NCBI GenBank assembly: GCA_026129405.1
Contig: JAHCID010000004.1
Location: 248,001-312,000, forward strand
Length of the DNA: 64,000 bases
From: a bacterium
GTDB lineage: Bacteria; Desulfobacterota; Binatia; DP-6
Direction: 5' to 3'
Below the pieces are notes generated by a model. That model ran no database searches. It was not told where the DNA came from and worked only from the letters and a program-made list of their open reading frames with translations. The position numbers and the translations under genes are program-made. Below are positions 1-64,000 of the stretch, piece by piece. Positions within the stretch are counted from its first letter, which is position 1. Each line of letters opens with the position of its first letter.

Positions 1-628
1 CGACCGTGCACTGGTCGTCGAAGAACGCGCGCGCGTTCTCCTCGTCGACGCTGTTCGGCGGAAACTCGGCCTCGTCCATGCAGGCGAAGCCGGTGCGCTG
101 GAGCAGCAGCTCGGGATCGGCCGGCAGCTGGAACTTCTCGTGCCACGAGCCGCCCGCGCGGCGCAGCTTCGGTTCGGACAGCGCCGGCGACGCCGGATCG
201 CTCAGCAGCACCGTTTCGAGGCGATACGGCGCGAGGACCATGTCGTGCCCCTGGAGGCGGGCGCGCTTCGGCGGCTCGGTGGTCACCGTCCAGGCCTCGG
301 CGGGCGGCAGCGGCAGCTGCCGACGGCCGGTCCGCGCCGGGTAGTAGAAGGAGCGGTAGACGAGCCGATACGTCGTCGTCTCGAGCTGCATCCGTGCCCG
401 CGCCTCCCAGAACGCCGGCGGCGCGGCCAGCAGCGCCGCGGCGACGCGGTCGCGCATCGCCGGCGGGATCTCGTCGAGCAGCACGCCGACCCGGGCGCGC
501 GTCGTGATGCGCACGAGCGCGCCCGGATCGGCGGCCGCCCGCCCTGCCCAGAGCGCGACCGCGACGGCCAACACCACCCCGGCCCGGCATGCGCCGGGCC
601 GCTCCCGCCTGTACGACGCGCCACCCAT
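1..628 (-). CDS. Unrecognised secreted protein, cut by left edge
   Basis: A minus-strand frame opens at an ATG at 628 and stays open to the left edge, giving at least 209 residues without the C-terminus. Residues 1-35 have a basic start followed by a hydrophobic run (VVLAVAVALWAGRAAA), which reads as a Sec signal peptide, so the product is probably periplasmic or outer-membrane associated. The mature part is charged, with an aromatic patch (YRSFYYPART) and a late stretch containing FACMDEAEFPPN. I do not recognise a family. Codon use matches the neighbours. It lies 114 bases downstream of the rhodanese gene on the same strand and may be co-transcribed with it. Confidence 0.6.
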   Translation of the reverse strand, partial: MGGASYRRERPGACRAGVVLAVAVALWAGRAAADPGALVRITTRARVGVLLDEIPPAMRDRVAAALLAAPPAFWEARARMQLETTTYRLVYRSFYYPARTGRRQLPLPPAEAWTVTTEPPKRARLQGHDMVLAPYRLETVLLSDPASPALSEPKLRRAGGSWHEKFQLPADPELLLQRTGFACMDEAEFPPNSVDEENARAFFDDQCTV

Positions 629-742
629 GCGGGTGGCCGTCGCAAGGTTCGTTCCGTCGTGGATCGCCGGGCGGCCGGGCCTGCGTCGCGCGCCGACGTC
701 CCCGCTGCTGCCTCGGTGTGCAGCGCGAAGCGGGCGCGGCAC

Positions 743-1126
743 TCAGCCGAGACGCCGCACCGGCCGGCCGCTCGCCGCCCAGGCGCGGAAGCCGCCGACG
801 AGATCCGTCGCCCGCATGAGCCCGAGGTCGTGCAGCCCGGCCGCGGCGAGGCTCGAGGCGTATCCCTCGGTGCAGACGAGGACGATGTCCTGCGCCGGGC
901 CGGTCGCCTCCGGGATGCGGTTCGGGCTCGCGGGGTCGAGACGCCACTCGAGCACGTTACGGCCGATCGCGATCGCGCCGGGGATCTCGCCCTCGCGCCG
1001 GCGCTCGTCGAGCGGGCGGAGGTCGACGACGAGGCCGCCGCGCGCCATCACGGCTTCGGCGGTGGCGACGTCGGCGCGGGCGAGGCGGGCACGGGCAGCT
1101 TCGAGGATCTCGGCGATCGTGGCCAT
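743..1126 (-). CDS. Rhodanese-like domain protein
   Basis: Single rhodanese domain of 127 residues. The loop C85-T-E-G-Y-A-S91 matches the CxxGxxS/R active-site cradle, and VVDLRP near residue 35 is the usual early strand. Such proteins carry a persulfide on the cysteine and pass sulfur on. The ATG at 1126 overlaps the TGA of the upstream cysteine dioxygenase by one base (TGATG); a GTG three bases earlier is an alternative start. The coupling to cysteine dioxygenase suggests a joint role in cysteine sulfur disposal, which is inference. The family is clear; the acceptor is unknown. Confidence 0.85.
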
Positions 1127-1656
1127 CACGCCACCTCCAGGGCGGGCCGCTCGGGTCCGCGGGCCGGCTCGCTGTGCAGGCGAACGAGACCGGGCTCACG
1201 ATGCGCGTAGAAGGTCATGGCGGTGAGGGGTGGGGAGTAGACGTGCAGGCTCGCCGCCGGCGTCGCCCGCTCGTTGTGGACGTCGTGCACGTGGCCGGGG
1301 CCGAGGGCCTGCACGCTGCCGGTCGCCCAGCGCCGGCGACGGAGCGGCTCGGCCGGCACGGCGAGGTCGCTCCACAGCTCGGTGAGCTCGCCCTCGAGGA
1401 CGGCGGCGACGGCCGACGAGCCGCCGTGGTCGTGCAGCTCGAGGCCCTGCCGGCGGGTCCAGGTGATGAGCCAGGCCTCGACGTCGGCGGTGCGGTAGAG
1501 GCGGATGAACCAGCGTTGGTCGGCGTCGTAGCGCACGAGCGGCTTCCACAGGGCCGTGCGCCGGACGATGGCGTTCGCCACCGCCCGCAGGCTGGCGGCG
1601 CCGAGGCCGGCGCGCCGGGCGCCGGGGCGGTGGAGGGTCGTCGGTTCGGAGGTCAT
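1126..1656 (-). CDS. Cysteine dioxygenase type I (cupin)
   Basis: Cupin protein of 176 residues in the cysteine dioxygenase family, which oxidises L-cysteine to cysteine sulfinate with non-haem iron. The expected ligands are visible: H75 and H77 in LELHDHGGS and H124 in GHVHDVHN. A MTFYxH-type segment follows near residue 148. The length is slightly below the usual 180-200. I chose the ATG at 1656 because homology begins shortly after it; the frame stays open to 1959 but the upstream part has no family character. Upstream lie a strong promoter and a leader with a hairpin. The downstream rhodanese overlaps by one base. Confidence 0.85.
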
Positions 1657-1709
1657 CGGAGGAATCCCTTTCGCGTGCTGCGAGGGGTGGCTCCGGGCCT
1701 CGAGACGGC

Positions 1710-1743
1710 ACGGCCCACCAGCCTCGCGAGGGTGGTGGGCCGT
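1710..1743. other. Long hairpin in cysteine dioxygenase leader
   Basis: An 11-bp perfect inverted repeat, with arms at 1710-1720 and 1733-1743. The 12-base loop is itself nearly self-complementary (CCTCGCGAGG), so the stem can extend. It lies between the predicted start of transcription and the cysteine dioxygenase ATG at 1656. No T-run follows on either strand, so it is not a classical intrinsic terminator. It could be an attenuator or a translation-control stem; the role is inference. Confidence 0.6.
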
Positions 1744-1763
1744 CTGATGGAGCGCCGCCGCGG

Positions 1764-1850
1764 CTATCGGACGAGTCGTCCGAGCGCGGACGGGCAGGGG
1801 CCCGACCACCGCGACGGACGACACGGACGCGCGTGCAGCTCCACGATCAC
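1764..1850 (-). CDS. Possible cysteine-containing leader peptide
   Basis: Short open frame of 28 codons with a GTG start at 1850 and TAG at 1764-1766, encoding [15 protein letters not shown] onward with cysteines at positions 10 and 19. The GTG sits almost exactly where transcription from the promoter at 1858-1886 should begin, so it could be a leaderless upstream frame. The hairpin at 1710-1743 follows its stop. Cysteine codons ahead of a cysteine-catabolic gene suggest ribosome-mediated attenuation, but a 28-codon frame in such GC-rich DNA can arise by chance. Confidence 0.3.
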
Positions 1851-1857
1851 GGCGGCG

Positions 1858-1886
1858 ACCGTACGGGCCGGTCCCCAGGCTGTCAA
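1858..1886 (-). promoter_or_regulatory. Sigma70-type promoter for cysteine dioxygenase
   Basis: Minus-strand TTGACA (1886 to 1881), 17-base spacer, TACGGT (1863 to 1858), with a T-rich patch just upstream. The predicted start near 1851 gives a leader of about 195 bases before the cysteine dioxygenase ATG. The same TTGACA-17-TACGGT arrangement occurs ahead of thrB at 28531. Confidence 0.6.
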
Positions 1887-1983
1887 CGCAAAAATCTCGA
1901 CGCCGGGAGCGTGCCGTGCGCCTCGCGAGCGGGCCGGACCGCATTGCGCTACGCGACATGCCCTGTTAGACCCGACGTTCGCC

Positions 1984-2217
1984 ATGAAGGAAGGCATTCA
2001 TCCCAAGTACGAGGTGGCGCGGATCGTCTGCGCCTGCGGCAATGTCGTCGAGACCCGCTCAACGGTCGAGAACATCCACGTCGACATCTGCTCGGCGTGC
2101 CATCCCTTCTTCACCGGCAAGCAGAAGCTCATCGACACCGCCGGCCGCGTCGAGCGGTTCAACCGCAAGTACGGCAAGAAGAGCCCGACGTCTCCGGCCC
2201 AGCCCGCCGAGAGCTGA
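1984..2217 (+). CDS. rpmE: 50S ribosomal protein L31, zinc-binding type
   Basis: A 77-residue L31 of the zinc-containing type, on the large subunit near the central protuberance. The metal ligands C16, C18, C36 and C39 are all present (CAC and CSAC). The start MKEGIHPKY is typical of the family, and the C-terminus ends in a lysine- and serine-rich tail. It is followed after 64 bases by prfA, the usual deltaproteobacterial arrangement. No convincing promoter; a weak TTGCGC-17-TAGACC lies only 12 bases before the ATG. Confidence 0.95.
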
Positions 2218-2281
2218 GCGACCTGCATCCGGGGCGGCCCGGCTCCCCGGGAGCCGGCGGCTCGGGACGGGAGGCGCCTGA

Positions 2282-3345
<1,064 letters not shown>

Positions 3346-3346
<1 letters not shown>

Positions 3347-4235
3347 TGTCCAGGGTTGCCGCGAACGACGCGCCCAGCGTCGCCGCCGTGCTCGCGGACG
3401 CGATCGCGCGCTGCGAGGCGGCGGGCGTGCCCGAGCCGCGCGCCGACGCCGAAGTGCTGCTCGCGCACGCGCTCGGCACGTCGCGCGCGGGGCTCGTGCT
3501 GGCGGCGCGCGGGTCGATGCCCGCCGACGCGGCGGCGCGCTTCGCGCCGCTGCTCGCGCGCCGCGGCGCGAGCCGGTCGCGTACGTTCTCGGCACGCGCG
3601 AGTTCTGGTCGTGCGACCTCGTCGTCGACCGCCGCGTGCTGATCCCGCGGCCGGAGACCGAGCTCCTCGTCGAGACCGCGCTGCGGCTCGCGCCCGACGC
3701 GCGGCGCATCCTCGACTGCGCGACGGGCAGCGGCGCCGTCGCGATCGCGGTGGCGCGGGAGCGGCGCGAGGCGCTGGTCGTCGCCAGCGACGTGTCGCCC
3801 GACGCGCTCGCCGTCGCGCGCGCGAACGTCGCGCGGCACGCGCCGGACGTGGCGCTGGTGCGCGCCGACCTGCTGTCGGCGTGGTGCGACGGCGCCTTCG
3901 ATCTGGTCGTGACGAACCCGCCCTACGTCGCCGAGCCCGATCTCGCGGGCCTCATGCCCGAGGTGCGGGACTTCGAGCCGCGCCTCGCGCTGGCCGCGGG
4001 ACCCGACGGGCTGGACGTGCTGCGCGTGCTGCTGGAGACGGCGGCCCGCGTGCTGCGGCCGGGCGGCTGGCTCGTGAGTGAGATCGGGATGGGGCAGGGA
4101 GACGCGCTGCGCGCGCGGACCGCGCGGCGGGCTGCATGGGAGCCGCCGGTCGTCCTGCGCGACGGCGCCGGCATCGAGCGGATCGCGGGCATACGCAGGA
4201 CGACGCAAGAGGAGCGGGCATGGACGCGATCGTGA
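3346..4235 (+). pseudogene. prmC: Release factor glutamine methyltransferase, frame broken
   Basis: PrmC methylates the GGQ glutamine of release factors. The N-terminal helical domain (start MSRVAANDAPSV at 3346) reads in one frame to about 3558. The catalytic domain continues from about 3570 in another frame, reading EPVAYVLGTREFW then LIPRPETE, the glycine-rich CATGSGAVA and the signature NPPYV. The break lies inside a GC-only stretch (3555-3570) and is explained by one missing base; without repair the first frame stops at 3642. There is no slippery heptamer to suggest programmed shifting. Since prmC is almost universal and all motifs are intact, a sequence error is likely, but a true mutation cannot be excluded. 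Confidence 0.85.
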
Positions 4236-5491
4236 TCCGGGGGGGCGCCATTCTGAACGGCGAGGTGGAGGTGAGCGGCTCGAAGAACGCCGCGTTGCCG
4301 CTGCTGTTCGCGACGCTGCTCACGCGCGAGCGCTGCGTGCTGCGCAACGTCCCCGCGCTCGCCGACATCCGCACCGCGCTCGCCGTGCTGCGCCATCTGG
4401 GCGCGCAGGTGACGGAGAGCCCGGACGGGCACGAGATCGTCGTCGAGGCGCGCGACATCGTGACCACCGAGGCGCCGTACGAGCTGGTGAAGACGATGCG
4501 CGCGTCGTTCCTCGTGCTGGGCCCGATCCTGGCGCGCTTCGGGCGCGCGCGCGTGTCGACCCCGGGCGGCTGCGCCATCGGCGCGCGGCCGGTCGATCTC
4601 CACCTCGCCGGCCTCGAGCGCATGGGCGCCCGGCTGCGCATGGTCGAGGGGTACGTCGAGGCCGAGGCCGATCGGCTCCGCGGCGCGAAGATCGTGCTCG
4701 ACTTCCCCTCGGTGGGCGCGACGCAGCAGCTCATGATGGCGGCGGCGCTCGCCGCCGGCACGACGGTGCTCGAGAACGCGGCCTGCGAGCCCGAGAACGT
4801 CTGCCTCGCGCGCGCGCTCCAGGTGATGGGCGCCCGCGTCGAGGGCGCGGGCTCGTCGGTGGTGACGATCGAGGGGCGGCCGGAGCTGCTCGACGGCGCC
4901 GAGATCGGCGTCATCCCCGATCGCATCGAGGCCGGCACGTACATGGTGGCGGCGGCGATCACCGGCGGCTCGGTGCGCGTGCGCGGCGCGCGCGTCGACC
5001 ACCTCGACGCCTTCGTCGAGAAGCTGCGCGAGACCGGCGTCGTGGTCGTGGAAGAGGAGGGCGCGGTGCGCGTCGAGGCCAACGGCCACCTGCGCGCCGT
5101 CGAGGTGAAGACCATGCCGTTCCCGGGCTTCCCCACCGACCTGCAGGCGCAGTTCATGGCGCTCATGACGCGCGCCGACGGCACCAGCACGTTCACCGAG
5201 ACGGTCTTCGAGAACCGCATGCTGCACGCCGCCGAGCTGGCACGCATGGGGGCCAACATCCGCGTCCAGGGCAACGTCGCCAGCGTGCACGGCCCGGCGA
5301 CGCTCTCCGGCGCGCCGGTCATGGCGACGGATCTCCGCGCCAGCGTCTGCCTCGTGCTGGCGGGGCTCGCGGCGCGCGGCACGACGCGCATCAGCCGCGT
5401 CTACCACCTCGATCGCGGCTACGAGCACATCGAGGCGAAGCTCGGCGCCCTCGGTGCCGACGTCCAACGCGTCCGGGAGGCGGCGGCGTGA
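4220..5491 (+). CDS. murA: UDP-N-acetylglucosamine 1-carboxyvinyltransferase
   Basis: First committed step of peptidoglycan synthesis: transfer of enolpyruvate from PEP to UDP-GlcNAc, in the cytoplasm. The 423-residue protein starts MDAIVIRGG and has the SGSKNAALP substrate motif. The PEP-binding cysteine is C118 in PGGCAIG, so the usual fosfomycin target residue is present. The ATG at 4220 overlaps the prmC end by 16 bases. The frame is open from 4136, but the extra N-terminal part has no family similarity. In related genomes hisG usually follows; here hisD follows directly with a 4-base overlap. Confidence 0.96.
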
Positions 5492-6807
5492 CGAGCGCCC
5501 GCGCGCTCGTCTTCGACGCGGGCACGGCCGCGGCGAAGGACCGGCTCGCGCGCCTCGAGCGCCGCGGCGAGACCGCCGGCGCCGCCGTCGAGCAGCGCGT
5601 GCAGGCGATCATCGCCGCCGTGCGCCGCCGCGGCGACGCCGCGCTCTGCGAGCTCACCCGCCGCTTCGACGGGGTGAAGCTCACGCCCGCGCGCCTGCGC
5701 GTCCCCGCCGACGACCTCGCGGCCGCGTTCCGCGACCTGCCGGCGGCGACGCGCCGCGATCTCGCGACCGCGGCGCGCCGTATTCGCGCCTTCCACGCCC
5801 GCCAGCGCGAGCGCTCGTGGACGTTCCGCGACGCCACCGGCGCGCGCCTCGGCCAGATGATCCGCCCGCTCCAGCGCGTCGGCGTCTACGTGCCCGGCGG
5901 GCGCGCCGCGTATCCGTCCACGGTGCTCATGACCGTGGTCCCGGCGCGGGTCGCGGGCGTCGACGAGGTGATCGCCGTCTCGCCCGCCGGCGCCGCCGGC
6001 TACGCGCCGATCACGCTCGCGGCCTGCCACGTGGCCGGCGTCGACGCGCTCTTCCGCGTCGGCGGCGCGCAGGCGGTGGCGGCGCTCGCCTACGGCACGA
6101 AGAGCGTGCTGCGCGTCGACAAGATCGTCGGCCCGGGCAACCTCTGGGTGGCGACGGCGAAGCGGCTCGTCTACGGCCAGGTCGACATCGACGCCATCGC
6201 CGGGCCGAGCGAGGTCGTGATCCTCGCCGACCGCGCCGCCGACGCGGAGCACGTCGCCGCCGACATGCTGGCGCAGGCCGAGCACGACCCGCAGGCCGCG
6301 GCGATCTGCATCACGCCCGACCGCCGGCTCGCGCTGCGCGTCGCCGGCGCGCTCGACCGGCAGACGGCCGCGCTGTCGCGCCGTGCGATCGTGACGCGCT
6401 CGCTCCAGCGCTACGGCGCGATCGTCGTCGTGCCGTCGATGGCGGACGGCGTCGCGCTGGCCGAGCGGCTGGCGCCGGAGCACCTCGGCCTCGCGGTGCG
6501 GCGTCCGCGCCGCCTGCTGCCGCAGCTACGCTCCGCCGGCGCGATCTTCGTCGGCGGCTTCGCGCCCGAGGCGCTCGGCGACTACGTCGCCGGCCCGAAC
6601 CACGTCCTGCCGACCGGCGGCACGGCGCGGTTCGCGTCGCCGCTCGGGGTCTACGATTTCGTGAAGCGCACGAGCCTCATCGAGGCCGGGCCGCGCACGC
6701 TGCGCCGCCTCGGGCCAACCGTCGCGCGGTTGGCGCGGCTCGAAGGCCTCGACGCGCACGCCCGCTCGGTCGAGATCCGGCTCGCCGGCAACGGAGGAAC
6801 CCGCTGA
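5488..6807 (+). CDS. hisD: Histidinol dehydrogenase
   Basis: Zinc enzyme that oxidises L-histidinol to histidine in two NAD-dependent steps. The 439-residue length is normal. Typical blocks are present: [47 protein letters not shown] and GPNHVLPT. The GTG start at 5488 overlaps the murA stop as GTGA, so translation is probably coupled. It opens the histidine operon here because hisG is absent from its usual place. Confidence 0.96.
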
Positions 6808-7436
6808 TGGCACTCGCTGCACGTCGCGCCCCCGCGCGTGGCCGGGGTCGTACGGCCCAGGTCGCGCGCAAGACCAAGGAGACGGACATCACGCTGCGCC
6901 TGGGCCTCGACGGCGCCGGCCAGGCGAAGGTCGACACCGGCGTGCCGTTCCTGAACCACATGCTCGACCTGCTCGCGAAGCACGGGCTCTTCGACCTGAC
7001 GATCGCGGCGCGCGGCGACGTCGACATCGACGACCACCACACCGTGGAGGACGTCGGGCTCGTGCTCGGCCAGGCCCTGCGCGAGGCACTCGGCGACAAG
7101 GCCGGCATCCGCCGCTTCGGCGAGGCCACGGTGCCGCTCGACGAGGCGCTCGTGCAGATCGTCGTCGACCTCTCGGGCCGCCCGTTCCTCGTCTACGACG
7201 TGAAGATCAAGCAGGCGAAGATCGGCCAGTTCGACGTCGAGCTGATCCACGACTTCCTGCTCGCGCTGGTGAACCAGGCCGGCATGAACCTCCACGTCCG
7301 CATGCTCTCGGGCCGCAACCCGCACCACATCGTCGAGGCCACGTTCAAGGGCCTCGCCCGCGCGCTCGACCTCGCCACCCAGCGCGATCCGCGCGTGCGC
7401 GGCGTGCTGTCGACGAAGGGGACGCTCGACGGGTGA
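6807..7436 (+). CDS. hisB: Imidazoleglycerol-phosphate dehydratase
   Basis: Monofunctional IGPD of 209 residues that dehydrates imidazoleglycerol phosphate; it is not fused to a phosphatase as in E. coli. The metal-binding repeats are clear: FLNHMLD, the [10 protein letters not shown] block, and HHIVEATFK near the C-terminus. An N-terminal basic extension ([11 protein letters not shown]) precedes the conserved domain. The ATG shares one base with the hisD stop. Histidinol-phosphate phosphatase and HisC are not encoded in this window. Confidence 0.95.
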
Positions 7437-8062
7437 CGGACGCCATCGCCATCGTCGACTACGGCGTCGGCAACCTGCGCAGCGCGCAGAAGGCCCTCGA
7501 GACGCTCGGTCAGGCCGCGGTCATCACGAGCGATGCGGACGTGATCGCACGCGCGCCGGCCGTCGTGCTGCCGGGGCAGGGCGCCTTCGGCACCTGCATG
7601 CGCAACCTCGCCGAGGCGGGGCTCGTCGAGCCGGTGCGCCAGGCTGCGTCGTCGGGACGGCCGTTCCTCGGCATCTGCGTCGGCATGCAGCTCCTGTTCG
7701 AGGCGAGCGAGGAGTCGCCGGGCGTCGCGGGGCTCGGCATCTTCGGCGGCACGGTCGTGCGCTTCCCGCGCGATCCCGAGCGCAAGGTGCCGCACATGGG
7801 CTGGAACCAGCTCCGCATCCGCCGCCGCTCCCCGGCGCTGGCGCACGTGGACGACGGCGCCTGGGTGTACTTCGTGCACTCGTACCACCCGCTGCCGACC
7901 GATCCCGACGTCGTCGCCACGACCACCGAGTACGGCGTCGAGTTCGTCTCCAGCGTCGGTCAGGGCAACGTCTGGGCCGGCGTGTTCCACCCCGAGAAGA
8001 GCCAGCGCACCGGGCTGCGGCTGCTCCAGGGCTTCGTCGACCTCGTGAACGGAACGCGATGA
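7433..8062 (+). CDS. hisH: Imidazole glycerol phosphate synthase, glutaminase subunit
   Basis: Class I glutamine amidotransferase of 209 residues that supplies ammonia to HisF. The nucleophile cysteine lies in LGICVGMQ, the oxyanion strand is PGQGAF, and the catalytic histidine and glutamate are in FHPEKS. The N-terminus IVDYGVGNL is typical. The GTG start overlaps hisB by 4 bases. HisF lies two genes downstream, so both subunits come from one transcript. Confidence 0.95.
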
Positions 8063-8789
8063 TCCTCTATCCCGCCATCGATCTCCGCGGCGGCCGCTGC
8101 GTGCGCCTCACCGAGGGCGACTTCGGCCGCGAGACCATCTACGGCGACGACCCCGTCCACATGGCGCGACGCTGGCAGGCGGCCGGCGCGCGCTGGCTCC
8201 ACGTCGTCGACCTCGACGGCGCCCGCGCCGGGCGGCCGGTGCAGGCACCGCTCGTGGCGGCGATCTGCGCGGCGCTGCGCATCCCCGTGCAGGTGGGCGG
8301 CGGCGTGCGCGACGACGCCGCGGCGCTGGCCCTCCTCGACGCCGGTGCGGCGCGCGTCGTCGTCGGCACGATGGCGGCGCGCGCGCCGGGGCGTTGCGCG
8401 CGGCTCTGCCGGCGGCATCCCGGACGGATCGCCGTCGGCATCGACGCGCGCGACGGGCTCGTGCGCACGGCGGGCTGGCTCGAAGGCGAGCAGCTGGAAG
8501 CCACGGTCCTCGCCGCGCAGGCGCGCGAGCTGGGCGCCGCGGCGATCATCTACACCGACATCGGCCGTGACGGCACCGAGCGCGGGCCCGACCTCGAGGG
8601 CACGCGCGCGGTCGCGCGCGCGGCGGGCGGTGTGCCGGTGATCGCCTCGGGCGGGGTCGGCACGGTGGCGCACCTGCGCGGCGTCGCCGGGCTCGCGGCG
8701 GACGGCGTCGCCGGCGCCATCGTCGGCCGCGCGCTCTACACCGGCGCCGTCTCGCTCGCGGACGGCATCGCCGCCCTGGAGCGCGCCTG

Positions 8790-8790
<1 letters not shown>
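8059..8790 (+). CDS. hisA: ProFAR isomerase
   Basis: Beta-alpha barrel of 243 residues that isomerises ProFAR to PRFAR in histidine synthesis. Signature parts are [15 protein letters not shown] at the start, VQVGGGVR in the first phosphate-binding half, and DIGRDGT and VIASGGVG in the second. Overlaps hisH by 4 bases (ATGA) and shares one base with hisF. Length is normal for the family. Confidence 0.95.
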
Positions 8791-9565
<775 letters not shown>

Positions 9566-9569
<4 letters not shown>

Positions 9570-10264
9570 GCTGGCTCACGGACACGCTCGCGCTCTACGT
9601 GCGCGTGTTCCGCAAGGGCGCGGTGCTGACCGCGGCGAACTGGCCCCTCGCCCTGCTCGTGGTCTGCTATCCGATGGGGCTGCTCTTCCTGAACGTGTGG
9701 CTCGCGCCCCTCGGGTTCGTGGGCGGCATCCTGTGGACGCTGGCGCTGTCGGCTTGCGTCTCGTCGTGGCTGCACTTCATGGAGCAGGTCGTGCAGGGCA
9801 CCGGCCGCGCGCATCTCCCGGATCTGCCGCGCAGCTTCGCCACCTACCTCGGCGACGTGGTGAACGTCCTCTTCCTGATCTTCGTGCTGCGGCTGCTCCT
9901 CAACCTGGTGGTGGCGCCGGCCTCGGAGCTGGTCGCGATCGTCCTCTCGCTCGCGATGGCGGTGTTCTTCAACGCCGTGCTGGAGCTCATCTATCTCGGC
10001 CGCTACAGCGGGCCCGACCTCTTGATGGCGAGCTACCGCTTCATCGGCACGAACTGGATCGAGTGGTTCCCGGCCACGATCCTGCTCCTCGCGCTCGCAT
10101 TCGGGCTCGACCGGATCCTGCCGGCAGGGCCGTTCGGCTTCTTCACGATCGCCGCCGTCGGGCTGGTGGTAGCCTACGCGTCGATCGTGCGCGGCCTGCT
10201 CTATCTCGAGCTGGCGACGTCGAGCCGCCGCGCCCGCGAGTTCAAGCGCCGCGCCTCGATGTAG
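9566..10264 (+). CDS. Unrecognised integral membrane protein
   Basis: A 232-residue protein whose GTG start overlaps the hisF stop as GTGA, so it is the last coupled gene of the histidine operon. It has about five or six hydrophobic segments (for example [31 protein letters not shown] and [11 protein letters not shown]) and a basic C-terminal tail ([10 protein letters not shown]), expected to lie in the cytoplasm. I recognise no family or catalytic motif. Its place after hisF is probably polarity of transcription rather than a histidine role. Confidence 0.75.
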
Positions 10265-10302
10265 GCCTCAAGTCGGAGCCCCGGTGGGCCGATGGATGGA
10301 CG

Positions 10303-10932
10303 ATGCTCCATCGCGGTCCCATGGCCCTCGCCCTGGCGGTCTCGTTGGCCGTGCCCGCCCTGCGTCCATGGGCGACGACGGCCGGCACGCAGGTGCCCGC
10401 CGCCTCGCCGGCGAAGGGCAGCGCACCCGAAGGGACGTACGACAAGTGGGCCTGGTTCGCGGACACCTACTGGATCGTCCCCGAGGCGGGCATCTACTCG
10501 ATCTACCATCCGCTCGGCACCGCCGAGTTCGTGGTCGCGCGCGGGCAGACGGTCTTCCACGTCACCGACTACTTCAACGGCTACTTCACCGGCACGGTGG
10601 TCGTGAAGCTGACCGGCGCGCTGGTCCCGACCTGCCAGTACATGCTCGGCCAGGTGACGCCCCAGAAGCGAGTTTACCTGACGATGTACGACGTCGCGAC
10701 CGGCGTGGTGACGAACACGCCGCTCGGCCACATGGTGAAGAAGCACGGCAGGTGGACCATGGTGAACCAGATGACCGGGCCCGCCGCCGGCGGCACCCTC
10801 AGCCACTGGGCCTACATGGTGCAGTCGAAGCCGGGCGACGCGTCCTTCACGAGCCTGCCGTTCGCCGGCGAGTCGATCCCCACGTTCCTCGCGGGCTGCC
10901 CCCCCGGGCCGACGATCCGGCTGCCCGACTAG
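10303..10932 (+). CDS. Unrecognised secreted protein
   Basis: A 209-residue product with an N-terminal hydrophobic run (MALALAVSLAVPAL) that reads as a signal peptide, followed by a low-complexity alanine/proline linker. The mature part is rich in tyrosine, tryptophan and threonine (WFADTYWIVPEAG, DYFNGYFTGT) and has two well separated cysteines (TCQYM and AGCPPG) that could pair. It looks like a beta-rich exported domain; I do not recognise the family. The start is either the ATG at 10303 or the one at 10321. It converges with trxB. Confidence 0.65.
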   Translation: MLHRGPMALALAVSLAVPALRPWATTAGTQVPAASPAKGSAPEGTYDKWAWFADTYWIVPEAGIYSIYHPLGTAEFVVARGQTVFHVTDYFNGYFTGTVVVKLTGALVPTCQYMLGQVTPQKRVYLTMYDVATGVVTNTPLGHMVKKHGRWTMVNQMTGPAAGGTLSHWAYMVQSKPGDASFTSLPFAGESIPTFLAGCPPGPTIRLPD

Positions 10933-10947
10933 CGCCGGCGCCGGCCG

Positions 10948-11910
10948 TCAGCCGGCGTGCTGGGCTTCGAGCCAGCGCTCGGCGTCGATCGCGGCCATGC
11001 AGCCGCTGCCCGCCGCCGTGACCGCCTGGCGGTAGGTCGGGTCCTGCGCGTCGCCGCAGGCGAACACGCCCTCGACGCTGGTGTAGGTCGAGCGGTCCTT
11101 GGTGAGGATGTAGCCGCGGTCGTCCATCTCGAGCTGGTTCGCGAAGAGCTTCGTGTTCGGCTCGTGGCCGATGGCGACGAAGAGCCCCTCGAGCGGCATG
11201 TCGCGCTTGGCGCCGGTCTTGGTGTCCTCGAGCCGGACCGCGGTGAGGCCGCCGGCCTGCGGATCGCCGAGCATCTCGTCGACGGCGACGTTCCACACGA
11301 ACTCGATCTTCGGGTTCCGCAGCGCGCGGTCCTGCATGATCTTCGACGCGCGCAGCTCCTCGCGGCGGTGGAGGACGTTCACCTTGGTGGCGAACTTGGT
11401 GAGGAAGAGCGCCTCCTCCATCGCCGTGTCGCCGCCGCCGACGATGCCGACCTCCTTGCCCTTGTAGAAGAAGCCGTCGCAGGTGGCGCAGGCCGAGACG
11501 CCGTAGCCCATGAGCTTCTTCTCGCTCTCGAGGCCGAGCAGCTTGGCGCTGGCGCCGGTCGCGACGATGAGACTCTCGGCCTCGTGCGTGACGCCGTCGA
11601 GGGTCACGGTGAAGGGACGCTTCGAGAGGTCGACCTTGGAGACGTCGCCGTAGAGGAACGTGGTGCCGAAGCGCGCCGCCTGCTTCTTGAAGATCTCCAT
11701 CATCTCCGGGCCGAGGATGCCGTCGGCGAAGCCGGGGTAGTTCTCGACGTCCGTGGTGATGGTGAGCTGCCCCCCCGGCTGCGAGCCCTCGACCACGGTG
11801 GGCGCGAGGTTGGCGCGGGCGGCATAGATGGCGGCGGTGAGGCCGGCCGGGCCCGAGCCCAGGATCAGCACCTTGTGGAGGGTGGGGGTGTGGGTCGCGG
11901 TCTCCGACAT
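10948..11910 (-). CDS. trxB: Thioredoxin reductase (NADPH)
   Basis: Low-molecular-weight thioredoxin reductase of 320 residues. FAD-binding [10 protein letters not shown] is at the N-terminus, the redox-active disulfide CATC at residues 141-144, the NADP-binding loop [10 protein letters not shown] follows, and the FAD tail motif is FACGD. It keeps the thioredoxin pool reduced in the cytoplasm. The ATG at 11910 lies just after a promoter (11920-11948). It is monocistronic, convergent with the secreted-protein gene and divergent from moaC. Confidence 0.95.
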
Positions 11911-11919
11911 GGTCTCGGC

Positions 11920-11948
11920 AGTATGGGTTCTCGCACCGGCCTCGGCAA
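11920..11948 (-). promoter_or_regulatory. Candidate promoter for trxB
   Basis: Minus-strand TTGCCG (11948 to 11943), 17-base spacer and CATACT (11925 to 11920), ten bases upstream of the trxB ATG. The two boxes match sigma70-type hexamers at four positions each; spacing is ideal. The predicted leader is very short. Confidence 0.45.
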
Positions 11949-12032
11949 CGGTTGCGCGGGAACACGGCCTCGGCTCGCGCCGCGGCCGCCGCCCTTGAGC
12001 GGGCGGGCGGGCTCCTGTAGCCGGGACGATCC

Positions 12033-12524
12033 ATGCCGCGCCCCCCCCGTCTCTCGCACACCGACCGTCGCGGACGGGCCCGCATGGTCGACGTCTCGCC
12101 GAAGCGGGTCACCGCACGGGAGGCCGTCGCTCGGGGCGAGGTCACCATGGCCCCGGCCACGCTCCGCCAGGTGGCCGAGGGCACGTGGCCGAAGGGCGAC
12201 GTCCTCGTGGTCGCCAAGCTGGCCGGGGTCATGGCCGCGAAGCGGACCGCCGACCTGATCCCGCTCTGCCACCCGCTGCCGCTCGACCACGTCGAGGTGA
12301 CGCTGACCCCCGATCCGAAGCGCGCGCGCGTCGTCATCGAGAGCCGGGTGCGGGTGACGGCGCGCACGGGGGTCGAGATGGAGGCGCTGACGGCGGTCGC
12401 GGTGGCGGGGCTCGCCCTCTACGACATGTGCAAGGCGGTCGATCGCGACATGACGCTCGGCGCAGTGCGCCTCGTCAGCAAGCGCGGCGGCCGCAGCGGC
12501 GCGTACCGCCGCGCGGGGGAGTGA
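12033..12524 (+). CDS. moaC: Cyclic pyranopterin monophosphate synthase
   Basis: Second enzyme of molybdenum-cofactor synthesis, converting the MoaA product to cPMP. The 163-residue protein starts at 12033; the segment LSHTDRRG followed by MVDVSPK is the standard N-terminus, so the internal ATG at 12084 would cut conserved sequence. Active-site blocks [15 protein letters not shown] and YDMCKAVD (with the catalytic lysine) are intact. No MoaA lies nearby. It shares one base with rlmI (TGATG). Confidence 0.95.
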
Positions 12525-13702
12525 TGGGGCTGCGTACGCTGACGCTCCGCCCGGGCCGCGAAGGTCCGGTGCGCGCCGGCCATCCCTGGATCTTCTCCGG
12601 CGCCATCGCCTCGGGGCTGGCGTCGTGCGAGCCCGGCGAGCCGGTGCGTATCGCCGCCGCGAACGGGCACTTCGTCGCGCTCGGCTACGCGAACCCGAAG
12701 ACGACGATCGCGGTGCGCGTGCTGGCGCTCGAGGACGTCGCCGTCGACCGCGCCCTCGTCCTGCGGCGTCTCGACGCCGCCCTGGCGCTGCGGCGCGCGA
12801 CGCTGCCGGCGGATCTCACCGCCTACCGCGTGCTGAACGGCGAGGGCGACGGGTTGCCCGGCGTGATCGTCGATCGCTACGGCGACGTCCTCGTCTGTCA
12901 GATCCTCACCGCCGGCGCCGCGCGCCTCGTGCCGCTGCTGGTCGAGGCGCTCCTCGAGCGGCTCGCGCCGCGCACCATCTACGAGCGCAGCGAGGGCGGC
13001 GTGCGCGCCGAGGAGGGCATCGCGGGCGCACGCGGCGTGCGCGCCGGCGCCGAGCCGCCGGCGCGCCTCGAGATCGACGAGCTCGGCATGCGGCTCCTCG
13101 TCGACGTCGTGCACGGCCAGAAGACGGGCTTCTTCCTCGACCAGCGCGACAACCGCGCCCGCGTGCGCGGGCTCGCCGCCGAGCGGCGCGTGCTGAACGT
13201 CTTCGGCTACACCGGCGGCTTCGCCGTCGCCGCGGCGCTCGGCGGCGCGGAGCACGTGATCAGCGTCGACACGTCGCGCCCGGCGCTGGCGCTCGGCGAG
13301 GAGGCGTTCGCCCTGAACGGGCTCGCGCCCGAGCTCGCGACCTGGGTCGAGGGCGACGCCTTCGACTGGCTGCGCGAGGGCCGCGAGCCGTTCGATCTCG
13401 TCGTGCTCGATCCGCCGCCGTTCGTGCGCCGCCGGCGCGATCTCGCCGCCGGCCTGCGCGGCTACCGCGACGTCAACCTGCAGGCGCTGCGGCGCGTGTC
13501 GCCCGACGGCTGGCTGCTCACGTGCTCGTGCTCGCAGCACCTCGACGCGCGCGGGTTCCGCGAGGTCGTCGCGCACGCCGCCGCCGCGGCCGGCCGCTCC
13601 GTCCGCGTGGTCGCGACGCTCGGCCATCCGCCCGACCACCCGACGGCGCTCGCGCACGCGGAGGGCGAATACCTGAAGGCGCTCTTGCTCCGCATCGGGT
13701 AG
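12524..13702 (+). CDS. rlmI: 23S rRNA cytosine-C5 methyltransferase, RlmI-type
   Basis: SAM-dependent rRNA methyltransferase of 392 residues. An N-terminal PUA-like domain (GHPWIFSGAI) comes first, then the linker motif YRVLNGEGDGLPGVIVD, and a Rossmann core with GQKTGFFLDQRDNR, LNVFGYTGGFAV, LDPPPF and the catalytic cysteine region LLTCSCSQH. This order is that of the RlmI/YccW group. It is coupled to moaC by a one-base overlap. A stem-loop follows at the stop codon. Confidence 0.9.
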   Translation: MGLRTLTLRPGREGPVRAGHPWIFSGAIASGLASCEPGEPVRIAAANGHFVALGYANPKTTIAVRVLALEDVAVDRALVLRRLDAALALRRATLPADLTAYRVLNGEGDGLPGVIVDRYGDVLVCQILTAGAARLVPLLVEALLERLAPRTIYERSEGGVRAEEGIAGARGVRAGAEPPARLEIDELGMRLLVDVVHGQKTGFFLDQRDNRARVRGLAAERRVLNVFGYTGGFAVAAALGGAEHVISVDTSRPALALGEEAFALNGLAPELATWVEGDAFDWLREGREPFDLVVLDPPPFVRRRRDLAAGLRGYRDVNLQALRRVSPDGWLLTCSCSQHLDARGFREVVAHAAAAAGRSVRVVATLGHPPDHPTALAHAEGEYLKALLLRIG

Positions 13703-13727
13703 GGAGTCGTCTCCGCCGGCGACTCCC
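13702..13727. terminator. Bidirectional stem-loop between rlmI and the oxidoreductase
   Basis: Perfect 8-bp inverted repeat (GGGAGTCG at 13702-13709, CGACTCCC at 13720-13727) with a ten-base loop, in the 32-base gap between two convergent stop codons. There is no long T-run on either side, so it is a GC-type terminator at best. Confidence 0.5.
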
Positions 13728-13734
13728 CTCGCCG

Positions 13735-14604
13735 TCAGCGCGGCGCCAGCGCCTCGAGCGCACCGCGGTCGGGCGCGTGGCCGCCGCCCACGGGCAGCGG
13801 CAGGAGGCAGACGTGATCGGCGCCCGCTTCGACGTGTGCCGCGAGCCGCTCCCGGATGCGCTCGGGCCCGCCCCAGGCGACGATGGCGTCGACCAGGCGA
13901 TCGGACAGGTCGCCGGCGAAGTCCGCCTCGTCGAAGCCGAGCGACGCGAGGTGCGTGCGGTAGACCGGCAGCCCCTCGACGTAGAAGCGCATGTAGGCGC
14001 GGGCGGCGGTGCGGGCGCGGGCCGCGTCCGACTCGAGGAGGACGGCCTGCTCGACGCACACCAGGCGGTCGCCGAGCGCGGTGCGCGTGCGGCGCGTGTG
14101 CCCGGGGGTCGCGAAGTAGGTGAGGACGCCGCCCGCGTCGGTGGCGGCGAGCGCCTGCATGCGCGGCTGGAGCGCGGCCAACACGACCGGGGGCTCGGCC
14201 GGCGGCGCCGGCGCCGTCCACGGCGTCGTGCGCATCGCCTCGAGGTAGCGGCGCATCGCCGTCACGGGCTTCTCGTAGATGAACCCCCGCATCGTCGCCG
14301 AGGCGGGGTTGTTGACGCCGAGCCCGAGCACGAAGCGGCCGCCCGACGCCTCGGCGTGCGTGCGCGCCGCGGCGATGGCCTGCTGCGGCGTCCGCGTCCA
14401 GATGCTGGCGACGCCGGAGCCGACGACGAGCCGGTCGGTGGCCGCGAGCAGATGGCCCGCGTGCGCGTAGGCATCGCGCCCGAGGGCCTCGACGATCCAG
14501 AGCACGCCGTAGCCGAGTCCTTCGACCGTGCGCGCGAGCTCCACGGTGTCGCGGCCGGAGAGCTCGTCGAGGAAGGCGAAGACGCCGAAGCGGGGCAGCT
14601 GCAT
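13735..14604 (-). CDS. LLM-class F420/FMN-dependent oxidoreductase
   Basis: Luciferase-like TIM-barrel protein of 289 residues. Typical features are the N-terminal strand with GFGVFAF-like sequence, GLGYGVLWIVEA, a conserved ASIWTRTP segment and GRFVLGLGVNN. The last segment, HVEAGADHVCLLPL, is characteristic of the F420-dependent subgroup. The substrate cannot be told, and a choice between F420 and FMN is not possible from sequence alone. It is monocistronic and faces rlmI. Confidence 0.85.
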   Translation of the reverse strand: MQLPRFGVFAFLDELSGRDTVELARTVEGLGYGVLWIVEALGRDAYAHAGHLLAATDRLVVGSGVASIWTRTPQQAIAAARTHAEASGGRFVLGLGVNNPASATMRGFIYEKPVTAMRRYLEAMRTTPWTAPAPPAEPPVVLAALQPRMQALAATDAGGVLTYFATPGHTRRTRTALGDRLVCVEQAVLLESDAARARTAARAYMRFYVEGLPVYRTHLASLGFDEADFAGDLSDRLVDAIVAWGGPERIRERLAAHVEAGADHVCLLPLPVGGGHAPDRGALEALAPR

Positions 14605-14707
14605 GGGCGCGACGCTAACGGGATCCGACGTCGAGGCAAGCCGGTTGCGCCGGCGACGTGCGCCGCGAGCGATCGTCTCTGCCGGCGGCCCCGACTACGA
14701 CGCCCGC

Positions 14708-15361
14708 ATGACGGACGGGGATCGGGTGGCGGACGCGGGCGAGCGGGTCCTCATGGCGGGCGCCGCCGCGTGCGACGAGGCGCAGCTCCTGGCCGTGTGC
14801 CTCGGCGACGGCGATCGGGCGCGCGCCGAGGCGCTCATCGCCGCGGCGGGCGATCTGCGCGGGCTCGAGCGCGGCGACGCCGCCTGGCGTGCCGTGCTCG
14901 GCCGGCGCTGGCGGCGGCCGGCGGCGCGGCTGCGCGCGGCGCTCGAGCTGGGACGCCGCTTGGCCACCGTGCCGCTGCCGCTCGACGCCCCGCTGCGCGA
15001 CGCGGCCGCGGTGTGGGCGCATTTCCGCGGCCGCCTGGCACAGCTGGAGCGCGAGGTGTTCGTCGTGCTGCTCGTCGACGGGCGCAACCGCATCCAGGGC
15101 GAGGTGTGCGTCTCGGCGGGCACGCTCACCGCGGCGCTGGTCCATCCGCGCGAGGTGTTCGCGCCGGCGCTGCGGGCGCAGGCGGCGGCCCTCGTCCTGG
15201 TGCACAACCATCCGAGCGGCGATCCCACGCCGTCGGCGGAGGATCTGGCGCTCACCGAGCGCCTGCGGCGGGCGGGCGAGCTGCTCGGGGTGCGGGTGCT
15301 CGACCACGTCGTCCTCGGCCAGGGACGCTACGTCAGCCTGGCCGAGGACGCGCGGTGGTGA
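14708..15361 (+). CDS. radC: RadC-like JAMM-domain protein
   Basis: A 217-residue RadC/UPF0758 protein. The N-terminal half resembles a degenerate helix-hairpin-helix region (DEAQLLAVCLGDG). The C-terminal JAMM metalloprotease-like domain has H166 and H168 in HNHPSGD and D179 in SAED, the full metal-binding set. The ATG at 14708 gives the usual length. RadC is no longer believed to be a recombination factor, and its role is not established. It converges with ssb. Confidence 0.9.
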   Translation: MTDGDRVADAGERVLMAGAAACDEAQLLAVCLGDGDRARAEALIAAAGDLRGLERGDAAWRAVLGRRWRRPAARLRAALELGRRLATVPLPLDAPLRDAAAVWAHFRGRLAQLEREVFVVLLVDGRNRIQGEVCVSAGTLTAALVHPREVFAPALRAQAAALVLVHNHPSGDPTPSAEDLALTERLRRAGELLGVRVLDHVVLGQGRYVSLAEDARW

Positions 15362-15370
15362 ACCCGCGTC

Positions 15371-15395
15371 GGGGCGGCGGCGTTCGCCGCGGCCC
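15371..15395. terminator. GC-rich stem-loop between radC and ssb
   Basis: Imperfect inverted repeat: a GGGCGGCGGCG arm and a CGCCGCGGCCC arm with one mismatch around a small loop, filling the 34-base gap between the convergent radC and ssb stop codons. There is no T-run, so the terminator function is inference from position. Confidence 0.4.
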
Positions 15396-15818
15396 TCAGA
15401 ACGGGATGTCGTCGTCCTCGGGGCCTGGAGGCGGCGGCACGTCCTCGCCCGCGTGACCCATGCCGCCGCCGCGTCCCTCGCCGCGGCCGGCGCCGCCACC
15501 GAGGAACTGCACGCGCTGGGCGTTGATCTCGGTGATGTACTTCCGGTTGCCGTCCTTGTCGTCGTACTGGCGCGTCCGGATCTGGCCCTCGATGTAGACC
15601 TGGCGGCCCTTCTGGAGGTACTGGCCGCAGGTCTCGGCCTGCTTCCCCCAGACGACGATGTTGTGCCACTCGGTGCGCTCCTGGCGCTGACCGTTCGAAT
15701 CCTGGAACTGCTCGCTGGTCGCGATGGGGAACTTCGCGACCGCACGGCCGCCTCCCGTGAACCGGACCTCGGGATCCTTCCCGAGATTGCCGATGAGCAT
15801 CACCTTGTTGAGCGACAT
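15396..15818 (-). CDS. ssb: Single-stranded DNA-binding protein
   Basis: SSB of 140 residues: OB fold at residues 1-105 ([38 protein letters not shown]), a glycine-rich linker, and the acidic tip DDDIPF that recruits replication and repair partners. Length is short but normal for a minimal linker. The start has a GGGAGG Shine-Dalgarno. It is alone behind its own promoter rather than with rpsR or uvrA. Confidence 0.95.
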
Positions 15819-15841
15819 CGCCGCCTCCCTTCGATCGGCGG

Positions 15842-15870
15842 ACCATAGGACCCGCCCCCGCGGCGGTCAA
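15842..15870 (-). promoter_or_regulatory. Promoter for ssb
   Basis: Minus-strand TTGACC (15870 to 15865), 17-base spacer, TATGGT (15847 to 15842), about 24 bases before the ssb ATG and just upstream of its GGGAGG ribosome binding site. Good match and exact spacing. Confidence 0.6.
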
Positions 15871-15933
15871 CGCGCGGAGGCGACCGCCGTTGTCGCCGCG
15901 ACGTCCGCTTCGAGCGGCATGCCCCCAACGTCG

Positions 15934-15963
15934 TTGACCCGTCCCCCGTGGGCCGCGTATCTA
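15934..15963 (+). promoter_or_regulatory. Promoter for ribonuclease J
   Basis: TTGACC (15934-15939), 18-base spacer and TATCTA (15958-15963), about 41 bases before the ribonuclease J ATG. One of the better -10 matches in this GC-rich window. Confidence 0.55.
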
Positions 15964-16004
15964 CGGCGAGTTGCCGCCCTTCGGGGCCGAACGCCGGAGG
16001 CTCG

Positions 16005-17657
16005 ATGAGCGTCATTCCACCACTGCGGGTGATCCCGCTGGGAGGGCTCGGCGAGATCGGGCTCAACTTCCTGATCCTCGAGCTGGGCGAAACCGCGATC
16101 GCGATCGATTGCGGCGTCACCTTCCCGGACGAGCAGCGCTTCGGCGTCGATCTCGCGATCCCCGATCTCTCCTACCTGCGCACGCTCGGCGAGCGCTTCA
16201 AGGCGATCTTCCTCACCCACGGGCACGAGGACCACATCGGCGCGCTGCCGTACGTGCTGCCCGAGTTCCCGGTGCCGGTGTACGGCACGCCGCTGACGCT
16301 CGGCTTCGTGCGCAGCCGCCTGCGCGAGCACGAGCTCTCGGCGACGCTCGCCACCTTCGCCGACGAGCCGATCCGGGTCGGCGACTTCGCGGTCACCCCG
16401 TTCGCGATGACGCACTCGATCCCCGACAGCGTCGGCCTCGCCATCCGCACGCCGCACGGGACGGTCGTCCACACCGGCGACTTCAAGATCGACCAGACGC
16501 CGCTCGACGGCCGCCTGCCCGACCTCGGGCGGCTGTCCGAGCTGGGGCAGGAGGGCGTGCTGCTGCTCATGTCGGACTCGACGAACGTCGAGACCGCCGG
16601 CGTGACGCCCTCGGAGCGCACCGTCGGCACGCACCTCGAGCCGATCTTCCGCGAGGCGATGGGGCGCATCGTGCTGACGACGTTCTCGTCGCACCTGCAC
16701 CGCATGCAGCAGACGATCGACCTCTCGATCCGCTTCGGGCGCAAGGTGGCGCTGATCGGCCGCAGCCTCACGGCGCACGTGGCGACGGCGCGCGAGCTGG
16801 GCCTCCTCACCGTCCCCGAGGGCGTGATCGTCGACCTCGGCGTGGTGCGCGACCTGCCGCGCGAGCAGGTGACGGTGATCTCGGCCGGCAGTCAGGCCGA
16901 GGCGGCGTCGGCGCTGATGCGCATCGCGATGGACGCGCACAAGCAGTTCCATCTCGACGCCGGCGACACGGTGATCCTCTCGTCGCGCATCATCCCCGGC
17001 AACGAGCGCGCGATCGCGAACCTCGTGAACCATCTGTATCGCCGCGGCGCGATCGTCCACTACGGGCGCACGGCGCCGATCCACGTCTCGGGGCACGCGT
17101 CGCAGGAGGAGCTGAAGCTCGTGCTGAACCTCGTGCGGCCGCGACACTTCGTGCCCGTGCACGGCGAGTTCCGGCACCTCGTCCGCCACCAGCAGCTCGG
17201 ACGCCAGGTCGGCGTACCGCCCGACGGCTGCCATCTGCTCGAGAACGGCGACGTCCTCGAGCTCGACGCCGCGGGCGCGCGGCGGGCGGAGCGCGTGACC
17301 GTCGGCCGCGTCTTCGTCGACGGCAAGGGCGTCGGCGAGGTCGGCGACGTCGTCCTGCGCGACCGCCGCCACCTCTCCGAGGACGGCTTCGTGCTCGCGA
17401 TCCTGGCGCTGGCGCAGCACTCGGGCGACGTCATCGCCGGGCCCGACCTGATCTCCCGCGGCGTCCTCGCCGACGACGCCAGCCCGGAGGTGATGGAGGC
17501 GGCGAAGGACGCCGTGCTCGGCGCGCTCGCCGGGGTGAATCCCGAGTCGCGCACCGACACGGCCGAGGTCCAGGAGGAGGTGCGGCGCGCACTCCGGCGA
17601 TATTTCAAGCGCTTGGACCGCCGCCCGGTGATTTTGCCCTTCGTGCTCGAGATGTAG
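16005..17657 (+). CDS. rnj: Ribonuclease J
   Basis: Metallo-beta-lactamase/beta-CASP ribonuclease of 550 residues, with endo- and 5'-exonuclease activity in RNA decay and maturation. The metal site LTHGHEDHIG, the MTHSIPDS segment, VVHTGDFKID, the beta-CASP part with SSRIIPGNE, the late histidine motif IHVSGHAS and the VPVHGEFRH block are all visible. The C-terminal domain ends at VILPFVLEM. Start ATG at 16005. uppP follows after 36 bases. Confidence 0.95.
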   Translation: MSVIPPLRVIPLGGLGEIGLNFLILELGETAIAIDCGVTFPDEQRFGVDLAIPDLSYLRTLGERFKAIFLTHGHEDHIGALPYVLPEFPVPVYGTPLTLGFVRSRLREHELSATLATFADEPIRVGDFAVTPFAMTHSIPDSVGLAIRTPHGTVVHTGDFKIDQTPLDGRLPDLGRLSELGQEGVLLLMSDSTNVETAGVTPSERTVGTHLEPIFREAMGRIVLTTFSSHLHRMQQTIDLSIRFGRKVALIGRSLTAHVATARELGLLTVPEGVIVDLGVVRDLPREQVTVISAGSQAEAASALMRIAMDAHKQFHLDAGDTVILSSRIIPGNERAIANLVNHLYRRGAIVHYGRTAPIHVSGHASQEELKLVLNLVRPRHFVPVHGEFRHLVRHQQLGRQVGVPPDGCHLLENGDVLELDAAGARRAERVTVGRVFVDGKGVGEVGDVVLRDRRHLSEDGFVLAILALAQHSGDVIAGPDLISRGVLADDASPEVMEAAKDAVLGALAGVNPESRTDTAEVQEEVRRALRRYFKRLDRRPVILPFVLEM

Positions 17658-17693
17658 TACACCGGTCGCCGCTGTGGTCGGGGAGTGGTTGGG

Positions 17694-18494
17694 ATGATCT
17701 CGGTGGGCGAAGCGTGTCTGCTCGGCGCGGTGCAGGGGCTGACGGAGTTCCTGCCGGTGTCGAGCGACGGGCACCTGGCGCTGACGCAGCAGTTCCTGAC
17801 GCCGATGCCGGCGGACCAGAAGCTGGCCATCGACGTCGCCCTGCACGCCGGCACGCTGGTCGCGCTCATCATCTACTTCTGGGCCGACCTGTGGGGCATG
17901 GCGCGCGAGCTGCTCGAGCCGCGGCGGAGCGGCTGGCTGCGCAGCTGGGTGTGGTTGGTCGGCGTCGGCACGATCCCCGCCGCGATCGTGGGTCTCACGC
18001 TGCGCGATTTCGTCGCCGACACCTATGACTCGCTGTGGGTGATCGGCGGCGGCTTCCTGGTGACGGGGACGCTCGTCTTCCTCGGCAGCTGCGTGCGCGG
18101 CGCGCTCCGCAGCGAGGAGACGCTCGATCGCAGGGACGCGATCATGATCGGCGTCTTCCAGGTCTCGGCCCTGCTGCCCGGCGTCTCGCGCTCCGGCTCG
18201 ACGATCGCGGCGGCGCTCTTCCGGCGTATCCGCCCCGACGTCGCGGCGCGCTTCTCCTTCCTGCTGGGGATCCCGGCGATCGCCGGCGCCGTCGTGCTCG
18301 AGGGGCCGAAGGCGCTGGCGCTCGGGCCCGAGGCCTACACGCCGCTCGCCGCCGGCATCCTGGTCGCGCTGATCACGGGCCTCGTGGCCATCTGGCTGGT
18401 GATGCGTGCGGTGGCCAGCGGCCGACTCCACTGGTTCGCCTACTACACCTGGACGCTCGGCGTGGCCGTGCTCCTCGGTGCGGCGTTGTCCTGA
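17694..18494 (+). CDS. uppP: Undecaprenyl-diphosphatase (BacA/UppP)
   Basis: Polytopic membrane phosphatase, 266 residues, that recycles undecaprenyl diphosphate for wall synthesis. Motif 1, QGLTEFLPVSSDGHL, is near the start, and motif 2, PGVSRSGSTI, is in the middle; both active-site halves are intact. The ATG at 17694 follows GGGAG at a good distance; an in-frame GTG nine bases earlier is the alternative. The stop overlaps the ftsK ATG by one base. Confidence 0.94.
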   Translation: MISVGEACLLGAVQGLTEFLPVSSDGHLALTQQFLTPMPADQKLAIDVALHAGTLVALIIYFWADLWGMARELLEPRRSGWLRSWVWLVGVGTIPAAIVGLTLRDFVADTYDSLWVIGGGFLVTGTLVFLGSCVRGALRSEETLDRRDAIMIGVFQVSALLPGVSRSGSTIAAALFRRIRPDVAARFSFLLGIPAIAGAVVLEGPKALALGPEAYTPLAAGILVALITGLVAIWLVMRAVASGRLHWFAYYTWTLGVAVLLGAALS

Positions 18495-20866
18495 TGGCGG
18501 CGAAGCGTTCCGCGCAGCCGCAGCTCAGCCCCGCCCGCCATCTCGTGCGCGAGGCCGAGGCGATCACCGGCGGTGCCGTCGCGCTGTTCCTCTTCCTGAG
18601 CCTGATCTCGTACGTGCCGGAGGCGCCGCGCGACAATCTCGGCGGCGCGGTCGGGCACGCGATCGCCGACGTCGCGCTGCGCGCGCTCGGTGCGGCCGCG
18701 TATCTGTTCCCCGTCTATCTCGGCTGCGTCACGGTGGCGCTGCTGCGCCGCTCGAGCGACGACCTGGGCGGCGTGCGCATGGCCGGGGCGGGCCTGCTCG
18801 TCGGCAGCGTCGCGGCGCTGGGCGGGCTGGTCGCCGGCGGGCGTCCGAGCGTCAACGGGGGCGGGTGGCTCGGCGGCTTCCTCGGCACTGCGCTGCGCGA
18901 CCTGGTCGGCCTGCCGGGCGCCGGGCTCGTGCTCGTCGTGCTGATCGTCGTCGCGCTCGTGCTCGCGACCGGCATGTCGGCGATCGAGATGGGCGAGAAG
19001 CTCTGGGGCCTCGCCAGCACGGGCGGGCGCTCGCTCGGCGAAGCGCTGGCGGGTGGCCTGGCGCGCCTGCGCGAGTACCGCGCGGCGGCGCCGCAGCCCG
19101 CGCTGGTCGAAAAGCCACGTGCGCGCCCGGCACGCCGGGGCGGCCCGATCCCGCTCACGCAGGTGGTCGAGGACGACGCCCCCCGGCGCGTGATCGCGCC
19201 GCCGCCGATCATCCGCGAGCCCGAGCCGAAGCCGGTGAAGAAGGAGAAGGCGAAGCGCGTCCAGGAGCAGGAGGAGCTGTTCGCCGCCGACACCTACCGC
19301 CTGCCGCCGCTGGCGCTGCTCGACCTGCCGCAGAAGGGCACCGCGCCGATCGACGAGACGGCGCTGCACACGAGCGCGCGCATCCTCGAGAACAAGCTCG
19401 CCGACTTCGGCGTCGCCGGCAAGGTCGTCGCGGTGCGGCCCGGCCCGGTCATCACCACCTTCGAGTTCGAGCCCGAGCCGGGCGTGCGCGTGGCGCGCAT
19501 CGTCAACCTGGCCGACGACCTCACCATGGCGCTGCGCGCGGCGTCGGTGCGCATCCTGGCGCCGATCCCGGGCAAGCCCGTCGTCGGCGTCGAGGTCTCG
19601 AACCCGAAGCGCGAGACCGTCTTCATCCGCGAGGTCATGCAGGCCGAGCCCTACGCCTCGTCGGAGTCGCGGCTGACGCTGGGCCTCGGCAAGGACACCA
19701 CCGGCAACGTCTACGCGCACGACCTCGCGCGCATGCCGCACCTCCTCATCGCGGGCGCCACCGGCACCGGCAAGTCGGTGTCGATGAACGCGATGATCCT
19801 CTCGATCCTCTACAAGGCGTCGCCGCGCGACTGCCGCATGATCATGATCGACCCGAAGATGCTGGAGCTCTCGGTCTACGAGCACATCCCGCATCTCCTC
19901 GTGCCGGTCGTGACCAATCCGAAGAAGTCCGCCGCCGCGCTGAACAACATGGTGCGCGAGATGGAGGACCGCTACCGCCTCCTGCACGACAAGGGCGTGC
20001 GCAACCTCGACAGCTACAACCGCCTGATCGCCCAGGAGCAGGAGGCGGCCGCCGCGCGCGCCGCCGAGGCCGAGGCGGAGGACGAGGAGGAGGAGGTCGA
20101 CGACGAGGATCCGGAGCTCGAGGGCGCGGACGACGAGGAGGAAGAGGACGACGAGGAGGAGGCCGCGGCGCCGCAGGCCTCGGGCCGCGGCGAGGGCACG
20201 CTGAACCACCGCCACCTGCCGCGCATCGTCGTCATCATCGACGAGCTGGGCGATCTCATGCTGACGGTCGGCCACGAGATCGAGGAGTCGATCACCCGCC
20301 TGGCGCAGAAGGCGCGCGCCGCCGGCATCCACCTGATCCTCGCCACGCAGCGCCCGTCGGTCGACGTCATCACCGGCCTCATCAAGGCGAACTTCCCGTC
20401 GCGCATCTCGTTCAAGGTGACGTCGGGCACCAACTCGCGCACCATCCTCGACTGCGTCGGTGCCGAGCGCCTCCTCGGCGAGGGCGACATGCTCTTCATC
20501 CCGCCCGGCACCGCGCGCATGGTGCGTCTGCACGGCGCCTTCGTCTCCGACGAAGAGGTCCACAAGGTCGTCGACTACATCAAGCGCCAGGAGCAGCCGC
20601 GCTACGAGATGGAGCTGCTCGAGGGCGAGGAGGAAGAGGAGGAGGGCGGCGCGCCGGAGGAGGACTTCGACGACGCCCTCTACGACCAGGCGGTGCACCA
20701 GGTCACCGAGCACCGCCAGGCGTCGATCTCCTGGCTCCAGCGCCGCCTGCGCATCGGCTACAACCGCGCCGCCCGCATGATCGAGCGCATGGAGCGCGAA
20801 GGCGTGGTCTCGGCGCCCCTCGGGCCGAAGGGCCGCGAGGTCATCGCTCGCCGCATCGAGGACTGA
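18494..20866 (+). CDS. ftsK: DNA translocase FtsK with acidic insertion
   Basis: Divisome-anchored DNA pump of 790 residues that segregates chromosome termini and activates dimer resolution. Four or so N-terminal membrane helices end near residue 175, then a short basic linker. The motor has Walker A GATGTGKS at 421-428 and Walker B with D583 and E584 (IIDELGDLML). The C-terminal gamma winged helix (SWLQRRLRIGYNRA) is present. Odd feature: between the two Walker motifs, residues about 514-572 form a very acidic E/D-run insertion, and a second E-rich run precedes gamma. The linker is short compared with E. coli FtsK. Confidence 0.95.
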   Translation: MAAKRSAQPQLSPARHLVREAEAITGGAVALFLFLSLISYVPEAPRDNLGGAVGHAIADVALRALGAAAYLFPVYLGCVTVALLRRSSDDLGGVRMAGAGLLVGSVAALGGLVAGGRPSVNGGGWLGGFLGTALRDLVGLPGAGLVLVVLIVVALVLATGMSAIEMGEKLWGLASTGGRSLGEALAGGLARLREYRAAAPQPALVEKPRARPARRGGPIPLTQVVEDDAPRRVIAPPPIIREPEPKPVKKEKAKRVQEQEELFAADTYRLPPLALLDLPQKGTAPIDETALHTSARILENKLADFGVAGKVVAVRPGPVITTFEFEPEPGVRVARIVNLADDLTMALRAASVRILAPIPGKPVVGVEVSNPKRETVFIREVMQAEPYASSESRLTLGLGKDTTGNVYAHDLARMPHLLIAGATGTGKSVSMNAMILSILYKASPRDCRMIMIDPKMLELSVYEHIPHLLVPVVTNPKKSAAALNNMVREMEDRYRLLHDKGVRNLDSYNRLIAQEQEAAAARAAEAEAEDEEEEVDDEDPELEGADDEEEEDDEEEAAAPQASGRGEGTLNHRHLPRIVVIIDELGDLMLTVGHEIEESITRLAQKARAAGIHLILATQRPSVDVITGLIKANFPSRISFKVTSGTNSRTILDCVGAERLLGEGDMLFIPPGTARMVRLHGAFVSDEEVHKVVDYIKRQEQPRYEMELLEGEEEEEEGGAPEEDFDDALYDQAVHQVTEHRQASISWLQRRLRIGYNRAARMIERMEREGVVSAPLGPKGREVIARRIED

Positions 20867-20934
20867 CGGACGGCGGGCGCGGCGCCCGCGGTTCGTCTTG
20901 CTCCACCGCGCGGCCGCGGTCATGACTGGCCGCC

Positions 20935-22158
20935 GTGTCGACCGCCGCCGTGCCGCCCGACGCGCCGCCGGCGGCTGCCGCGGCGCTGCCGCCCCTCTAC
21001 ACGCGCGACTTCTGGGTCGCCTGCGCGGTCCACTTCACCGGGGCGATGAGCCTCGCGATGTTCATCCTCGTCCCGCTGTTCATCCGCGAGGTCGGGGGCG
21101 GCGAGGCGACCATCGGCCTCGTGCTCGGCGTCGGCACCGCGGCGAGCGTCGCGCTGCGGCCGCTGGTGGGGCTCCTGCTCGACCGCGTCGGGCGGCGGCC
21201 GGTGCTGCTCGTGGGCGGGCTGCTCAACATGCTCTCGTACCTGCCGTTCCTCGGCGTCGAGCGCGTGGGCCCGTGGCTCTACCTCTGGTGCACGCTGCAC
21301 GCCGTCGTGTGGGGCGCGCTGTTCGCGGCGTACTTCACCTACGCGGCGGATCTGACGCCGGCGGCGCGGCGTGCGGAGGGCATCGCGGTGTTCGGCGTCG
21401 CCGGCATGTCGGCGAACGGCCTCGGGCCGGTACTCGGCGAGACCATCATCGCCGAGTCGGGCTTCGCGACCTTCTTTCTCGTCGCCTCGGGCTTCGCCCT
21501 GCTGTCGCTCCTGCTGACGCCGCTCGTGCCGAAGCGGCCCCGCGTCCTCTCGGCCGCCGCGGCGGTGGCGCCGAGCGCGAAGGGCGCGCTCCTGCGCGCC
21601 GCACGCCACCCCGGGCTGCCGGTCGTGCTGGTGGCGACGATGCTCCTCGGCGTCGCCATCAACGCCGCGTTCTTCTTCGTCGCGCCCTACACGCGCGATC
21701 TCGGCATCGCGCGCAGCGGCGCCTTCTTCAGCGCCTATGCGGCGACGAGCGTCGTCGTCCGCCTGTTCGGCCGGCGCATCCTCGACGTGCTCGGTCCGCA
21801 TCGCGTCTCGATCCCGGCGTTCGCCGTGTTCGCGCTCGGGCTCGCCGGGCTCGCGCTCCTGCCCGCACCCGGGCTCCTCGTCCTGTGCGGCGTCGCCTGC
21901 GGGGCAGGGCACGGAACGCTCTTCCCGGTGCTGAACGCGCTGGCGATCACGCGCGCGCCGGCCCACCTGCAGGGCACGGTCGTGAGCCTCCACACCGCCG
22001 CGCTCGACCTCGGCGCCGTGGTCGGAACCCCGCTGTGCGGCCTCGTCGCCGAGGTGCTCGGGTGGCGGGCGATGTTCGTGCTGATGGGCGTCGCGAGCCT
22101 CGCCGGGCTCGTGTGCATGGCGACGGATCCGCGTCGCCGGCGGGTCGCGGCGGTTTGA
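20935..22158 (+). CDS. MFS transporter
   Basis: Major facilitator protein of 407 residues with about twelve membrane helices. The loop 2-3 signature is LLLDRVGRRPVLLVGG, and the GxLxD-like R-x-x-G-R-R pattern is well kept. The N-terminal 25 residues are an alanine/proline-rich cytoplasmic lead. It resembles drug/sugar efflux members, but the substrate is unknown. The only reasonable start is GTG at 20935. It lies between ftsK and lolA, genes that are adjacent in many relatives, so it may be a local insertion. Confidence 0.85.
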   Translation: MSTAAVPPDAPPAAAAALPPLYTRDFWVACAVHFTGAMSLAMFILVPLFIREVGGGEATIGLVLGVGTAASVALRPLVGLLLDRVGRRPVLLVGGLLNMLSYLPFLGVERVGPWLYLWCTLHAVVWGALFAAYFTYAADLTPAARRAEGIAVFGVAGMSANGLGPVLGETIIAESGFATFFLVASGFALLSLLLTPLVPKRPRVLSAAAAVAPSAKGALLRAARHPGLPVVLVATMLLGVAINAAFFFVAPYTRDLGIARSGAFFSAYAATSVVVRLFGRRILDVLGPHRVSIPAFAVFALGLAGLALLPAPGLLVLCGVACGAGHGTLFPVLNALAITRAPAHLQGTVVSLHTAALDLGAVVGTPLCGLVAEVLGWRAMFVLMGVASLAGLVCMATDPRRRRVAAV

Positions 22159-22193
22159 CCCTCGCCCCGGTCGCGGGCTAGCCAGCGGCGGCC

Positions 22194-23382
22194 GTGTCCC
22201 TCGTCTCGCCCGCCTCTGCGCCGCCCGCGGGCATTCGTGCCAACGCGTACCTGCCCGAGGTCGAGGCGCTGCGCGGCATCGCCGTGCTCCTGGTCTATGC
22301 GTTCCACACGGACCGCTTCTTCACGATCCCCCTCGAGCTGGCCGGCACCGACACGCGCGCGGCCGTGGTCTCGCCGCTCGTCGCGTTCGTCCGCTCCGGA
22401 CACACGGGTGTGTCGCTGTTCTTCGTGCTGAGCGGCTTCCTTCTCTCGCTGCCGTTTCTCGCCGAAGCTGCCGGGGGGCCGCATGTCGGCCGATGGCGCT
22501 ATGCCGAGCGCCGCGCGCTGCGCATCCTCCCGCTCTACGCCTTCCTCCTCGTGGTCGCGGTCCTCGCGACCGGCAGTGGATGGTGGCGCGGCGCGGTCTA
22601 CCTCGTGTTCGCCAACGGCTTTACGCCCCGACCGCCGGTGATGCCGCCCTGGACGAACGTCGTGTGGAGCCTCGCGACCGAGGCGCAGTACTACGTCCTC
22701 CTGCCGCTCCTGTCGCTCGCAATGCGCAGCCGCTTCGGGGTCGCGCTGCTCGCGCTCTACGCCGCCACGTGGGGCGCATGGGTGGCGGGGTGGCTGCCGC
22801 CGCACTCGGGGTTGGAGGCGTTCCGGCTCGCGCACTCGGTAGTCGGGCGCGGCTGGACGTTCCTCGCCGGCATCGCCGTCGCCTGGGTGTACCGCACGCA
22901 CGGGCCTGCGCTGCGTGACTGGGCCGCACGCATCCCCTGGCTGCGCCGCGGCGGCAGCGACGCCCCTGCTCGGCGTCGTGGTGCTGGCCCAGGGGGTGCT
23001 CCTGCTCTGGGTGCTGCGTCAGCCGAAGGAGCTCATGTTCGTGCCGCCGCTGATGCTCTGGCACGTCCCCGAGGCCGTTGGCTGGGGGCTCGTCCTCATC
23101 ATCGTGCTCCTCGCGCCGCTGCGGACGAAGGTGCTCCTCTGCAACCCGATCCTGGTGGGGATCGGCGTCCTCTCGTACTCGATCTACCTGTGGCACGTGC
23201 CGGTGCTGCACTTCGGCCTGCGGCCTGTGTCGGCATGGTGGGGCGCGTCGCCGCAGGGCTGGAACGGGGCGGGTGTCGTGGTCTTCGCGATCCTGAGCGT
23301 CGTGGTGCTGGCGGGATCGATGCTCACGTACTTCGCCATCGAGCGGCCGTTCCTGCGGCGCAAGGCGCGGCTCGGCGTCTGA
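22194..23382 (+). pseudogene. Acyltransferase_3 (OafA-like), frame broken
   Basis: Membrane O-acyltransferase of the OafA/YrhL type, which acylates cell-surface glycans. The N-terminal part (GTG at 22194) carries VEALRGIAVLLVYAFH, SLFFVLSGFLLS and RRALRILPLYA, the standard family start, and reads cleanly to about 22942. The remaining helices, including GVLSYSIYLWHVPVL and AIERPF near the end, continue in another frame from about 22957 to 23382. The break falls in a GC-only stretch and is explained by one extra base. All family motifs are intact on both sides, so it is either a very recent mutation or a sequence error. Confidence 0.8.
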
Positions 23383-23422
23383 CGCGCTTGCGCACCCCGG
23401 CCGCGCGGGCTAGCCGTGCCGG

Positions 23423-24070
23423 ATGCCATTCGCCGCCGTCCTCGCCGCCGTGCTCGTTCTGGTCGGGAGTGGGGGCGCGCGGGCGGACGAGCTGCGCACG
23501 GCGCTCGATCGTCTGCAGCAGCGCTACGACGCTACGAAGACGATGAAGGCCGACTTCAAGCAGGTCGTCGAGTCGCCGTCGCTTGCCGGGACGCTCGAGT
23601 CGAAGGGCACCGTCGCCTTCGAGAAGCCGAACCGCATGCGCTGGGACTACGCGGCGCCCGACCCGCAGCTGATCGTCGGCGACGGCACCACGCTGTGGGT
23701 CTACCAGCCCGACCTGAAGCAGGTCATCAAGGCGCCGCTGACGCGCGCGTTCCAGTCGAGCACCCCGGTGACGTTCCTCGCCGGCCTCGGCAGCCTCGAG
23801 CGCGACTTCGAGGCGAAGCTCGAGAAGGACGAGGGCAAGGAGTGGCTGCTGCGCCTGACGCCGCGCAAGCAGGAGCAGGGGCTCGGCACGCTCTTCCTCG
23901 CAGTGCGCAAGTCGGATGCGAGCGTCGCCGAGGCGCGCATCACCGACCCGGTCGGCACGACGACGCGCATCCTCTTCTCCGACGAGGAGCGCAACGTCGC
24001 GCTGGCGGCCGATCTCTTCCGCTTCATCCCGCCGGACGGGGTTGACGTGGTGGCGCCCCCCTCCTATTGA
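23423..24070 (+). CDS. lolA: Outer-membrane lipoprotein carrier LolA
   Basis: Periplasmic chaperone that carries lipoproteins to the outer membrane. The 215-residue precursor has a signal peptide ending in ARA-DE. The early segment FKQVVESPSLAGTLESKG and the core KPNRMRWDYAAPDPQLIVGDG, WVYQPDLKQV and TPVTFLAG match the family. Its presence supports a double-membrane envelope. It follows the broken acyltransferase and precedes yajQ by 12 bases. Confidence 0.92.
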   Translation: MPFAAVLAAVLVLVGSGGARADELRTALDRLQQRYDATKTMKADFKQVVESPSLAGTLESKGTVAFEKPNRMRWDYAAPDPQLIVGDGTTLWVYQPDLKQVIKAPLTRAFQSSTPVTFLAGLGSLERDFEAKLEKDEGKEWLLRLTPRKQEQGLGTLFLAVRKSDASVAEARITDPVGTTTRILFSDEERNVALAADLFRFIPPDGVDVVAPPSY

Positions 24071-24082
24071 GCCGCGCGCCGC

Positions 24083-24568
24083 ATGCCCTCCTTCGACGTC
24101 GTCTGCAAGCTCGACCTCCAGGAGGTCGACAACGCCGTGAACCAGACCCTGCGCGAGGTCGGGCAGCGGTTCGATTTCAAGGGGGCGAAGGTCGACGTGC
24201 GGCGCGAGGAGTCGACGATCCACGTGCACTCGGACGACGACTTCAAGGTGAAGGCCCTCGGCGACGTCCTGCGCGAGAAGCTCGCCAAGCGCGGCGTCCC
24301 GCTGAAGGGGCTCGACGCGAAGCCGATCGAGCCCGGTCCCGCCGGTACGGCCAAGCAGCGCATCGACCTCCAGCAGGGCATCGCCACCGACAAGGCGCGC
24401 GAGATCGTGAAGCTCATCAAGGAGCGCAAGCTGAAGGTCCAGGCGGCGATCCAGGGCGATCAGGTGCGCGTCACCGGCAAGAAGCGCGACGATCTCCAGA
24501 CCGTCATCCAGCTGCTGCGCGAGCAGGACCTCGACATCGCGATGCAGTTCGTGAACTTCCGGGACTGA
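24083..24568 (+). CDS. yajQ: YajQ family nucleotide-binding protein
   Basis: Small cytoplasmic protein of 161 residues with two RNA-binding-like folds. The family signature MPSFDVVCKLDLQEVDNA and the RFDFKG block are intact, and it ends IAMQFVNFRD as expected. Some YajQ members bind cyclic di-GMP; whether this one does is not visible. It is three bases upstream of rimO and so part of a lolA-yajQ-rimO transcript. Confidence 0.93.
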   Translation: MPSFDVVCKLDLQEVDNAVNQTLREVGQRFDFKGAKVDVRREESTIHVHSDDDFKVKALGDVLREKLAKRGVPLKGLDAKPIEPGPAGTAKQRIDLQQGIATDKAREIVKLIKERKLKVQAAIQGDQVRVTGKKRDDLQTVIQLLREQDLDIAMQFVNFRD

Positions 24569-24571
24569 GCC

Positions 24572-25936
24572 ATGGCCGACCCGCGTCGCGTCCACGTCCT
24601 CACCCTGGGGTGCCCGAAGAACCAGGTCGACGCCGAGCTGATGCTGGGCGTCCTTGCACGCCGCGGCCACGAGCTCGTCGCCGATCCCGACGGCGCCGAC
24701 GTGCTGGTCGTGAACACCTGCGCCTTCATCGGCCCCGCGAAGGAGGAGTCGATCGACGCCATCCTCGAGGCGGCGCGTACCAAGGCCGCGCGCGAGGGAC
24801 GGCGGCTCGTCGTCACCGGCTGCCTCGCGCAGCGCTACGCCGACGATCTCGTGCAGGAGATGCCCGAGGTCGACGCCTTCGTGGGTACCGGCGACCTCAC
24901 GCGCATCGCCGACGCGGTGGAGCAGGGAGCGGCGGACGCACAGGTCGTCTACCGCGGGGCCCAGCACGAGCTGCCGCTGCACGGGGTCTCCCCGCGTGTG
25001 CGCACCGGGGCGTGGTGGACGTCGTACCTGAAGGTCTCCGAGGGCTGCGACCACACCTGCAGCTTCTGCATCATCCCCAAGATCCGCGGGCGGCACGAGA
25101 GCCGGCCGATGGAGGACGTCGTCGCCGAGGCCGCGTCGCTGGCCGCCGACGGCGTGCTCGAGCTGAACCTGATCGCCCAGGACCTGACCGCCTACGGCCG
25201 CGACCGCCGCGACGGCACGACGTTGGCGCGCCTGCTGCACGCACTCGCCATGCGGGTTCCGTCGGTGCGCTGGCTGCGCCTGCTCTACGCGTATCCGTCC
25301 TCGGTCACCGACGAGCTGCTCGAGGTGATGGCGCGCGAGCCTGCGATCTGCCGCTACCTCGACATGCCGCTCCAGCACATCAGCGACGACGTCCTGCGGG
25401 CGATGCGGCGGGAGCGCAGCGGGGCGGCGCTGCGGCGTCTGATCGCGCGCATCCGCGAGGCGGTGCCGGGAATCGCGCTGCGCTCGTCCTTCATCGTCGG
25501 CTTTCCGGGCGAGACCGAGCGCTGCGTCGACGAGCTGTGCGCCTTCCTCGAGGAGGCCGAGCTCGATCGGGTGGGGGTGTTCCGCTACTCGCAGGAGGAG
25601 AACACGCACGCGGCCACGCTCCCCGGTCAGGTCCCCGAGAAGCGCAAGAAGGCGCGCTGGGAGCGCGTCATGGCCACGCAGGCGGGGGTCGCAGCGCGCA
25701 AGGCACGCGCGCAGGTCGGGTGCGAAATCGACGTCCTCGTCGAGAGCGAGGGCCCGAACGGTACGGCAATCGGGCGAACGACCACGCAGGCGCCGGAGAT
25801 CGACGGCGTCATTCGCGTCCGCGGGGACGCGGCTCCCGGCGATCTCGTGCGTGTGCGCATCACGGGCGCGGACACGTACGATCTGGAGGGCGAGATATGC
25901 GCCCGCGACGTTGACAGGCCTCGGGTCTCCCCATAG
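24572..25936 (+). CDS. rimO: Ribosomal protein S12 methylthiotransferase RimO
   Basis: Radical-SAM methylthiotransferase of 454 residues that modifies an aspartate of S12. N-terminal UPF0004 domain with conserved cysteines (TLGCPKNQVD, VNTCAF, VTGCLAQ) for the auxiliary cluster. The radical-SAM cysteines are CDHTCSFC, and a C-terminal TRAM domain follows. The CPKNQVD sequence favours RimO over MiaB. Its last bases overlap the promoter of the downstream DksA/TraR gene. Confidence 0.94.
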   Translation: MADPRRVHVLTLGCPKNQVDAELMLGVLARRGHELVADPDGADVLVVNTCAFIGPAKEESIDAILEAARTKAAREGRRLVVTGCLAQRYADDLVQEMPEVDAFVGTGDLTRIADAVEQGAADAQVVYRGAQHELPLHGVSPRVRTGAWWTSYLKVSEGCDHTCSFCIIPKIRGRHESRPMEDVVAEAASLAADGVLELNLIAQDLTAYGRDRRDGTTLARLLHALAMRVPSVRWLRLLYAYPSSVTDELLEVMAREPAICRYLDMPLQHISDDVLRAMRRERSGAALRRLIARIREAVPGIALRSSFIVGFPGETERCVDELCAFLEEAELDRVGVFRYSQEENTHAATLPGQVPEKRKKARWERVMATQAGVAARKARAQVGCEIDVLVESEGPNGTAIGRTTTQAPEIDGVIRVRGDAAPGDLVRVRITGADTYDLEGEICARDVDRPRVSP

Positions 25937-25939
25937 ATT
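25911..25939 (+). promoter_or_regulatory. Promoter for the DksA/TraR-type gene
   Basis: TTGACA (25911-25916), 17-base spacer, TAGATT (25934-25939): a near-consensus promoter inside the end of rimO; the -10 covers the rimO stop codon. Predicted start near 25946, followed by GAGGAGGGGG and the ATG at 25960. It gives the zinc-finger gene expression independent of the lolA-yajQ-rimO operon. Confidence 0.7.
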
Positions 25940-25959
25940 CCGGCGCCCCGAGGAGGGGG

Positions 25960-26391
25960 ATGACGATGCGCAAGGCGTTTCTGAAGAAAGCTCGCGAGAC
26001 CCTCGAAACCACGCGCACGAATCTCCTCCGGCACGTGCAGCACGATCTCCACGGCATCCGCGACGCCAGCAAGGACGAGGGAATGGACACCTACGACCTC
26101 GCCAGCGACGCGCGCGACAAGGAGATCAATCTGATCCTCGGCGACCGCGACCGCGAGAAGGTCGCGGCGATCGACGAGGCGCTCAGCCGCATCGAAGACG
26201 GTAGCTACGGCGTCTGCGAGAACTGCGAGAGCGACATCTCCGAAGCCCGCCTCGAGGCCCTGCCGTTCACGCGCCTGTGCATCAACTGCCAGGCCGAGCG
26301 GGAGCGCGAGGCCAAGATGAACCGGCGCTTCGAGGAAGACCGCAGCTTCCGTCGCCTCGGCATGGGCGACTCGGACGACAGCGACGGATGA
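25960..26391 (+). CDS. DksA/TraR-family zinc-finger protein
   Basis: A 143-residue protein with an N-terminal coiled coil, a segment YDLASDARDKEIN resembling the DksA tip region, then the four-cysteine zinc finger CENC...CINC and a charged tail. DksA-family proteins insert into the RNA polymerase secondary channel and act with ppGpp; TraR-like members act alone. The spacing EDGSYGVCENC is typical. A strong GAGGAGG Shine-Dalgarno precedes the ATG. Close relatives in such genomes are often annotated TraR/DksA without a proven role. Confidence 0.9.
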   Translation: MTMRKAFLKKARETLETTRTNLLRHVQHDLHGIRDASKDEGMDTYDLASDARDKEINLILGDRDREKVAAIDEALSRIEDGSYGVCENCESDISEARLEALPFTRLCINCQAEREREAKMNRRFEEDRSFRRLGMGDSDDSDG

Positions 26392-26432
26392 GGCGTCGCC
26401 GCGCCGGCCCGCGGGAGCCGGCGCGCGACCCG

Positions 26433-26951
26433 TCAGAGCAGCCCGCGGCCGCCGAGACCGGCCGCGACGAGCACGGTCGCTGCGGCGGCGATCAGGACGC
26501 TCAGCACCGCCGGGACCGCGTCGAGCGTGTGTACACGCTCCGTGCCGCGCACCTGGAGGAAGAGCGCGTAGAGCGCGGCGAGGATCCCGAGCCGCGGCAC
26601 CCAGAAGAAGACGGCCGGCGCGAAGCCGTAGGCGACGGCGCGGAACGTCGGCTCGAAGCCGCCGCGCCCGTCGAACAGATGCTGCGCGACCAGCGTCAGC
26701 AGCGTCGCGACGACGAAGCCGAGGGCGATGGTGGCGATGAACGTCCACACCGCTCCGCCGAGGCACCAGCAGATCAGGAAACGGCCCGCGGCGTTCACGG
26801 CGGCCACGGCGGCGAGGAAGGTCAGCGGCTCGGCGAGGCCGCCGGCCTGCGGCATGTCGGCGAAGAAGCCGCGCGGGTCGGTCATCACGCGTCGCCACGT
26901 GTCGGGGAAGCTGGAGCCAGGGGGCGGGATCTCGGGAGCGTCGTGCGACAT
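26433..26951 (-). CDS. YIP1-family membrane protein
   Basis: A 172-residue protein with a proline-rich N-terminus, the segment TWRRVMTDPRGFFADMP typical of bacterial YIP1/DUF1282 proteins, and about five hydrophobic helices after residue 38. The aromatic/charged N-terminal motif and helix spacing fit the family; no enzymatic motif is present. It is monocistronic and sits between convergent and divergent neighbours. Confidence 0.75.
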   Translation of the reverse strand: MSHDAPEIPPPGSSFPDTWRRVMTDPRGFFADMPQAGGLAEPLTFLAAVAAVNAAGRFLICWCLGGAVWTFIATIALGFVVATLLTLVAQHLFDGRGGFEPTFRAVAYGFAPAVFFWVPRLGILAALYALFLQVRGTERVHTLDAVPAVLSVLIAAAATVLVAAGLGGRGLL

Positions 26952-27046
26952 CGGGCTCCGGTATAGCGACGGTCGCTCGGGGCGTCCACGACCGCACGCA
27001 TCGGCGGTGGTCGCGCCCGGACGCGCATGGTACAGCCTCGCCCGCG

Positions 27047-27796
27047 ATGCACCCTGGGACGGCCAACGTGTCCGAGCTGTTCGTCTCGTTCCAGGGCGAG
27101 GGTGTGCACGCCGGGCGCCGTCAGCTGTTCGTGCGCTTCGGCGGCTGCCCGCTCCGCTGCCGCTGGTGCGACACGCCGGCGAGCCTCAAGCCCACCAGCC
27201 ATTGCCGCGTCCTCGGCGCCGACGGCGTCCACGTGCGCGCGAACCCGCTCGACGTCGAAGCGCTCGCGGGCGAGGTCGCGGCGCTGCGCGCGCTCGCCCC
27301 GCCGCTGCACGCGATCGCCGTCACCGGCGGCGAGCCGCTGGTCCAGGCCGACTTCCTCGCGGCGTGGCTCGGCCGTGGCAGGCACGGCCTGCCGGTGCTG
27401 CTCGAAACCGCGGGCATCCTGCCGGAGCGGCTCGCCCGGGTGCTGCCGCACGTCGCCATCGTGAGCCTCGACCTCAAGTGCCCGAGCAACACCGGCGAGC
27501 GTGCGCGCTGGGACGAGCACGATGCCTGCCTCCGCCTCGCGGCCGAGGCGGGGCGCGACGTCTACGTGAAGATGCCGGTCGACGAGACCACGCGGCCCGA
27601 GGAGGTGGAGATCGGCGCGCGGCTCGTGGCCGCCGTCGACCCGACCGTGCCGCTCTTCCTCACCCCGATCACCGCGCCCGACGGCCGGCTCGAGATCCGA
27701 CCGGAAGGCCTCGAGCGCCTGCACGCCCTCGCCAGCCGATGCCATCCCGACGTTCGCGTCCTGCCGCAGCTGCACAAGCTCCTCGGCGTCCTGTGA
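27047..27796 (+). CDS. queE: 7-carboxy-7-deazaguanine synthase
   Basis: Radical-SAM enzyme of 249 residues that makes the 7-deazaguanine core for queuosine. The start is ELFVSFQGEGVHAGRRQ, the cluster cysteines are CPLRCRWC, followed by DTPASLK, VTGGEPL and DLKCPSN, all diagnostic of QueE. No QueC, QueD of the classical type or QueF lies in the window. The nth gene starts within its stop codon (GTGA), so the two are coupled. Confidence 0.92.
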   Translation: MHPGTANVSELFVSFQGEGVHAGRRQLFVRFGGCPLRCRWCDTPASLKPTSHCRVLGADGVHVRANPLDVEALAGEVAALRALAPPLHAIAVTGGEPLVQADFLAAWLGRGRHGLPVLLETAGILPERLARVLPHVAIVSLDLKCPSNTGERARWDEHDACLRLAAEAGRDVYVKMPVDETTRPEEVEIGARLVAAVDPTVPLFLTPITAPDGRLEIRPEGLERLHALASRCHPDVRVLPQLHKLLGVL

Positions 27797-28473
27797 CGCG
27801 CTTGCCGCTCGACGTCTCGGACGAGATGCCGGCGGCGCGCGCCACCCGCGCCCGAGCCATCGCCCGCGCGCTCGCCCGGACCTATCCCGACGCCTGGTGC
27901 GAGCTCGACTACGACGGCCCGTGGCAGCTCGTGGTGGCGACCATCCTGTCGGCGCAGTGCACCGACAAGATGGTGAACCAGGTCACGCCGGGCCTGTTCC
28001 GGGCTTACCCGACCCCCGAGGCCCTGGCCGCGGCGCCGCCGGCACGGGTCGAGGAGCTGATCCACCGCGCCGGCTTCTTCCGGCAGAAGACCAAGTCGAT
28101 CCAGGCCGTCGCCCGCGCCGTCGCCGGCGAGTACGGCGGCAAGGTCCCCGACGACATGGCCGCGCTCACCGCGCTGCCGGGGATCGGTCGCAAGACCGCC
28201 AACGTAGTCCTCGGAACTGCTTTCGGTCACCCGGCCATCTTCGTGGATACGCACGTGAATCGCCTTTCGAACCGGCTCGGCCTGACGGTCCGGGACGACC
28301 CCGTGAAGATCGAGCGTGATCTGCAGGCGCTGCTCCCGAAGAGGGAGTGGACGCACTTCGCCCATCGCCTGATCCACCACGGCCGCCGGGTGTGCGCCGC
28401 CCGCAAGCCGCGCTGCAGCGCCTGCTCGCTCAGCCGGTGGTGCCCCCGCATCGGGGTCACGACGTCATCCTGA
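27793..28473 (+). CDS. nth: Endonuclease III
   Basis: DNA glycosylase/AP lyase for oxidised pyrimidines, 226 residues. The helix-hairpin-helix LPGIGRKTANVVL contains the catalytic lysine, and the catalytic aspartate is in FVDTHVNRLSNRLG. The 4Fe-4S cysteines are in the C-terminal pattern C-x6-C-x2-C-x5-C. The GTG start at 27793 overlaps queE by 4 bases. The tail after the cluster is short, as usual. Confidence 0.94.
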   Translation: MTRLPLDVSDEMPAARATRARAIARALARTYPDAWCELDYDGPWQLVVATILSAQCTDKMVNQVTPGLFRAYPTPEALAAAPPARVEELIHRAGFFRQKTKSIQAVARAVAGEYGGKVPDDMAALTALPGIGRKTANVVLGTAFGHPAIFVDTHVNRLSNRLGLTVRDDPVKIERDLQALLPKREWTHFAHRLIHHGRRVCAARKPRCSACSLSRWCPRIGVTTSS

Positions 28474-28530
28474 GCCGCGGTCCGATTCGGCACGAAATGG
28501 AAATTTCGGGCGAACGATCGTTATTTGACC

Positions 28531-28559
28531 TTGACATCCACCGGGGGTGACGGTACGGT
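28531..28559 (+). promoter_or_regulatory. Promoter for homoserine kinase gene
   Basis: TTGACA (28531-28536), 17-base spacer, TACGGT (28554-28559), preceded by an AT-rich stretch (28495-28526) unusual for this genome that could act as an UP element. Start expected near 28566, about 44 bases before the ATG at 28610. Confidence 0.65.
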
Positions 28560-28609
28560 TGCGCGCCTTTTCAGAAGGAAATCCGACGGGTTAGGAGAGC
28601 CAGGGGGAG

Positions 28610-29653
28610 ATGGCCGTCTACACCGTGATCGACCGCGGCGCGCTGAACGACCTGATCGAGGACTATGGACTGGCGAAGCTCCTCGGCTTCTCCGGCATCC
28701 CCTTCGGGTCGGTCAACAGCAACTACCTGCTCGAGACTCCGCGCGGTAAGCATCTGCTGCGGATCGACGAGGTGAAGGGCGAGCTCGACGTGAAGCGCGA
28801 GCTCGACCTCCTGATCTTCCTGCGCAAGCACAACTTCCCATGCCCGCAGCCCGTCGCCGACCGGAAGGGGCGCTGGTACCGCGAGGTCGGGGGCAAGTGC
28901 TACTCGGTGTACCGCTGGGCCGACGGCAACGTCGCGACCGTGCAGCGGCTCACGCCGACGCGCCTCGAGATCGTCGGGCGCCATCTCGCCGACCTCCACA
29001 CCATCGGCAAGAGCTACAAGAAGGGCATCGACAACCGCTTCAGCTACGAGCGCATCTCCGATCTCTACGCCGAGGTGCGCGACCGCCTACCCACGTACTT
29101 CCGGAAGATCGTCCGAACCCTCGACGACGAGGTCGACTACCTCCAGCACTACCTGGAGAACAAGCTTCCGAAAGGCGTCATCCACGGCGACCTCTTTCCC
29201 GACAACCTCCTGTTCAAGGGCGACAAGCTGATCGCCATGATCGACTTCGAGGCGGCGTGTCGGGGCAAGTTCGTCTTCGACCTCGCCACCGCGGTGAACG
29301 CGCTCTGCTTCGACGGCGAGACCTACGACCTGCGCCGATTCGAGGCGCTCATCATGGGCTACGAGTCCCTGCGGCCGCTCTCCCTGGCCGAGTGGGACGC
29401 GTTCCCGAACGAGCTGCGGCTTTCGGCGCTCCGCTTCACGGTCACGCGCCTGCGCGACTTCTTCCTCCAGCCCATCGACGGCAACGGCCAGCAGCGTCTC
29501 GACAAGGACTTCCGCGAGTTCTACGAGCGGCTGCGTGTGCTGCGTCGCGAGCGCGAGGGCGGGATGGAAGGCCTCCTCATGGCCATGGCCACGGGGTACG
29601 ACTACCGGAAGTACCAGCGGGTCAAGGCGCTCGAGAAGAAGGGCTCCAAGTAG
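28610..29653 (+). CDS. thrB: Homoserine kinase type II (ThrB, APH fold)
   Basis: A 347-residue kinase of the aminoglycoside-phosphotransferase fold. The N-terminus [12 protein letters not shown] and the [14 protein letters not shown] block are those of the type II homoserine kinase. The catalytic loop is [11 protein letters not shown] and the metal-binding segment is IDFEAACRG. It phosphorylates homoserine on the way to threonine; some members accept other alcohols (SrkA-like), so substrate is inferred. The C-terminus is lysine-rich. It has its own promoter and is followed 30 bases later by metF. Confidence 0.85.
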
Positions 29654-29683
29654 TCGCCCGCGACCCCGCACGAGGGGGCTTCC

Positions 29684-30559
29684 GTGAAGATCGTCGACCT
29701 CTTCGGCCGCGGGCGGCCGCTCATCTCGTTCGAGTTCTACCCGCCCAAGACGCCGGAGGGCGAGGTCGCCTTGATGAAGACCATCGAGGCGCTGCGCCCC
29801 CTCGAGCCGGCCTTCGTGTCGATCACGCGCACGGGCGGCTCCGACCGGGCGGTCTCCGTCGAGCTGGCGGCGCGCGTGCGCGCGCTGGGCATCGAGGCGG
29901 CGGCGCACGTCACCGCCATCGAAGCGACGCGCGACGAGCTCGCCCGTCACTTCGAGCTCATGCTCGCGCGCGGCATCGAGAACGCCGTCACGATCCGCGG
30001 CGACGTGCCGCCCGATCCGAGCTTCCGCCGGCCCGCCGGCGGCTTCCGCTACGCGGTCGACATGGTGCGCTTCGTGCGCGAACGCGGCTGGCCGATCTGC
30101 CTCCTCGGCGGAGGGCATCCGGAAGGCCATCCCGAATGTCGCGACCTCGAGCTGAGCGTCGAGCACCTGCGCGAGAAGGTCGATGCCGGGCTCGACGTCG
30201 TCGTGACGCAGCTCTTCTACGACAACCACGACTACTTCGCCTTCGTGGAGCGGGCGCGCCGCGCCGGCATCCGCGTGCCGCTCGTGCCCGGCATCATGCC
30301 GATCACCAACGTCGCCCAGATCCGCCGCATCACGCAGCTCTCGGGCAACGCCATCCCCGCCGAGCTCGAGGCGCGCATGCGGGCGGTCCAGGACGAGCCC
30401 GAGGCGGCACGCCGGCTCGGCATCGAGTGGGCCACGCGGCAATGCACGGAGCTGCTCCGCGGCGGGGCGCCCGGCATCCACTTCTACACGCTCAACCAGT
30501 CGCCGGCGACGCGGGCCATCTTCGAGAACCTGCGCCGGGAGGGCCTGGTCGGGGCGTGA
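29684..30559 (+). CDS. metF: Methylenetetrahydrofolate reductase
   Basis: FAD TIM-barrel enzyme of 291 residues that reduces 5,10-methylene-THF to methyl-THF. The active-site glutamate is in SFEFYPPKT, followed by [22 protein letters not shown] with the FAD-contacting aspartate, and VTQLFYDN near the substrate pocket. Start is GTG at 29684 behind GAGGGGG. It is grouped with folE, so folate genes cluster here. Confidence 0.94.
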
Positions 30560-30603
30560 TCCGCGCCTTGCCGGAACCGGCCCCATCCCGTATCGGGGCG
30601 GGC

Positions 30604-31167
30604 ATGCCCGACCAGGCCGTCATCGAGAAGCACGTCGCAGCGCTTCTGCGCGTGCTCGATCCGGAGCCCGACCGCGAGGGGCTCGTGCGCACGCCCGAGC
30701 GCGTCGCGCGGGCGTTCGCCCACCTCACCCGGGGTTACGAGCAGGATCCGCGCGGCATCATCAACGGCGCGCTCTTCACCGAAGAGTACTCGGAGATGAT
30801 CGTCGTGCGCGACATCGACTTCTACTCGCTCTGTGAGCATCACATCCTGCCGTTCTACGGCAAGGCGAACGTCGCCTACATCCCGCGCAACAAGATCGTC
30901 GGCATCAGCAAGATCGCGCGCCTGGTCGAGGTCTTCGCGCGCCGGCTCCAGGTGCAGGAGCGGCTGACGACGCAGGTCGCCAGCACCATCCAGGAGGTCC
31001 TCGACCCGCTCGGCGTGGGCGTCGTGCTCGAGGCCGAGCACCTCTGCATGCGCATGCGCGGCGTCGAGAAGCAGAACTCCAGCGTGGTGACGAGCGCGAT
31101 GCTCGGCGCGTTCCAGACCGCGTCGAAGACGCGCGAGGAGTTCATGACGCTGATCGCGCGGCGCTGA
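30604..31167 (+). CDS. folE: GTP cyclohydrolase I
   Basis: First step of pterin/folate synthesis: GTP to dihydroneopterin triphosphate. The 187-residue protein has RTPERVARA, the zinc/active-site block [31 protein letters not shown] and a late HLCMRMRGV with the second zinc-ligand cysteine; the full zinc set is kept. The ATG at 30604 gives a normal N-terminus. A GTG at 30556 overlapping the metF stop is an in-frame alternative. The PTPS-III type gene at 63229 could act on its product after dephosphorylation. Confidence 0.95.
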
Positions 31168-31173
31168 GCGCCG

Positions 31174-31617
31174 ATGGCTGCGCGCCGCCTGGCGGCCGAC
31201 TGCCTGCGGCTCCTCGGCGCGTCGCCGGCCACCGTCGCGGTGACGGGCGACCACGATCGTGCGCTGATCGCCGCCCTCGGCGCGTGCGGGGCGGCCGCGC
31301 CGCCGGACGGCGCGGCCGCGGCCGTCGTGAGCTTCCGCGGTGCGCCCGCGGATCCGGCCGTACGCCAGGCGTGTCTCGCCGCCGTGCGCCGGCGGCTGCC
31401 GCCGGGGGCGCCGCTGCTCCTCGTCGACCACAACCAGCCGCGCACCCTCGGCCGGCGGCTCGTCGGCGTGGCCCAGCTCGCGGTGGTCGGCCTCGGCGCC
31501 GCGCGCGCGCGTTATCCGGCGGCGCGCGAGCTCGCGGCCCTCGGATTCGCCGTCGAGCGCCTGCGGCTCGCGTGCGGCGAGCGCGTACAGCTCGTGCTCG
31601 CGCGCGTGCCGGACTGA
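31174..31617 (+). CDS. Small protein resembling a methyltransferase C-terminus
   Basis: A 147-residue product starting six bases after folE. The second half (LLLVDHNQPRTLGRRL, then FAVERLRLACGERVQLVLARV) resembles the last strands of a class I SAM methyltransferase, but the glycine-rich SAM loop is missing, so catalysis is doubtful. It may be a shortened relative or a fold look-alike. Codon use is normal. The stop is two bases from the tolC-like stop on the other strand. Confidence 0.55.
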   Translation: MAARRLAADCLRLLGASPATVAVTGDHDRALIAALGACGAAAPPDGAAAAVVSFRGAPADPAVRQACLAAVRRRLPPGAPLLLVDHNQPRTLGRRLVGVAQLAVVGLGAARARYPAARELAALGFAVERLRLACGERVQLVLARVPD

Positions 31618-31618
31618 C

Positions 31619-33400
31619 TCAGAAGAGCGCGAACCAGGGCGCCCGCTCGCGCGACGGCGGCGCCACCACGATGTGGTAGTGGTCGAGCAGCTTGCCCTGC
31701 GAGCGCCGCCACTGGGCGACCGAGATGGAGTAGTCGAGGTGCGCCTGCACCTCGGCGACGCGCGCCTCGGTGAGACGCTGCTGGAAGTCGAGGAGGTCCT
31801 TCGTGGTCGCCATCCCGACCTCGTACCGCTTCTGCTGGTTGCGGACGTTCTCCTCGGCGAGCTCGCGGGCGACGCGCGACGCGTCGATGCGCTGGCGCCC
31901 GGAAAGCACGTCGGCGACGGCCTGCCGCACCTCGAGCGTCACCTGCGAGAGCAGCTCGCGGTGGTTCAGCTCCGCCTGGTTGGTCTCGATGCGCGCGCGG
32001 GTGTGCTGGCTCTTGGCGGCCGCATTGTCGATCGGCACCTCGAGCTGGAGGCCGAAGCTGTAGCTGTGGAAGTCGCCGCCGCTCAGCCGCGCGTAGGCGT
32101 CGCGGCGCGGGCCGGCGTACGGCGAGAACGCCGGATCGGGCGGCGGACAGCTGTAGACGTTCGGGGCGAGGAAGGTGCAGCCGCCGGTGTCGCTGTCGCT
32201 CAGCACGGGACCGCTGCCGAACGCTCGCGCCCGCCCGACGCCGCTGAGGCCGTTGACGCCATAGCCGCCGACGAGGTCGAGGCGGGGGAGCAGGGCGTTC
32301 TGGGCGATCTTCTCCGCGAACTGTCGCGCCTCGACCCCGCGCGACGAGGCGGCGATCTCGGGCCGGTCGGCGAGCGCCGCGTCGAGCGTCTCCTCGAGAT
32401 CGATCTGGACCTTCTCGGGCTCGGCGTACTCGACCGGCTCGAGCGAGCGCGGGACGAACGTGCCGTTCGGCCGATAGAAGCACAGCTGCGCGAGCTGCTG
32501 GCGCGTCACCTCGAGCAGGTTCTGCGCTCGGATGAGGTCGTCCTCGCGCGCCTTCGCATCGGCCTCGGCCTCGAGGATGGCGACGGGCGGCAGCAGTCCG
32601 ACGTCGACGCGCGCCCGGTTCTCCCGCGTGGTGGTCTCGGCGAGATCGAGCGCCTGCTGGCGGACCTGCACGTTCGCGCGGGCGCCGACGACGTTCAAGT
32701 AGGCGCGGATGACGTCGCGCACGAAGTCGGCCAGCTCCGCCTGGAAGGCGTAGACGGCGGCCTCGGCGGTACGCTCCTGCACCCGGACGACGAGATAGGA
32801 GAAGTCCCAGCCGAAGTCGCGCAGCAGCGGCTGCACGAGCGAGAAGCCGAGCTGGGGCGTGTACTGGGGGCGCAGCTCGAAGAACTGGGCGTTGTTGTCG
32901 AGGCGCTCGTTCAGGAAGTCGAGCTCGAACCGCGTGCCCGTGCGGAACATCTTGCGCAGATGGGCGTTCGCGCTGCGCGTCTCGATCACCGAGGTTTCGG
33001 TCTGCGCGAGCGCGCTCGGGTTCGGCGTGATGTCCTTGCCGTAGGCGAGGTCGCCCGCGAGCACCGGGTCGAACTGCGACTGCGCTTCGAGCACCTGCGT
33101 CTGCACGCGTGCGGGCTCGAGTCGCCGGGCGGCGATGCGAGGGTTGTTCTCCAGCGCGAGTCCGATCGCCTCCTTCAGGGTGACGGTCTGCGTCTCCTCG
33201 TCGCGCGTGGCCGGCACGGGCACGTCGAGCGCGGGACTCGGATCGATGCCGGACTTCCACTGGTCCGGGATCACGGTGAGACGCCAGGGCGACGGCGGCG
33301 GCACGGCCGGCGCCTCGCCCGCACGGGCGTGGCCGAGGAGCGCGACCACGCAGAGGACGACGGACGAGAGCAGCACGCCGGACATCCGTGCAGGCGACAT
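31619..33400 (-). CDS. TolC-family outer-membrane efflux protein
   Basis: A 593-residue outer-membrane channel with a signal peptide ending at AGHARAG or nearby. Two repeats typical of TolC-like proteins are visible: VTLKEAIGLALENNPRI near residue 75 and LEETLDAALADRPEIAAS near residue 330, each followed by long helices. A GMATTKDLLDFQQRLTEA segment and the closing helix are standard. No membrane-fusion or RND pump gene is beside it, so it may serve a system elsewhere. It is longer than E. coli TolC because of a cysteine-containing insertion (about 395-430). Confidence 0.87.
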   Translation of the reverse strand: MSPARMSGVLLSSVVLCVVALLGHARAGEAPAVPPPSPWRLTVIPDQWKSGIDPSPALDVPVPATRDEETQTVTLKEAIGLALENNPRIAARRLEPARVQTQVLEAQSQFDPVLAGDLAYGKDITPNPSALAQTETSVIETRSANAHLRKMFRTGTRFELDFLNERLDNNAQFFELRPQYTPQLGFSLVQPLLRDFGWDFSYLVVRVQERTAEAAVYAFQAELADFVRDVIRAYLNVVGARANVQVRQQALDLAETTTRENRARVDVGLLPPVAILEAEADAKAREDDLIRAQNLLEVTRQQLAQLCFYRPNGTFVPRSLEPVEYAEPEKVQIDLEETLDAALADRPEIAASSRGVEARQFAEKIAQNALLPRLDLVGGYGVNGLSGVGRARAFGSGPVLSDSDTGGCTFLAPNVYSCPPPDPAFSPYAGPRRDAYARLSGGDFHSYSFGLQLEVPIDNAAAKSQHTRARIETNQAELNHRELLSQVTLEVRQAVADVLSGRQRIDASRVARELAEENVRNQQKRYEVGMATTKDLLDFQQRLTEARVAEVQAHLDYSISVAQWRRSQGKLLDHYHIVVAPPSRERAPWFALF

Positions 33401-33532
33401 TCCGGCGCGGGTTAGTGGATCGACTCGGCGGAGTCAACGCGCAGGGGCGCATGCCGCGTGCCGCGTTTGACACCCACGGAACCCCAACGGACAACGATTG
33501 ACGGGCCCGAGCGCGGGCGGGGAGGGCGGACG

Positions 33533-34459
33533 ATGCGGATCATGATCGTGTTGGCGCTGCTGGCGGCGCAGCTCGCGGGGGCCGCCGTCGCGCGCGCCAA
33601 GACCATCAACGTCGAGTTCAAGTTCACGCCCTACACGGGCGACACGTCCGCCGACCACGTCGAGACGGTGCCCGGCACGGCGACGGTCTACCTGAACGGC
33701 ATCGTCGTCGCGACGCAGCCGATCGTGAAGGACGAGGTGCCGGTGCTGTTCGATGCGCGCGAGGTGGGTCCGGCCGTCTGGGTCCCGGCCGCGTCGTTCG
33801 CGGAGCTGCTGCGCAAGGGCCGCAACACGATCCGCGTGGAGTTCGCGCCGAGCGCCGCCGCGCCGTACACGGCCGAGCTGCGCTGGGCCGAGGTCACGGA
33901 CCAGGTCTTCGAGGACGAGCGTCCCGGCGGCGGCCGGGCCACGAACCAGGCGAACGAGGGCGTCGCGCGCAAGAAGGGCAGCGGTGCGCTGACCATGAAG
34001 CGCGAGTTCCAGGCCGATTTCGCCGTCGAGCGGCCGTGGCACGCCTACCCGCCGGTCACGTCGCTGACCGACGAGGATCGGGAGAAGATCCTGGCGGTGG
34101 CGGCCGAGCGCGCGGCGTGGTTCGCGCCGGACTTCGCGGGCATCTACCGGGCGCTCGAGGGCAACGAGCACATCCAGGTTGCGCAGCTGCGTGCCGCGCG
34201 CTGCCTCGACCAGGTCTATCGGGCCGGTCTGCGCGTCGGGCCCCCGAAGCCGGGCACCTACGACGTGGTGACGACCGGAGGCCCCGCGGTGGTCGTCCAG
34301 CCGAAGGGCGAGATGCTCTACGACGTCGATCGCGCAGCCCTCGCGAAGGTGAAGGACGAGGACGTGCAGATGTGCGCCGGGATCGCGCTCGCGACGGTGT
34401 ATCAGCCCCGCCTCGTCGTCGTGCGCGCCCCGGACGGCACCTGGCAGGCGTTGCCCTGA
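33533..34459 (+). CDS. Unrecognised exported protein
   Basis: A 308-residue protein with a clear signal peptide (MRIMIVLALLAAQLAGAAVARA-KT). The mature N-terminal half has beta-sandwich character (VEFKFTPYTGD, VYLNGIVVATQPI, NTIRVEFAPS), as in carbohydrate- or protein-binding domains. The second half contains an aromatic/acidic segment (RPWHAYPPVTSLTDEDREKIL). I recognise no family. The ATG at 33533 follows GGAGGGCGG. A TTGACA box lies at 33467, but a matching -10 is weak. Confidence 0.7.
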   Translation: MRIMIVLALLAAQLAGAAVARAKTINVEFKFTPYTGDTSADHVETVPGTATVYLNGIVVATQPIVKDEVPVLFDAREVGPAVWVPAASFAELLRKGRNTIRVEFAPSAAAPYTAELRWAEVTDQVFEDERPGGGRATNQANEGVARKKGSGALTMKREFQADFAVERPWHAYPPVTSLTDEDREKILAVAAERAAWFAPDFAGIYRALEGNEHIQVAQLRAARCLDQVYRAGLRVGPPKPGTYDVVTTGGPAVVVQPKGEMLYDVDRAALAKVKDEDVQMCAGIALATVYQPRLVVVRAPDGTWQALP

Positions 34460-34520
34460 CACCCGAGCGGCGCGACGCTGCCCGCCGCGGGCGGCGCCGG
34501 CTGCGGCGTCCGGCATCGCC

Positions 34521-34550
34521 TTGACAGGGCGCGAAGGCGGCGGCTAAACG
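34521..34550 (+). promoter_or_regulatory. Promoter upstream of serA
   Basis: TTGACA (34521-34526), 18-base spacer and TAAACG (34545-34550); with 17 bases the -10 reads CTAAAC. The -35 is perfect. It predicts a start near 34557 and a leader of about 270 bases before serA. Confidence 0.5.
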
Positions 34551-34828
34551 ATCCGACGGCACGACTGGCGTTCGCGTGGAATCGACCACGAGGAAGTGCT
34601 GATCGAGCAGTGGGCCGAACGCCTGGGCCCCTGTCGCAACCCCCAAACGTTGCATGGTCCAGGTGCCGTCGTGATCAAGAAATATCGTCTCGCCCCGCGT
34701 CCTACTCCCGTCGTTCCCGTCGTGTCGGCCGCCCGGTCGCTGCCGGGTACCTTCCGCCGCACGCCGCAGCGTGGGGCCGTTCTCGGTGACGTTCCGTACG
34801 TCCCGGCGCGCGCCTGAAGGGGCCGACC
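34551..34828 (+). other. Long untranslated leader or small frame before serA
   Basis: The longest clean intergenic stretch of the window, from the promoter to the serA ATG. It has lower GC and more T-ending codons than any neighbour. One open frame (GTG 34596 to TGA 34817, 73 codons) ends 11 bases before serA, but its third-position composition does not look coding and its start lacks a spaced ribosome binding site. A smaller CCCGG/CCGGG stem lies near 34730-34750. I see no known riboswitch consensus. A cis-acting RNA or a small leader protein are both possible. Confidence 0.4.
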
Positions 34829-36433
34829 ATGGCGTACCGCGTGCTGGTGAGCGACTCGCTCGGCGTGGAAGGGCTCGGGCGGCTCCAGGAGCAGTCCGAC
34901 CTCGAGATCATCGCGAAGCCCGGGCTCTCGCCGGCCGACCTCAAGGTGGCCGTGCGCGAGGTCGACGCGCTCGTGATCCGCAGCGGCACCAAGGTCACCG
35001 CCGAGGTGATCGCCGCCGCGGAGCAGCTGAAGGTGATCGGTCGCGCTGGCATCGGCGTCGACAACGTCGACGTCGACGCCGCCACGAAGCGCGGCATCGT
35101 GGTCATGAACACGCCCGGCGGGAACAACGTCACCACCGCCGAGCACACCATCGCGATGCTGATGGCGCTCGCGCGCAACATCCCGCAGGCCGCGGCTGCG
35201 GTGCGCGCCGGCGAGTGGCCGCGGGAGCGCTGGATCGGCACGGAGGTCTGCAACAAGGTCCTCGGCATCGTGGGCATCGGCAACATCGGTGCGATCGTCG
35301 CCGAGCGCGCCGTCGGCCTGCGCATGAAGGTGATCGCGCACGATCCGTTCGTCACGCCCGAAGCCGCCGCGCGCCTGCGGGTCGAGCTGGTCTCCTTCGA
35401 CGATCTCGTGGCCCGTGCCGATTTCGTCTCGATCCACGTGCCGCTCACCGCGGAAACCCGCGGGCTCATCGGCAAGGACGTGCTGGCCCGGATGAAGAAG
35501 GGCGTGCGTGTCGTCAACTGTGCGCGGGGCGGCATCGTCGACGAGACGGCGCTCGCCGAGGCCATCGAGAGTGGCCACGTCGCGGGCGCGGCGCTCGACG
35601 TGCTCGAGAAGGAGCCGGCGAAGAAGGACCACCCGCTGCTCCAGCTCGACCGCGTGATCTGCACGCCGCACCTCGGCGCCTCCACCGCCGAGGCGCAGGT
35701 GAACGTCGCGGTCGCCATCGCACAGCAGGTGGGCGAGTTCCTCACCAAGGGAACGATCCACAACGCGGTGAACGCGCCGTCGCTGTCGCCGGAGGTGCTC
35801 CAGGTCCTGCGACCGTATCTGCGGCTCGCCGAGAAGCTCGGCGCGCTCGCGGCCCAGCTGCGGGGCGGGGTGCCCGAGGAGGTCGCCGTCCAGACCACCG
35901 GCGAGATCGCCGAGCGTGAGGGCAAGGCGCTCACCACCGCCGTCCTGCGCGGCCTCCTCGACAAGGTGATCGACCTCGACCTCAACTACAGCGTCAACTA
36001 CGTGAACGCGCCGAGCATCGCGCGCGATCGCGGCATCCGCGTCGTCACGTCGCGCGTCGACACGCCGACCGACTATGCCAACGCGATGCAGGTGACCCTG
36101 AGGCACAAGGACGGCTCGCAGACGTGCGTGCAGGGCGCCGTCTTCGGCTCGGACACCGTGCGCCTCACGCGCATCGACGACTTCCGCATGGAAGCGGTTC
36201 CCGAGGGCCACATCCTGATGCTCCACAACCGCGACGTCCCCGGCGTCGTCGGCCGCGTCGGCACGCTGCTCGGCGAGAGCGACATCAACATCGCCGGTCT
36301 CGAGCTCGGGCGCGAGAAGGTCGGTGGCATGGCGCTTTCGCTCTTCCACATCGACGATCCCGTCCCCGCGGACGTCCTCGATCGGCTGCGGAGCGCGCCG
36401 AACATCGTCTCCGCGGAGCTGCTGAGGCTCTGA
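34829..36433 (+). CDS. serA: D-3-phosphoglycerate dehydrogenase
   Basis: First committed enzyme of serine synthesis. The 534-residue long form has the split catalytic domain (start YRVLVSDSLG), a nucleotide-binding domain with LGIVGIGNIG, the catalytic arginine/glutamate/histidine in NCARGGIVDE and TPHLGAST, then an ASB-type intervening domain and a C-terminal ACT domain (GHILMLHNRDVPGVVGRVG), which usually senses serine. A GGGG-type Shine-Dalgarno precedes the ATG. It shares one base with purA. Confidence 0.96.
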   Translation: MAYRVLVSDSLGVEGLGRLQEQSDLEIIAKPGLSPADLKVAVREVDALVIRSGTKVTAEVIAAAEQLKVIGRAGIGVDNVDVDAATKRGIVVMNTPGGNNVTTAEHTIAMLMALARNIPQAAAAVRAGEWPRERWIGTEVCNKVLGIVGIGNIGAIVAERAVGLRMKVIAHDPFVTPEAAARLRVELVSFDDLVARADFVSIHVPLTAETRGLIGKDVLARMKKGVRVVNCARGGIVDETALAEAIESGHVAGAALDVLEKEPAKKDHPLLQLDRVICTPHLGASTAEAQVNVAVAIAQQVGEFLTKGTIHNAVNAPSLSPEVLQVLRPYLRLAEKLGALAAQLRGGVPEEVAVQTTGEIAEREGKALTTAVLRGLLDKVIDLDLNYSVNYVNAPSIARDRGIRVVTSRVDTPTDYANAMQVTLRHKDGSQTCVQGAVFGSDTVRLTRIDDFRMEAVPEGHILMLHNRDVPGVVGRVGTLLGESDINIAGLELGREKVGGMALSLFHIDDPVPADVLDRLRSAPNIVSAELLRL

Positions 36434-37722
36434 TGTCGGCGACGGCCATCATCGGCACGCAGTGGGGTGACGAGGGCAAGGGCAAGGTCGTCGACCTGCT
36501 CGCGGCACGCGCCGACATGGTCGTACGGTTTCACGGCGGCAACAACGCCGGACACACGCTGGTCGTGGGCGGCCAGAAGACGATCCTCAACCTGATCCCG
36601 TCGGGCGTCCTGCACCACGGCAAGATCTGCGTGCTCGGCGCCGGCATGGTGCTCGACCCGCGCATCCTCGTCGGCGAGATCGACGCGCTCCGCGCGCGCG
36701 GCTACCTCACGGAAGACCGTTGGCTGCGCATCAGCGAGCAGGCCCACGTGATCATGCCGTACCATCGCGCCATCGACAAAGCGCGCGAGCGGCTGCGCGG
36801 CTCCGGCGCCATCGGTACCACCGGCCGCGGCATCGGCCCGGCGTACGAGGACAAGATGGCGCGGACGGGCATCCGCGTCGGCGATCTGTTCGACGATCAC
36901 AGCTTCGAGGCGCTGCTCGCGCGCAATCTGCGCGAGAAGAACGCCTACCTCGAGGCGATGCTCGGCGAGTCGCCGCTCGACTTCGCCGCCATCCACGAGG
37001 AGTGCCGCCAGCATCGCGACCGGCTCGCGCCGTTCGTCGCCGACACCGGCGCCGAGGTGCGCGCCGCCGCCGCCCGTGGCGTGCGCGTGCTGCTCGAAGG
37101 CGCGCAGGGCATCATGCTCGACGTCGACCACGGCACGTACCCGTTCGTCACGTCGTCCAACGCCGTCCCCGGCGGCGCCGCCGCGGGCGCCGGCTTGCCG
37201 CCGAAGCTCATCGGCCGCGTCGTCGGCATCGCCAAGGCCTACACCACCCGCGTCGGCGGCGGTCCGTTCCCCACCGAGCTCACCGATGCGCTGGGCGAAC
37301 GCCTGCGCGCCGACGGCGACGAGTACGGCTCGACGACGGGCCGCCCGCGCCGCTGCGGCTGGTTCGACGCCGTCGTCGTTCGCCTTGCCGGCGCCCTCTG
37401 TGGGCTCGACGCCATCGCGCTCACCAAGCTCGACGTGCTGACCGGCATCGATCCGATCCGCGTCTGCGTCGCCTACGAGATCGACGGCAAGCGCCACGAC
37501 CTCCCGCCCGCGACCCAGGGCGCCTGGGAGCGCATCAAGCCGATCTACGAGGAGCTCCCCGGCTGGAAGGACGACATCGGCAGCGCCCGCTCGCTCGACG
37601 AGCTGCCGGCGGCGGCGCGGCGCTACATCGACCGCTTGTCGGCCCTGGTCGAGGCGCCGATCACCCTCGTGTCGGTGGGTGCGGCGCGCGAGCAGACGAT
37701 CCGCCTCGGCGACGTGTTTTGA
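36433..37722 (+). CDS. purA: Adenylosuccinate synthetase
   Basis: GTP-dependent IMP-aspartate ligase of AMP synthesis, 429 residues. P-loop-like GTQWGDEGKGK at the start, RFHGGNNAGHT, the IMP-binding TTGRGIGPAYEDK, EGAQGIMLDVDHGTYPFVT, and GPFPTEL are all standard. The coupling to serA by TGATG overlap links serine and purine supply in one transcript. It converges with ggt with a 15-base gap. Confidence 0.96.
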   Translation: MSATAIIGTQWGDEGKGKVVDLLAARADMVVRFHGGNNAGHTLVVGGQKTILNLIPSGVLHHGKICVLGAGMVLDPRILVGEIDALRARGYLTEDRWLRISEQAHVIMPYHRAIDKARERLRGSGAIGTTGRGIGPAYEDKMARTGIRVGDLFDDHSFEALLARNLREKNAYLEAMLGESPLDFAAIHEECRQHRDRLAPFVADTGAEVRAAAARGVRVLLEGAQGIMLDVDHGTYPFVTSSNAVPGGAAAGAGLPPKLIGRVVGIAKAYTTRVGGGPFPTELTDALGERLRADGDEYGSTTGRPRRCGWFDAVVVRLAGALCGLDAIALTKLDVLTGIDPIRVCVAYEIDGKRHDLPPATQGAWERIKPIYEELPGWKDDIGSARSLDELPAAARRYIDRLSALVEAPITLVSVGAAREQTIRLGDVF

Positions 37723-37737
37723 GGCGGGCGGGGCGGC

Positions 37738-39441
37738 TCAACGCGGCACGATCGCCTGCCCGCCGTCCTTGCGCGGATCCCCGGCCGCCGCGAAGCCGCC
37801 GTCCGCGAGCATCGCCACCGCCGACACCGCGCCCAGCGCGCGGAGCTCCTTGATCGGGTGCCCGTAGCGCGCCAGCGCCTCGCGGGTGGCCGCCGGGACG
37901 CCGGGCTCGACGACGATCGCCGGGGGCACGCCCTGGTCGTGGATGCGCGGCGCGGCGACGGCCGCGGGCACGTCCATGCCGAGCGCGATCGCGTTCAGCA
38001 GCACCTCGGTGGTCCCGGAGATGATGAGCGGGCCGCCCGAGCCGCCGACGACCAGCGCCGGACGGTCGCCCGCGACCACGATGGTCGGCGACATGCTCGA
38101 CTGCGGGCGTTTGCCCGGGCGGACCGCGTTCGCCTCCGAGCCGAGCAGGCCGTAGACGTTCGGCACCCCGGGGGCGACCGCGAAGTCGTCCATCTCGTTG
38201 TTGAGGACGATGCCGGTGCCGGGCACGGCGATGCCCGCGCCGAACGAGGTGTTGATCGTGGTCGTGAGCGCGACCGCGACGCCGTCGCCGGTGACGACCG
38301 AGACGTTGGCGGTGCCCGCGTCGCGCGGCGGGTCGACCTGCGGCGTGACCCGTGTCGGCGAGGCGAGCGCGCGGCGGATGTCGGCGAGCCGGGCAGGCGC
38401 GAGCAGGTGCGCCACCGGGACGTCGGTGAAGCCCGGGTCGCCGTACCAGCGGGCGCGGTCGGTGAAACCCTGGGCGAGCGCGCCCGCCAGGAGGTGGAGC
38501 CACGGTGCCGTCAGCGCGTCGGCGCGGGTGGGCTGGTCGGCGCCGAGGATGCCGAGGACCTCGAGCACGATGCCGCCGGAGCCGGGGGGGGGGAACGTCC
38601 ACACGTCGTGGCCCCGGTACGTGTCGCGCAGGGCGGTGCGCCACTGCGGGCGGTAGGCGGCGAGGTCGTCGGTCGTCAGCACGCCGCCGCGGGCGGCGAC
38701 GGCGGCGGCGATCCTCGCGGCGACGTCGCCCGCATAGAACGCCGCGCGGCCGTGCGCGACCACGGCTTCGAGCGTGCGCGCGAGGTCGGCCTGCACGATG
38801 CGCGCGTCGGGCGCGGGCAGGGCGCCGCCCGGGCCGAGGAAGATCGCGCGCAGGTCCGGGTCGGCGCGCAACAGCTCGGCCGTGCGCTCGATCGCGCTGC
38901 GCAGCGTCGGCGCGTCGGCGAGCGGGACGCCGTCGCGGGCGAGGCGGATCGCGGGAGCCAGGACCGCCGCGAGCGGCGCCTGGCCGTGGCGCGCGTGCAG
39001 CGTCACCCAGCCGGCGACCTCGCCTGGCACCGCGACCGCGAGCCCGCCGCGGCGCAGCCGCTCGGGCGCCGGCGTGCCGTCCTCGAAGAAGCGCTCGGGC
39101 GTGGCAGCGGCAGGCGCGGTCTCGCGGAAATCGAGCGCGTCGACACGGCCGTCGGCGCGCCGGACGAGGGCGAAGCCGCCGCCGCCGATGCCGCACGACT
39201 GGGCGTGGACGACGCAGATCGCGGCGGCGGCGGCGATCGCGGCGTCGACGGCGTTGCCGCCGCCGCGCAGCAGCTCGGCTCCTGCGTCGGCCGCCAGCTG
39301 GTGCTCCGTCGCCACGGCGCCCGGTGTCGCCCATGCGGGCACGCTGCCGAGCAGGAGCAGCAGCCAGGCGAGCGCGGGCGTGGGCGTGGTGCGCCGGAGC
39401 GCGGCGCGGAGACGGGGACGGCGTTCCGGGGCGTGCGGCAC
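37738..39441 (-). CDS. ggt: Gamma-glutamyltransferase
   Basis: Ntn hydrolase precursor, about 567 residues, that cleaves gamma-glutamyl bonds (for example of glutathione) in the periplasm. After a hydrophobic signal (LAWLLLLLGSVPAWA) come the GGNAVDAAIA and SCGIGGGGFALV blocks. The autocleavage region is DAGTANVSVVTGDG, with a threonine at the expected nucleophile position; the usual T-T-H is replaced by G-T-A-N. The later SMSPTIV and GGSGGPLII blocks are intact. I chose the GTG at 39441; the frame stays open to an ATG at 39525 that would overlap the divergent gene. Confidence 0.88.
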   Translation of the reverse strand: MPHAPERRPRLRAALRRTTPTPALAWLLLLLGSVPAWATPGAVATEHQLAADAGAELLRGGGNAVDAAIAAAAAICVVHAQSCGIGGGGFALVRRADGRVDALDFRETAPAAATPERFFEDGTPAPERLRRGGLAVAVPGEVAGWVTLHARHGQAPLAAVLAPAIRLARDGVPLADAPTLRSAIERTAELLRADPDLRAIFLGPGGALPAPDARIVQADLARTLEAVVAHGRAAFYAGDVAARIAAAVAARGGVLTTDDLAAYRPQWRTALRDTYRGHDVWTFPPPGSGGIVLEVLGILGADQPTRADALTAPWLHLLAGALAQGFTDRARWYGDPGFTDVPVAHLLAPARLADIRRALASPTRVTPQVDPPRDAGTANVSVVTGDGVAVALTTTINTSFGAGIAVPGTGIVLNNEMDDFAVAPGVPNVYGLLGSEANAVRPGKRPQSSMSPTIVVAGDRPALVVGGSGGPLIISGTTEVLLNAIALGMDVPAAVAAPRIHDQGVPPAIVVEPGVPAATREALARYGHPIKELRALGAVSAVAMLADGGFAAAGDPRKDGGQAIVPR

Positions 39442-39479
39442 GCGTCCGAGTAGCCGGGCGGCCGAGTCCGGGCAAACGG

Positions 39480-39507
39480 TTGCCGGTCGGTCCGGCTGTG
39501 CTATCAG
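39480..39507 (+). promoter_or_regulatory. Weak promoter candidate for the ArgA-like gene
   Basis: TTGCCG (39480-39485), 16-base spacer and TATCAG (39502-39507), ending ten bases before the ATG at 39518 in the 76-base divergent gap. Reasonable boxes but the resulting leader is almost absent. Confidence 0.35.
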
Positions 39508-39517
39508 GGCGCGCACG

Positions 39518-40762
39518 ATGGCCAAGGCCTCGCGGGCGAAGCGGCGCGTGGAGCCATTCGGCGAGCGGGAGTTCTATCTCGAGGAGTTCCGCGGTCGCGC
39601 CGTGCTCATCGCCATCGCGCCGTCGGTGGTGGTCGCGCACGCGCCGCTGCGCTCGCTCACCGCCGCCGTATCGACGCTGGTGCAGAACGACACGCGCGTC
39701 GTCGTGTGGTGGCCGGCCGTGGTGCCGGCGGCCGAGCGCCGTCTCCTCGCCGCGCTCGGCCGGGCGCCCGCGAAGGTGCGGCGCTGGAAGGCGCGAAAGA
39801 AGAAGGTGCGGCGGCGCCCGTCGAGCGTGCTGCGGCTGCGCGTCGCCGACCTCGCCTCGCCGGGCGGCGAGCAGGACCTGCGTAGCGCGCTCTGGACGCG
39901 GCTGCGCGCGTCGCGGCTGTGCGTGCTCGCCGTCGGCGGACCGGCGGCGTTTCCGCGCCAGCCGCTCGAGCTCGCGGCCGCGCTGCGGCTGTCGAAGGTC
40001 GTGCTCACCGATCCCGGCGGCGGACTGCTCGCGGGGAGCAGCCGCCTGTCGTTCGTCGACGAGAACCAGCTCGAGACGCTGGTGCGGCAGGGCGAGGCCG
40101 AGGCCGAGTGGACGGGCCTCGGTGATCGGCGCGCGCTCCTCGTCTCGGTGCGCGAGGCGCTCGATCGCGGCATCGAGCAGGTGAACCTGTGCTCGCCGGA
40201 CGGCATCAGCGAGGAGCTGTTCACGTACGCGGGTTCGGGGACGCTGTTCACCGAGGGCGACTACACGCGCGTCGGCCCGCTCGGTCTCGACGACTTCGCC
40301 CAGGCCGAGCGCCTGCTCGAGCGCGGGCAGCTCGCCGGCGTGCTGAAGGCGCGCACGCCGGCGGAGATCGGGCAGCTCCTGGCGTGCGGCTACGGCGTCA
40401 CCGTCTGCGGGCGTCACCTCGCCGGCGTCGCAGGGCTCCTCACCGCGCCGTACCAGGACGAGCGCATGGGCGAGATCGCCGGCCTCTACACGATCACGCG
40501 CTTCAAGGGGGAGGGGCTCGGCGATCGCCTGGTCGCGCGCATGCTCCAGGACGCCGAGGCACAGGGGCTCGGGGCCGTCTTCGCGGTCACCGTCGACGCG
40601 CGGGCGCGCGAGTTCTTCGAACGGATGGGCTTCGCTGCGGTCTCCCCCGACGACGTCCCCGCGGCGAAGTGGCGTGGCTACGACCCGAAGCGCCGCCAGC
40701 ACGTGGCGGTGCTCCGACGGCGGCTGCCGGGCGTTGCCGAAGCCGCGGAGCGACGCGCATGA
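39518..40762 (+). CDS. N-acetylglutamate synthase-like protein (AAK-GNAT)
   Basis: A 414-residue two-domain protein. The N-terminal part is amino-acid-kinase-like (VLIAIAPSVVVAH, then LSKVVLTDPGGGLL and FVDENQLETLV) but contains an unusually basic segment (KARKKKVRRRPS, about residues 88-99). The C-terminal GNAT domain reads EIAGLYTITRFKGEGLGDRLVARML and ends FFERMGFAAV with DDVPAAKWRGYDP, the pattern of ArgA-type synthases. The usual substrate residues of the kinase fold are hard to see. It probably starts arginine synthesis by acetylating glutamate; the basic insertion makes this less certain. Confidence 0.7.
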   Translation: MAKASRAKRRVEPFGEREFYLEEFRGRAVLIAIAPSVVVAHAPLRSLTAAVSTLVQNDTRVVVWWPAVVPAAERRLLAALGRAPAKVRRWKARKKKVRRRPSSVLRLRVADLASPGGEQDLRSALWTRLRASRLCVLAVGGPAAFPRQPLELAAALRLSKVVLTDPGGGLLAGSSRLSFVDENQLETLVRQGEAEAEWTGLGDRRALLVSVREALDRGIEQVNLCSPDGISEELFTYAGSGTLFTEGDYTRVGPLGLDDFAQAERLLERGQLAGVLKARTPAEIGQLLACGYGVTVCGRHLAGVAGLLTAPYQDERMGEIAGLYTITRFKGEGLGDRLVARMLQDAEAQGLGAVFAVTVDARAREFFERMGFAAVSPDDVPAAKWRGYDPKRRQHVAVLRRRLPGVAEAAERRA

Positions 40763-41040
40763 GCGGGGCGCTGCGGCTTCTCGGCGTCCTGGTGCTGGTG
40801 GCCGGCGTGGCCGGCGGCGGCGTCGCGGGCGCGCTCTTCCTCGGCGACGCCCACTATGCGGAGGTCGCGGCCGCGTACGAGCGCCACCCGACGCACGCTC
40901 TCTTCCAGGCCGAGTACTGGGCGGCGTCGGCGCGCCACTGGGCGCTGCTCGCGGCCGCCGTCGGCGGGGCGCTGATCGGTCTCGTCTGGGGCGGCCTGCT
41001 GCTCGGGATGGCGACGCTGCTCACGCGCACGCGCCGCTGA
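40759..41040 (+). CDS. Small two-helix membrane protein
   Basis: A 93-residue protein whose ATG overlaps the upstream stop by 4 bases (ATGA). Two hydrophobic helices (residues 5-28 and about 59-84) flank a short loop with aromatic residues (HYAEVAAAYERHPTHALFQAEYW). No family recognised. The coupling to the ArgA-like gene is clear, but the functional tie is not. A terminator follows. Confidence 0.65.
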   Translation: MSGALRLLGVLVLVAGVAGGGVAGALFLGDAHYAEVAAAYERHPTHALFQAEYWAASARHWALLAAAVGGALIGLVWGGLLLGMATLLTRTRR

Positions 41041-41061
41041 CGCCGCACCCCGAAAACGGAA

Positions 41062-41093
41062 GAGCCGGGCGACCCGTGAGGGCGGCCCGGCTC
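41062..41093. terminator. Bidirectional intrinsic terminator
   Basis: Nine-base perfect stem (GAGCCGGGC at 41062-41070, GCCCGGCTC at 41085-41093) with a 14-base loop. On the minus strand it is followed by a T-rich run (TTCCGTTTTCG), which fits termination of the SCP2 gene; on the plus strand it ends the small membrane-protein transcript. Confidence 0.7.
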
Positions 41094-41119
41094 GTCACTT
41101 CAGGAACCTCGGACGCCGT

Positions 41120-41443
41120 TCAGGCGGGGCGCTTGAACAGGGTCTGCATCTTCATTGCGAGACCCATGTCGCCCGAGATCTTGAGCTTGCCGCTCATGAA
41201 CGCCATCTGGCCGTTCAGCTTGCCCGTCGTCATGTCGACGTAGTCCTGGGCGGCCATCGACATCGTCATGTTCGCGGAGGGCGCAGTGCCCTTCTGCACC
41301 TCGGCGGCGCCGTCCTTGATGGTGACGTACCACTGGCCACCATTGTCACCGCTCAGGTTGAACTGGATGGTCGCGTTCACGCCCTTCGCCGCATTGGCGT
41401 CGAGCTGGCCGGGCATCGCGTCGAAAATGTCCTGCGGGGTCAT
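41120..41443 (-). CDS. SCP2 sterol-transfer family protein
   Basis: A 107-residue single SCP2 domain: MTPQDIFDAMPGQL, the YVTIKDGAAEVQKG strand pair and the classical closing segment GKLKISGDMGLAMKMQTLFK. SCP2 domains bind lipids or acyl-CoA in a hydrophobic cleft. The ATG at 41443 follows AGGAGG at a good distance; an upstream in-frame start at 41464 is less likely. It has a strong promoter and terminator, so it is a free-standing gene. Confidence 0.9.
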   Translation of the reverse strand: MTPQDIFDAMPGQLDANAAKGVNATIQFNLSGDNGGQWYVTIKDGAAEVQKGTAPSANMTMSMAAQDYVDMTTGKLNGQMAFMSGKLKISGDMGLAMKMQTLFKRPA

Positions 41444-41486
41444 GGATGAAACTCCTCCTCTCAAGGGTGGTGGGGGCTGACCGGCT

Positions 41487-41516
41487 TAGGTAGGCTGGGC
41501 CTGCGCAGCTTGTCAA
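41487..41516 (-). promoter_or_regulatory. Promoter for the SCP2 gene
   Basis: Minus-strand TTGACA (41516 to 41511), 18-base spacer, TACCTA (41492 to 41487), about 45 bases before the SCP2 ATG. It overlaps the divergent gap with the iron-sulfur gene. Confidence 0.65.
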
Positions 41517-41519
41517 GCA

Positions 41520-42233
41520 ATGCGGACCCTCGATGACGCGCTCCTCGCGCGGCTCGCGTCGCACGGGTTGAATCTCGTCGGCGCGACGTCCGTCGCCGCC
41601 TACGATGCACGCGCCGGCGCGCGCACCGCGCTCGCGCCGCGCCTGCCCGACGCGCGCACCGCGGTCGTCGTCGGCAACGGCGGTGGGGCGTTCTGGACCG
41701 CGTTCGCGCGCTCGCGGCCGCGCGACGACGTTCCCGTGGCACATCCGCTCGACGCGTTCACGCGCCGCCTCGTCGAGACCATCGCCGCCGACGTCGCCGG
41801 TCTCGTCGGCATCGTCTATCCCTTCGATCCGGTGCCTACCGACTTCCGCACGCTGGCGGCGTGCGCAGGCCTCGGCAGCCCGAGTCTCCTCGGGCTGCTC
41901 GTGCATCCCGTCTACGGGCCCTGGATGGCGCTGCGCGCGGCGTTGCTCGTGCGCGACGAGGTCGCGCTGCCGCGGCCGGCCGACGGCTTCGATCCGTGTC
42001 CGTCGTGCACCAGCCGCGCCTGCATCGCCGCCTGCCCGGGCGGCGCCGTCCGCGACGCCGGGTGGGACGTGCCCGCGTGCGTCTCCTACCGCGCCGCGGC
42101 CCCGGGACGCTGCGACGCGGGATGTCACGCCCGCCTCGCGTGCGTGCTCGGCCCCGAGCACCGCTATCCCGACGCCGCGCTCGCCTTCCACCAGGGGGCC
42201 GCGCGCACGATGCTCGCGCGCACCCGGACCTGA
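41520..42233 (+). CDS. QueG-related 4Fe-4S protein
   Basis: A 237-residue protein resembling the N-terminal and ferredoxin parts of epoxyqueuosine reductase. The start LASHGLNLVGATSVAAYDA fits that fold. The cluster motif is C-P-S-C-x4-C-x3-C-P near residue 165, with more cysteines later (RCDAGCHARLAC). It is about 100 residues shorter than QueG and lacks its full second cluster and repeat domain, so it is probably a relative with another role, as seen in many proteobacteria. Role not known. Confidence 0.65.
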   Translation: MRTLDDALLARLASHGLNLVGATSVAAYDARAGARTALAPRLPDARTAVVVGNGGGAFWTAFARSRPRDDVPVAHPLDAFTRRLVETIAADVAGLVGIVYPFDPVPTDFRTLAACAGLGSPSLLGLLVHPVYGPWMALRAALLVRDEVALPRPADGFDPCPSCTSRACIAACPGGAVRDAGWDVPACVSYRAAAPGRCDAGCHARLACVLGPEHRYPDAALAFHQGAARTMLARTRT

Positions 42234-42239
42234 CCCGCG

Positions 42240-42956
42240 TCAGCCGAGCGTCGCGAGGAAGGCGTTCGCCAGCTCCGGGGCGCGTCCCGCCTCGTCGTGC
42301 TTCAGGAAGACGTAGACGCGCTTCCAACGCGGCACGGCGCGCAGGCGCTCGGCCCAGGCGGCGAGGGCGGCGTCGGTGTAGTCGTCGCGTCGCAGGCGCA
42401 CGTAGCCGAACGCGGCGGTGGAGACGATCGGGGTCGTCGACTCGTCCGTGTCGGCGATGCAGAGCGCGACCCGATGGCGCGCCAGCAGCGCGTAGATCTC
42501 CTCGTCGAACCAGGACGCGTGCCGGAACTCCATCGCGACCTCGCAGCCGGACGGCAAGGCGGCGAGGAAGCTCGCGAGCCGTTCCGGGTCCGCGCGCAGG
42601 TGCGGCGGCAGCTGGAAGAGGAGCGGACCCAGCTTGTCGCCGAGCGTGCCCACGCGACGGACGAACTCGCGCGTGGCGTCGCCGGCGTCCTTGAGACGCA
42701 GGTGGTGCGTGATCCGCTGCGGGGCCTTCAGGGCGAAGCGGAACCGCGCCGGCGTCTGCTGCGTCCACTTCTCGAGCATGGCCGGCGCGGGCATGCGGTA
42801 GAAGCTGTGGTTAATCTCCACCGCACGGAACACCGTCGCGTAGTGCGCCAGCATCGCGTCCGCGGGCAGGTCGGCGGGGTAGAAGCTCCCGCGCCAGGGT
42901 GCGTAGCTGAAGCCCGACGTTCCGACGAGGAGACGCGGAGCGACCGCGCGCGCCAC
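42240..42956 (-). CDS. DUF72-family barrel protein
   Basis: A 238-residue DUF72 (YecE-like) TIM-barrel protein: LLVGTSGFSYAPWRGSFYP, EINHSFYRMP, RFALKAPQRITH, LLFQLPPHLR and VAMEFRHASWF are all standard family blocks. The ending VFLKHDEAGRAPELANAF is also typical. The function of this family is not established; some literature suggests nuclease-like chemistry. GTG at 42956 lies one base after the stop of the MerR-TPR gene, so they are coupled. Confidence 0.88.
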   Translation of the reverse strand: MARAVAPRLLVGTSGFSYAPWRGSFYPADLPADAMLAHYATVFRAVEINHSFYRMPAPAMLEKWTQQTPARFRFALKAPQRITHHLRLKDAGDATREFVRRVGTLGDKLGPLLFQLPPHLRADPERLASFLAALPSGCEVAMEFRHASWFDEEIYALLARHRVALCIADTDESTTPIVSTAAFGYVRLRRDDYTDAALAAWAERLRAVPRWKRVYVFLKHDEAGRAPELANAFLATLG

Positions 42957-42957
42957 G

Positions 42958-43824
42958 TCAGCCGCGCTCGTCGCGGGTGAGCCGCCGGTAGATCGCCAGG
43001 TGTCGGATGGCGTCCTGGTGGCGGTCCCCACGCTCGTAGAGGAGGCTGAGGTTCCAGTGGGCGTCGGCGAGCTCGGGGTCTGCGGCGACGGCCTCTTCGT
43101 AGCAGCCGCGCGCTTCGTCGGGCCGGTGCGCGTCCTCGAGCACGACGCCGAGGTTGTACCAGCCGAGCGCGCAGGTCGGATCGTGGCGGACGGCGTCGCG
43201 GAAGTGGGCCTCGGCGCCGACGAGGTTCGCGTCGGCGTGCAGCAGGCGCCCGAGATTGATGCGCGCGACCACGTTCGCGGGATCGAGATCGAGCGCGTGG
43301 TGGTAGGCGGCGCGAGCTTCGAGCGGCGAGCCCTCCTCGATCTCCATCGCGAGGTCGCACCACTGCTCGGACGTGAGCTGCGGCAGCTTGGCGTTGCGCC
43401 CGCCGCGCAGCCGCACGACCGCGTCGCCGCGCTTGCGGGGCTCGCGCGACGGCGTGAAGTCGAGCAGCAGCTGGCCCGACTCGGGACGCCAACGCGTCGC
43501 ACCGTCGAACGCCACCACGCCGCCCCCGTCGGTCTGGACGCTGAGCCGCGTGAGCGGCCGGTCGCCGAGCTGGCGGCGCAGCGAGCGCAGGACCCGGCCG
43601 ATGGTTCGCATCGGGACGCGCTGCTCGAGGAGGACGCGCGTCGTGCGCAGGAGGAGCAGATCGAGGAAATCGAAGCGCAGGCGCCCGCGGGGGTCGCGCT
43701 CGGGGGCGAGCAGCCCGGCACGAACGCAGCGGCGGAGGCGTCCCGGCGGCAGCCCGACGATCCGCGCGGCCTGCGCCGTGTCGAAGTGGGCCGGCGCGGC
43801 GCCGTTCCGCCGTTGGGCCGCCAC
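42958..43824 (-). CDS. MerR-like HTH protein with TPR repeats
   Basis: A 288-residue protein. Residues about 13-80 form a MerR-type winged helix (TAQAARIVGLPPGRLRRCV, RFDFLDLLLLRTTRVLL), then a short beta-rich linker, then four or so tetratricopeptide repeats from residue 150 (for example YHHALDLDPANVVARINLGRLL). Such HTH-TPR fusions are seen in deltaproteobacteria without a proven role. The GTG at 43824 abuts the Ku stop, placing it in the Ku operon. Confidence 0.75.
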   Translation of the reverse strand: MAAQRRNGAAPAHFDTAQAARIVGLPPGRLRRCVRAGLLAPERDPRGRLRFDFLDLLLLRTTRVLLEQRVPMRTIGRVLRSLRRQLGDRPLTRLSVQTDGGGVVAFDGATRWRPESGQLLLDFTPSREPRKRGDAVVRLRGGRNAKLPQLTSEQWCDLAMEIEEGSPLEARAAYHHALDLDPANVVARINLGRLLHADANLVGAEAHFRDAVRHDPTCALGWYNLGVVLEDAHRPDEARGCYEEAVAADPELADAHWNLSLLYERGDRHQDAIRHLAIYRRLTRDERG

Positions 43825-44721
43825 CTACTGCTTCTTGTCGTTGGCCGCGCGGCGCGGCTTTTGGGAGGCGGCGCGGTGCTTCGCGGCCACGCGGGCCGGC
43901 GAGCGCACCGGCGCGCTCTCGCGCGCCAGACTCTGCTTCAGCGCCTCCATGAGGTCGATCACCTGGCCGCGCTCCGCCGGCTCCTCGGGAACCGTGATCT
44001 CCTGGCCCTCGACCTTCTGGCGCGTGATCTCCTCGAGCCGGTCGCGCCAGTGATCGCGGTACTGCTCGGGCGCGAAGTGCTCGGCGGCCAGCTGCTCGAC
44101 CAGCTGGCGGGCGAGCGACACCTCGGCCGGCTTCACCGCCGCGGGCGCGCCCTTGTCGACGTCGGTGAACGGGCGGACCTCGTCGGCGTAGTAGAGGGTG
44201 TGCAGCGCCAGGCCGTCGCCCAGCGGGCGAATGAGCACGAGGTGCTCCTTGCCGCGCGTGACGTGCTGTGCGAGCGCCACCATGCCGGTCTCGCGCATCG
44301 CCTGGGCGAGGAGCTGGTATGCCTTCTCGCCGCCCTTGTCCGGGCCGAGGTAGTTGGTGTTCTCGAAGTAGACCGGGTCGACCTCGGCGAGCGGCACGAA
44401 CTCCTGGATGTCGAGCGCCTGGCTGGCGGCGGCTTCGAGCCGCTTCAGCTCCTCGTCGGTGAAGAGGACGTACTGGTCCTTCTGGACCTCCCGTCCCTTC
44501 ACCAGCTCGCGGCGCTCGACGACGCGCTCACAGCGCGGGCACCAGATCTGCTGCTTGATGCGCGACCGGCACTCGCCGTGGATCAGATTGAACGACGGCG
44601 TTTCCGAGTGCGTCGCGACATAGAGACGGACGGGTATCGACACCAGACCGAAGCTGACGGTCGCGGAGCCGATCGCGCGGGCCGGCATGGACTTCGACAA
44701 AAGCCCATGACCCCGGGACAT
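43825..44721 (-). CDS. ku: Non-homologous end-joining protein Ku
   Basis: Bacterial Ku of 298 residues, a homodimer that rings broken DNA ends. The start MPARAIGSATVSFGLVSIPVRLY (here preceded by 11 residues) and the block IKQQIWCPRCERVVER, EFVPLAEVDPVYFE and YYADEVRP are typical. The C-terminus is lysine/arginine-rich and may aid DNA binding. The ATG at 44721 has a GGAGG six bases upstream; the internal ATG at 44688 is the usual family start. No LigD or primase lies nearby, so the ligase partner must be elsewhere. Confidence 0.92.
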   Translation of the reverse strand: MSRGHGLLSKSMPARAIGSATVSFGLVSIPVRLYVATHSETPSFNLIHGECRSRIKQQIWCPRCERVVERRELVKGREVQKDQYVLFTDEELKRLEAAASQALDIQEFVPLAEVDPVYFENTNYLGPDKGGEKAYQLLAQAMRETGMVALAQHVTRGKEHLVLIRPLGDGLALHTLYYADEVRPFTDVDKGAPAAVKPAEVSLARQLVEQLAAEHFAPEQYRDHWRDRLEEITRQKVEGQEITVPEEPAERGQVIDLMEALKQSLARESAPVRSPARVAAKHRAASQKPRRAANDKKQ

Positions 44722-44750
44722 GTCAAACCTCCGCGAGGAGACCTCCGCGA

Positions 44751-44972
44751 TCAGACCTCGATGACGACCCGGAAGCCGCCCCCGTCGCGGACGACGCCGA
44801 TCACGTGGTGCCCGTGCGCCTCGGCCGCCCGCGGCAGGTCGTGCGCGCTCTTCGCGTCGCCGAGCAGGATCACGACCTCCTCGCCGCGCCGCCGGGTCTC
44901 GAGCCACACGCGCGCCTTCGCCCACGAGAGCGGGCAGCGCCAGGTGCGGAGATCGAGGCACGCGTCGTCCAC
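44751..44972 (-). CDS. TusA/SirA-like sulfurtransferase
   Basis: Small protein of 73 residues with the TusA fold: LDLRTWRCPLSWAKARVWLE contains the CPxxxxK signature, with the persulfide-carrying cysteine at C13, and LLGDAKSAHDLPRAAEAHGH completes the domain. I chose the GTG at 44972 (AGGA four bases upstream). The frame is also open to an ATG at 45059, which would share bases with the uvrD start. It opens a minus-strand operon with Ku; sulfur-relay and DNA repair have no known link, so this may only be co-transcription. Confidence 0.7.
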   Translation of the reverse strand: MDDACLDLRTWRCPLSWAKARVWLETRRRGEEVVILLGDAKSAHDLPRAAEAHGHHVIGVVRDGGGFRVVIEV

Positions 44973-45057
44973 GTCGTCCTGTGTAGCCGACGCGGCGGCG
45001 TCACTCGACGCCCCGGGACGATCCCGGTAGAACCGTTCGTCCGCCTCGAGTCCGTCC

Positions 45058-47067
45058 ATGGAGACCTACACCCTCCGCGCGCGACCGGATGCGCGCCCCG
45101 CGCCGCGCTTCCGCATCGACTACGCCGGCGAGCTCAACGCGGCGCAGCTCGACGCGGCGACGTCGCTCGAGGGCCCCATCCTCGTCATCGCCGGCGCGGG
45201 CAGCGGCAAGACGCGTACGCTGACCTATCGGGTGGCGCGGCTCGTCGAGTCGGGGGTGCCGCCGGCGCAGATCCTGCTGCTGACGTTCACGCGCAAGGCG
45301 GCGGAGGAGATGCTGACGCGCGCCGCGACGCTCGTGGGCGGCAGCTGTGATCGCGTCGCCGGCGGGACGTTCCACTCCTTCGCGAACACGATCCTGCGCC
45401 GCCACGGCCGTGGCGTCGGCCTCGATCCGGGCTTCACGATCCTCGACCGCGCCGACGCCGAGGACGTCGTCAACCTGCTGCGCAGCCGCGCCGGCCTCGA
45501 CCGGAAAGACCGCCGCTTCCCGCGCAAGAACGCCATCCTCGAAGTCTTCAGCATGGCGGTGAACCGCAGCGTCACCGTCGAGCAGCTGCTCGAGGACGAC
45601 TACGGCCATCTCGCCGATCACCAGGAGGAGCTGATCCGCCTGGGCCACCAGTACCGCACGTACAAGCGCGAGCGCAGCCTGGTCGACTACGACGACCTGC
45701 TGGTCCTCCTGCGCGACCTCGTGCGCGACGTGCCCGAGGCGGCCGAGCAGCTCTCGCGCACGTTCCGCTACGTCATGGTCGACGAGTACCAGGACACGAA
45801 CCGCCTCCAGGCCGAGATCGTGCGCGGGCTCGCCGTCACCCACGACAACGTCATGGCCGTCGGCGACGACAGCCAGAGCATCTACTCGTTCCGCGGCGCC
45901 GATTTCCGCAACATCATGGACTTCCGCGAGCTCTTCACGGGCGCGCGGCTCATCACGCTCGAGGAGAACTACCGCTCGACGGCGCCGATTCTCGGGCTCG
46001 CCAACGCGGTGATCGACCGCGCCGCCGAGAAGCACACGAAGGTGCTGCGTGCCCGCCGCGGCGGCGGGCAGAAGCCGCTCCTCGTCCGTTGCTCCGACGA
46101 CCGGGCGCAGTCGCGCTTCGTCGCCCAGCGCGTCCTCGAGCTGCGCGAGGAGGGCGTCTCACTCGACGAGATGGCGGTGCTGTTCCGCTCGAGCTACCAC
46201 TCGTTCGACCTGGAGCTCGAGCTCCAGCGCTGCGACATCCCGTTCGTGAAGCGCGGCGGCTTCAAGTTCATCGAGACGGCGCACGTGAAGGACGTGCTCG
46301 CGCATCTCCGCGTCGTCGCCAACCCGCGCGACGCGGTGTCGTGGCACCGCATCCTGCTCCTGCTCGACGGGCTCGGCCCGAAGACGGCCGACGACGTGTT
46401 CCGCCACGTCCAGGGCGCGCCCGACGTCCTCGCCGCGGCGCAGCTGCTGCGCGAGTACCCGCGTCGCGCGGCCTTCACGAAGGAGCTGCTGCGCCTCGCC
46501 GACCTCCTCACCGAGATCGGCGCGCCCGAGCTGACGCCGGACGACCAGGTCGGCCGCGTGGTCGGCTTCTACACGCCGATGCTGCGCCACCTGCACCCCG
46601 ACGACTACCCGAAGCGCGAGAAGGACCTCGAGCACTTCTGCACCATCGCGGCACGCTACCGCGCGCTCGGCGGCCTGCTGACGGACATGGCGCTCGACCC
46701 GCCCACCGACAGCGTCGGCGACACGCTCGCGGTCGCGGTCGAAGAGGGCCACCTGACGCTCTCCACGATCCACTCGGCCAAGGGCCTCGAGTGGCGGGTG
46801 GTGTTCGTGATCGGCCTCGTCGACGGCCGCTTCCCCTCGTTCCACAACCTGCGCGACCCGTCCGAGGTCGAGGAGGAGCGGCGTCTCCTCTACGTGTCGG
46901 TGACGCGGGCGAAGGAGTGGCTGTATCTCAGCTACCCGATCGACGTGTACGACCGCGCGACCGGGATGGTGCTGGGGAAGCCGTCGCGCTTCGTCGAGGG
47001 CCTGCCGTCGGCCGTGCTGTCCGGCATGCAGGTCGTCGAGGAAGACATCGACTACGAGTTCGACTGA
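45058..47067 (+). CDS. uvrD: UvrD/PcrA-type DNA helicase
   Basis: Superfamily 1A 3'-5' helicase of 669 residues. Motif I AGAGSGKT, motif Ia FTRKAAEEM, motif II VDEYQDTN, motif III GDDSQSIYSFRGAD, motif IV LEENYRS and motif VI VSVTRAKEWLYL are intact. The protein stops soon after motif VI, so the long C-terminal tail that binds RNA polymerase in PcrA is mostly missing. It is divergent from the TusA-Ku operon, which fits a double-strand-break neighbourhood. Confidence 0.92.
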   Translation: METYTLRARPDARPAPRFRIDYAGELNAAQLDAATSLEGPILVIAGAGSGKTRTLTYRVARLVESGVPPAQILLLTFTRKAAEEMLTRAATLVGGSCDRVAGGTFHSFANTILRRHGRGVGLDPGFTILDRADAEDVVNLLRSRAGLDRKDRRFPRKNAILEVFSMAVNRSVTVEQLLEDDYGHLADHQEELIRLGHQYRTYKRERSLVDYDDLLVLLRDLVRDVPEAAEQLSRTFRYVMVDEYQDTNRLQAEIVRGLAVTHDNVMAVGDDSQSIYSFRGADFRNIMDFRELFTGARLITLEENYRSTAPILGLANAVIDRAAEKHTKVLRARRGGGQKPLLVRCSDDRAQSRFVAQRVLELREEGVSLDEMAVLFRSSYHSFDLELELQRCDIPFVKRGGFKFIETAHVKDVLAHLRVVANPRDAVSWHRILLLLDGLGPKTADDVFRHVQGAPDVLAAAQLLREYPRRAAFTKELLRLADLLTEIGAPELTPDDQVGRVVGFYTPMLRHLHPDDYPKREKDLEHFCTIAARYRALGGLLTDMALDPPTDSVGDTLAVAVEEGHLTLSTIHSAKGLEWRVVFVIGLVDGRFPSFHNLRDPSEVEEERRLLYVSVTRAKEWLYLSYPIDVYDRATGMVLGKPSRFVEGLPSAVLSGMQVVEEDIDYEFD

Positions 47068-47254
47068 GCGCCGACCTCCGCGTCGCTCGCGGGTGCGACG
47101 TGCAGGAGGCCGCCCAGCCGCTCGGCGTAGACACGATGGTCGGCTGGCCCGGGATGGACGCGACCACTCGCCGCCGCGCGACGGCGAGGCCAGCCGCGAG
47201 GCGCCGGCCTGAGCGGCGCGCCGCGGGCGGCCCGGTGGCGCGAAGGGCGTCGTC

Positions 47255-47950
47255 TCAGACGAGTCGGTCGACCGTGCCCGTCTCGAGCCGGTAGAACGCC
47301 TGCACCACGACGAGCTTCCCGGTCGCGACGGCGTCGCCGACGAGCCGGCTGTAGGTCACGAGGTCGCGTGCGCTCTGGCGTACGTTGGCGACGATCGCGG
47401 GCCTCGCGTCGCCGCTGCCGTCGGCGGCGCTGCGCACTCCCTCGAGGGCCGGCGCGATGCGCCGCATGATCGCCTCGAGGGCCGGGGATGCGGTCAGCTC
47501 GCCGGTCATCGCGGCCTCCACCGCGCCGCAGCGGTCGTGCCCCAGCACGACGAGGAGCCGCGCGCCCAGGCGCCGCACCGCATACTCGATGCTGCCGAGG
47601 CCGACCGGGTCGACGACGTTGCCCGCCGTACGGACGACGAACAGCTCGCCGAGCCCGGTATCGAACACGGTCTCCGGCGCGATCCGGTCGTCGGAGCAGC
47701 CGAGCACGACGATCGGTGCCGCCGGCGTGCCGAGCAGCTCCCGACGAGCGCGCACCAGGTCGTGCTCGGCCGGCGTGCCGGCGACGAAGCGCCGGTTGCC
47801 CTCCGTGAGCCGGCGCCAGAGGCTGGCGGCTTCCACACCCTTGTTGCGGCAGATCTCGTCGGCGCGCGCGCTGCGGCCGGTGACGAACCCCGGAGCGCTC
47901 AGCGCGGCGAGGCCCAGGAGATGGACGAGCTGGCGGCGGGTGCACGGCAT
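47255..47950 (-). CDS. Beta-carbonic anhydrase with export signal
   Basis: Zinc enzyme of 231 residues that hydrates CO2. The zinc site is complete: C85, D87 and R89 in CSDDRI, and H138/C141 in HDRCGA. The N-terminus TRRQLVHLLGLAALSAPG followed by RSARAD looks like a twin-arginine signal, so the protein is probably exported folded to the periplasm; cytoplasmic beta-type enzymes lack this. A 187-base gap before it (47068-47254) holds nothing I recognise. Confidence 0.85.
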   Translation of the reverse strand: MPCTRRQLVHLLGLAALSAPGFVTGRSARADEICRNKGVEAASLWRRLTEGNRRFVAGTPAEHDLVRARRELLGTPAAPIVVLGCSDDRIAPETVFDTGLGELFVVRTAGNVVDPVGLGSIEYAVRRLGARLLVVLGHDRCGAVEAAMTGELTASPALEAIMRRIAPALEGVRSAADGSGDARPAIVANVRQSARDLVTYSRLVGDAVATGKLVVVQAFYRLETGTVDRLV

Positions 47951-48015
47951 GGCGCTGTCTCGGAGAGCGTCGGCACGCTTGCCGGGCGACTTGAGCCGTG
48001 CCCCGCCGCGCCTCG

Positions 48016-48438
48016 TCACCCGGCGGCGTCGATCTCGCGCGCGCCGGCCAGCATCAGCGCCTGGATGGCTACGAACGCCTCCGTCCATGCCGCCTGCATC
48101 GCCGGCGTCCAGTCGGTCCCGGCGATCTCGGCCAGGGTGGCGACGAGGGCGTCGCCGACCCACGGGTACATGTCGTTCGTGACACCATACTCGACGTGCT
48201 TGCGGCCCATGGCCCCGAGCGTCGACGTGAGCCACGCGGCGTCCTCGACGTGGTCGATGACGGCGACGATGGCGTCCTGCAGCATCTGCGCCTGTGCGTC
48301 GGCGCTGTTGCGCCCGAAGAGGGCGCGCGCCTCGGGATGGCGCGTGAAGAGGATCTCGTAGAAGCGCGGCGTAATCTCGGGTCGGCGCGACACGACCAGC
48401 TCGAGGCTCGACTGCAGCAGCGCGGCGTTCAGGGCCAT
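48016..48438 (-). CDS. Single-domain globin
   Basis: A 140-residue globin of the haemoglobin domain found in flavohaemoglobins and Vitreoscilla haemoglobin. FYEILFTRHPEARALF is the early helix set with the CD1 phenylalanine, and the proximal haem histidine is H81 in MGRKHVEYGV. No reductase domain is fused. Such proteins bind oxygen and detoxify nitric oxide. Its divergence from nsrR and the shared dyad suggest NO control. Ribosome binding site is AAGGAGA. Confidence 0.9.
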   Translation of the reverse strand: MALNAALLQSSLELVVSRRPEITPRFYEILFTRHPEARALFGRNSADAQAQMLQDAIVAVIDHVEDAAWLTSTLGAMGRKHVEYGVTNDMYPWVGDALVATLAEIAGTDWTPAMQAAWTEAFVAIQALMLAGAREIDAAG

Positions 48439-48452
48439 GGGGTCTCCTTGAT

Positions 48453-48473
48453 ACAGGTATTTGTTGTGCCTGT
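48453..48473. promoter_or_regulatory. Candidate NsrR operator between globin and nsrR
   Basis: Imperfect dyad: ACAGGTA (48453-48459), seven T-rich bases, TGCCTGT (48467-48473), with one mismatch between arms, in the only AT-rich part of the 108-base divergent gap. It lies about 15-35 bases upstream of the globin ATG, where repression would work. NsrR control of globin or flavohaemoglobin genes is established in several bacteria; here it is inference. Confidence 0.5.
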
Positions 48474-48546
48474 TTTGTCGTCGTGCGCCGCCGAGTGCAA
48501 GCCGCGCGATGTTGTCGGCGGTCACCCGGGTGCCTACGATGCCGGC

Positions 48547-49061
48547 GTGCAGCTGACGAGCTACACGGACTACGCCCTGCGCACGCTGATGTACCTGGGC
48601 CTGCATCCGGGGCGTGCGGTCTCCGTGCCGGAGATCGCCTCCGCCTACGGCGTGTCGGCACACCATGTGGCCAAGGTAGGGAAGGCGCTGGTGCGTGGCG
48701 GCTTCGTGCGTGCCCACCGCGGACGCACCGGGGGGCTCGAGCTCGCAGGCCCGCCGTCGGTCACGACCGTCGGTGCGGTGGTGCGCTTCACCGAGAACAC
48801 GTTCGACCTGCTCGAGTGCTTCGACCGGGCCACCAGCACCTGTCCCCTGACCGGCGCCTGTCGCCTCGAGCGCACGCTGCAGCAGGCACAGGCGGCGTTC
48901 CTCGACGTTCTCGACCGCGTGACGCTCGCGGATCTCCTCGGCGGCGCGTCGACGCTGGCCGCTCGCCTCCGCGTGCGCCCCGCCGGGCGGCCGAAGGCGG
49001 GCCGGCGGCCGCGTGGCAAGCCGGCGCGCGCCGGCGCGGACCCGCGGCGCCGCGCGTCTGA
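48547..49061 (+). CDS. nsrR: NsrR-type Rrf2 repressor, native stop missing
   Basis: Rrf2-family regulator with the winged helix (SYTDYALRTLMYLGLH, ASAYGVSAHHVAKV) and the three cluster cysteines C91, C99 and C105 in ECFDRATSTCPLTGAC, the pattern of NO-sensing NsrR. The domain ends near residue 150. In the reading frame no stop appears until 49860, deep in the antisense methyltransferase gene. A stop (TGA at 49059-49061) is present one frame away, so a one-base loss near 49040-49058 is the simplest explanation; I end the feature there. The GTG start lies in the gap shared with the globin gene. Confidence 0.75.
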
Positions 49062-49067
49062 CGCCGC

Positions 49068-49847
49068 TCAGGGGTTGCGCGCGACGAGCTGGACGACGTC
49101 GAGCGCGCCCTCGGCAATGGCGGCCGCGAGCGTCGCGCGCTCGGCGACCACGGCTGCACCGGCGGGCGTGGCGCCGAGCCGTGCATGGAGCTGCGCCCGC
49201 GCGGCGGTCACCTGCGCCGGCGTCTCGAGCGCCGCCGCGCCGCGGTGGTGCACGTCGACGTCGACGAAGCCCGCACGCCGCAGGGCCGCGAGCCGCGCGG
49301 CGACGTCGGCGAAGTGCCACCCCGGCAGCGCCGGCGCCGGGCTGCCGGCGACGCGCACCAGATCCTGCACGCCGAGATGGCCGCCGGGACGCAGCGCGCG
49401 ACGCGCTTCGGCGAGCACCGCGTCGGCGTCGGCGACGCACGGCAGGCGCTCGACGATCCACACGTGCGTCACCGCAGCGGTCGCGATCGGCAGGCGGTCC
49501 GCCGCGGCGACGACGTGCTGCACGGGACGCCGCAGGCCTGCCCGTCGCGTGACGACGGCGCCGCCCGCGGCCAGCATCGGGTCGTCCGTCACCACGATCG
49601 CGGTGCAGCGCAGACGCAGCGCGAGCCAGCGGCCGACGCCGCCGAGCTCGTCGGCCAGGGTCAGCACGCGCTCGTACTTGCGGAAGATGCCGTGCCCGCT
49701 CAGCCGGTCGAGCAGCGTCGCGGGCGTCCCACTCGGGCTCTCGAGGCCGAAGCCGGGCAGACCCGCCGGCATCGGTCCGCGTGACGCGAGCGCGCGCGCG
49801 AGCTCGGCGACCCGGGTCGCGAGCGTCGCCGCCGCCTCGGCCTCCAT
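49068..49847 (-). CDS. SAM-dependent methyltransferase-like protein
   Basis: A 259-residue protein with a class I methyltransferase outline: LTLADELGGVGRWLALRL as motif I region, VTDDP as motif II, then AAADRLPIATAAVTHVWIVERLPCVADADAVLAEARRALRPGGHL. The glycine-rich loop is diverged (DELGGVGRW). Substrate unknown. It overlaps the antisense of the nsrR frame only if that frame is read through. Confidence 0.7.
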   Translation of the reverse strand: MEAEAAATLATRVAELARALASRGPMPAGLPGFGLESPSGTPATLLDRLSGHGIFRKYERVLTLADELGGVGRWLALRLRCTAIVVTDDPMLAAGGAVVTRRAGLRRPVQHVVAAADRLPIATAAVTHVWIVERLPCVADADAVLAEARRALRPGGHLGVQDLVRVAGSPAPALPGWHFADVAARLAALRRAGFVDVDVHHRGAAALETPAQVTAARAQLHARLGATPAGAAVVAERATLAAAIAEGALDVVQLVARNP

Positions 49848-49893
49848 GGGGCCGCTCTAGCACGGCGCGCACCGCGCGTCCGAGGTTGGCGGC

Positions 49894-50472
49894 GTGCGAC
49901 GCCTCGGCTACGATGCGCGCCGCTCGATGCCTGCCGCCTCCGCGCCGCTCCGCTCGCGCCCGGCCTGGTACCGACGTCTGCCGCCGGCGCTCCAGCGTGT
50001 GGCCGCGGCGAGCGACCGGGTGCCGACGCTGCCGCTGCGGCCCGGCCCGGCGCTGCGCGGCGCGGTCGATCGGCTGCCTGCGGCGCTCGCGGGCGGACAC
50101 CAGGTCGACGTGCAGGCGGTGTCGCAGCGGATCGCCGACGGCATCTGCGTCGCGCTCGGCGTGCCGACGCTGCGCGTGCGCGTCGAGGCGCGGCGGCCGC
50201 ACGACCGCCGCGGCGAGCTGCACGGGCTCTACGTGCCGGGCACCCGCGTCGATACCATCACGGTCTGGATGTACACCGCGAAGCGCGGGCAGGTCGTGGC
50301 CTACCGGACCTTCCTGCGCACGCTGCTCCACGAGGTCTGCCACCACCTCGACTACACCTATCTGCGCCTGCGGGACTCCCTGCACACGCAAGGATTCTAC
50401 CAACGGGAATCCAGCCTCTTCGCGGTGTTGCATCTCACCGAGCCGCCGCCGCGGACGCCGGGGCCGAGCTGA
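49894..50472 (+). CDS. Zincin-type putative metalloprotease
   Basis: A 192-residue protein containing LLHEVCHHLDY near residue 150, an HExxH motif followed by an aspartate, typical of small zincins often annotated as hypothetical. The N-terminal 60 residues are alanine/proline/arginine-rich. The GTG at 49894 follows GAGG; an ATG at 49927 is the alternative. There is no clear signal peptide. It lies 51 bases upstream of mvaD on the same strand and may be the first gene of that transcript; no functional link is known. Confidence 0.65.
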   Translation: MRRLGYDARRSMPAASAPLRSRPAWYRRLPPALQRVAAASDRVPTLPLRPGPALRGAVDRLPAALAGGHQVDVQAVSQRIADGICVALGVPTLRVRVEARRPHDRRGELHGLYVPGTRVDTITVWMYTAKRGQVVAYRTFLRTLLHEVCHHLDYTYLRLRDSLHTQGFYQRESSLFAVLHLTEPPPRTPGPS

Positions 50473-50523
50473 GCCGCGGAGATGCACGCCCCGGCCGAAC
50501 GCGATAGAAGCGACCCGGCCGCG

Positions 50524-51498
50524 ATGTCCGGTACCGCCACTGCCCGCTCGAACGTGAACGTCGCCCTGGTGAAGTACTGGGGCAAGCGCGACGCCACGCT
50601 GAACCTGCCCGCCACGGGCAGCATCTCCGTCACGCTCGACGGCCTGTCGATCGACGCCCGGGTCGCGTTCGCCGCCGACGCCGACCGCTTCGTCATCGAC
50701 GGCGAGCCGGCCGCCGGCGAGGAGGCGGCGCGGCTCGCGCGCTTCCTCGACCTCGTACGCGGTCTCGGCGGCCGCACCGAGCCCGCGACGCTCGAGACGT
50801 GGAGCCGCGTGCCGCGCGGCGCCGGGCTGGCGTCGTCGGCGGCGGCGTTCGCGGCGCTCGCCCTCGCGGCCACGCGCGCGGCGGGGCTCGAGCTCGACGC
50901 GGCGGCGCTCTCGGCGCTGGCCCGGCGCGGCTCCGGCTCGGCGGCGCGCTCCATCCACGGCGGCTTCGTCGAGTGGCATCGCGGCACGCGCGACGACGGC
51001 CGCGACTCCGTCGCCGCGCCGTTGCTCGCGGCCGGCGCGTGGGACGTCCGCGTGGTCGTTGCGATCACGTCGACCGCGCCGAAGGCCGTGTCGTCGCGCG
51101 ACGGCATGGCGCGCGCGCAGGCGTCGCCGCTCTATCCCGCCTGGGTGACGGGCGCCGAGGCCGACCTCGCCGAGGCGCGCGCCGCCATCCGCGCGCGCGA
51201 TCTCGAGGCGCTCGGCGCGCTCGCCGAGCACAGCGCGCTCAAGATGCACGCGATCGGCCTCGCCGCGCGCCCGCCGCTCCTCTACTGGCGCGGCGCCACC
51301 GTCGAGTGCGTGCACCGCGTGTGGCAGCTGCGCGCGGACGGCGTGCGCGGCTGGGTCACGATCGACGCCGGGCCGCAGGTGAAGGTCCTCTGCGCCGCGG
51401 CCGATGCGGCCGCGATCGAAGCGGCGCTCGCCGCGGTGCCCGGCGTGGTGCGGACGCTCGCGTGTGCGCCCGGCGCCGGCGCGACGGTGCTCGCGTGA
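50524..51498 (+). CDS. mvaD: Diphosphomevalonate decarboxylase
   Basis: GHMP-fold enzyme of 324 residues converting mevalonate diphosphate to isopentenyl diphosphate with ATP. NVALVKYWGKRD at the start is the family signature; the phosphate loop is GAGLASSAAAFAALA, the conserved arginine is in SGSAARSIHGGF, and the catalytic aspartate is in TIDAGPQVK, so it should be a true decarboxylase rather than a 3-kinase. The ATG at 50524 fits the family; an earlier ATG at 50482 would add 14 unrelated residues. First gene of the coupled operon. Confidence 0.92.
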   Translation: MSGTATARSNVNVALVKYWGKRDATLNLPATGSISVTLDGLSIDARVAFAADADRFVIDGEPAAGEEAARLARFLDLVRGLGGRTEPATLETWSRVPRGAGLASSAAAFAALALAATRAAGLELDAAALSALARRGSGSAARSIHGGFVEWHRGTRDDGRDSVAAPLLAAGAWDVRVVVAITSTAPKAVSSRDGMARAQASPLYPAWVTGAEADLAEARAAIRARDLEALGALAEHSALKMHAIGLAARPPLLYWRGATVECVHRVWQLRADGVRGWVTIDAGPQVKVLCAAADAAAIEAALAAVPGVVRTLACAPGAGATVLA

Positions 51499-52451
51499 GC
51501 GTGACGGCGACCGCGCCCGGCAAGCTCTTCCTCACGGGCGAGTGGGCGGTGCTGCGCGGCGCGCCGGCGCTCGTCGCCGCGGTCGACCGCGAGGCCAGGG
51601 TCACGATCGCGCCGGCCGACGCCGGGATCACGGTCGTCTCGTGCGCCGAGGCGCGCACCGATCGCCTCGACGGGGCCGATCCCGACGCCCGCCCGAGCGG
51701 CGACGCGGCGGCGGTGCGCGCGGTGCTGCAGACGGTCGGCCGCGCCGGCCCGCTGCACGTCGCCGTCGACTCCGAGGCCTTTCTCGTCGGCACGCGCAAG
51801 CTCGGCCTCGGGCGCAGCGCGGCGACGCTCGTCGCCACCGTCGCCGCGCTCGGCCCCGACGCCGATCGCGACGCCTGGCTCGCCACGGCCCTGCGCGCGA
51901 ACGCGCGGCTCCAGGGCGGGCACGGCAGCGGCGGCGACGTCGCGGCGGCGGTCCACGGCGGTCTCATCGAGGTTCGCCGCGAGGGCGAGGGCCTCCGCGT
52001 CCACGCCCGCCGCCTGCCCGCGGGCCTGCACCTCGTCGCCGGCTGGACGGGGACGTCGGCGCACACACCGCCGCTGCTCGCACGCTTCTCGGCCGCCGAG
52101 CCGCCGGCGGCGCTGGCCGAGCTCGCGAAGGTCGCCGTCCGCGCTGCCGAGGCCGCCGAGCGCGGCGATCGCGACACGCTGCTCGACACGGTCGACCGCT
52201 CGGCGGCGCTGTTGACCCAGCTCGGCGCGTCCCTCGATCTACCCATCGTGACGCCGGCGCTCGCCACCCTGGTGCGCACCGCCAACCGGGCCGGCGCCGC
52301 GGCCAAGCCGTCCGGCGCCGGCGGCGGCGACTGCGGCATCGCCTTCGCCACCTCCGAACGGCAGGCGGCGGCCGTGCGTGCGGCCTGGGAAGACGCCGGC
52401 ATCCTGCCGCTCGACGTCGCCATTGCGCCCGCGGGGGCGGCCGTTGGCTGA
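51495..52451 (+). CDS. mvaK2: Phosphomevalonate kinase (GHMP)
   Basis: GHMP kinase of 318 residues. The start APGKLFLTGEWAVLRGAPALVAAV is the phosphomevalonate-kinase type; the ATP loop reads LGLGRSAATLVATV, with arginine in place of the usual serine, followed by QGGHGSGGDVAAAVHGGLI and KPSGAGGGDCGIA, which are specific to this branch. It phosphorylates mevalonate 5-phosphate. GTG start overlaps mvaD by four bases. Position next to mvaD supports the assignment. Confidence 0.85.
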   Translation: MSVTATAPGKLFLTGEWAVLRGAPALVAAVDREARVTIAPADAGITVVSCAEARTDRLDGADPDARPSGDAAAVRAVLQTVGRAGPLHVAVDSEAFLVGTRKLGLGRSAATLVATVAALGPDADRDAWLATALRANARLQGGHGSGGDVAAAVHGGLIEVRREGEGLRVHARRLPAGLHLVAGWTGTSAHTPPLLARFSAAEPPAALAELAKVAVRAAEAAERGDRDTLLDTVDRSAALLTQLGASLDLPIVTPALATLVRTANRAGAAAKPSGAGGGDCGIAFATSERQAAAVRAAWEDAGILPLDVAIAPAGAAVG

Positions 52452-53495
52452 GCCGATCAGCGAGCGCAAGCGCTCGCACCTCGACCTCTGCGCCGACGGC
52501 CCCGTCGAGCACGTGGGCAAGACGACGCTCTTCGAGGAGGTCGAGCTCGTCCACGACGCCCTCCCGGAGCTGGCCGTCGACGCGCTCGACGTGGCGACCA
52601 CGCTCGTCGGCCGGCCGCTGCGCGCGCCGCTCCTCATCACCGGCATGACCGGCGGTACGGCCGAGGCGGCCGTCGTGAACCGCGACCTCGCGCAGGTGGC
52701 CGAGGAGCACGGCATCGGCTTCGGCGTCGGCTCGCAGCGGGCGATGCACGTGCAGCCCGACCTCGCCGACACCTTCCGCGTGCGCGACCACGCGCCGACT
52801 GCGCTCGTCTTCGCGAACCTCGGCTCGGTGCAGGCGGCGTCGATGGCCACCGCCGAGATCGAAGGCCTCGTGCGCGCCGTCGACGCCGACGCGCTCTGCA
52901 TCCATCTGAACCCGGCGCAGGAGATGATCCAGCCCGGCGGCGACCGCGACTTCCGCGGCGGCCTCGACACCATCCGCCGCGTCGTCCGCGAGCTGCCGCT
53001 GCCGGTGGTCGTGAAGGAGACCGGCTGCGGCATCGCGCCGCGGGTGGCGGCGCGGCTCGCGGAGGCCGGCGTGCGCACCATCGACGTCTCGGGCGCGGGC
53101 GGCACCTCGTGGGTGAAGGTCGAGGCCCTGCGCGCCGACCCCGCGGGGGCGGCCCTCGGTCAGGAGTTCGCCGACTGGGGCATCCCGACCGCCGCGGCGC
53201 TCGCCGGCGTGCGCGGCCGCGGGCTCGAGGTGATCGCCAGCGGCGGCATCCGCAGCGGGCTCGACGTCGCCAAGGCGATCGCGCTCGGCGCCCGCGTCGC
53301 CGGCGTGGCGCTGCCCGTGTTCCGGGCCTACCGCGCGGGCGGCCTCGACGGCGCCCGCCACTACATCGATCGACTCGTCACCGGGCTTCGCACCGCGATG
53401 GTGCTGACCGGCTCGCCGGATCTCGACGCGCTCGGCCGTGCGCCCCTTGTGCTCGGCAGCCGGCTGCGCGATTGGGTCCCATCCGGAGGAGGGGC

Positions 53496-53499
<4 letters not shown>
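52444..53499 (+). CDS. fni: Isopentenyl-diphosphate isomerase, type II
   Basis: FMN/NADPH-dependent IPP-DMAPP isomerase of 351 residues, unrelated to the Nudix type I. Blocks: ERKRSHLDLC, LLITGMTGGT, GFGVGSQRA, the HLNPAQEMIQPGGDRDF segment with the catalytic glutamine, VVKETGCGI and ASGGIRSGLDVAKAIALGA. The start is a TTG at 52444, eight bases inside mvaK2. Type II isomerases usually accompany mevalonate genes in bacteria and archaea. Confidence 0.92.
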
Positions 53500-54775
<1,276 letters not shown>

Positions 54776-54776
<1 letters not shown>

Positions 54777-55690
54777 TGCGGACGCCGGCTCGCGGCCGCG
54801 CCGGCGGGAAGGTCATCCTCCTCGGAGAGCACGTCGTCGTGTACGGCCGCCCGGCCATCGCGACCGGCCTCCCCCTCGGGCTCGAGGCGGAGGTCTCGGC
54901 GGGCGACGGGCCGGCGCTCGCGAGCGAGCACGACGGCGATCCGCGCGGCGCCGACCTCGTGCGCGCCGCCTGTGCGGCGACGGGGCTCGATCCGGCGCGC
55001 GTCGTCGTCCGCGTGCGTTCGGAGCTGCCGCCGGGGCGCGGGCTCGGCAGCTCGGCCGCGCTCGCCGTCGCGACGCTGCGCGCCTGTGCGGCCGCGGCGG
55101 GACGCACGCTCTCGACCGACGAGGAGCTGGCGCTCGGCCGGCGGCTCGAGGGCGTCTTCCACGGCACGCCGTCGGGCATCGATCCCGCCGCCGCGGCGCT
55201 CGGGCGCTGCTTCGGCTTCGTGCGCGGCGAGCCGCCCGTCGTGACGCCGCTCGCGCCGCCCGCGCCATTGCCGCTCGTCGTCGCCTTCGGCGCCTGCCCG
55301 CGCGACACCGGTGCCGCGGTCGGCGGGCTGCGCGCGCGCTGGGACGCCGAGCCCGCGACCTACGAGGCGCTCTTCGACGCCGTCGCGGCCGTGGTCGCGC
55401 GCGGCGCCGAGGCGTTGCTGCGCGGCGACCTCACGGGCCTCGGCGCCGCCTTCGACGAGAACCAGACGCTGCTCGAGCGGCTCGGCGTCTCGAGCGACGA
55501 GATCGGCACGCTGGTCGCGACGGCGCGCCGCCTCGGCGCGCTCGGCGCCAAGCTGACCGGCGGCGGCGCGGGCGGCGCGATCATCGCGCTGGCGACCGAT
55601 CCCGAGACGCTCGCCGCGCGGCTCGCCGACGCCACCGGCGTGCAGGCGCTCGCGCTCCGCGTCGGCAGGGCACAGGAGGTGGCGGCATGA
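54776..55690 (+). CDS. mvk: Mevalonate kinase
   Basis: GHMP kinase of 304 residues converting mevalonate to its 5-phosphate. GKVILLGEHVVVYGRPAIA at the N-terminus, the ATP loop PPGRGLGSSAALAVA, FHGTPSGIDPAAAALG with the catalytic aspartate, and KLTGGGAGGAIIAL are the mevalonate-kinase-type blocks. It is next to mvaA and the cyclase gene, with one- and four-base overlaps, so its mRNA is coupled through the whole operon. Confidence 0.93.
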
Positions 55691-57612
55691 CGGTCCACGA
55701 GGCACAGCACGACGCCGGGCTGCGCTCCCGTGTCGAGGTCGCGATCGCGCGCGCGAAGGAGCGGCTGCTCGCGCTCCAGCAGTCGCGCGGGCACTGGCAG
55801 GGCGCCGTCGAAGCCGCGCCGAACCTCGAGGCCGAGTACGTCTTCGTGAACCGCCTCCTCGGCCGCGACCGTGCCGACGCCGACCGGTGCATGGCCGAGC
55901 GCCTGCTCGCGCTCCAGGGCGACGACGGCGGCTGGACGCTGGCGCCCGGCCTGCCGGGCCACCTCTCGACCTCGGTCGAGGCGTATCTCGCGCTGAAGCT
56001 CGCCGGCACGCCGGCCGACGCCGCGGCGCTCGGTCGCGCGCGCGAGTTCATCCGCGCGCAGGGCGGGCTCGCGCGCACCGGCGTACACACCCGCTTCTGG
56101 CTCGCGAGCTTCGGGCAGTGTCCGTGGTGGGCGGTGCCGGCGCTGCCGGTCGAGATGATCCTCCTGCCGCCGTGGGCGCCGCTGTCGATCTACGCGTTCT
56201 CGGCGTGGTCGCGCGCGATGCTGGTGCCGTTCTCGCTGCTCGTGCTCCAGCGGCCCGAGGTACGCCTCAATCCCGACGAGCGTGTCGACGAGCTGTGGCT
56301 GCGGCCGCCGACGCCCGGCGATCTGCGCATGCCGCGTTCGCCGTCGCTCCTCAGCAAGCGCAACTTCTTCCTCGCGCTCGACCGCTCGCTCGAGGCGCTC
56401 GGGCGCGTGCGCTGGAAGCCCCTGCGGCGGCGCGCGGTCGCGCGCGCGATCGAGTGGATTCTGCGCCATCAGGACTCGACCGGGCAGTGGGGGGGCATCC
56501 AGCCGGCGATGGTGCACGCGGTGCTGGCGCTGCATGCCGTCGGCTTCGCCAAGGACCACCCGGTCATGGTGCGCGGCATGCAGGGCATCGACGATCTCCT
56601 CGTCCAGCGCGGCGATCGGCTCGTCTGCCAGCCGTGTCTGGCGCCGACGTGGGACACCGCGCTCGCGCTGCGCGCGTTGCTCGACGCCGGTACGCCGCCG
56701 GAGCATCCGGCGCTCGCCCGCGCCGGCGAGTGGCTCTGCGCCGCGCAGATCTTCCGCCCCGGCGACTGGGCGGTGCGCCGGCCCGACCTCGATCCGGGCG
56801 GCTGGCCCTTCGAGCTCGCGAACGACCACTACCCGAACGTCGACGTCTCCGCGGTCGCCGCGCTCGGGCTCGTCGATCTGCCGCTGGCGACGGCGCCCGC
56901 CGGCCGCCGTGCGCTCGCCCGCGGCGTGCACTGGGTGAGCGGCCTGCAGAGCCGCTCGGGCGGCTGGGCGGCGTTCGACACCGTCGCCGAGGCGCCCGTG
57001 CTCGACGCCGTGCCCTTCCCCGACATGGAGGGCGTGGTCGACGCCGCCAGCGCCGACTCGACCGGTCACGTGCTCGAGCTGCTCGGCCGCATCGGCTTCG
57101 GCGCCGACTTCGGCCGCGTGCGGCGCGCGCTCGAGTTCCTGCGCACGACGCAGCAGCCGGACGGCAGCTGGAACGGCCGCTGGGGCGTCAACGCCGTGTG
57201 CGGCACGGCGCGGGCGCTGGTCGGGCTCGCCGCCGTCGGCGAGGAGCCGCAGGCCCCGTACGTGCGGCGCGCGGCCGCGTGGCTCGAAGCGCACCAGAAC
57301 GCGGACGGCAGCTGGGGCGAGTCGGTCGCGTCGTACGACGATCCTTCGCGGTGCGGCATCGGCGAGGGGACGCCGACGCAGACCGCCTGGGCGCTGCAGG
57401 GTCTCCTCGCCGTCGAGTCGCCGCGGCATCCTGCGATCCAGCGCGGTGTCGCGTGGCTCGTCGCCGCGCAGGGCGACGACGGCGGCTTCACCGAGACGCC
57501 GTACACCGGCACCGGCGTGCCGCGGCGGAGCTATCTGCGCTTCGAGCTGAATCCGCTCTCCTACGCCCTGCGTGCGCTCGGGCGCTTCCGGGCGGCGACG
57601 GAGACGGCGTGA
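55687..57612 (+). CDS. Squalene-hopene-cyclase family protein, altered catalytic motif
   Basis: A 641-residue double alpha-barrel triterpene-cyclase-family protein. QW repeats are clear (SRGHWQG, QDSTGQWG, QSRSGGWAAF, DGSWNGRW, ADGSWGE), and it aligns in length with known cyclases. The protonation motif normally D-x-D-D-T-A is N384-V385-D386-V387-S388-A389: two of three acidic residues and the threonine are replaced. The supporting D457 and H461 of A-D-S-T-G-H are kept, and the D386 to H461 distance is 75 as in Alicyclobacillus SHC. It may be inactive, slower, or use another substrate. No signal peptide. Sits after mvk in the operon. Confidence 0.85.
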   Translation: MTVHEAQHDAGLRSRVEVAIARAKERLLALQQSRGHWQGAVEAAPNLEAEYVFVNRLLGRDRADADRCMAERLLALQGDDGGWTLAPGLPGHLSTSVEAYLALKLAGTPADAAALGRAREFIRAQGGLARTGVHTRFWLASFGQCPWWAVPALPVEMILLPPWAPLSIYAFSAWSRAMLVPFSLLVLQRPEVRLNPDERVDELWLRPPTPGDLRMPRSPSLLSKRNFFLALDRSLEALGRVRWKPLRRRAVARAIEWILRHQDSTGQWGGIQPAMVHAVLALHAVGFAKDHPVMVRGMQGIDDLLVQRGDRLVCQPCLAPTWDTALALRALLDAGTPPEHPALARAGEWLCAAQIFRPGDWAVRRPDLDPGGWPFELANDHYPNVDVSAVAALGLVDLPLATAPAGRRALARGVHWVSGLQSRSGGWAAFDTVAEAPVLDAVPFPDMEGVVDAASADSTGHVLELLGRIGFGADFGRVRRALEFLRTTQQPDGSWNGRWGVNAVCGTARALVGLAAVGEEPQAPYVRRAAAWLEAHQNADGSWGESVASYDDPSRCGIGEGTPTQTAWALQGLLAVESPRHPAIQRGVAWLVAAQGDDGGFTETPYTGTGVPRRSYLRFELNPLSYALRALGRFRAATETA

Positions 57613-58752
57613 GCGCCGGCATCGCGCGCCTGGCGGTCTACGTGCCCGGCCACGCGCTCGACGTCGCGACGCTGGCGACGGCGCGCGGCGTGCCGGCGGC
57701 GGCGTGGACCGCGGCCCTCGGGCTCGAGACCGTCGCGGTGCCGGCGCCGTGCGAGGACGTGGTCACGCTCGCGGCGACCGCGCTGCTGCGCCTCGGCCAG
57801 GTCGAGCGGCTCGACGCGCCCGACGTCGGCCTCGTCGTCGCCGTGACCGGCGCGTCCGTCGCCGTGCCGGTCGCGGCGTCGCTAGCGATCGCCGGGCTCG
57901 ACGCGCGCGCGCGCGGGCTGGTCGACGTGCGGGGGGCGCGGGCGGGCGGTGCTCGCGGCGCTCCTTCGCGGCCAGTGGGTGCGGGCGGCGCGTGCGTTCC
58001 GGCGGCGCGCGCTCGTCGTCGCCGCGGACGTGGTGCCGCCGCAGCCGGCGCCGACGAGCCGCTCCGGGGCGCGGCCGGCGTCGCGGCGCTGATCGGGCCG
58101 GACCCGCTCGCGCTCCAGCTCGGCGAGAGCCGGCACCTGCACGGCCGGCGCGGCCGACGACGCCCTCGCCGGCGCGCTGCGTGCCTACCGGCCCGCCGAG
58201 CGGCCCGAGCCGGCGGGCGACGAGGTCGTCACCGATCGGCTCGCGCAGGTCTGCTGGGACCTGCCGACGCCGGCGGCGGTGCGCCGCGCGCACGCGCACC
58301 TCGTGGCGACCGACTGGCAGGACAACGCGCGGCGCTGGGCCGACGTCGGTCCGCGTTGCGACGCGGCCGCCGCGAGCGCGGTCGCCGAGCAGGTCGAGCC
58401 GACGCTGGCGACGGCGGCGCGCGTCGGGAACGCCGGCGCGGCGCAGCTGCTCCTCGCGGTGGCCGGGCTCCTCGAGCAGCAGGGGCGCCGGCTGGGGGGC
58501 CGTCGCATCGGGCTCGCCGCGGTCGACGGGGGCACGGCCGAGCTGGCGACCGGGCTCGTGCCGGCGCGCGTCGGCGACGTCTCGGCGCTCGGCCTCGACG
58601 CCGCGCTGCGCGCGCGGGTGCTGCTCGACGTCGCCGGCTACGAGGCGTTCGTCCGCGACGCCGGCCGGGGCGGCGCGGTGCCGCCCGGCTTCACGGGAGC
58701 CGTGACGCTCACCGTCGCCGACGGCCGCCGCCGCTATCATCGCGTGCCATGA
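57609..58752 (+). pseudogene. mvaS: HMG-CoA synthase-like gene, several frame breaks
   Basis: Homologous to bacterial HMG-CoA synthase along most of its length (start IARLAVYVPGHAL; ALVVAADV; EPLRGAAGVAALIG; PTLATAARVGN; LGGRRIGLAAVDGG; RRYHRVP end). The reading frame changes three times: inside the CG repeat near 57902-57914, near 58049, and near 58118-58134. The cysteine nucleophile is kept (WSTCGGRGRA in the second frame), but the acid glutamate aligns with a glycine (VTGAS) and the catalytic histidine with an aspartate (CWDLP). A loop before that is shorter by about 25 residues. Both ends still overlap neighbours correctly. Either decaying or misread sequence. Confidence 0.75.
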
Positions 58753-59624
58753 GCGTCGCGCCGGAGGTCGACGCGGCCTACGCCGCGTGCGCCCGGCTGG
58801 CCCGCGCGCACTACGAGAACTTCCCCGTCGGCTCGCTGCTGCTGCCGCGCCGGCTGCGCCGTGACCTCGCCGCGGTCTACGCCTTCGCGCGCATGGGCGA
58901 CGACGTGGCCGACGAGGAGCCGCAGCGGCCCGTCGCGGACCGGCTGGCGGAGCTGGACGGGCTCGAGGAGCGGCTGCTCGCGTGCGCCGCCGACCCCGAT
59001 GCCGTACGCGAGGCCGTCTTCCTGGCGCTCGGTCACACCATCGCCGCGCACCAGCTGCCGGTGCAGCCGTTCCGCGACCTCCTCACCGCCTTCCGGCGTG
59101 ACGCCGCCGGCGAGACGCGCACGCTGGCGACGTTCGCCGACGTCCTCGAGTACGCGCGCTGCTCGGCGAACCCGGTGGGGCGCATCGTCCTCGGCCTCTT
59201 CGGCCACCGTGACGCCGAGCGCCAGGCGCGGTCCGACGACGTCTGCACGGCGCTCCAGCTCACCAACTTCTGGCAGGACGTCGCCGGCGATCTCGACCGC
59301 GATCGCATCTATCTGCCGCAGGAGGACCTCGACCGCTTCCCGGGCAGCCGCGAGGCGCTGGCCGCGCGCGCCGCGACGCCGCCGTTCCGCGCCCTGCTCG
59401 GGTTCGAGATCGCACGCACCCGGGACCTGTTCGCGCGCGGCCTCGCGCTGGCGCGCATGGTCGACGGCCGTCTCCGCCGCGAGGTGCGCCTGTTCGCGCA
59501 CGGCGGCCTGGCGATCCTCGATCGCATCGCGGCGGTCGACTACGACGTCTTCGCACGCCGGCCGACGCTGCGCCGCCGCGACTTCGCCCGGCTCCTGCTG
59601 CGGCAGCTGTGGCCGGGGGCGTGA
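58749..59624 (+). CDS. hpnC: Squalene synthase HpnC (hydroxysqualene synthase)
   Basis: Trans-isoprenyl diphosphate synthase of 291 residues. HYENFPVGSLLLPRRLRRDLAAVYAFAR is the HpnC signature start, the first metal motif is MGDDVADE, and the second is LTNFWQDVAGD. HpnC converts presqualene diphosphate to hydroxysqualene in the HpnCDE route of many bacteria. HpnD and HpnE are not in this window, so the route would be split. The ATG overlaps the upstream stop by four bases, ending the coupled operon. Confidence 0.88.
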   Translation: MSVAPEVDAAYAACARLARAHYENFPVGSLLLPRRLRRDLAAVYAFARMGDDVADEEPQRPVADRLAELDGLEERLLACAADPDAVREAVFLALGHTIAAHQLPVQPFRDLLTAFRRDAAGETRTLATFADVLEYARCSANPVGRIVLGLFGHRDAERQARSDDVCTALQLTNFWQDVAGDLDRDRIYLPQEDLDRFPGSREALAARAATPPFRALLGFEIARTRDLFARGLALARMVDGRLRREVRLFAHGGLAILDRIAAVDYDVFARRPTLRRRDFARLLLRQLWPGA

Positions 59625-59627
59625 GGC

Positions 59628-60542
59628 TCAGCGCGGGACGCGTGCCCGCGCCACGTGGCCGATGCGTCCCGGCGTGAGCCCGTCACTGCGCCCGGCGCAC
59701 CACCGCGCCGCCAGCTCGCGGGGGCCGAGGTCCTCGACCAAGAAGAGGCCCACCGCCGCCAGCTCGCGCGCGAGCGTCGTCGGGTCGAAGCCGGAGACCC
59801 AGGGCTCGCCCGCCGCCGCCAGGCGCGCGCGCTGCGCCTCGAGCGCCGGCGGCCGGGCGTCGAGCACGCGCTGGTCGGTGTAGGTGAAGACGAGCTCGCT
59901 GCCGCCCGCCGCCGCGGTCGCGACGCCGCGGAGCGTGGCGAGGTTGGCGTCGCGCGGGAGGTAGATCGTGACGCCGAGCCAGGAGAAGAACGCCGGCACC
60001 GTCGCCGAGAAGCCGCAGCGGCCGAGCACGGCGGCGAGCGGCTCGCGGGCGAGGTCGGCGGCGACGAAGCGCACGTTCGCCGGCACGTCGGCGTCGCAGG
60101 CGGCGAGACGCTCGCGTTTCGCCGCCTGGGTCGCGGGATGATCGATCTCGAAGATGGCCAGCCCGCGCGCGAACCCGGGCTGGCGCACGCAGAAGCTGTC
60201 GAAGCCGGCGCCGACGAGGACGTACTGTCCGGCGCCGCGAGCGACGGCGTCGGCGAGCGCGTCCTCGGCGACGCGCGAGCGCAGGACGACGCCGCCGTAG
60301 GTCGGGTGGCGCGGCAGGGTGGCGTCGAGGATCGCGTCGACGTCGTCGAGGGCCGCGAGCCGGGCGTGGACGTCCGGGGTGGCGGCGTCGAGGATGCGGC
60401 GCGCGAGCTCGGCCTGCTCCTCGGCCGACACGAGCCGTGCGGCCCAGGGGTCGTCGACGAGCGGCGGCCGTGCCGTGCGCCGGTGCACGGCGCGCATGAG
60501 CGCGGCCACCAGCGCGGTGCGGCTCGCGCCGTCGCCGGTCAT
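59628..60542 (-). CDS. LCMT-like SAM methyltransferase
   Basis: A 304-residue class I methyltransferase of the leucine carboxymethyltransferase-like/TIGR00027 type. VLVGAGFDSFCVR is the SAM loop, FEIDHPATQAAKRERL the following acidic strand, and SWLGVTIYLPRD a family block. Such proteins are common in high-GC soil bacteria, and substrates are mostly unknown. The first residues are not a signal. It converges with hpnC with a three-base gap. Confidence 0.85.
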   Translation of the reverse strand: MTGDGASRTALVAALMRAVHRRTARPPLVDDPWAARLVSAEEQAELARRILDAATPDVHARLAALDDVDAILDATLPRHPTYGGVVLRSRVAEDALADAVARGAGQYVLVGAGFDSFCVRQPGFARGLAIFEIDHPATQAAKRERLAACDADVPANVRFVAADLAREPLAAVLGRCGFSATVPAFFSWLGVTIYLPRDANLATLRGVATAAAGGSELVFTYTDQRVLDARPPALEAQRARLAAAGEPWVSGFDPTTLARELAAVGLFLVEDLGPRELAARWCAGRSDGLTPGRIGHVARARVPR

Positions 60543-60617
60543 GTCGCCGTGCCCCGGGGGCCCATGGCGAAGGGGCTACACAGTTACTGGACGTCTGACA
60601 AATAAGTCCGGCGGCGC

Positions 60618-61901
60618 TCAGGCCTGGCCCGGGCCTGCTCCGGTCGCCTGAGCCAGGGCCAGCATGGCGGCGCGCAGGGGCGCGGGGACGTCGGCGTCGG
60701 GGTGCCGGAACCAGAGCGCGTCGGCGGTCCGTACGGCGCGCGACAGCTCGCCGGCGTGGACGAGCGCCTCGATGCACGCGACGTGGTCCACCGGCGCGCC
60801 GCCGTTGTGCGCCGCCCACTCGAGCCGCTCGACCGCGCGCACGATCTCGCCGCGCGCGAGCGCGACCGCGCCGAGGATGCCGCTGCGGTCCGGCTCGCGC
60901 ACGTACGCCGTCTGCGCGAGGCGCTCGGCCTCGGCGAGATACGCGCGCTCGAGGACGCGGAGGGCGGGAACGGTCTCGGCTCCGGGACGCACGCTCTCGG
61001 CGAGCTGGCACCAGGCGCGGGCGAGCGTGGTGTGGCGATCGCCCCGAGGGGCGGCGGCGGACGCGCCGTCGAGCACCGTGGCGGCGCGGTGTCGCGCGCA
61101 ATGCGCAGCCAGGACCGCGGCGCGGCCGGCGTCGGCCAGGCGGAGGCGCCGGCGATCGTCGGCGAGGAGCCCGCGGATCGCGGCGACCGCACTCGCGACG
61201 CCGCCCGGCGGATAGGTGAGGCAGTGGGTGCCGTCGGTGAACAGGTCGCCGAGCCCGTTGGCTGCCCGCTCGGTGACGAGGGCCGCGCCGCACGCCATCG
61301 CCTCGAAGACGCGGAAGTTAAGCGCCTGGCTCTCGGTATGGTTCAGCACGGTGCGGCTGGCGGCGTAGCCCGCGAGGCGCTCGCCGCCGCCGACGACGAG
61401 CGGCACCCGTTCGGCGACCGCGGCGAGGAACGGCGCCCGGGTCGGGTGGGTCGCGGCGTCGAGCGTGCCGACGAAGGTGGCGTCGAGCGCGCGCACCAGC
61501 GTCGGCGCCGGCAGCGTGTCGGGCGCCCAGCAGGGGAGCCAGGTTGCGTGTCCGGCACCGGCGTCCGCGAAGGTGGCGAGGCTGTCCTGCTGCGCGACGA
61601 ACACCGCCTCGCAGGCCGCGCCGAGCGGCGCCTGCCAGTGCTCGTGCTGGTGCGTCGCGACCGCGACGAGGGCGACGGGGCAGGGCGCCTCCTCGAGCCC
61701 CAGGACGGTGAGCGGCTGGCCGTCGTCGGCGACGACCAGCAGGTCGGGCGTCCAGGGCAGGTCGGCGAGCAGGTCGCCGAGCCGGATCGGCGCCAGCGGC
61801 AGCGGCCGGTCGCAGTCGGCGTGCGGGCCGCACGCGACGACGTCGTGCTCGCGTCGCCAATGGGCGCGGAAGAGCGGGGCATGGAGGAGGACGATGCGCA
61901 T
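60618..61901 (-). CDS. CgeB-like glycosyltransferase family protein
   Basis: A 427-residue protein that starts MRIVLLHAPLFRAHW, contains a GT1-type C-terminal half (NHTESQALNFRVFEAMACGAAL, DLFTDGTHCLTYPP), and ends in an alanine-rich helical tail that may be a TPR-like repeat. The same arrangement occurs in spore-maturation CgeB-like proteins. Nucleotide-sugar donor unknown. The ATG at 61901 fits the family; the frame is open to 62003. A perfect palindrome lies 72 bases upstream. Confidence 0.75.
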   Translation of the reverse strand: MRIVLLHAPLFRAHWRREHDVVACGPHADCDRPLPLAPIRLGDLLADLPWTPDLLVVADDGQPLTVLGLEEAPCPVALVAVATHQHEHWQAPLGAACEAVFVAQQDSLATFADAGAGHATWLPCWAPDTLPAPTLVRALDATFVGTLDAATHPTRAPFLAAVAERVPLVVGGGERLAGYAASRTVLNHTESQALNFRVFEAMACGAALVTERAANGLGDLFTDGTHCLTYPPGGVASAVAAIRGLLADDRRRLRLADAGRAAVLAAHCARHRAATVLDGASAAAPRGDRHTTLARAWCQLAESVRPGAETVPALRVLERAYLAEAERLAQTAYVREPDRSGILGAVALARGEIVRAVERLEWAAHNGGAPVDHVACIEALVHAGELSRAVRTADALWFRHPDADVPAPLRAAMLALAQATGAGPGQA

Positions 61902-61972
61902 CGTGGCAGCCCACAGCAGAAGGCGTGCCGCTCGCGCGCTCCCGCGGCGCCGCGATCGAGGCCCGGCGGTTC

Positions 61973-61986
61973 TTGCCGATCGGCAA
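61973..61986. promoter_or_regulatory. Perfect 14-bp palindrome in divergent gap
   Basis: TTGCCGATCGGCAA, perfectly palindromic, in the 246-base divergent gap (61902-62147) between the glycosyltransferase and DUF481 genes. No flanking extension of symmetry. It could be an operator for a dimeric regulator. The rest of the gap shows nothing I can name. Confidence 0.35.
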
Positions 61987-62147
61987 CCGGGCGGGTCAGG
62001 CACGCAGCCGCGCGGGCGCCGGGGAGAGCGCGTGCCGGATCGCGGTGCGCCGGAAGTGCACGGACGCGAGCACGCGCCGCGGGGCCCTTCGGGGTCTTTC
62101 CCCGCCGCCCCGGATGGCGTAGCGAAGCCGCCCGAAAGGAGACCGCC

Positions 62148-63191
62148 ATGCTCGCCGTCCTGCTAGCGATCCTGCTCCTCCTGCCCGCAGTCGCCCATGC
62201 CGACGAGATCACCGTGAAGGGCGATACGCTGAAGGGAACGGTGAAGTCCCTCACCGGCGAAGACGTCGAGTTCGAGACGGTCTACGGGAAGGGGACGCTC
62301 AGCATTCCGTACGCGGACGTCGAGCGGCTCGACACGGAGGGGGCGTACCGGGTCTTCCACGGCGGCGGCGAGACGAGGGGACGCCTCACCGGCGTCGAGG
62401 ACGGGGCCGTCGTGCTGACGACCGCGGACGGCACGACCGAGCGCATCGCGACCGCCAGCATCGACGAGGTCTACAGCGAACAGGACATCGCCGACTCGTT
62501 CGCGACCCGATTGCACGCCGACCTCCCGTACTGGAGCGCCGAGGCGAGCACGGGCCTCAGCCTGACGCGCGCCCGCGTCGACACGACGGCGTACGCGGCG
62601 GGCTTCCGCGCCGAGCGCAAGCGCGCGCCCACGCGCTTCCTCGTCGTCGGCGACTACACCTACAGCACGCAGAAGGAGGAGGGGCAGGACAGCACGAAGC
62701 TCACCGACGACGCCGCGGGCCAGGTGCGCTTCGAGTACGACTTCGCCCAGGACTGGTTCGCCTACGGCAACGGCACGGCCGAGTACGACGCCATCCAGCG
62801 CCTCTCCATCCGCGGCGTGCCCGAGGCCGGTCTCGGCTATCGGCTCTACGAGACGAAGGACTCGTTCTGGTCCGTCTACGGCGGCGGCGCCTGGGTCTAC
62901 GAGCGCTACTTCGACGGCACGCACAACGACTATGCGTCGGTCGTGTTCGGCACCGAGACCGAGCTCGCGCTGCCCTACGACGCGACCTTCCGCGCCGGCG
63001 CCACCTATCTCCCGGCGCTCGACGACTGGCAGAACGACTACCTGATCCGCTCGTACGCCTCGCTCTCGGTGCCGGTGTGGAAGATGATCGCGATGAAGGC
63101 GTCGCTGGTCGACGACTACGACAGCACGCCGGCGCCCGACACGCCGCCGAACTCGCTGTCGCTGCTGCTGGGGCTGGCGCTGACGTTCTGA
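62148..63191 (+). CDS. DUF481 outer-membrane beta-barrel protein
   Basis: A 347-residue exported protein: signal peptide (MLAVLLAILLLLPAVAHA-DE), a beta-rich globular N-terminal part with repeated VEFETVYGKGTLSIPY-like strands (about residues 20-110), then a barrel with alternating aromatic strands (FLVVGDYTYS, VRFEYDFAQDWFAYG) ending in a terminal phenylalanine (LALTF), typical of outer-membrane insertion. The family is DUF481, of unknown function. Ribosome binding site is AAAGGAGA. Confidence 0.85.
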   Translation: MLAVLLAILLLLPAVAHADEITVKGDTLKGTVKSLTGEDVEFETVYGKGTLSIPYADVERLDTEGAYRVFHGGGETRGRLTGVEDGAVVLTTADGTTERIATASIDEVYSEQDIADSFATRLHADLPYWSAEASTGLSLTRARVDTTAYAAGFRAERKRAPTRFLVVGDYTYSTQKEEGQDSTKLTDDAAGQVRFEYDFAQDWFAYGNGTAEYDAIQRLSIRGVPEAGLGYRLYETKDSFWSVYGGGAWVYERYFDGTHNDYASVVFGTETELALPYDATFRAGATYLPALDDWQNDYLIRSYASLSVPVWKMIAMKASLVDDYDSTPAPDTPPNSLSLLLGLALTF

Positions 63192-63228
63192 TTGACTCCG
63201 TGCGACGACGGCGCTGTAACCGGCGCGG

Positions 63229-63726
63229 ATGGGCTCGCCCCAGCGCTACAGCGTCGTCGTCGCCAAGGACTATCTCAAGTTCGCCGCGGCGCACTTCATC
63301 TGCCAGCCCGGATTCCGCGAGCCGCTGCACGGTCACAACTATCAGGTCTCGGTGCGGGTCGAGGCGGATCTCGGCGCCGACGGCTACGTGCTCGACTTCG
63401 GCGTCGTGAAGCGCGTCGCGAAGGCGCTCTGCGAGGAACTGGACGAGCGCATGCTGGTGCCGCTCGAGAGCGACGCGCTCAGCGTCGAGGTGGGCGAGAC
63501 GCACGTCGCGCTCACCACGCACGACGGCCACCGCTTCGAGTTCCCCCGCATCGACTGTGCGCTGCTGCCCATCGTGCACAGCTCGGCGGAGGAGCTGGCG
63601 GCGTATCTCCTCGGGCGGCTGCGGGGCGCGCTCGCCGAGGCCGCCGGCGGGCGCGGCATCGTCGCGCTGGAGGTCGGCGTCGCCGAGGCGCCGGGCCAGG
63701 TGGCGTACTGCCGGGAGGCGTTCTGA
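63229..63726 (+). CDS. PTPS-III-type 6-pyruvoyltetrahydropterin synthase family protein
   Basis: A 165-residue member of the COG0720 family. Zinc ligands H22 and H34/H36 are in FAAAHF and LHGHNY. Instead of the CxxxHGH of QueD there is E31-P-L-H-G-H, that is ExxHGH, which published work on the family assigns to PTPS-III proteins that replace FolB in folate synthesis. The only cysteine near the site, C25, is nine residues before HGH and unlikely to be the usual nucleophile. FolE at 30604 gives the substrate source. Start ATG at 63229. Confidence 0.85.
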   Translation: MGSPQRYSVVVAKDYLKFAAAHFICQPGFREPLHGHNYQVSVRVEADLGADGYVLDFGVVKRVAKALCEELDERMLVPLESDALSVEVGETHVALTTHDGHRFEFPRIDCALLPIVHSSAEELAAYLLGRLRGALAEAAGGRGIVALEVGVAEAPGQVAYCREAF

Positions 63727-64000
63727 GGCGCATCGTCGGCGCGCTGGCGCTGGCCGGCGTGCTCGCTGGGTGTGGCGGCGGCGGGTCGAGCATCCCCGAC
63801 GCGACCTCGCCCGGCGCCCAGGTGCTGCTCACCCGCTGCGGGCAGTGTCACGGCATCCACAGCCCCGGCAGCATGACGATCGGCATGTGGGACTATCAGC
63901 TCGAGCGCATGCGTGGCATCTTCGCGCAGCGCGGGATGCCGTGGCTGTCGGCCGAGGACGAGCAGGCGCTGCGCGCGTATCTCACCGCGCACGCCGGGAC
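63723..64000 (+). CDS. Lipoprotein cytochrome c, cut by right edge
   Basis: Open from 63723 to the edge, 92 residues so far. The lipobox is LAGVLAGC, so the protein is tethered by a lipid in the envelope. One haem-c motif, C-G-Q-C-H, follows at about residue 40, and methionines (SMTIGMW) that could be the axial ligand come shortly after. The most likely start is a CTG at 63723: it overlaps the preceding TGA as CTGA, and GGGAGG lies four bases upstream, a perfect Shine-Dalgarno. No ATG, GTG or TTG lies at the right place. Confidence 0.65.
   Translation, partial: MRRIVGALALAGVLAGCGGGGSSIPDATSPGAQVLLTRCGQCHGIHSPGSMTIGMWDYQLERMRGIFAQRGMPWLSAEDEQALRAYLTAHAG

Follow-up and report, generated by a model that had tools for sequence, protein, structure and literature searches.

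The operon and its dead HMG-CoA synthase

The window, a 64,000-nucleotide stretch of one contig from a genome of the class Binatia, contains a forward-strand operon of mevalonate and hopanoid genes that includes a squalene-hopene cyclase (SHC) gene (Table 1). The operon order in genomes of the same family is MDC-PMK-IDI2-HMGR-MK-SHC-HMGS-HpnC-HpnD. The window keeps this order up to HpnC, after which HpnD is gone and a methyltransferase gene on the opposite strand comes next. The HMGS gene is a dead remnant, with frameshifts at 57957, about 58037-58046, and 58128 and changes in 47% of its conserved columns. These frameshifts could partly be sequencing errors, an explanation that does not easily cover the substitution of catalytic residues. 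The cyclase had been described in a preliminary description as part of an otherwise complete supply operon, a premise that fails at both HMGS and HpnD.

From the start of the dead HMGS, its reading frame continues stop-free until it joins that of HpnC (within ORF 55887-59624), and ribosomes starting in it would not terminate before HpnC. In other genomes, three operons with a canonical SHC also lack HMGS between SHC and HpnC (L090 in G005, L097 in G038, and L094 in G051); these genomes hold only distant HMGS-like genes in frames of about 480-490 aa with 32-37% identity, perhaps another HMGS type.

TABLE 1 Coordinates of operon genes and cyclase features in the window
Feature	Position	Strand	Basis
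Diphosphomevalonate decarboxylase (MDC)	50482..51498	+	TIGR01240, 242.9 bits, over cut-off; 72% identity to family orthologs
Phosphomevalonate kinase (PMK)	51495..52451	+	TIGR01220, 143 bits, below cut-off of 165.7; operon place as in relatives
Type 2 isopentenyl-diphosphate isomerase (IDI2), start uncertain	52378..53499	+	TIGR02151, 366 bits
HMG-CoA reductase (HMGR)	53496..54776	+	TIGR00532, 403.5 bits; 79% identity to family, not accelerated
Mevalonate kinase (MK)	54776..55690	+	TIGR00549, 200 bits; stop overlaps SHC start (ATGA)
AGGAGG, Shine-Dalgarno-like site for SHC	55674..55679	+	Read directly, 7 nt before ATG
SHC, probable displaced native copy with altered active site	55687..57612	+	TIGR01507; pLDDT 90.5; TM 0.93/0.96 to AaSHC
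NVDVSA, residues 384-389 (AaSHC D374N, D376 kept, D377V, T378S)	56836..56853	+	Alignment with AaSHC
D457, S458, H461 (AaSHC D447, V448, H451)	57055..57069	+	Alignment; all 82 other sequences have V or L at 448, and the class has Arg at 451
C505 replacing near-invariant Y495	57199..57201	+	Alignment
C-terminal pocket changes F601V, F605S, Y609F, Y612N (V611, S615, F619, N622)	57517..57552	+	Alignment
HMG-CoA synthase (HMGS), remnant	57609..58752	+	Three frameshifts; 22-residue deletion; catalytic Cys to Arg and His to Asp
HpnC (hydroxysqualene-forming step)	58749..59624	+	TIGR03464, 309.8 bits; only genome copy
TIGR00027/LCM methyltransferase, at HpnD place of relatives	59628..60542	-	Profile match; synteny comparison

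An intact cyclase with an altered acid motif

The SHC reading frame starts with ATG and runs for 641 codons without an internal stop, encoding 641 aa, and inspection of its 1926 nt for pseudogene marks found no frameshift, stop, or truncation. Alignment with the Alicyclobacillus SHC (AaSHC; 487 bits) spans the entire protein, and the match to the hopene-cyclase equivalog model TIGR01507, also full-length, scores 620.8 bits, with a cut-off of 431.1. An AlphaFold2 model, built from a 41-sequence alignment of canonical relatives, has the full SHC/class II double-barrel fold, and its closest structural match is AaSHC, followed by OSC at a TM of 0.85. The fold is predicted with high confidence, but such a model cannot show activity.

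The AaSHC segment D374-V-D376-D377-T378-A aligns with N384-V385-D386-V387-S388-A389 of the window protein. The DxDD acid motif is thus absent and reads NVDV, and the middle aspartate (D376), the proton donor, is present as D386. Aspartate occupied 374, 376, and 377 in every homolog compared (75 SHC sequences at first, 82 later), including those from five of six same-family genomes. Most class relatives read DVDDSA, making serine common at 378. Of the described replacement of DxDDTA by NVDVSA, the motif itself and the unusual D374N and D377V therefore stand, and T378S turns out to be ordinary.

The same description held that D386, D457, and H461 keep the spacing of bacterial SHC, and these residues do align with D376, D447, and H451. 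H461 is nevertheless derived and newly acquired rather than ancestral, because class relatives carry Arg at 451, in most cases with Asn or Leu at 267; sequences from other groups pair His with Tyr. Among the 82 SHCs, the 267/451 pair was N/R in 41, L/R in 11, Y/H in 29, and W/H in 1; the His/His pair of the window protein was seen in none of them. The pair thus falls into two coupled states, Arg451 with Asn or Leu267 (52 sequences) and His451 with Tyr or Trp267 (30 sequences), and Arg stands in many SHCs at the position where textbooks give His451 as the partner of the catalytic acid. At position 448, all 82 SHCs carry Val or Leu, and the window protein carries Ser (S458); the aligned residue of human lanosterol synthase is the Cys of VECTS.

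The pocket is changed as well. The aromatic residues F601, F605, Y495, and Y612 are V, S, C, and N, and A170S and S309A are further departures from near-invariant residues, while W169, W312, F365, W489, Y606, L607, and Q262 are unchanged. With the SHC family (TIGR01507; AaSHC, PDB 1SQC, 2SQC, and 3SQC), the window protein therefore shares full-length homology, the predicted fold, the middle aspartate, D447, W169, W312, W489, and a gene place among isoprenoid genes; it differs from AaSHC in the flanking aspartates, the four replaced aromatics, and the His/His pair. The curated model is passed by about 190 bits despite the broken acid motif, and automatic annotation will label the protein a hopene cyclase.

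A conserved clade of homologs with the same NxDV motif had been suggested as something to look for. None was present in 148 genomes of the class, 88 of which have an SHC, or in 46 wider loci, and all SHC sequences inspected in that search were of the DxDD type. With the genus represented by one genome, NVDVSA is private to that genome, and a conserved NxDV clade was rejected.

A second operon carries a canonical cyclase

Contig C7 of the same assembly carries an operon ordered HMGR-SHC-HMGS-HpnD-HpnE-HpnH. Its SHC (G000:C7:164634-166499) belongs to the same protein family as the window copy, at 52% identity, with an intact, canonical DVDDSA motif and HMGS, HpnD, HpnE, and HpnH as operon neighbors. 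The only intact HMGS of the genome lies on C7 and the only HpnC lies in the window, so the two loci complement each other. A search of the genome for DXR found none, and the mevalonate pathway should therefore be its isoprenoid source. A third squalene/phytoene-synthase-like gene (G000:C6:269288-270088), 37% identical to HpnC, is possibly a phytoene synthase.

We considered whether C7 could be contamination and rejected this explanation. The composition distance of C7 to the window is 0.098, similar to that among the window's own quarters (0.075-0.112), with other genomes at distances of at least 0.134. A cell without C7 would have neither HMGS nor DXR; C7 is therefore necessarily part of the genome.

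The SHC tree puts the two cyclases in separate places. Support of 100 sets the window copy inside its own family (f1), where its end branch measures 0.87 compared to 0.04 to 0.30 for its f1 sisters. A branch of this length is a caution on tree placement; operon synteny agrees with the placement, and tree and operon place together show orthology with the family SHC. The C7 copy groups with another family (f6) with support of 99, and the C7 hopanoid locus therefore looks horizontally acquired. The window SHC is probably the native family copy, displaced by the C7 SHC. This pairing of a displaced native cyclase with its replacement is the strongest result of the analysis.

Changes gather in the active site

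Rates of change were compared by identity between window operon genes and five family genomes, with the sister genome G003 as a same-age reference. Identity of the window SHC to the family was 59%, where 72-73.5% was expected. Six other operon genes had identities like those of G003 (HMGR, 79%; HpnC, 72%; MDC, 72%; IDI2, 71%; MK, 65%; PMK, 59%). Acceleration is thus confined to SHC and HMGS, with SHC the only intact gene evolving fast.

Codon models gave a branch omega of 0.125 for the window SHC versus 0.061 elsewhere (likelihood ratio test [LRT], 6.0), rejected an omega of 1 (LRT, 67), and returned 0.10 in a six-taxon run; these omegas are rough and were down-weighted as evidence, since synonymous sites are near saturation and controls were erratic (MK, 0.50; PMK, unusable). 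The MK value was not distinct from 1 despite ordinary family identity, and is probably a model artifact.

More weight falls on where the changes lie. Columns were called conserved if conserved in at least 80% of relatives, and most of the 41 active-site columns were assigned from general background on SHCs, not from structure distances. The window SHC was changed at 13/41 conserved active-site columns compared to 21/161 elsewhere (P = 0.006), where G003 was changed at 0/41 and 12/161. Limiting the active site to positions named explicitly in individual papers gave 5/10 versus 29/192 (P = 0.014). Expressed as excess change over G003, conserved active-site columns scored 0.32 (confidence interval, 0.17 to 0.46), other conserved columns 0.06 (-0.01 to 0.13), and variable columns 0.25. 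Conserved structural positions therefore appear to be still protected, and conserved catalytic positions not. Active-site columns changing at roughly the rate of variable columns indicate loosened constraint rather than positive selection for a new role. Changes gathered in the active site, together with an omega well below 1, would thus mean that constraint was lifted from hopene synthesis and retained on the fold. Counting against this reading, a coarser split, with conservation judged from three outgroup genomes only, left the excess almost even across the protein (0.20 versus 0.15), the pattern expected of relaxed drift.

Under such drift the gene would simply be dying, redundant and unselected since C7 came, its frame still open only through the scarcity of stop codons in GC-rich DNA and the short time elapsed. 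The neighboring HMGS is already dead, HpnD is lost, and the change is private to one genome, all as expected of decay. An open frame is weak proof of function and was rejected as such, since the broken HMGS is also without an in-frame stop after frameshift correction, and neutral simulation gave a probability of 0.03 to 0.33 of no stop. What makes a dying gene unlikely in our judgment is that neutral drift should strike conserved structural and variable columns equally (0.06 versus 0.25 observed), that an omega of 1 was rejected, and that the 1926 nt of SHC are free of indel frameshifts, against three in about 1140 nt of HMGS, where conserved columns are also far more altered.

Sequencing or assembly error is scarcely credible as the source of these changes, even with one genome representing the genus. 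Chance or error would hardly have changed 13 of 41 conserved active-site columns together in an open frame; the assembly comprises 15 contigs and is 100% complete with 0.35% contamination, and the damage to HMGS includes catalytic-residue substitutions besides indels. The preliminary description had said that DxDD in all close relatives would point to a private mutation or error: relatives do have DxDD and the change is private to the genus, yet so many concerted changes leave error improbable. Its proposal, that selection may favor another function with weak protonation or none, is partly supported. The intact gene, an omega of about 0.1, near-normal change at conserved positions outside the active site, and the concentration of changes within it are in keeping with the proposal; its operon premise fell, and because a second, canonical SHC makes the window copy redundant, the old function could as naturally have been lost as a new one gained.

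Chemistry expected of a single-acid cyclase

Of the DxDD residues, the middle Asp supplies the proton, and OSC conserves it too (PMC9290348, PMC11795633). Cooperation among the residues of the motif has been demonstrated for a diterpene cyclase, using an epoxide analogue that is protonated more readily (PMC11795633). In AaSHC, the D377C mutation leads to monocyclic 3-deoxyachilleol with strongly reduced activity (PMC6127371), and the range of substrates and products shifts when F601 and F605 are changed (PMC11165016). The window protein resembles the D377C laboratory mutant in losing the last aspartate of DxDD and keeping the middle one; the mutant carries one engineered change and has a known product, 3-deoxyachilleol, whereas the window protein carries many natural changes.

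These precedents bear on whether the protein could be a normal hopene synthase that tolerates NVDVSA. Its TIGR01507 score, its D376 equivalent, and the seven unchanged pocket residues are what such an enzyme would have. That D374 and D377 are present in every inspected relative, that D377C diverts AaSHC to a monocyclic product, and that F601 and F605 are also lost make normal hopene synthesis very improbable.

An OSC-like catalyst is a second possibility, in which a more easily protonated, epoxide-like substrate would make the middle Asp sufficient. OSC (human lanosterol synthase, PDB 1W6K) itself retains only that Asp, in V-S-D-C-T-A (PMC11795633). Like the window protein, it pairs a single catalytic Asp with non-acidic neighbors and has a polar residue at the VECTS Cys position, where all 82 SHCs have V or L. 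Against this, the window protein is clearly an SHC by sequence and tree, its TM to OSC is below that to SHC, and it scored 253 bits against the OSC model TIGR03463 (cut-off, 851), hardly different from the canonical C7 copy at 255. A search of the genome for squalene epoxidase (PF08491), with positive controls, returned no match. Use of an epoxide in the manner of OSC was rejected as unlikely, and we regard an OSC-like catalyst as improbable, if less so than normal hopene synthesis.

The best explanation, and one we hold to be reasonably probable, is that the native SHC was displaced by the acquired C7 operon and that its active site diverged while the fold remained under purifying selection. 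The C7 operon would have arrived horizontally, bringing a canonical SHC and HMGS, and the native copy would have been displaced and freed from hopene making. Its active site would then have diverged, with the cyclase fold still selected. Displacement with loss of efficient hopene making is the part of this explanation held with high confidence. That the protein performs a real altered cyclase chemistry is a possibility to which we give rather less than even odds.

The window SHC may be a weak cyclase with a single acid that terminates early or takes another substrate, or it may be inactive. Because D386 is the sole acid remaining of the DxDD trio, protonation of the unactivated squalene end would be weak. 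Opening of the pocket by F601V and F605S, together with loss of D377, should lead to an early mono- or bicyclic stop, or to use of another polyprenoid, rather than to hopene, if there is any product. Our specific proposal, more tentative than altered chemistry in general, is a natural triterpene cyclase that relies on its middle Asp as the sole acid (D386, with H461 and S458 assisting) in an opened pocket, yielding an early-terminated or otherwise non-hopanoid polyprenoid product, with the hopene job taken over by the acquired SHC.

Implications

Since a broken acid motif still passes a curated cut-off, genome-based hopanoid predictions and SHC copy counts can mislead. Mutants that lack the flanking DxDD aspartates are known from the laboratory. 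A full-length SHC that lacks them in nature, beside a canonical replacement in the same genome, would, if true, offer a natural test of which proton-relay parts are required and of the fate of displaced cyclases.
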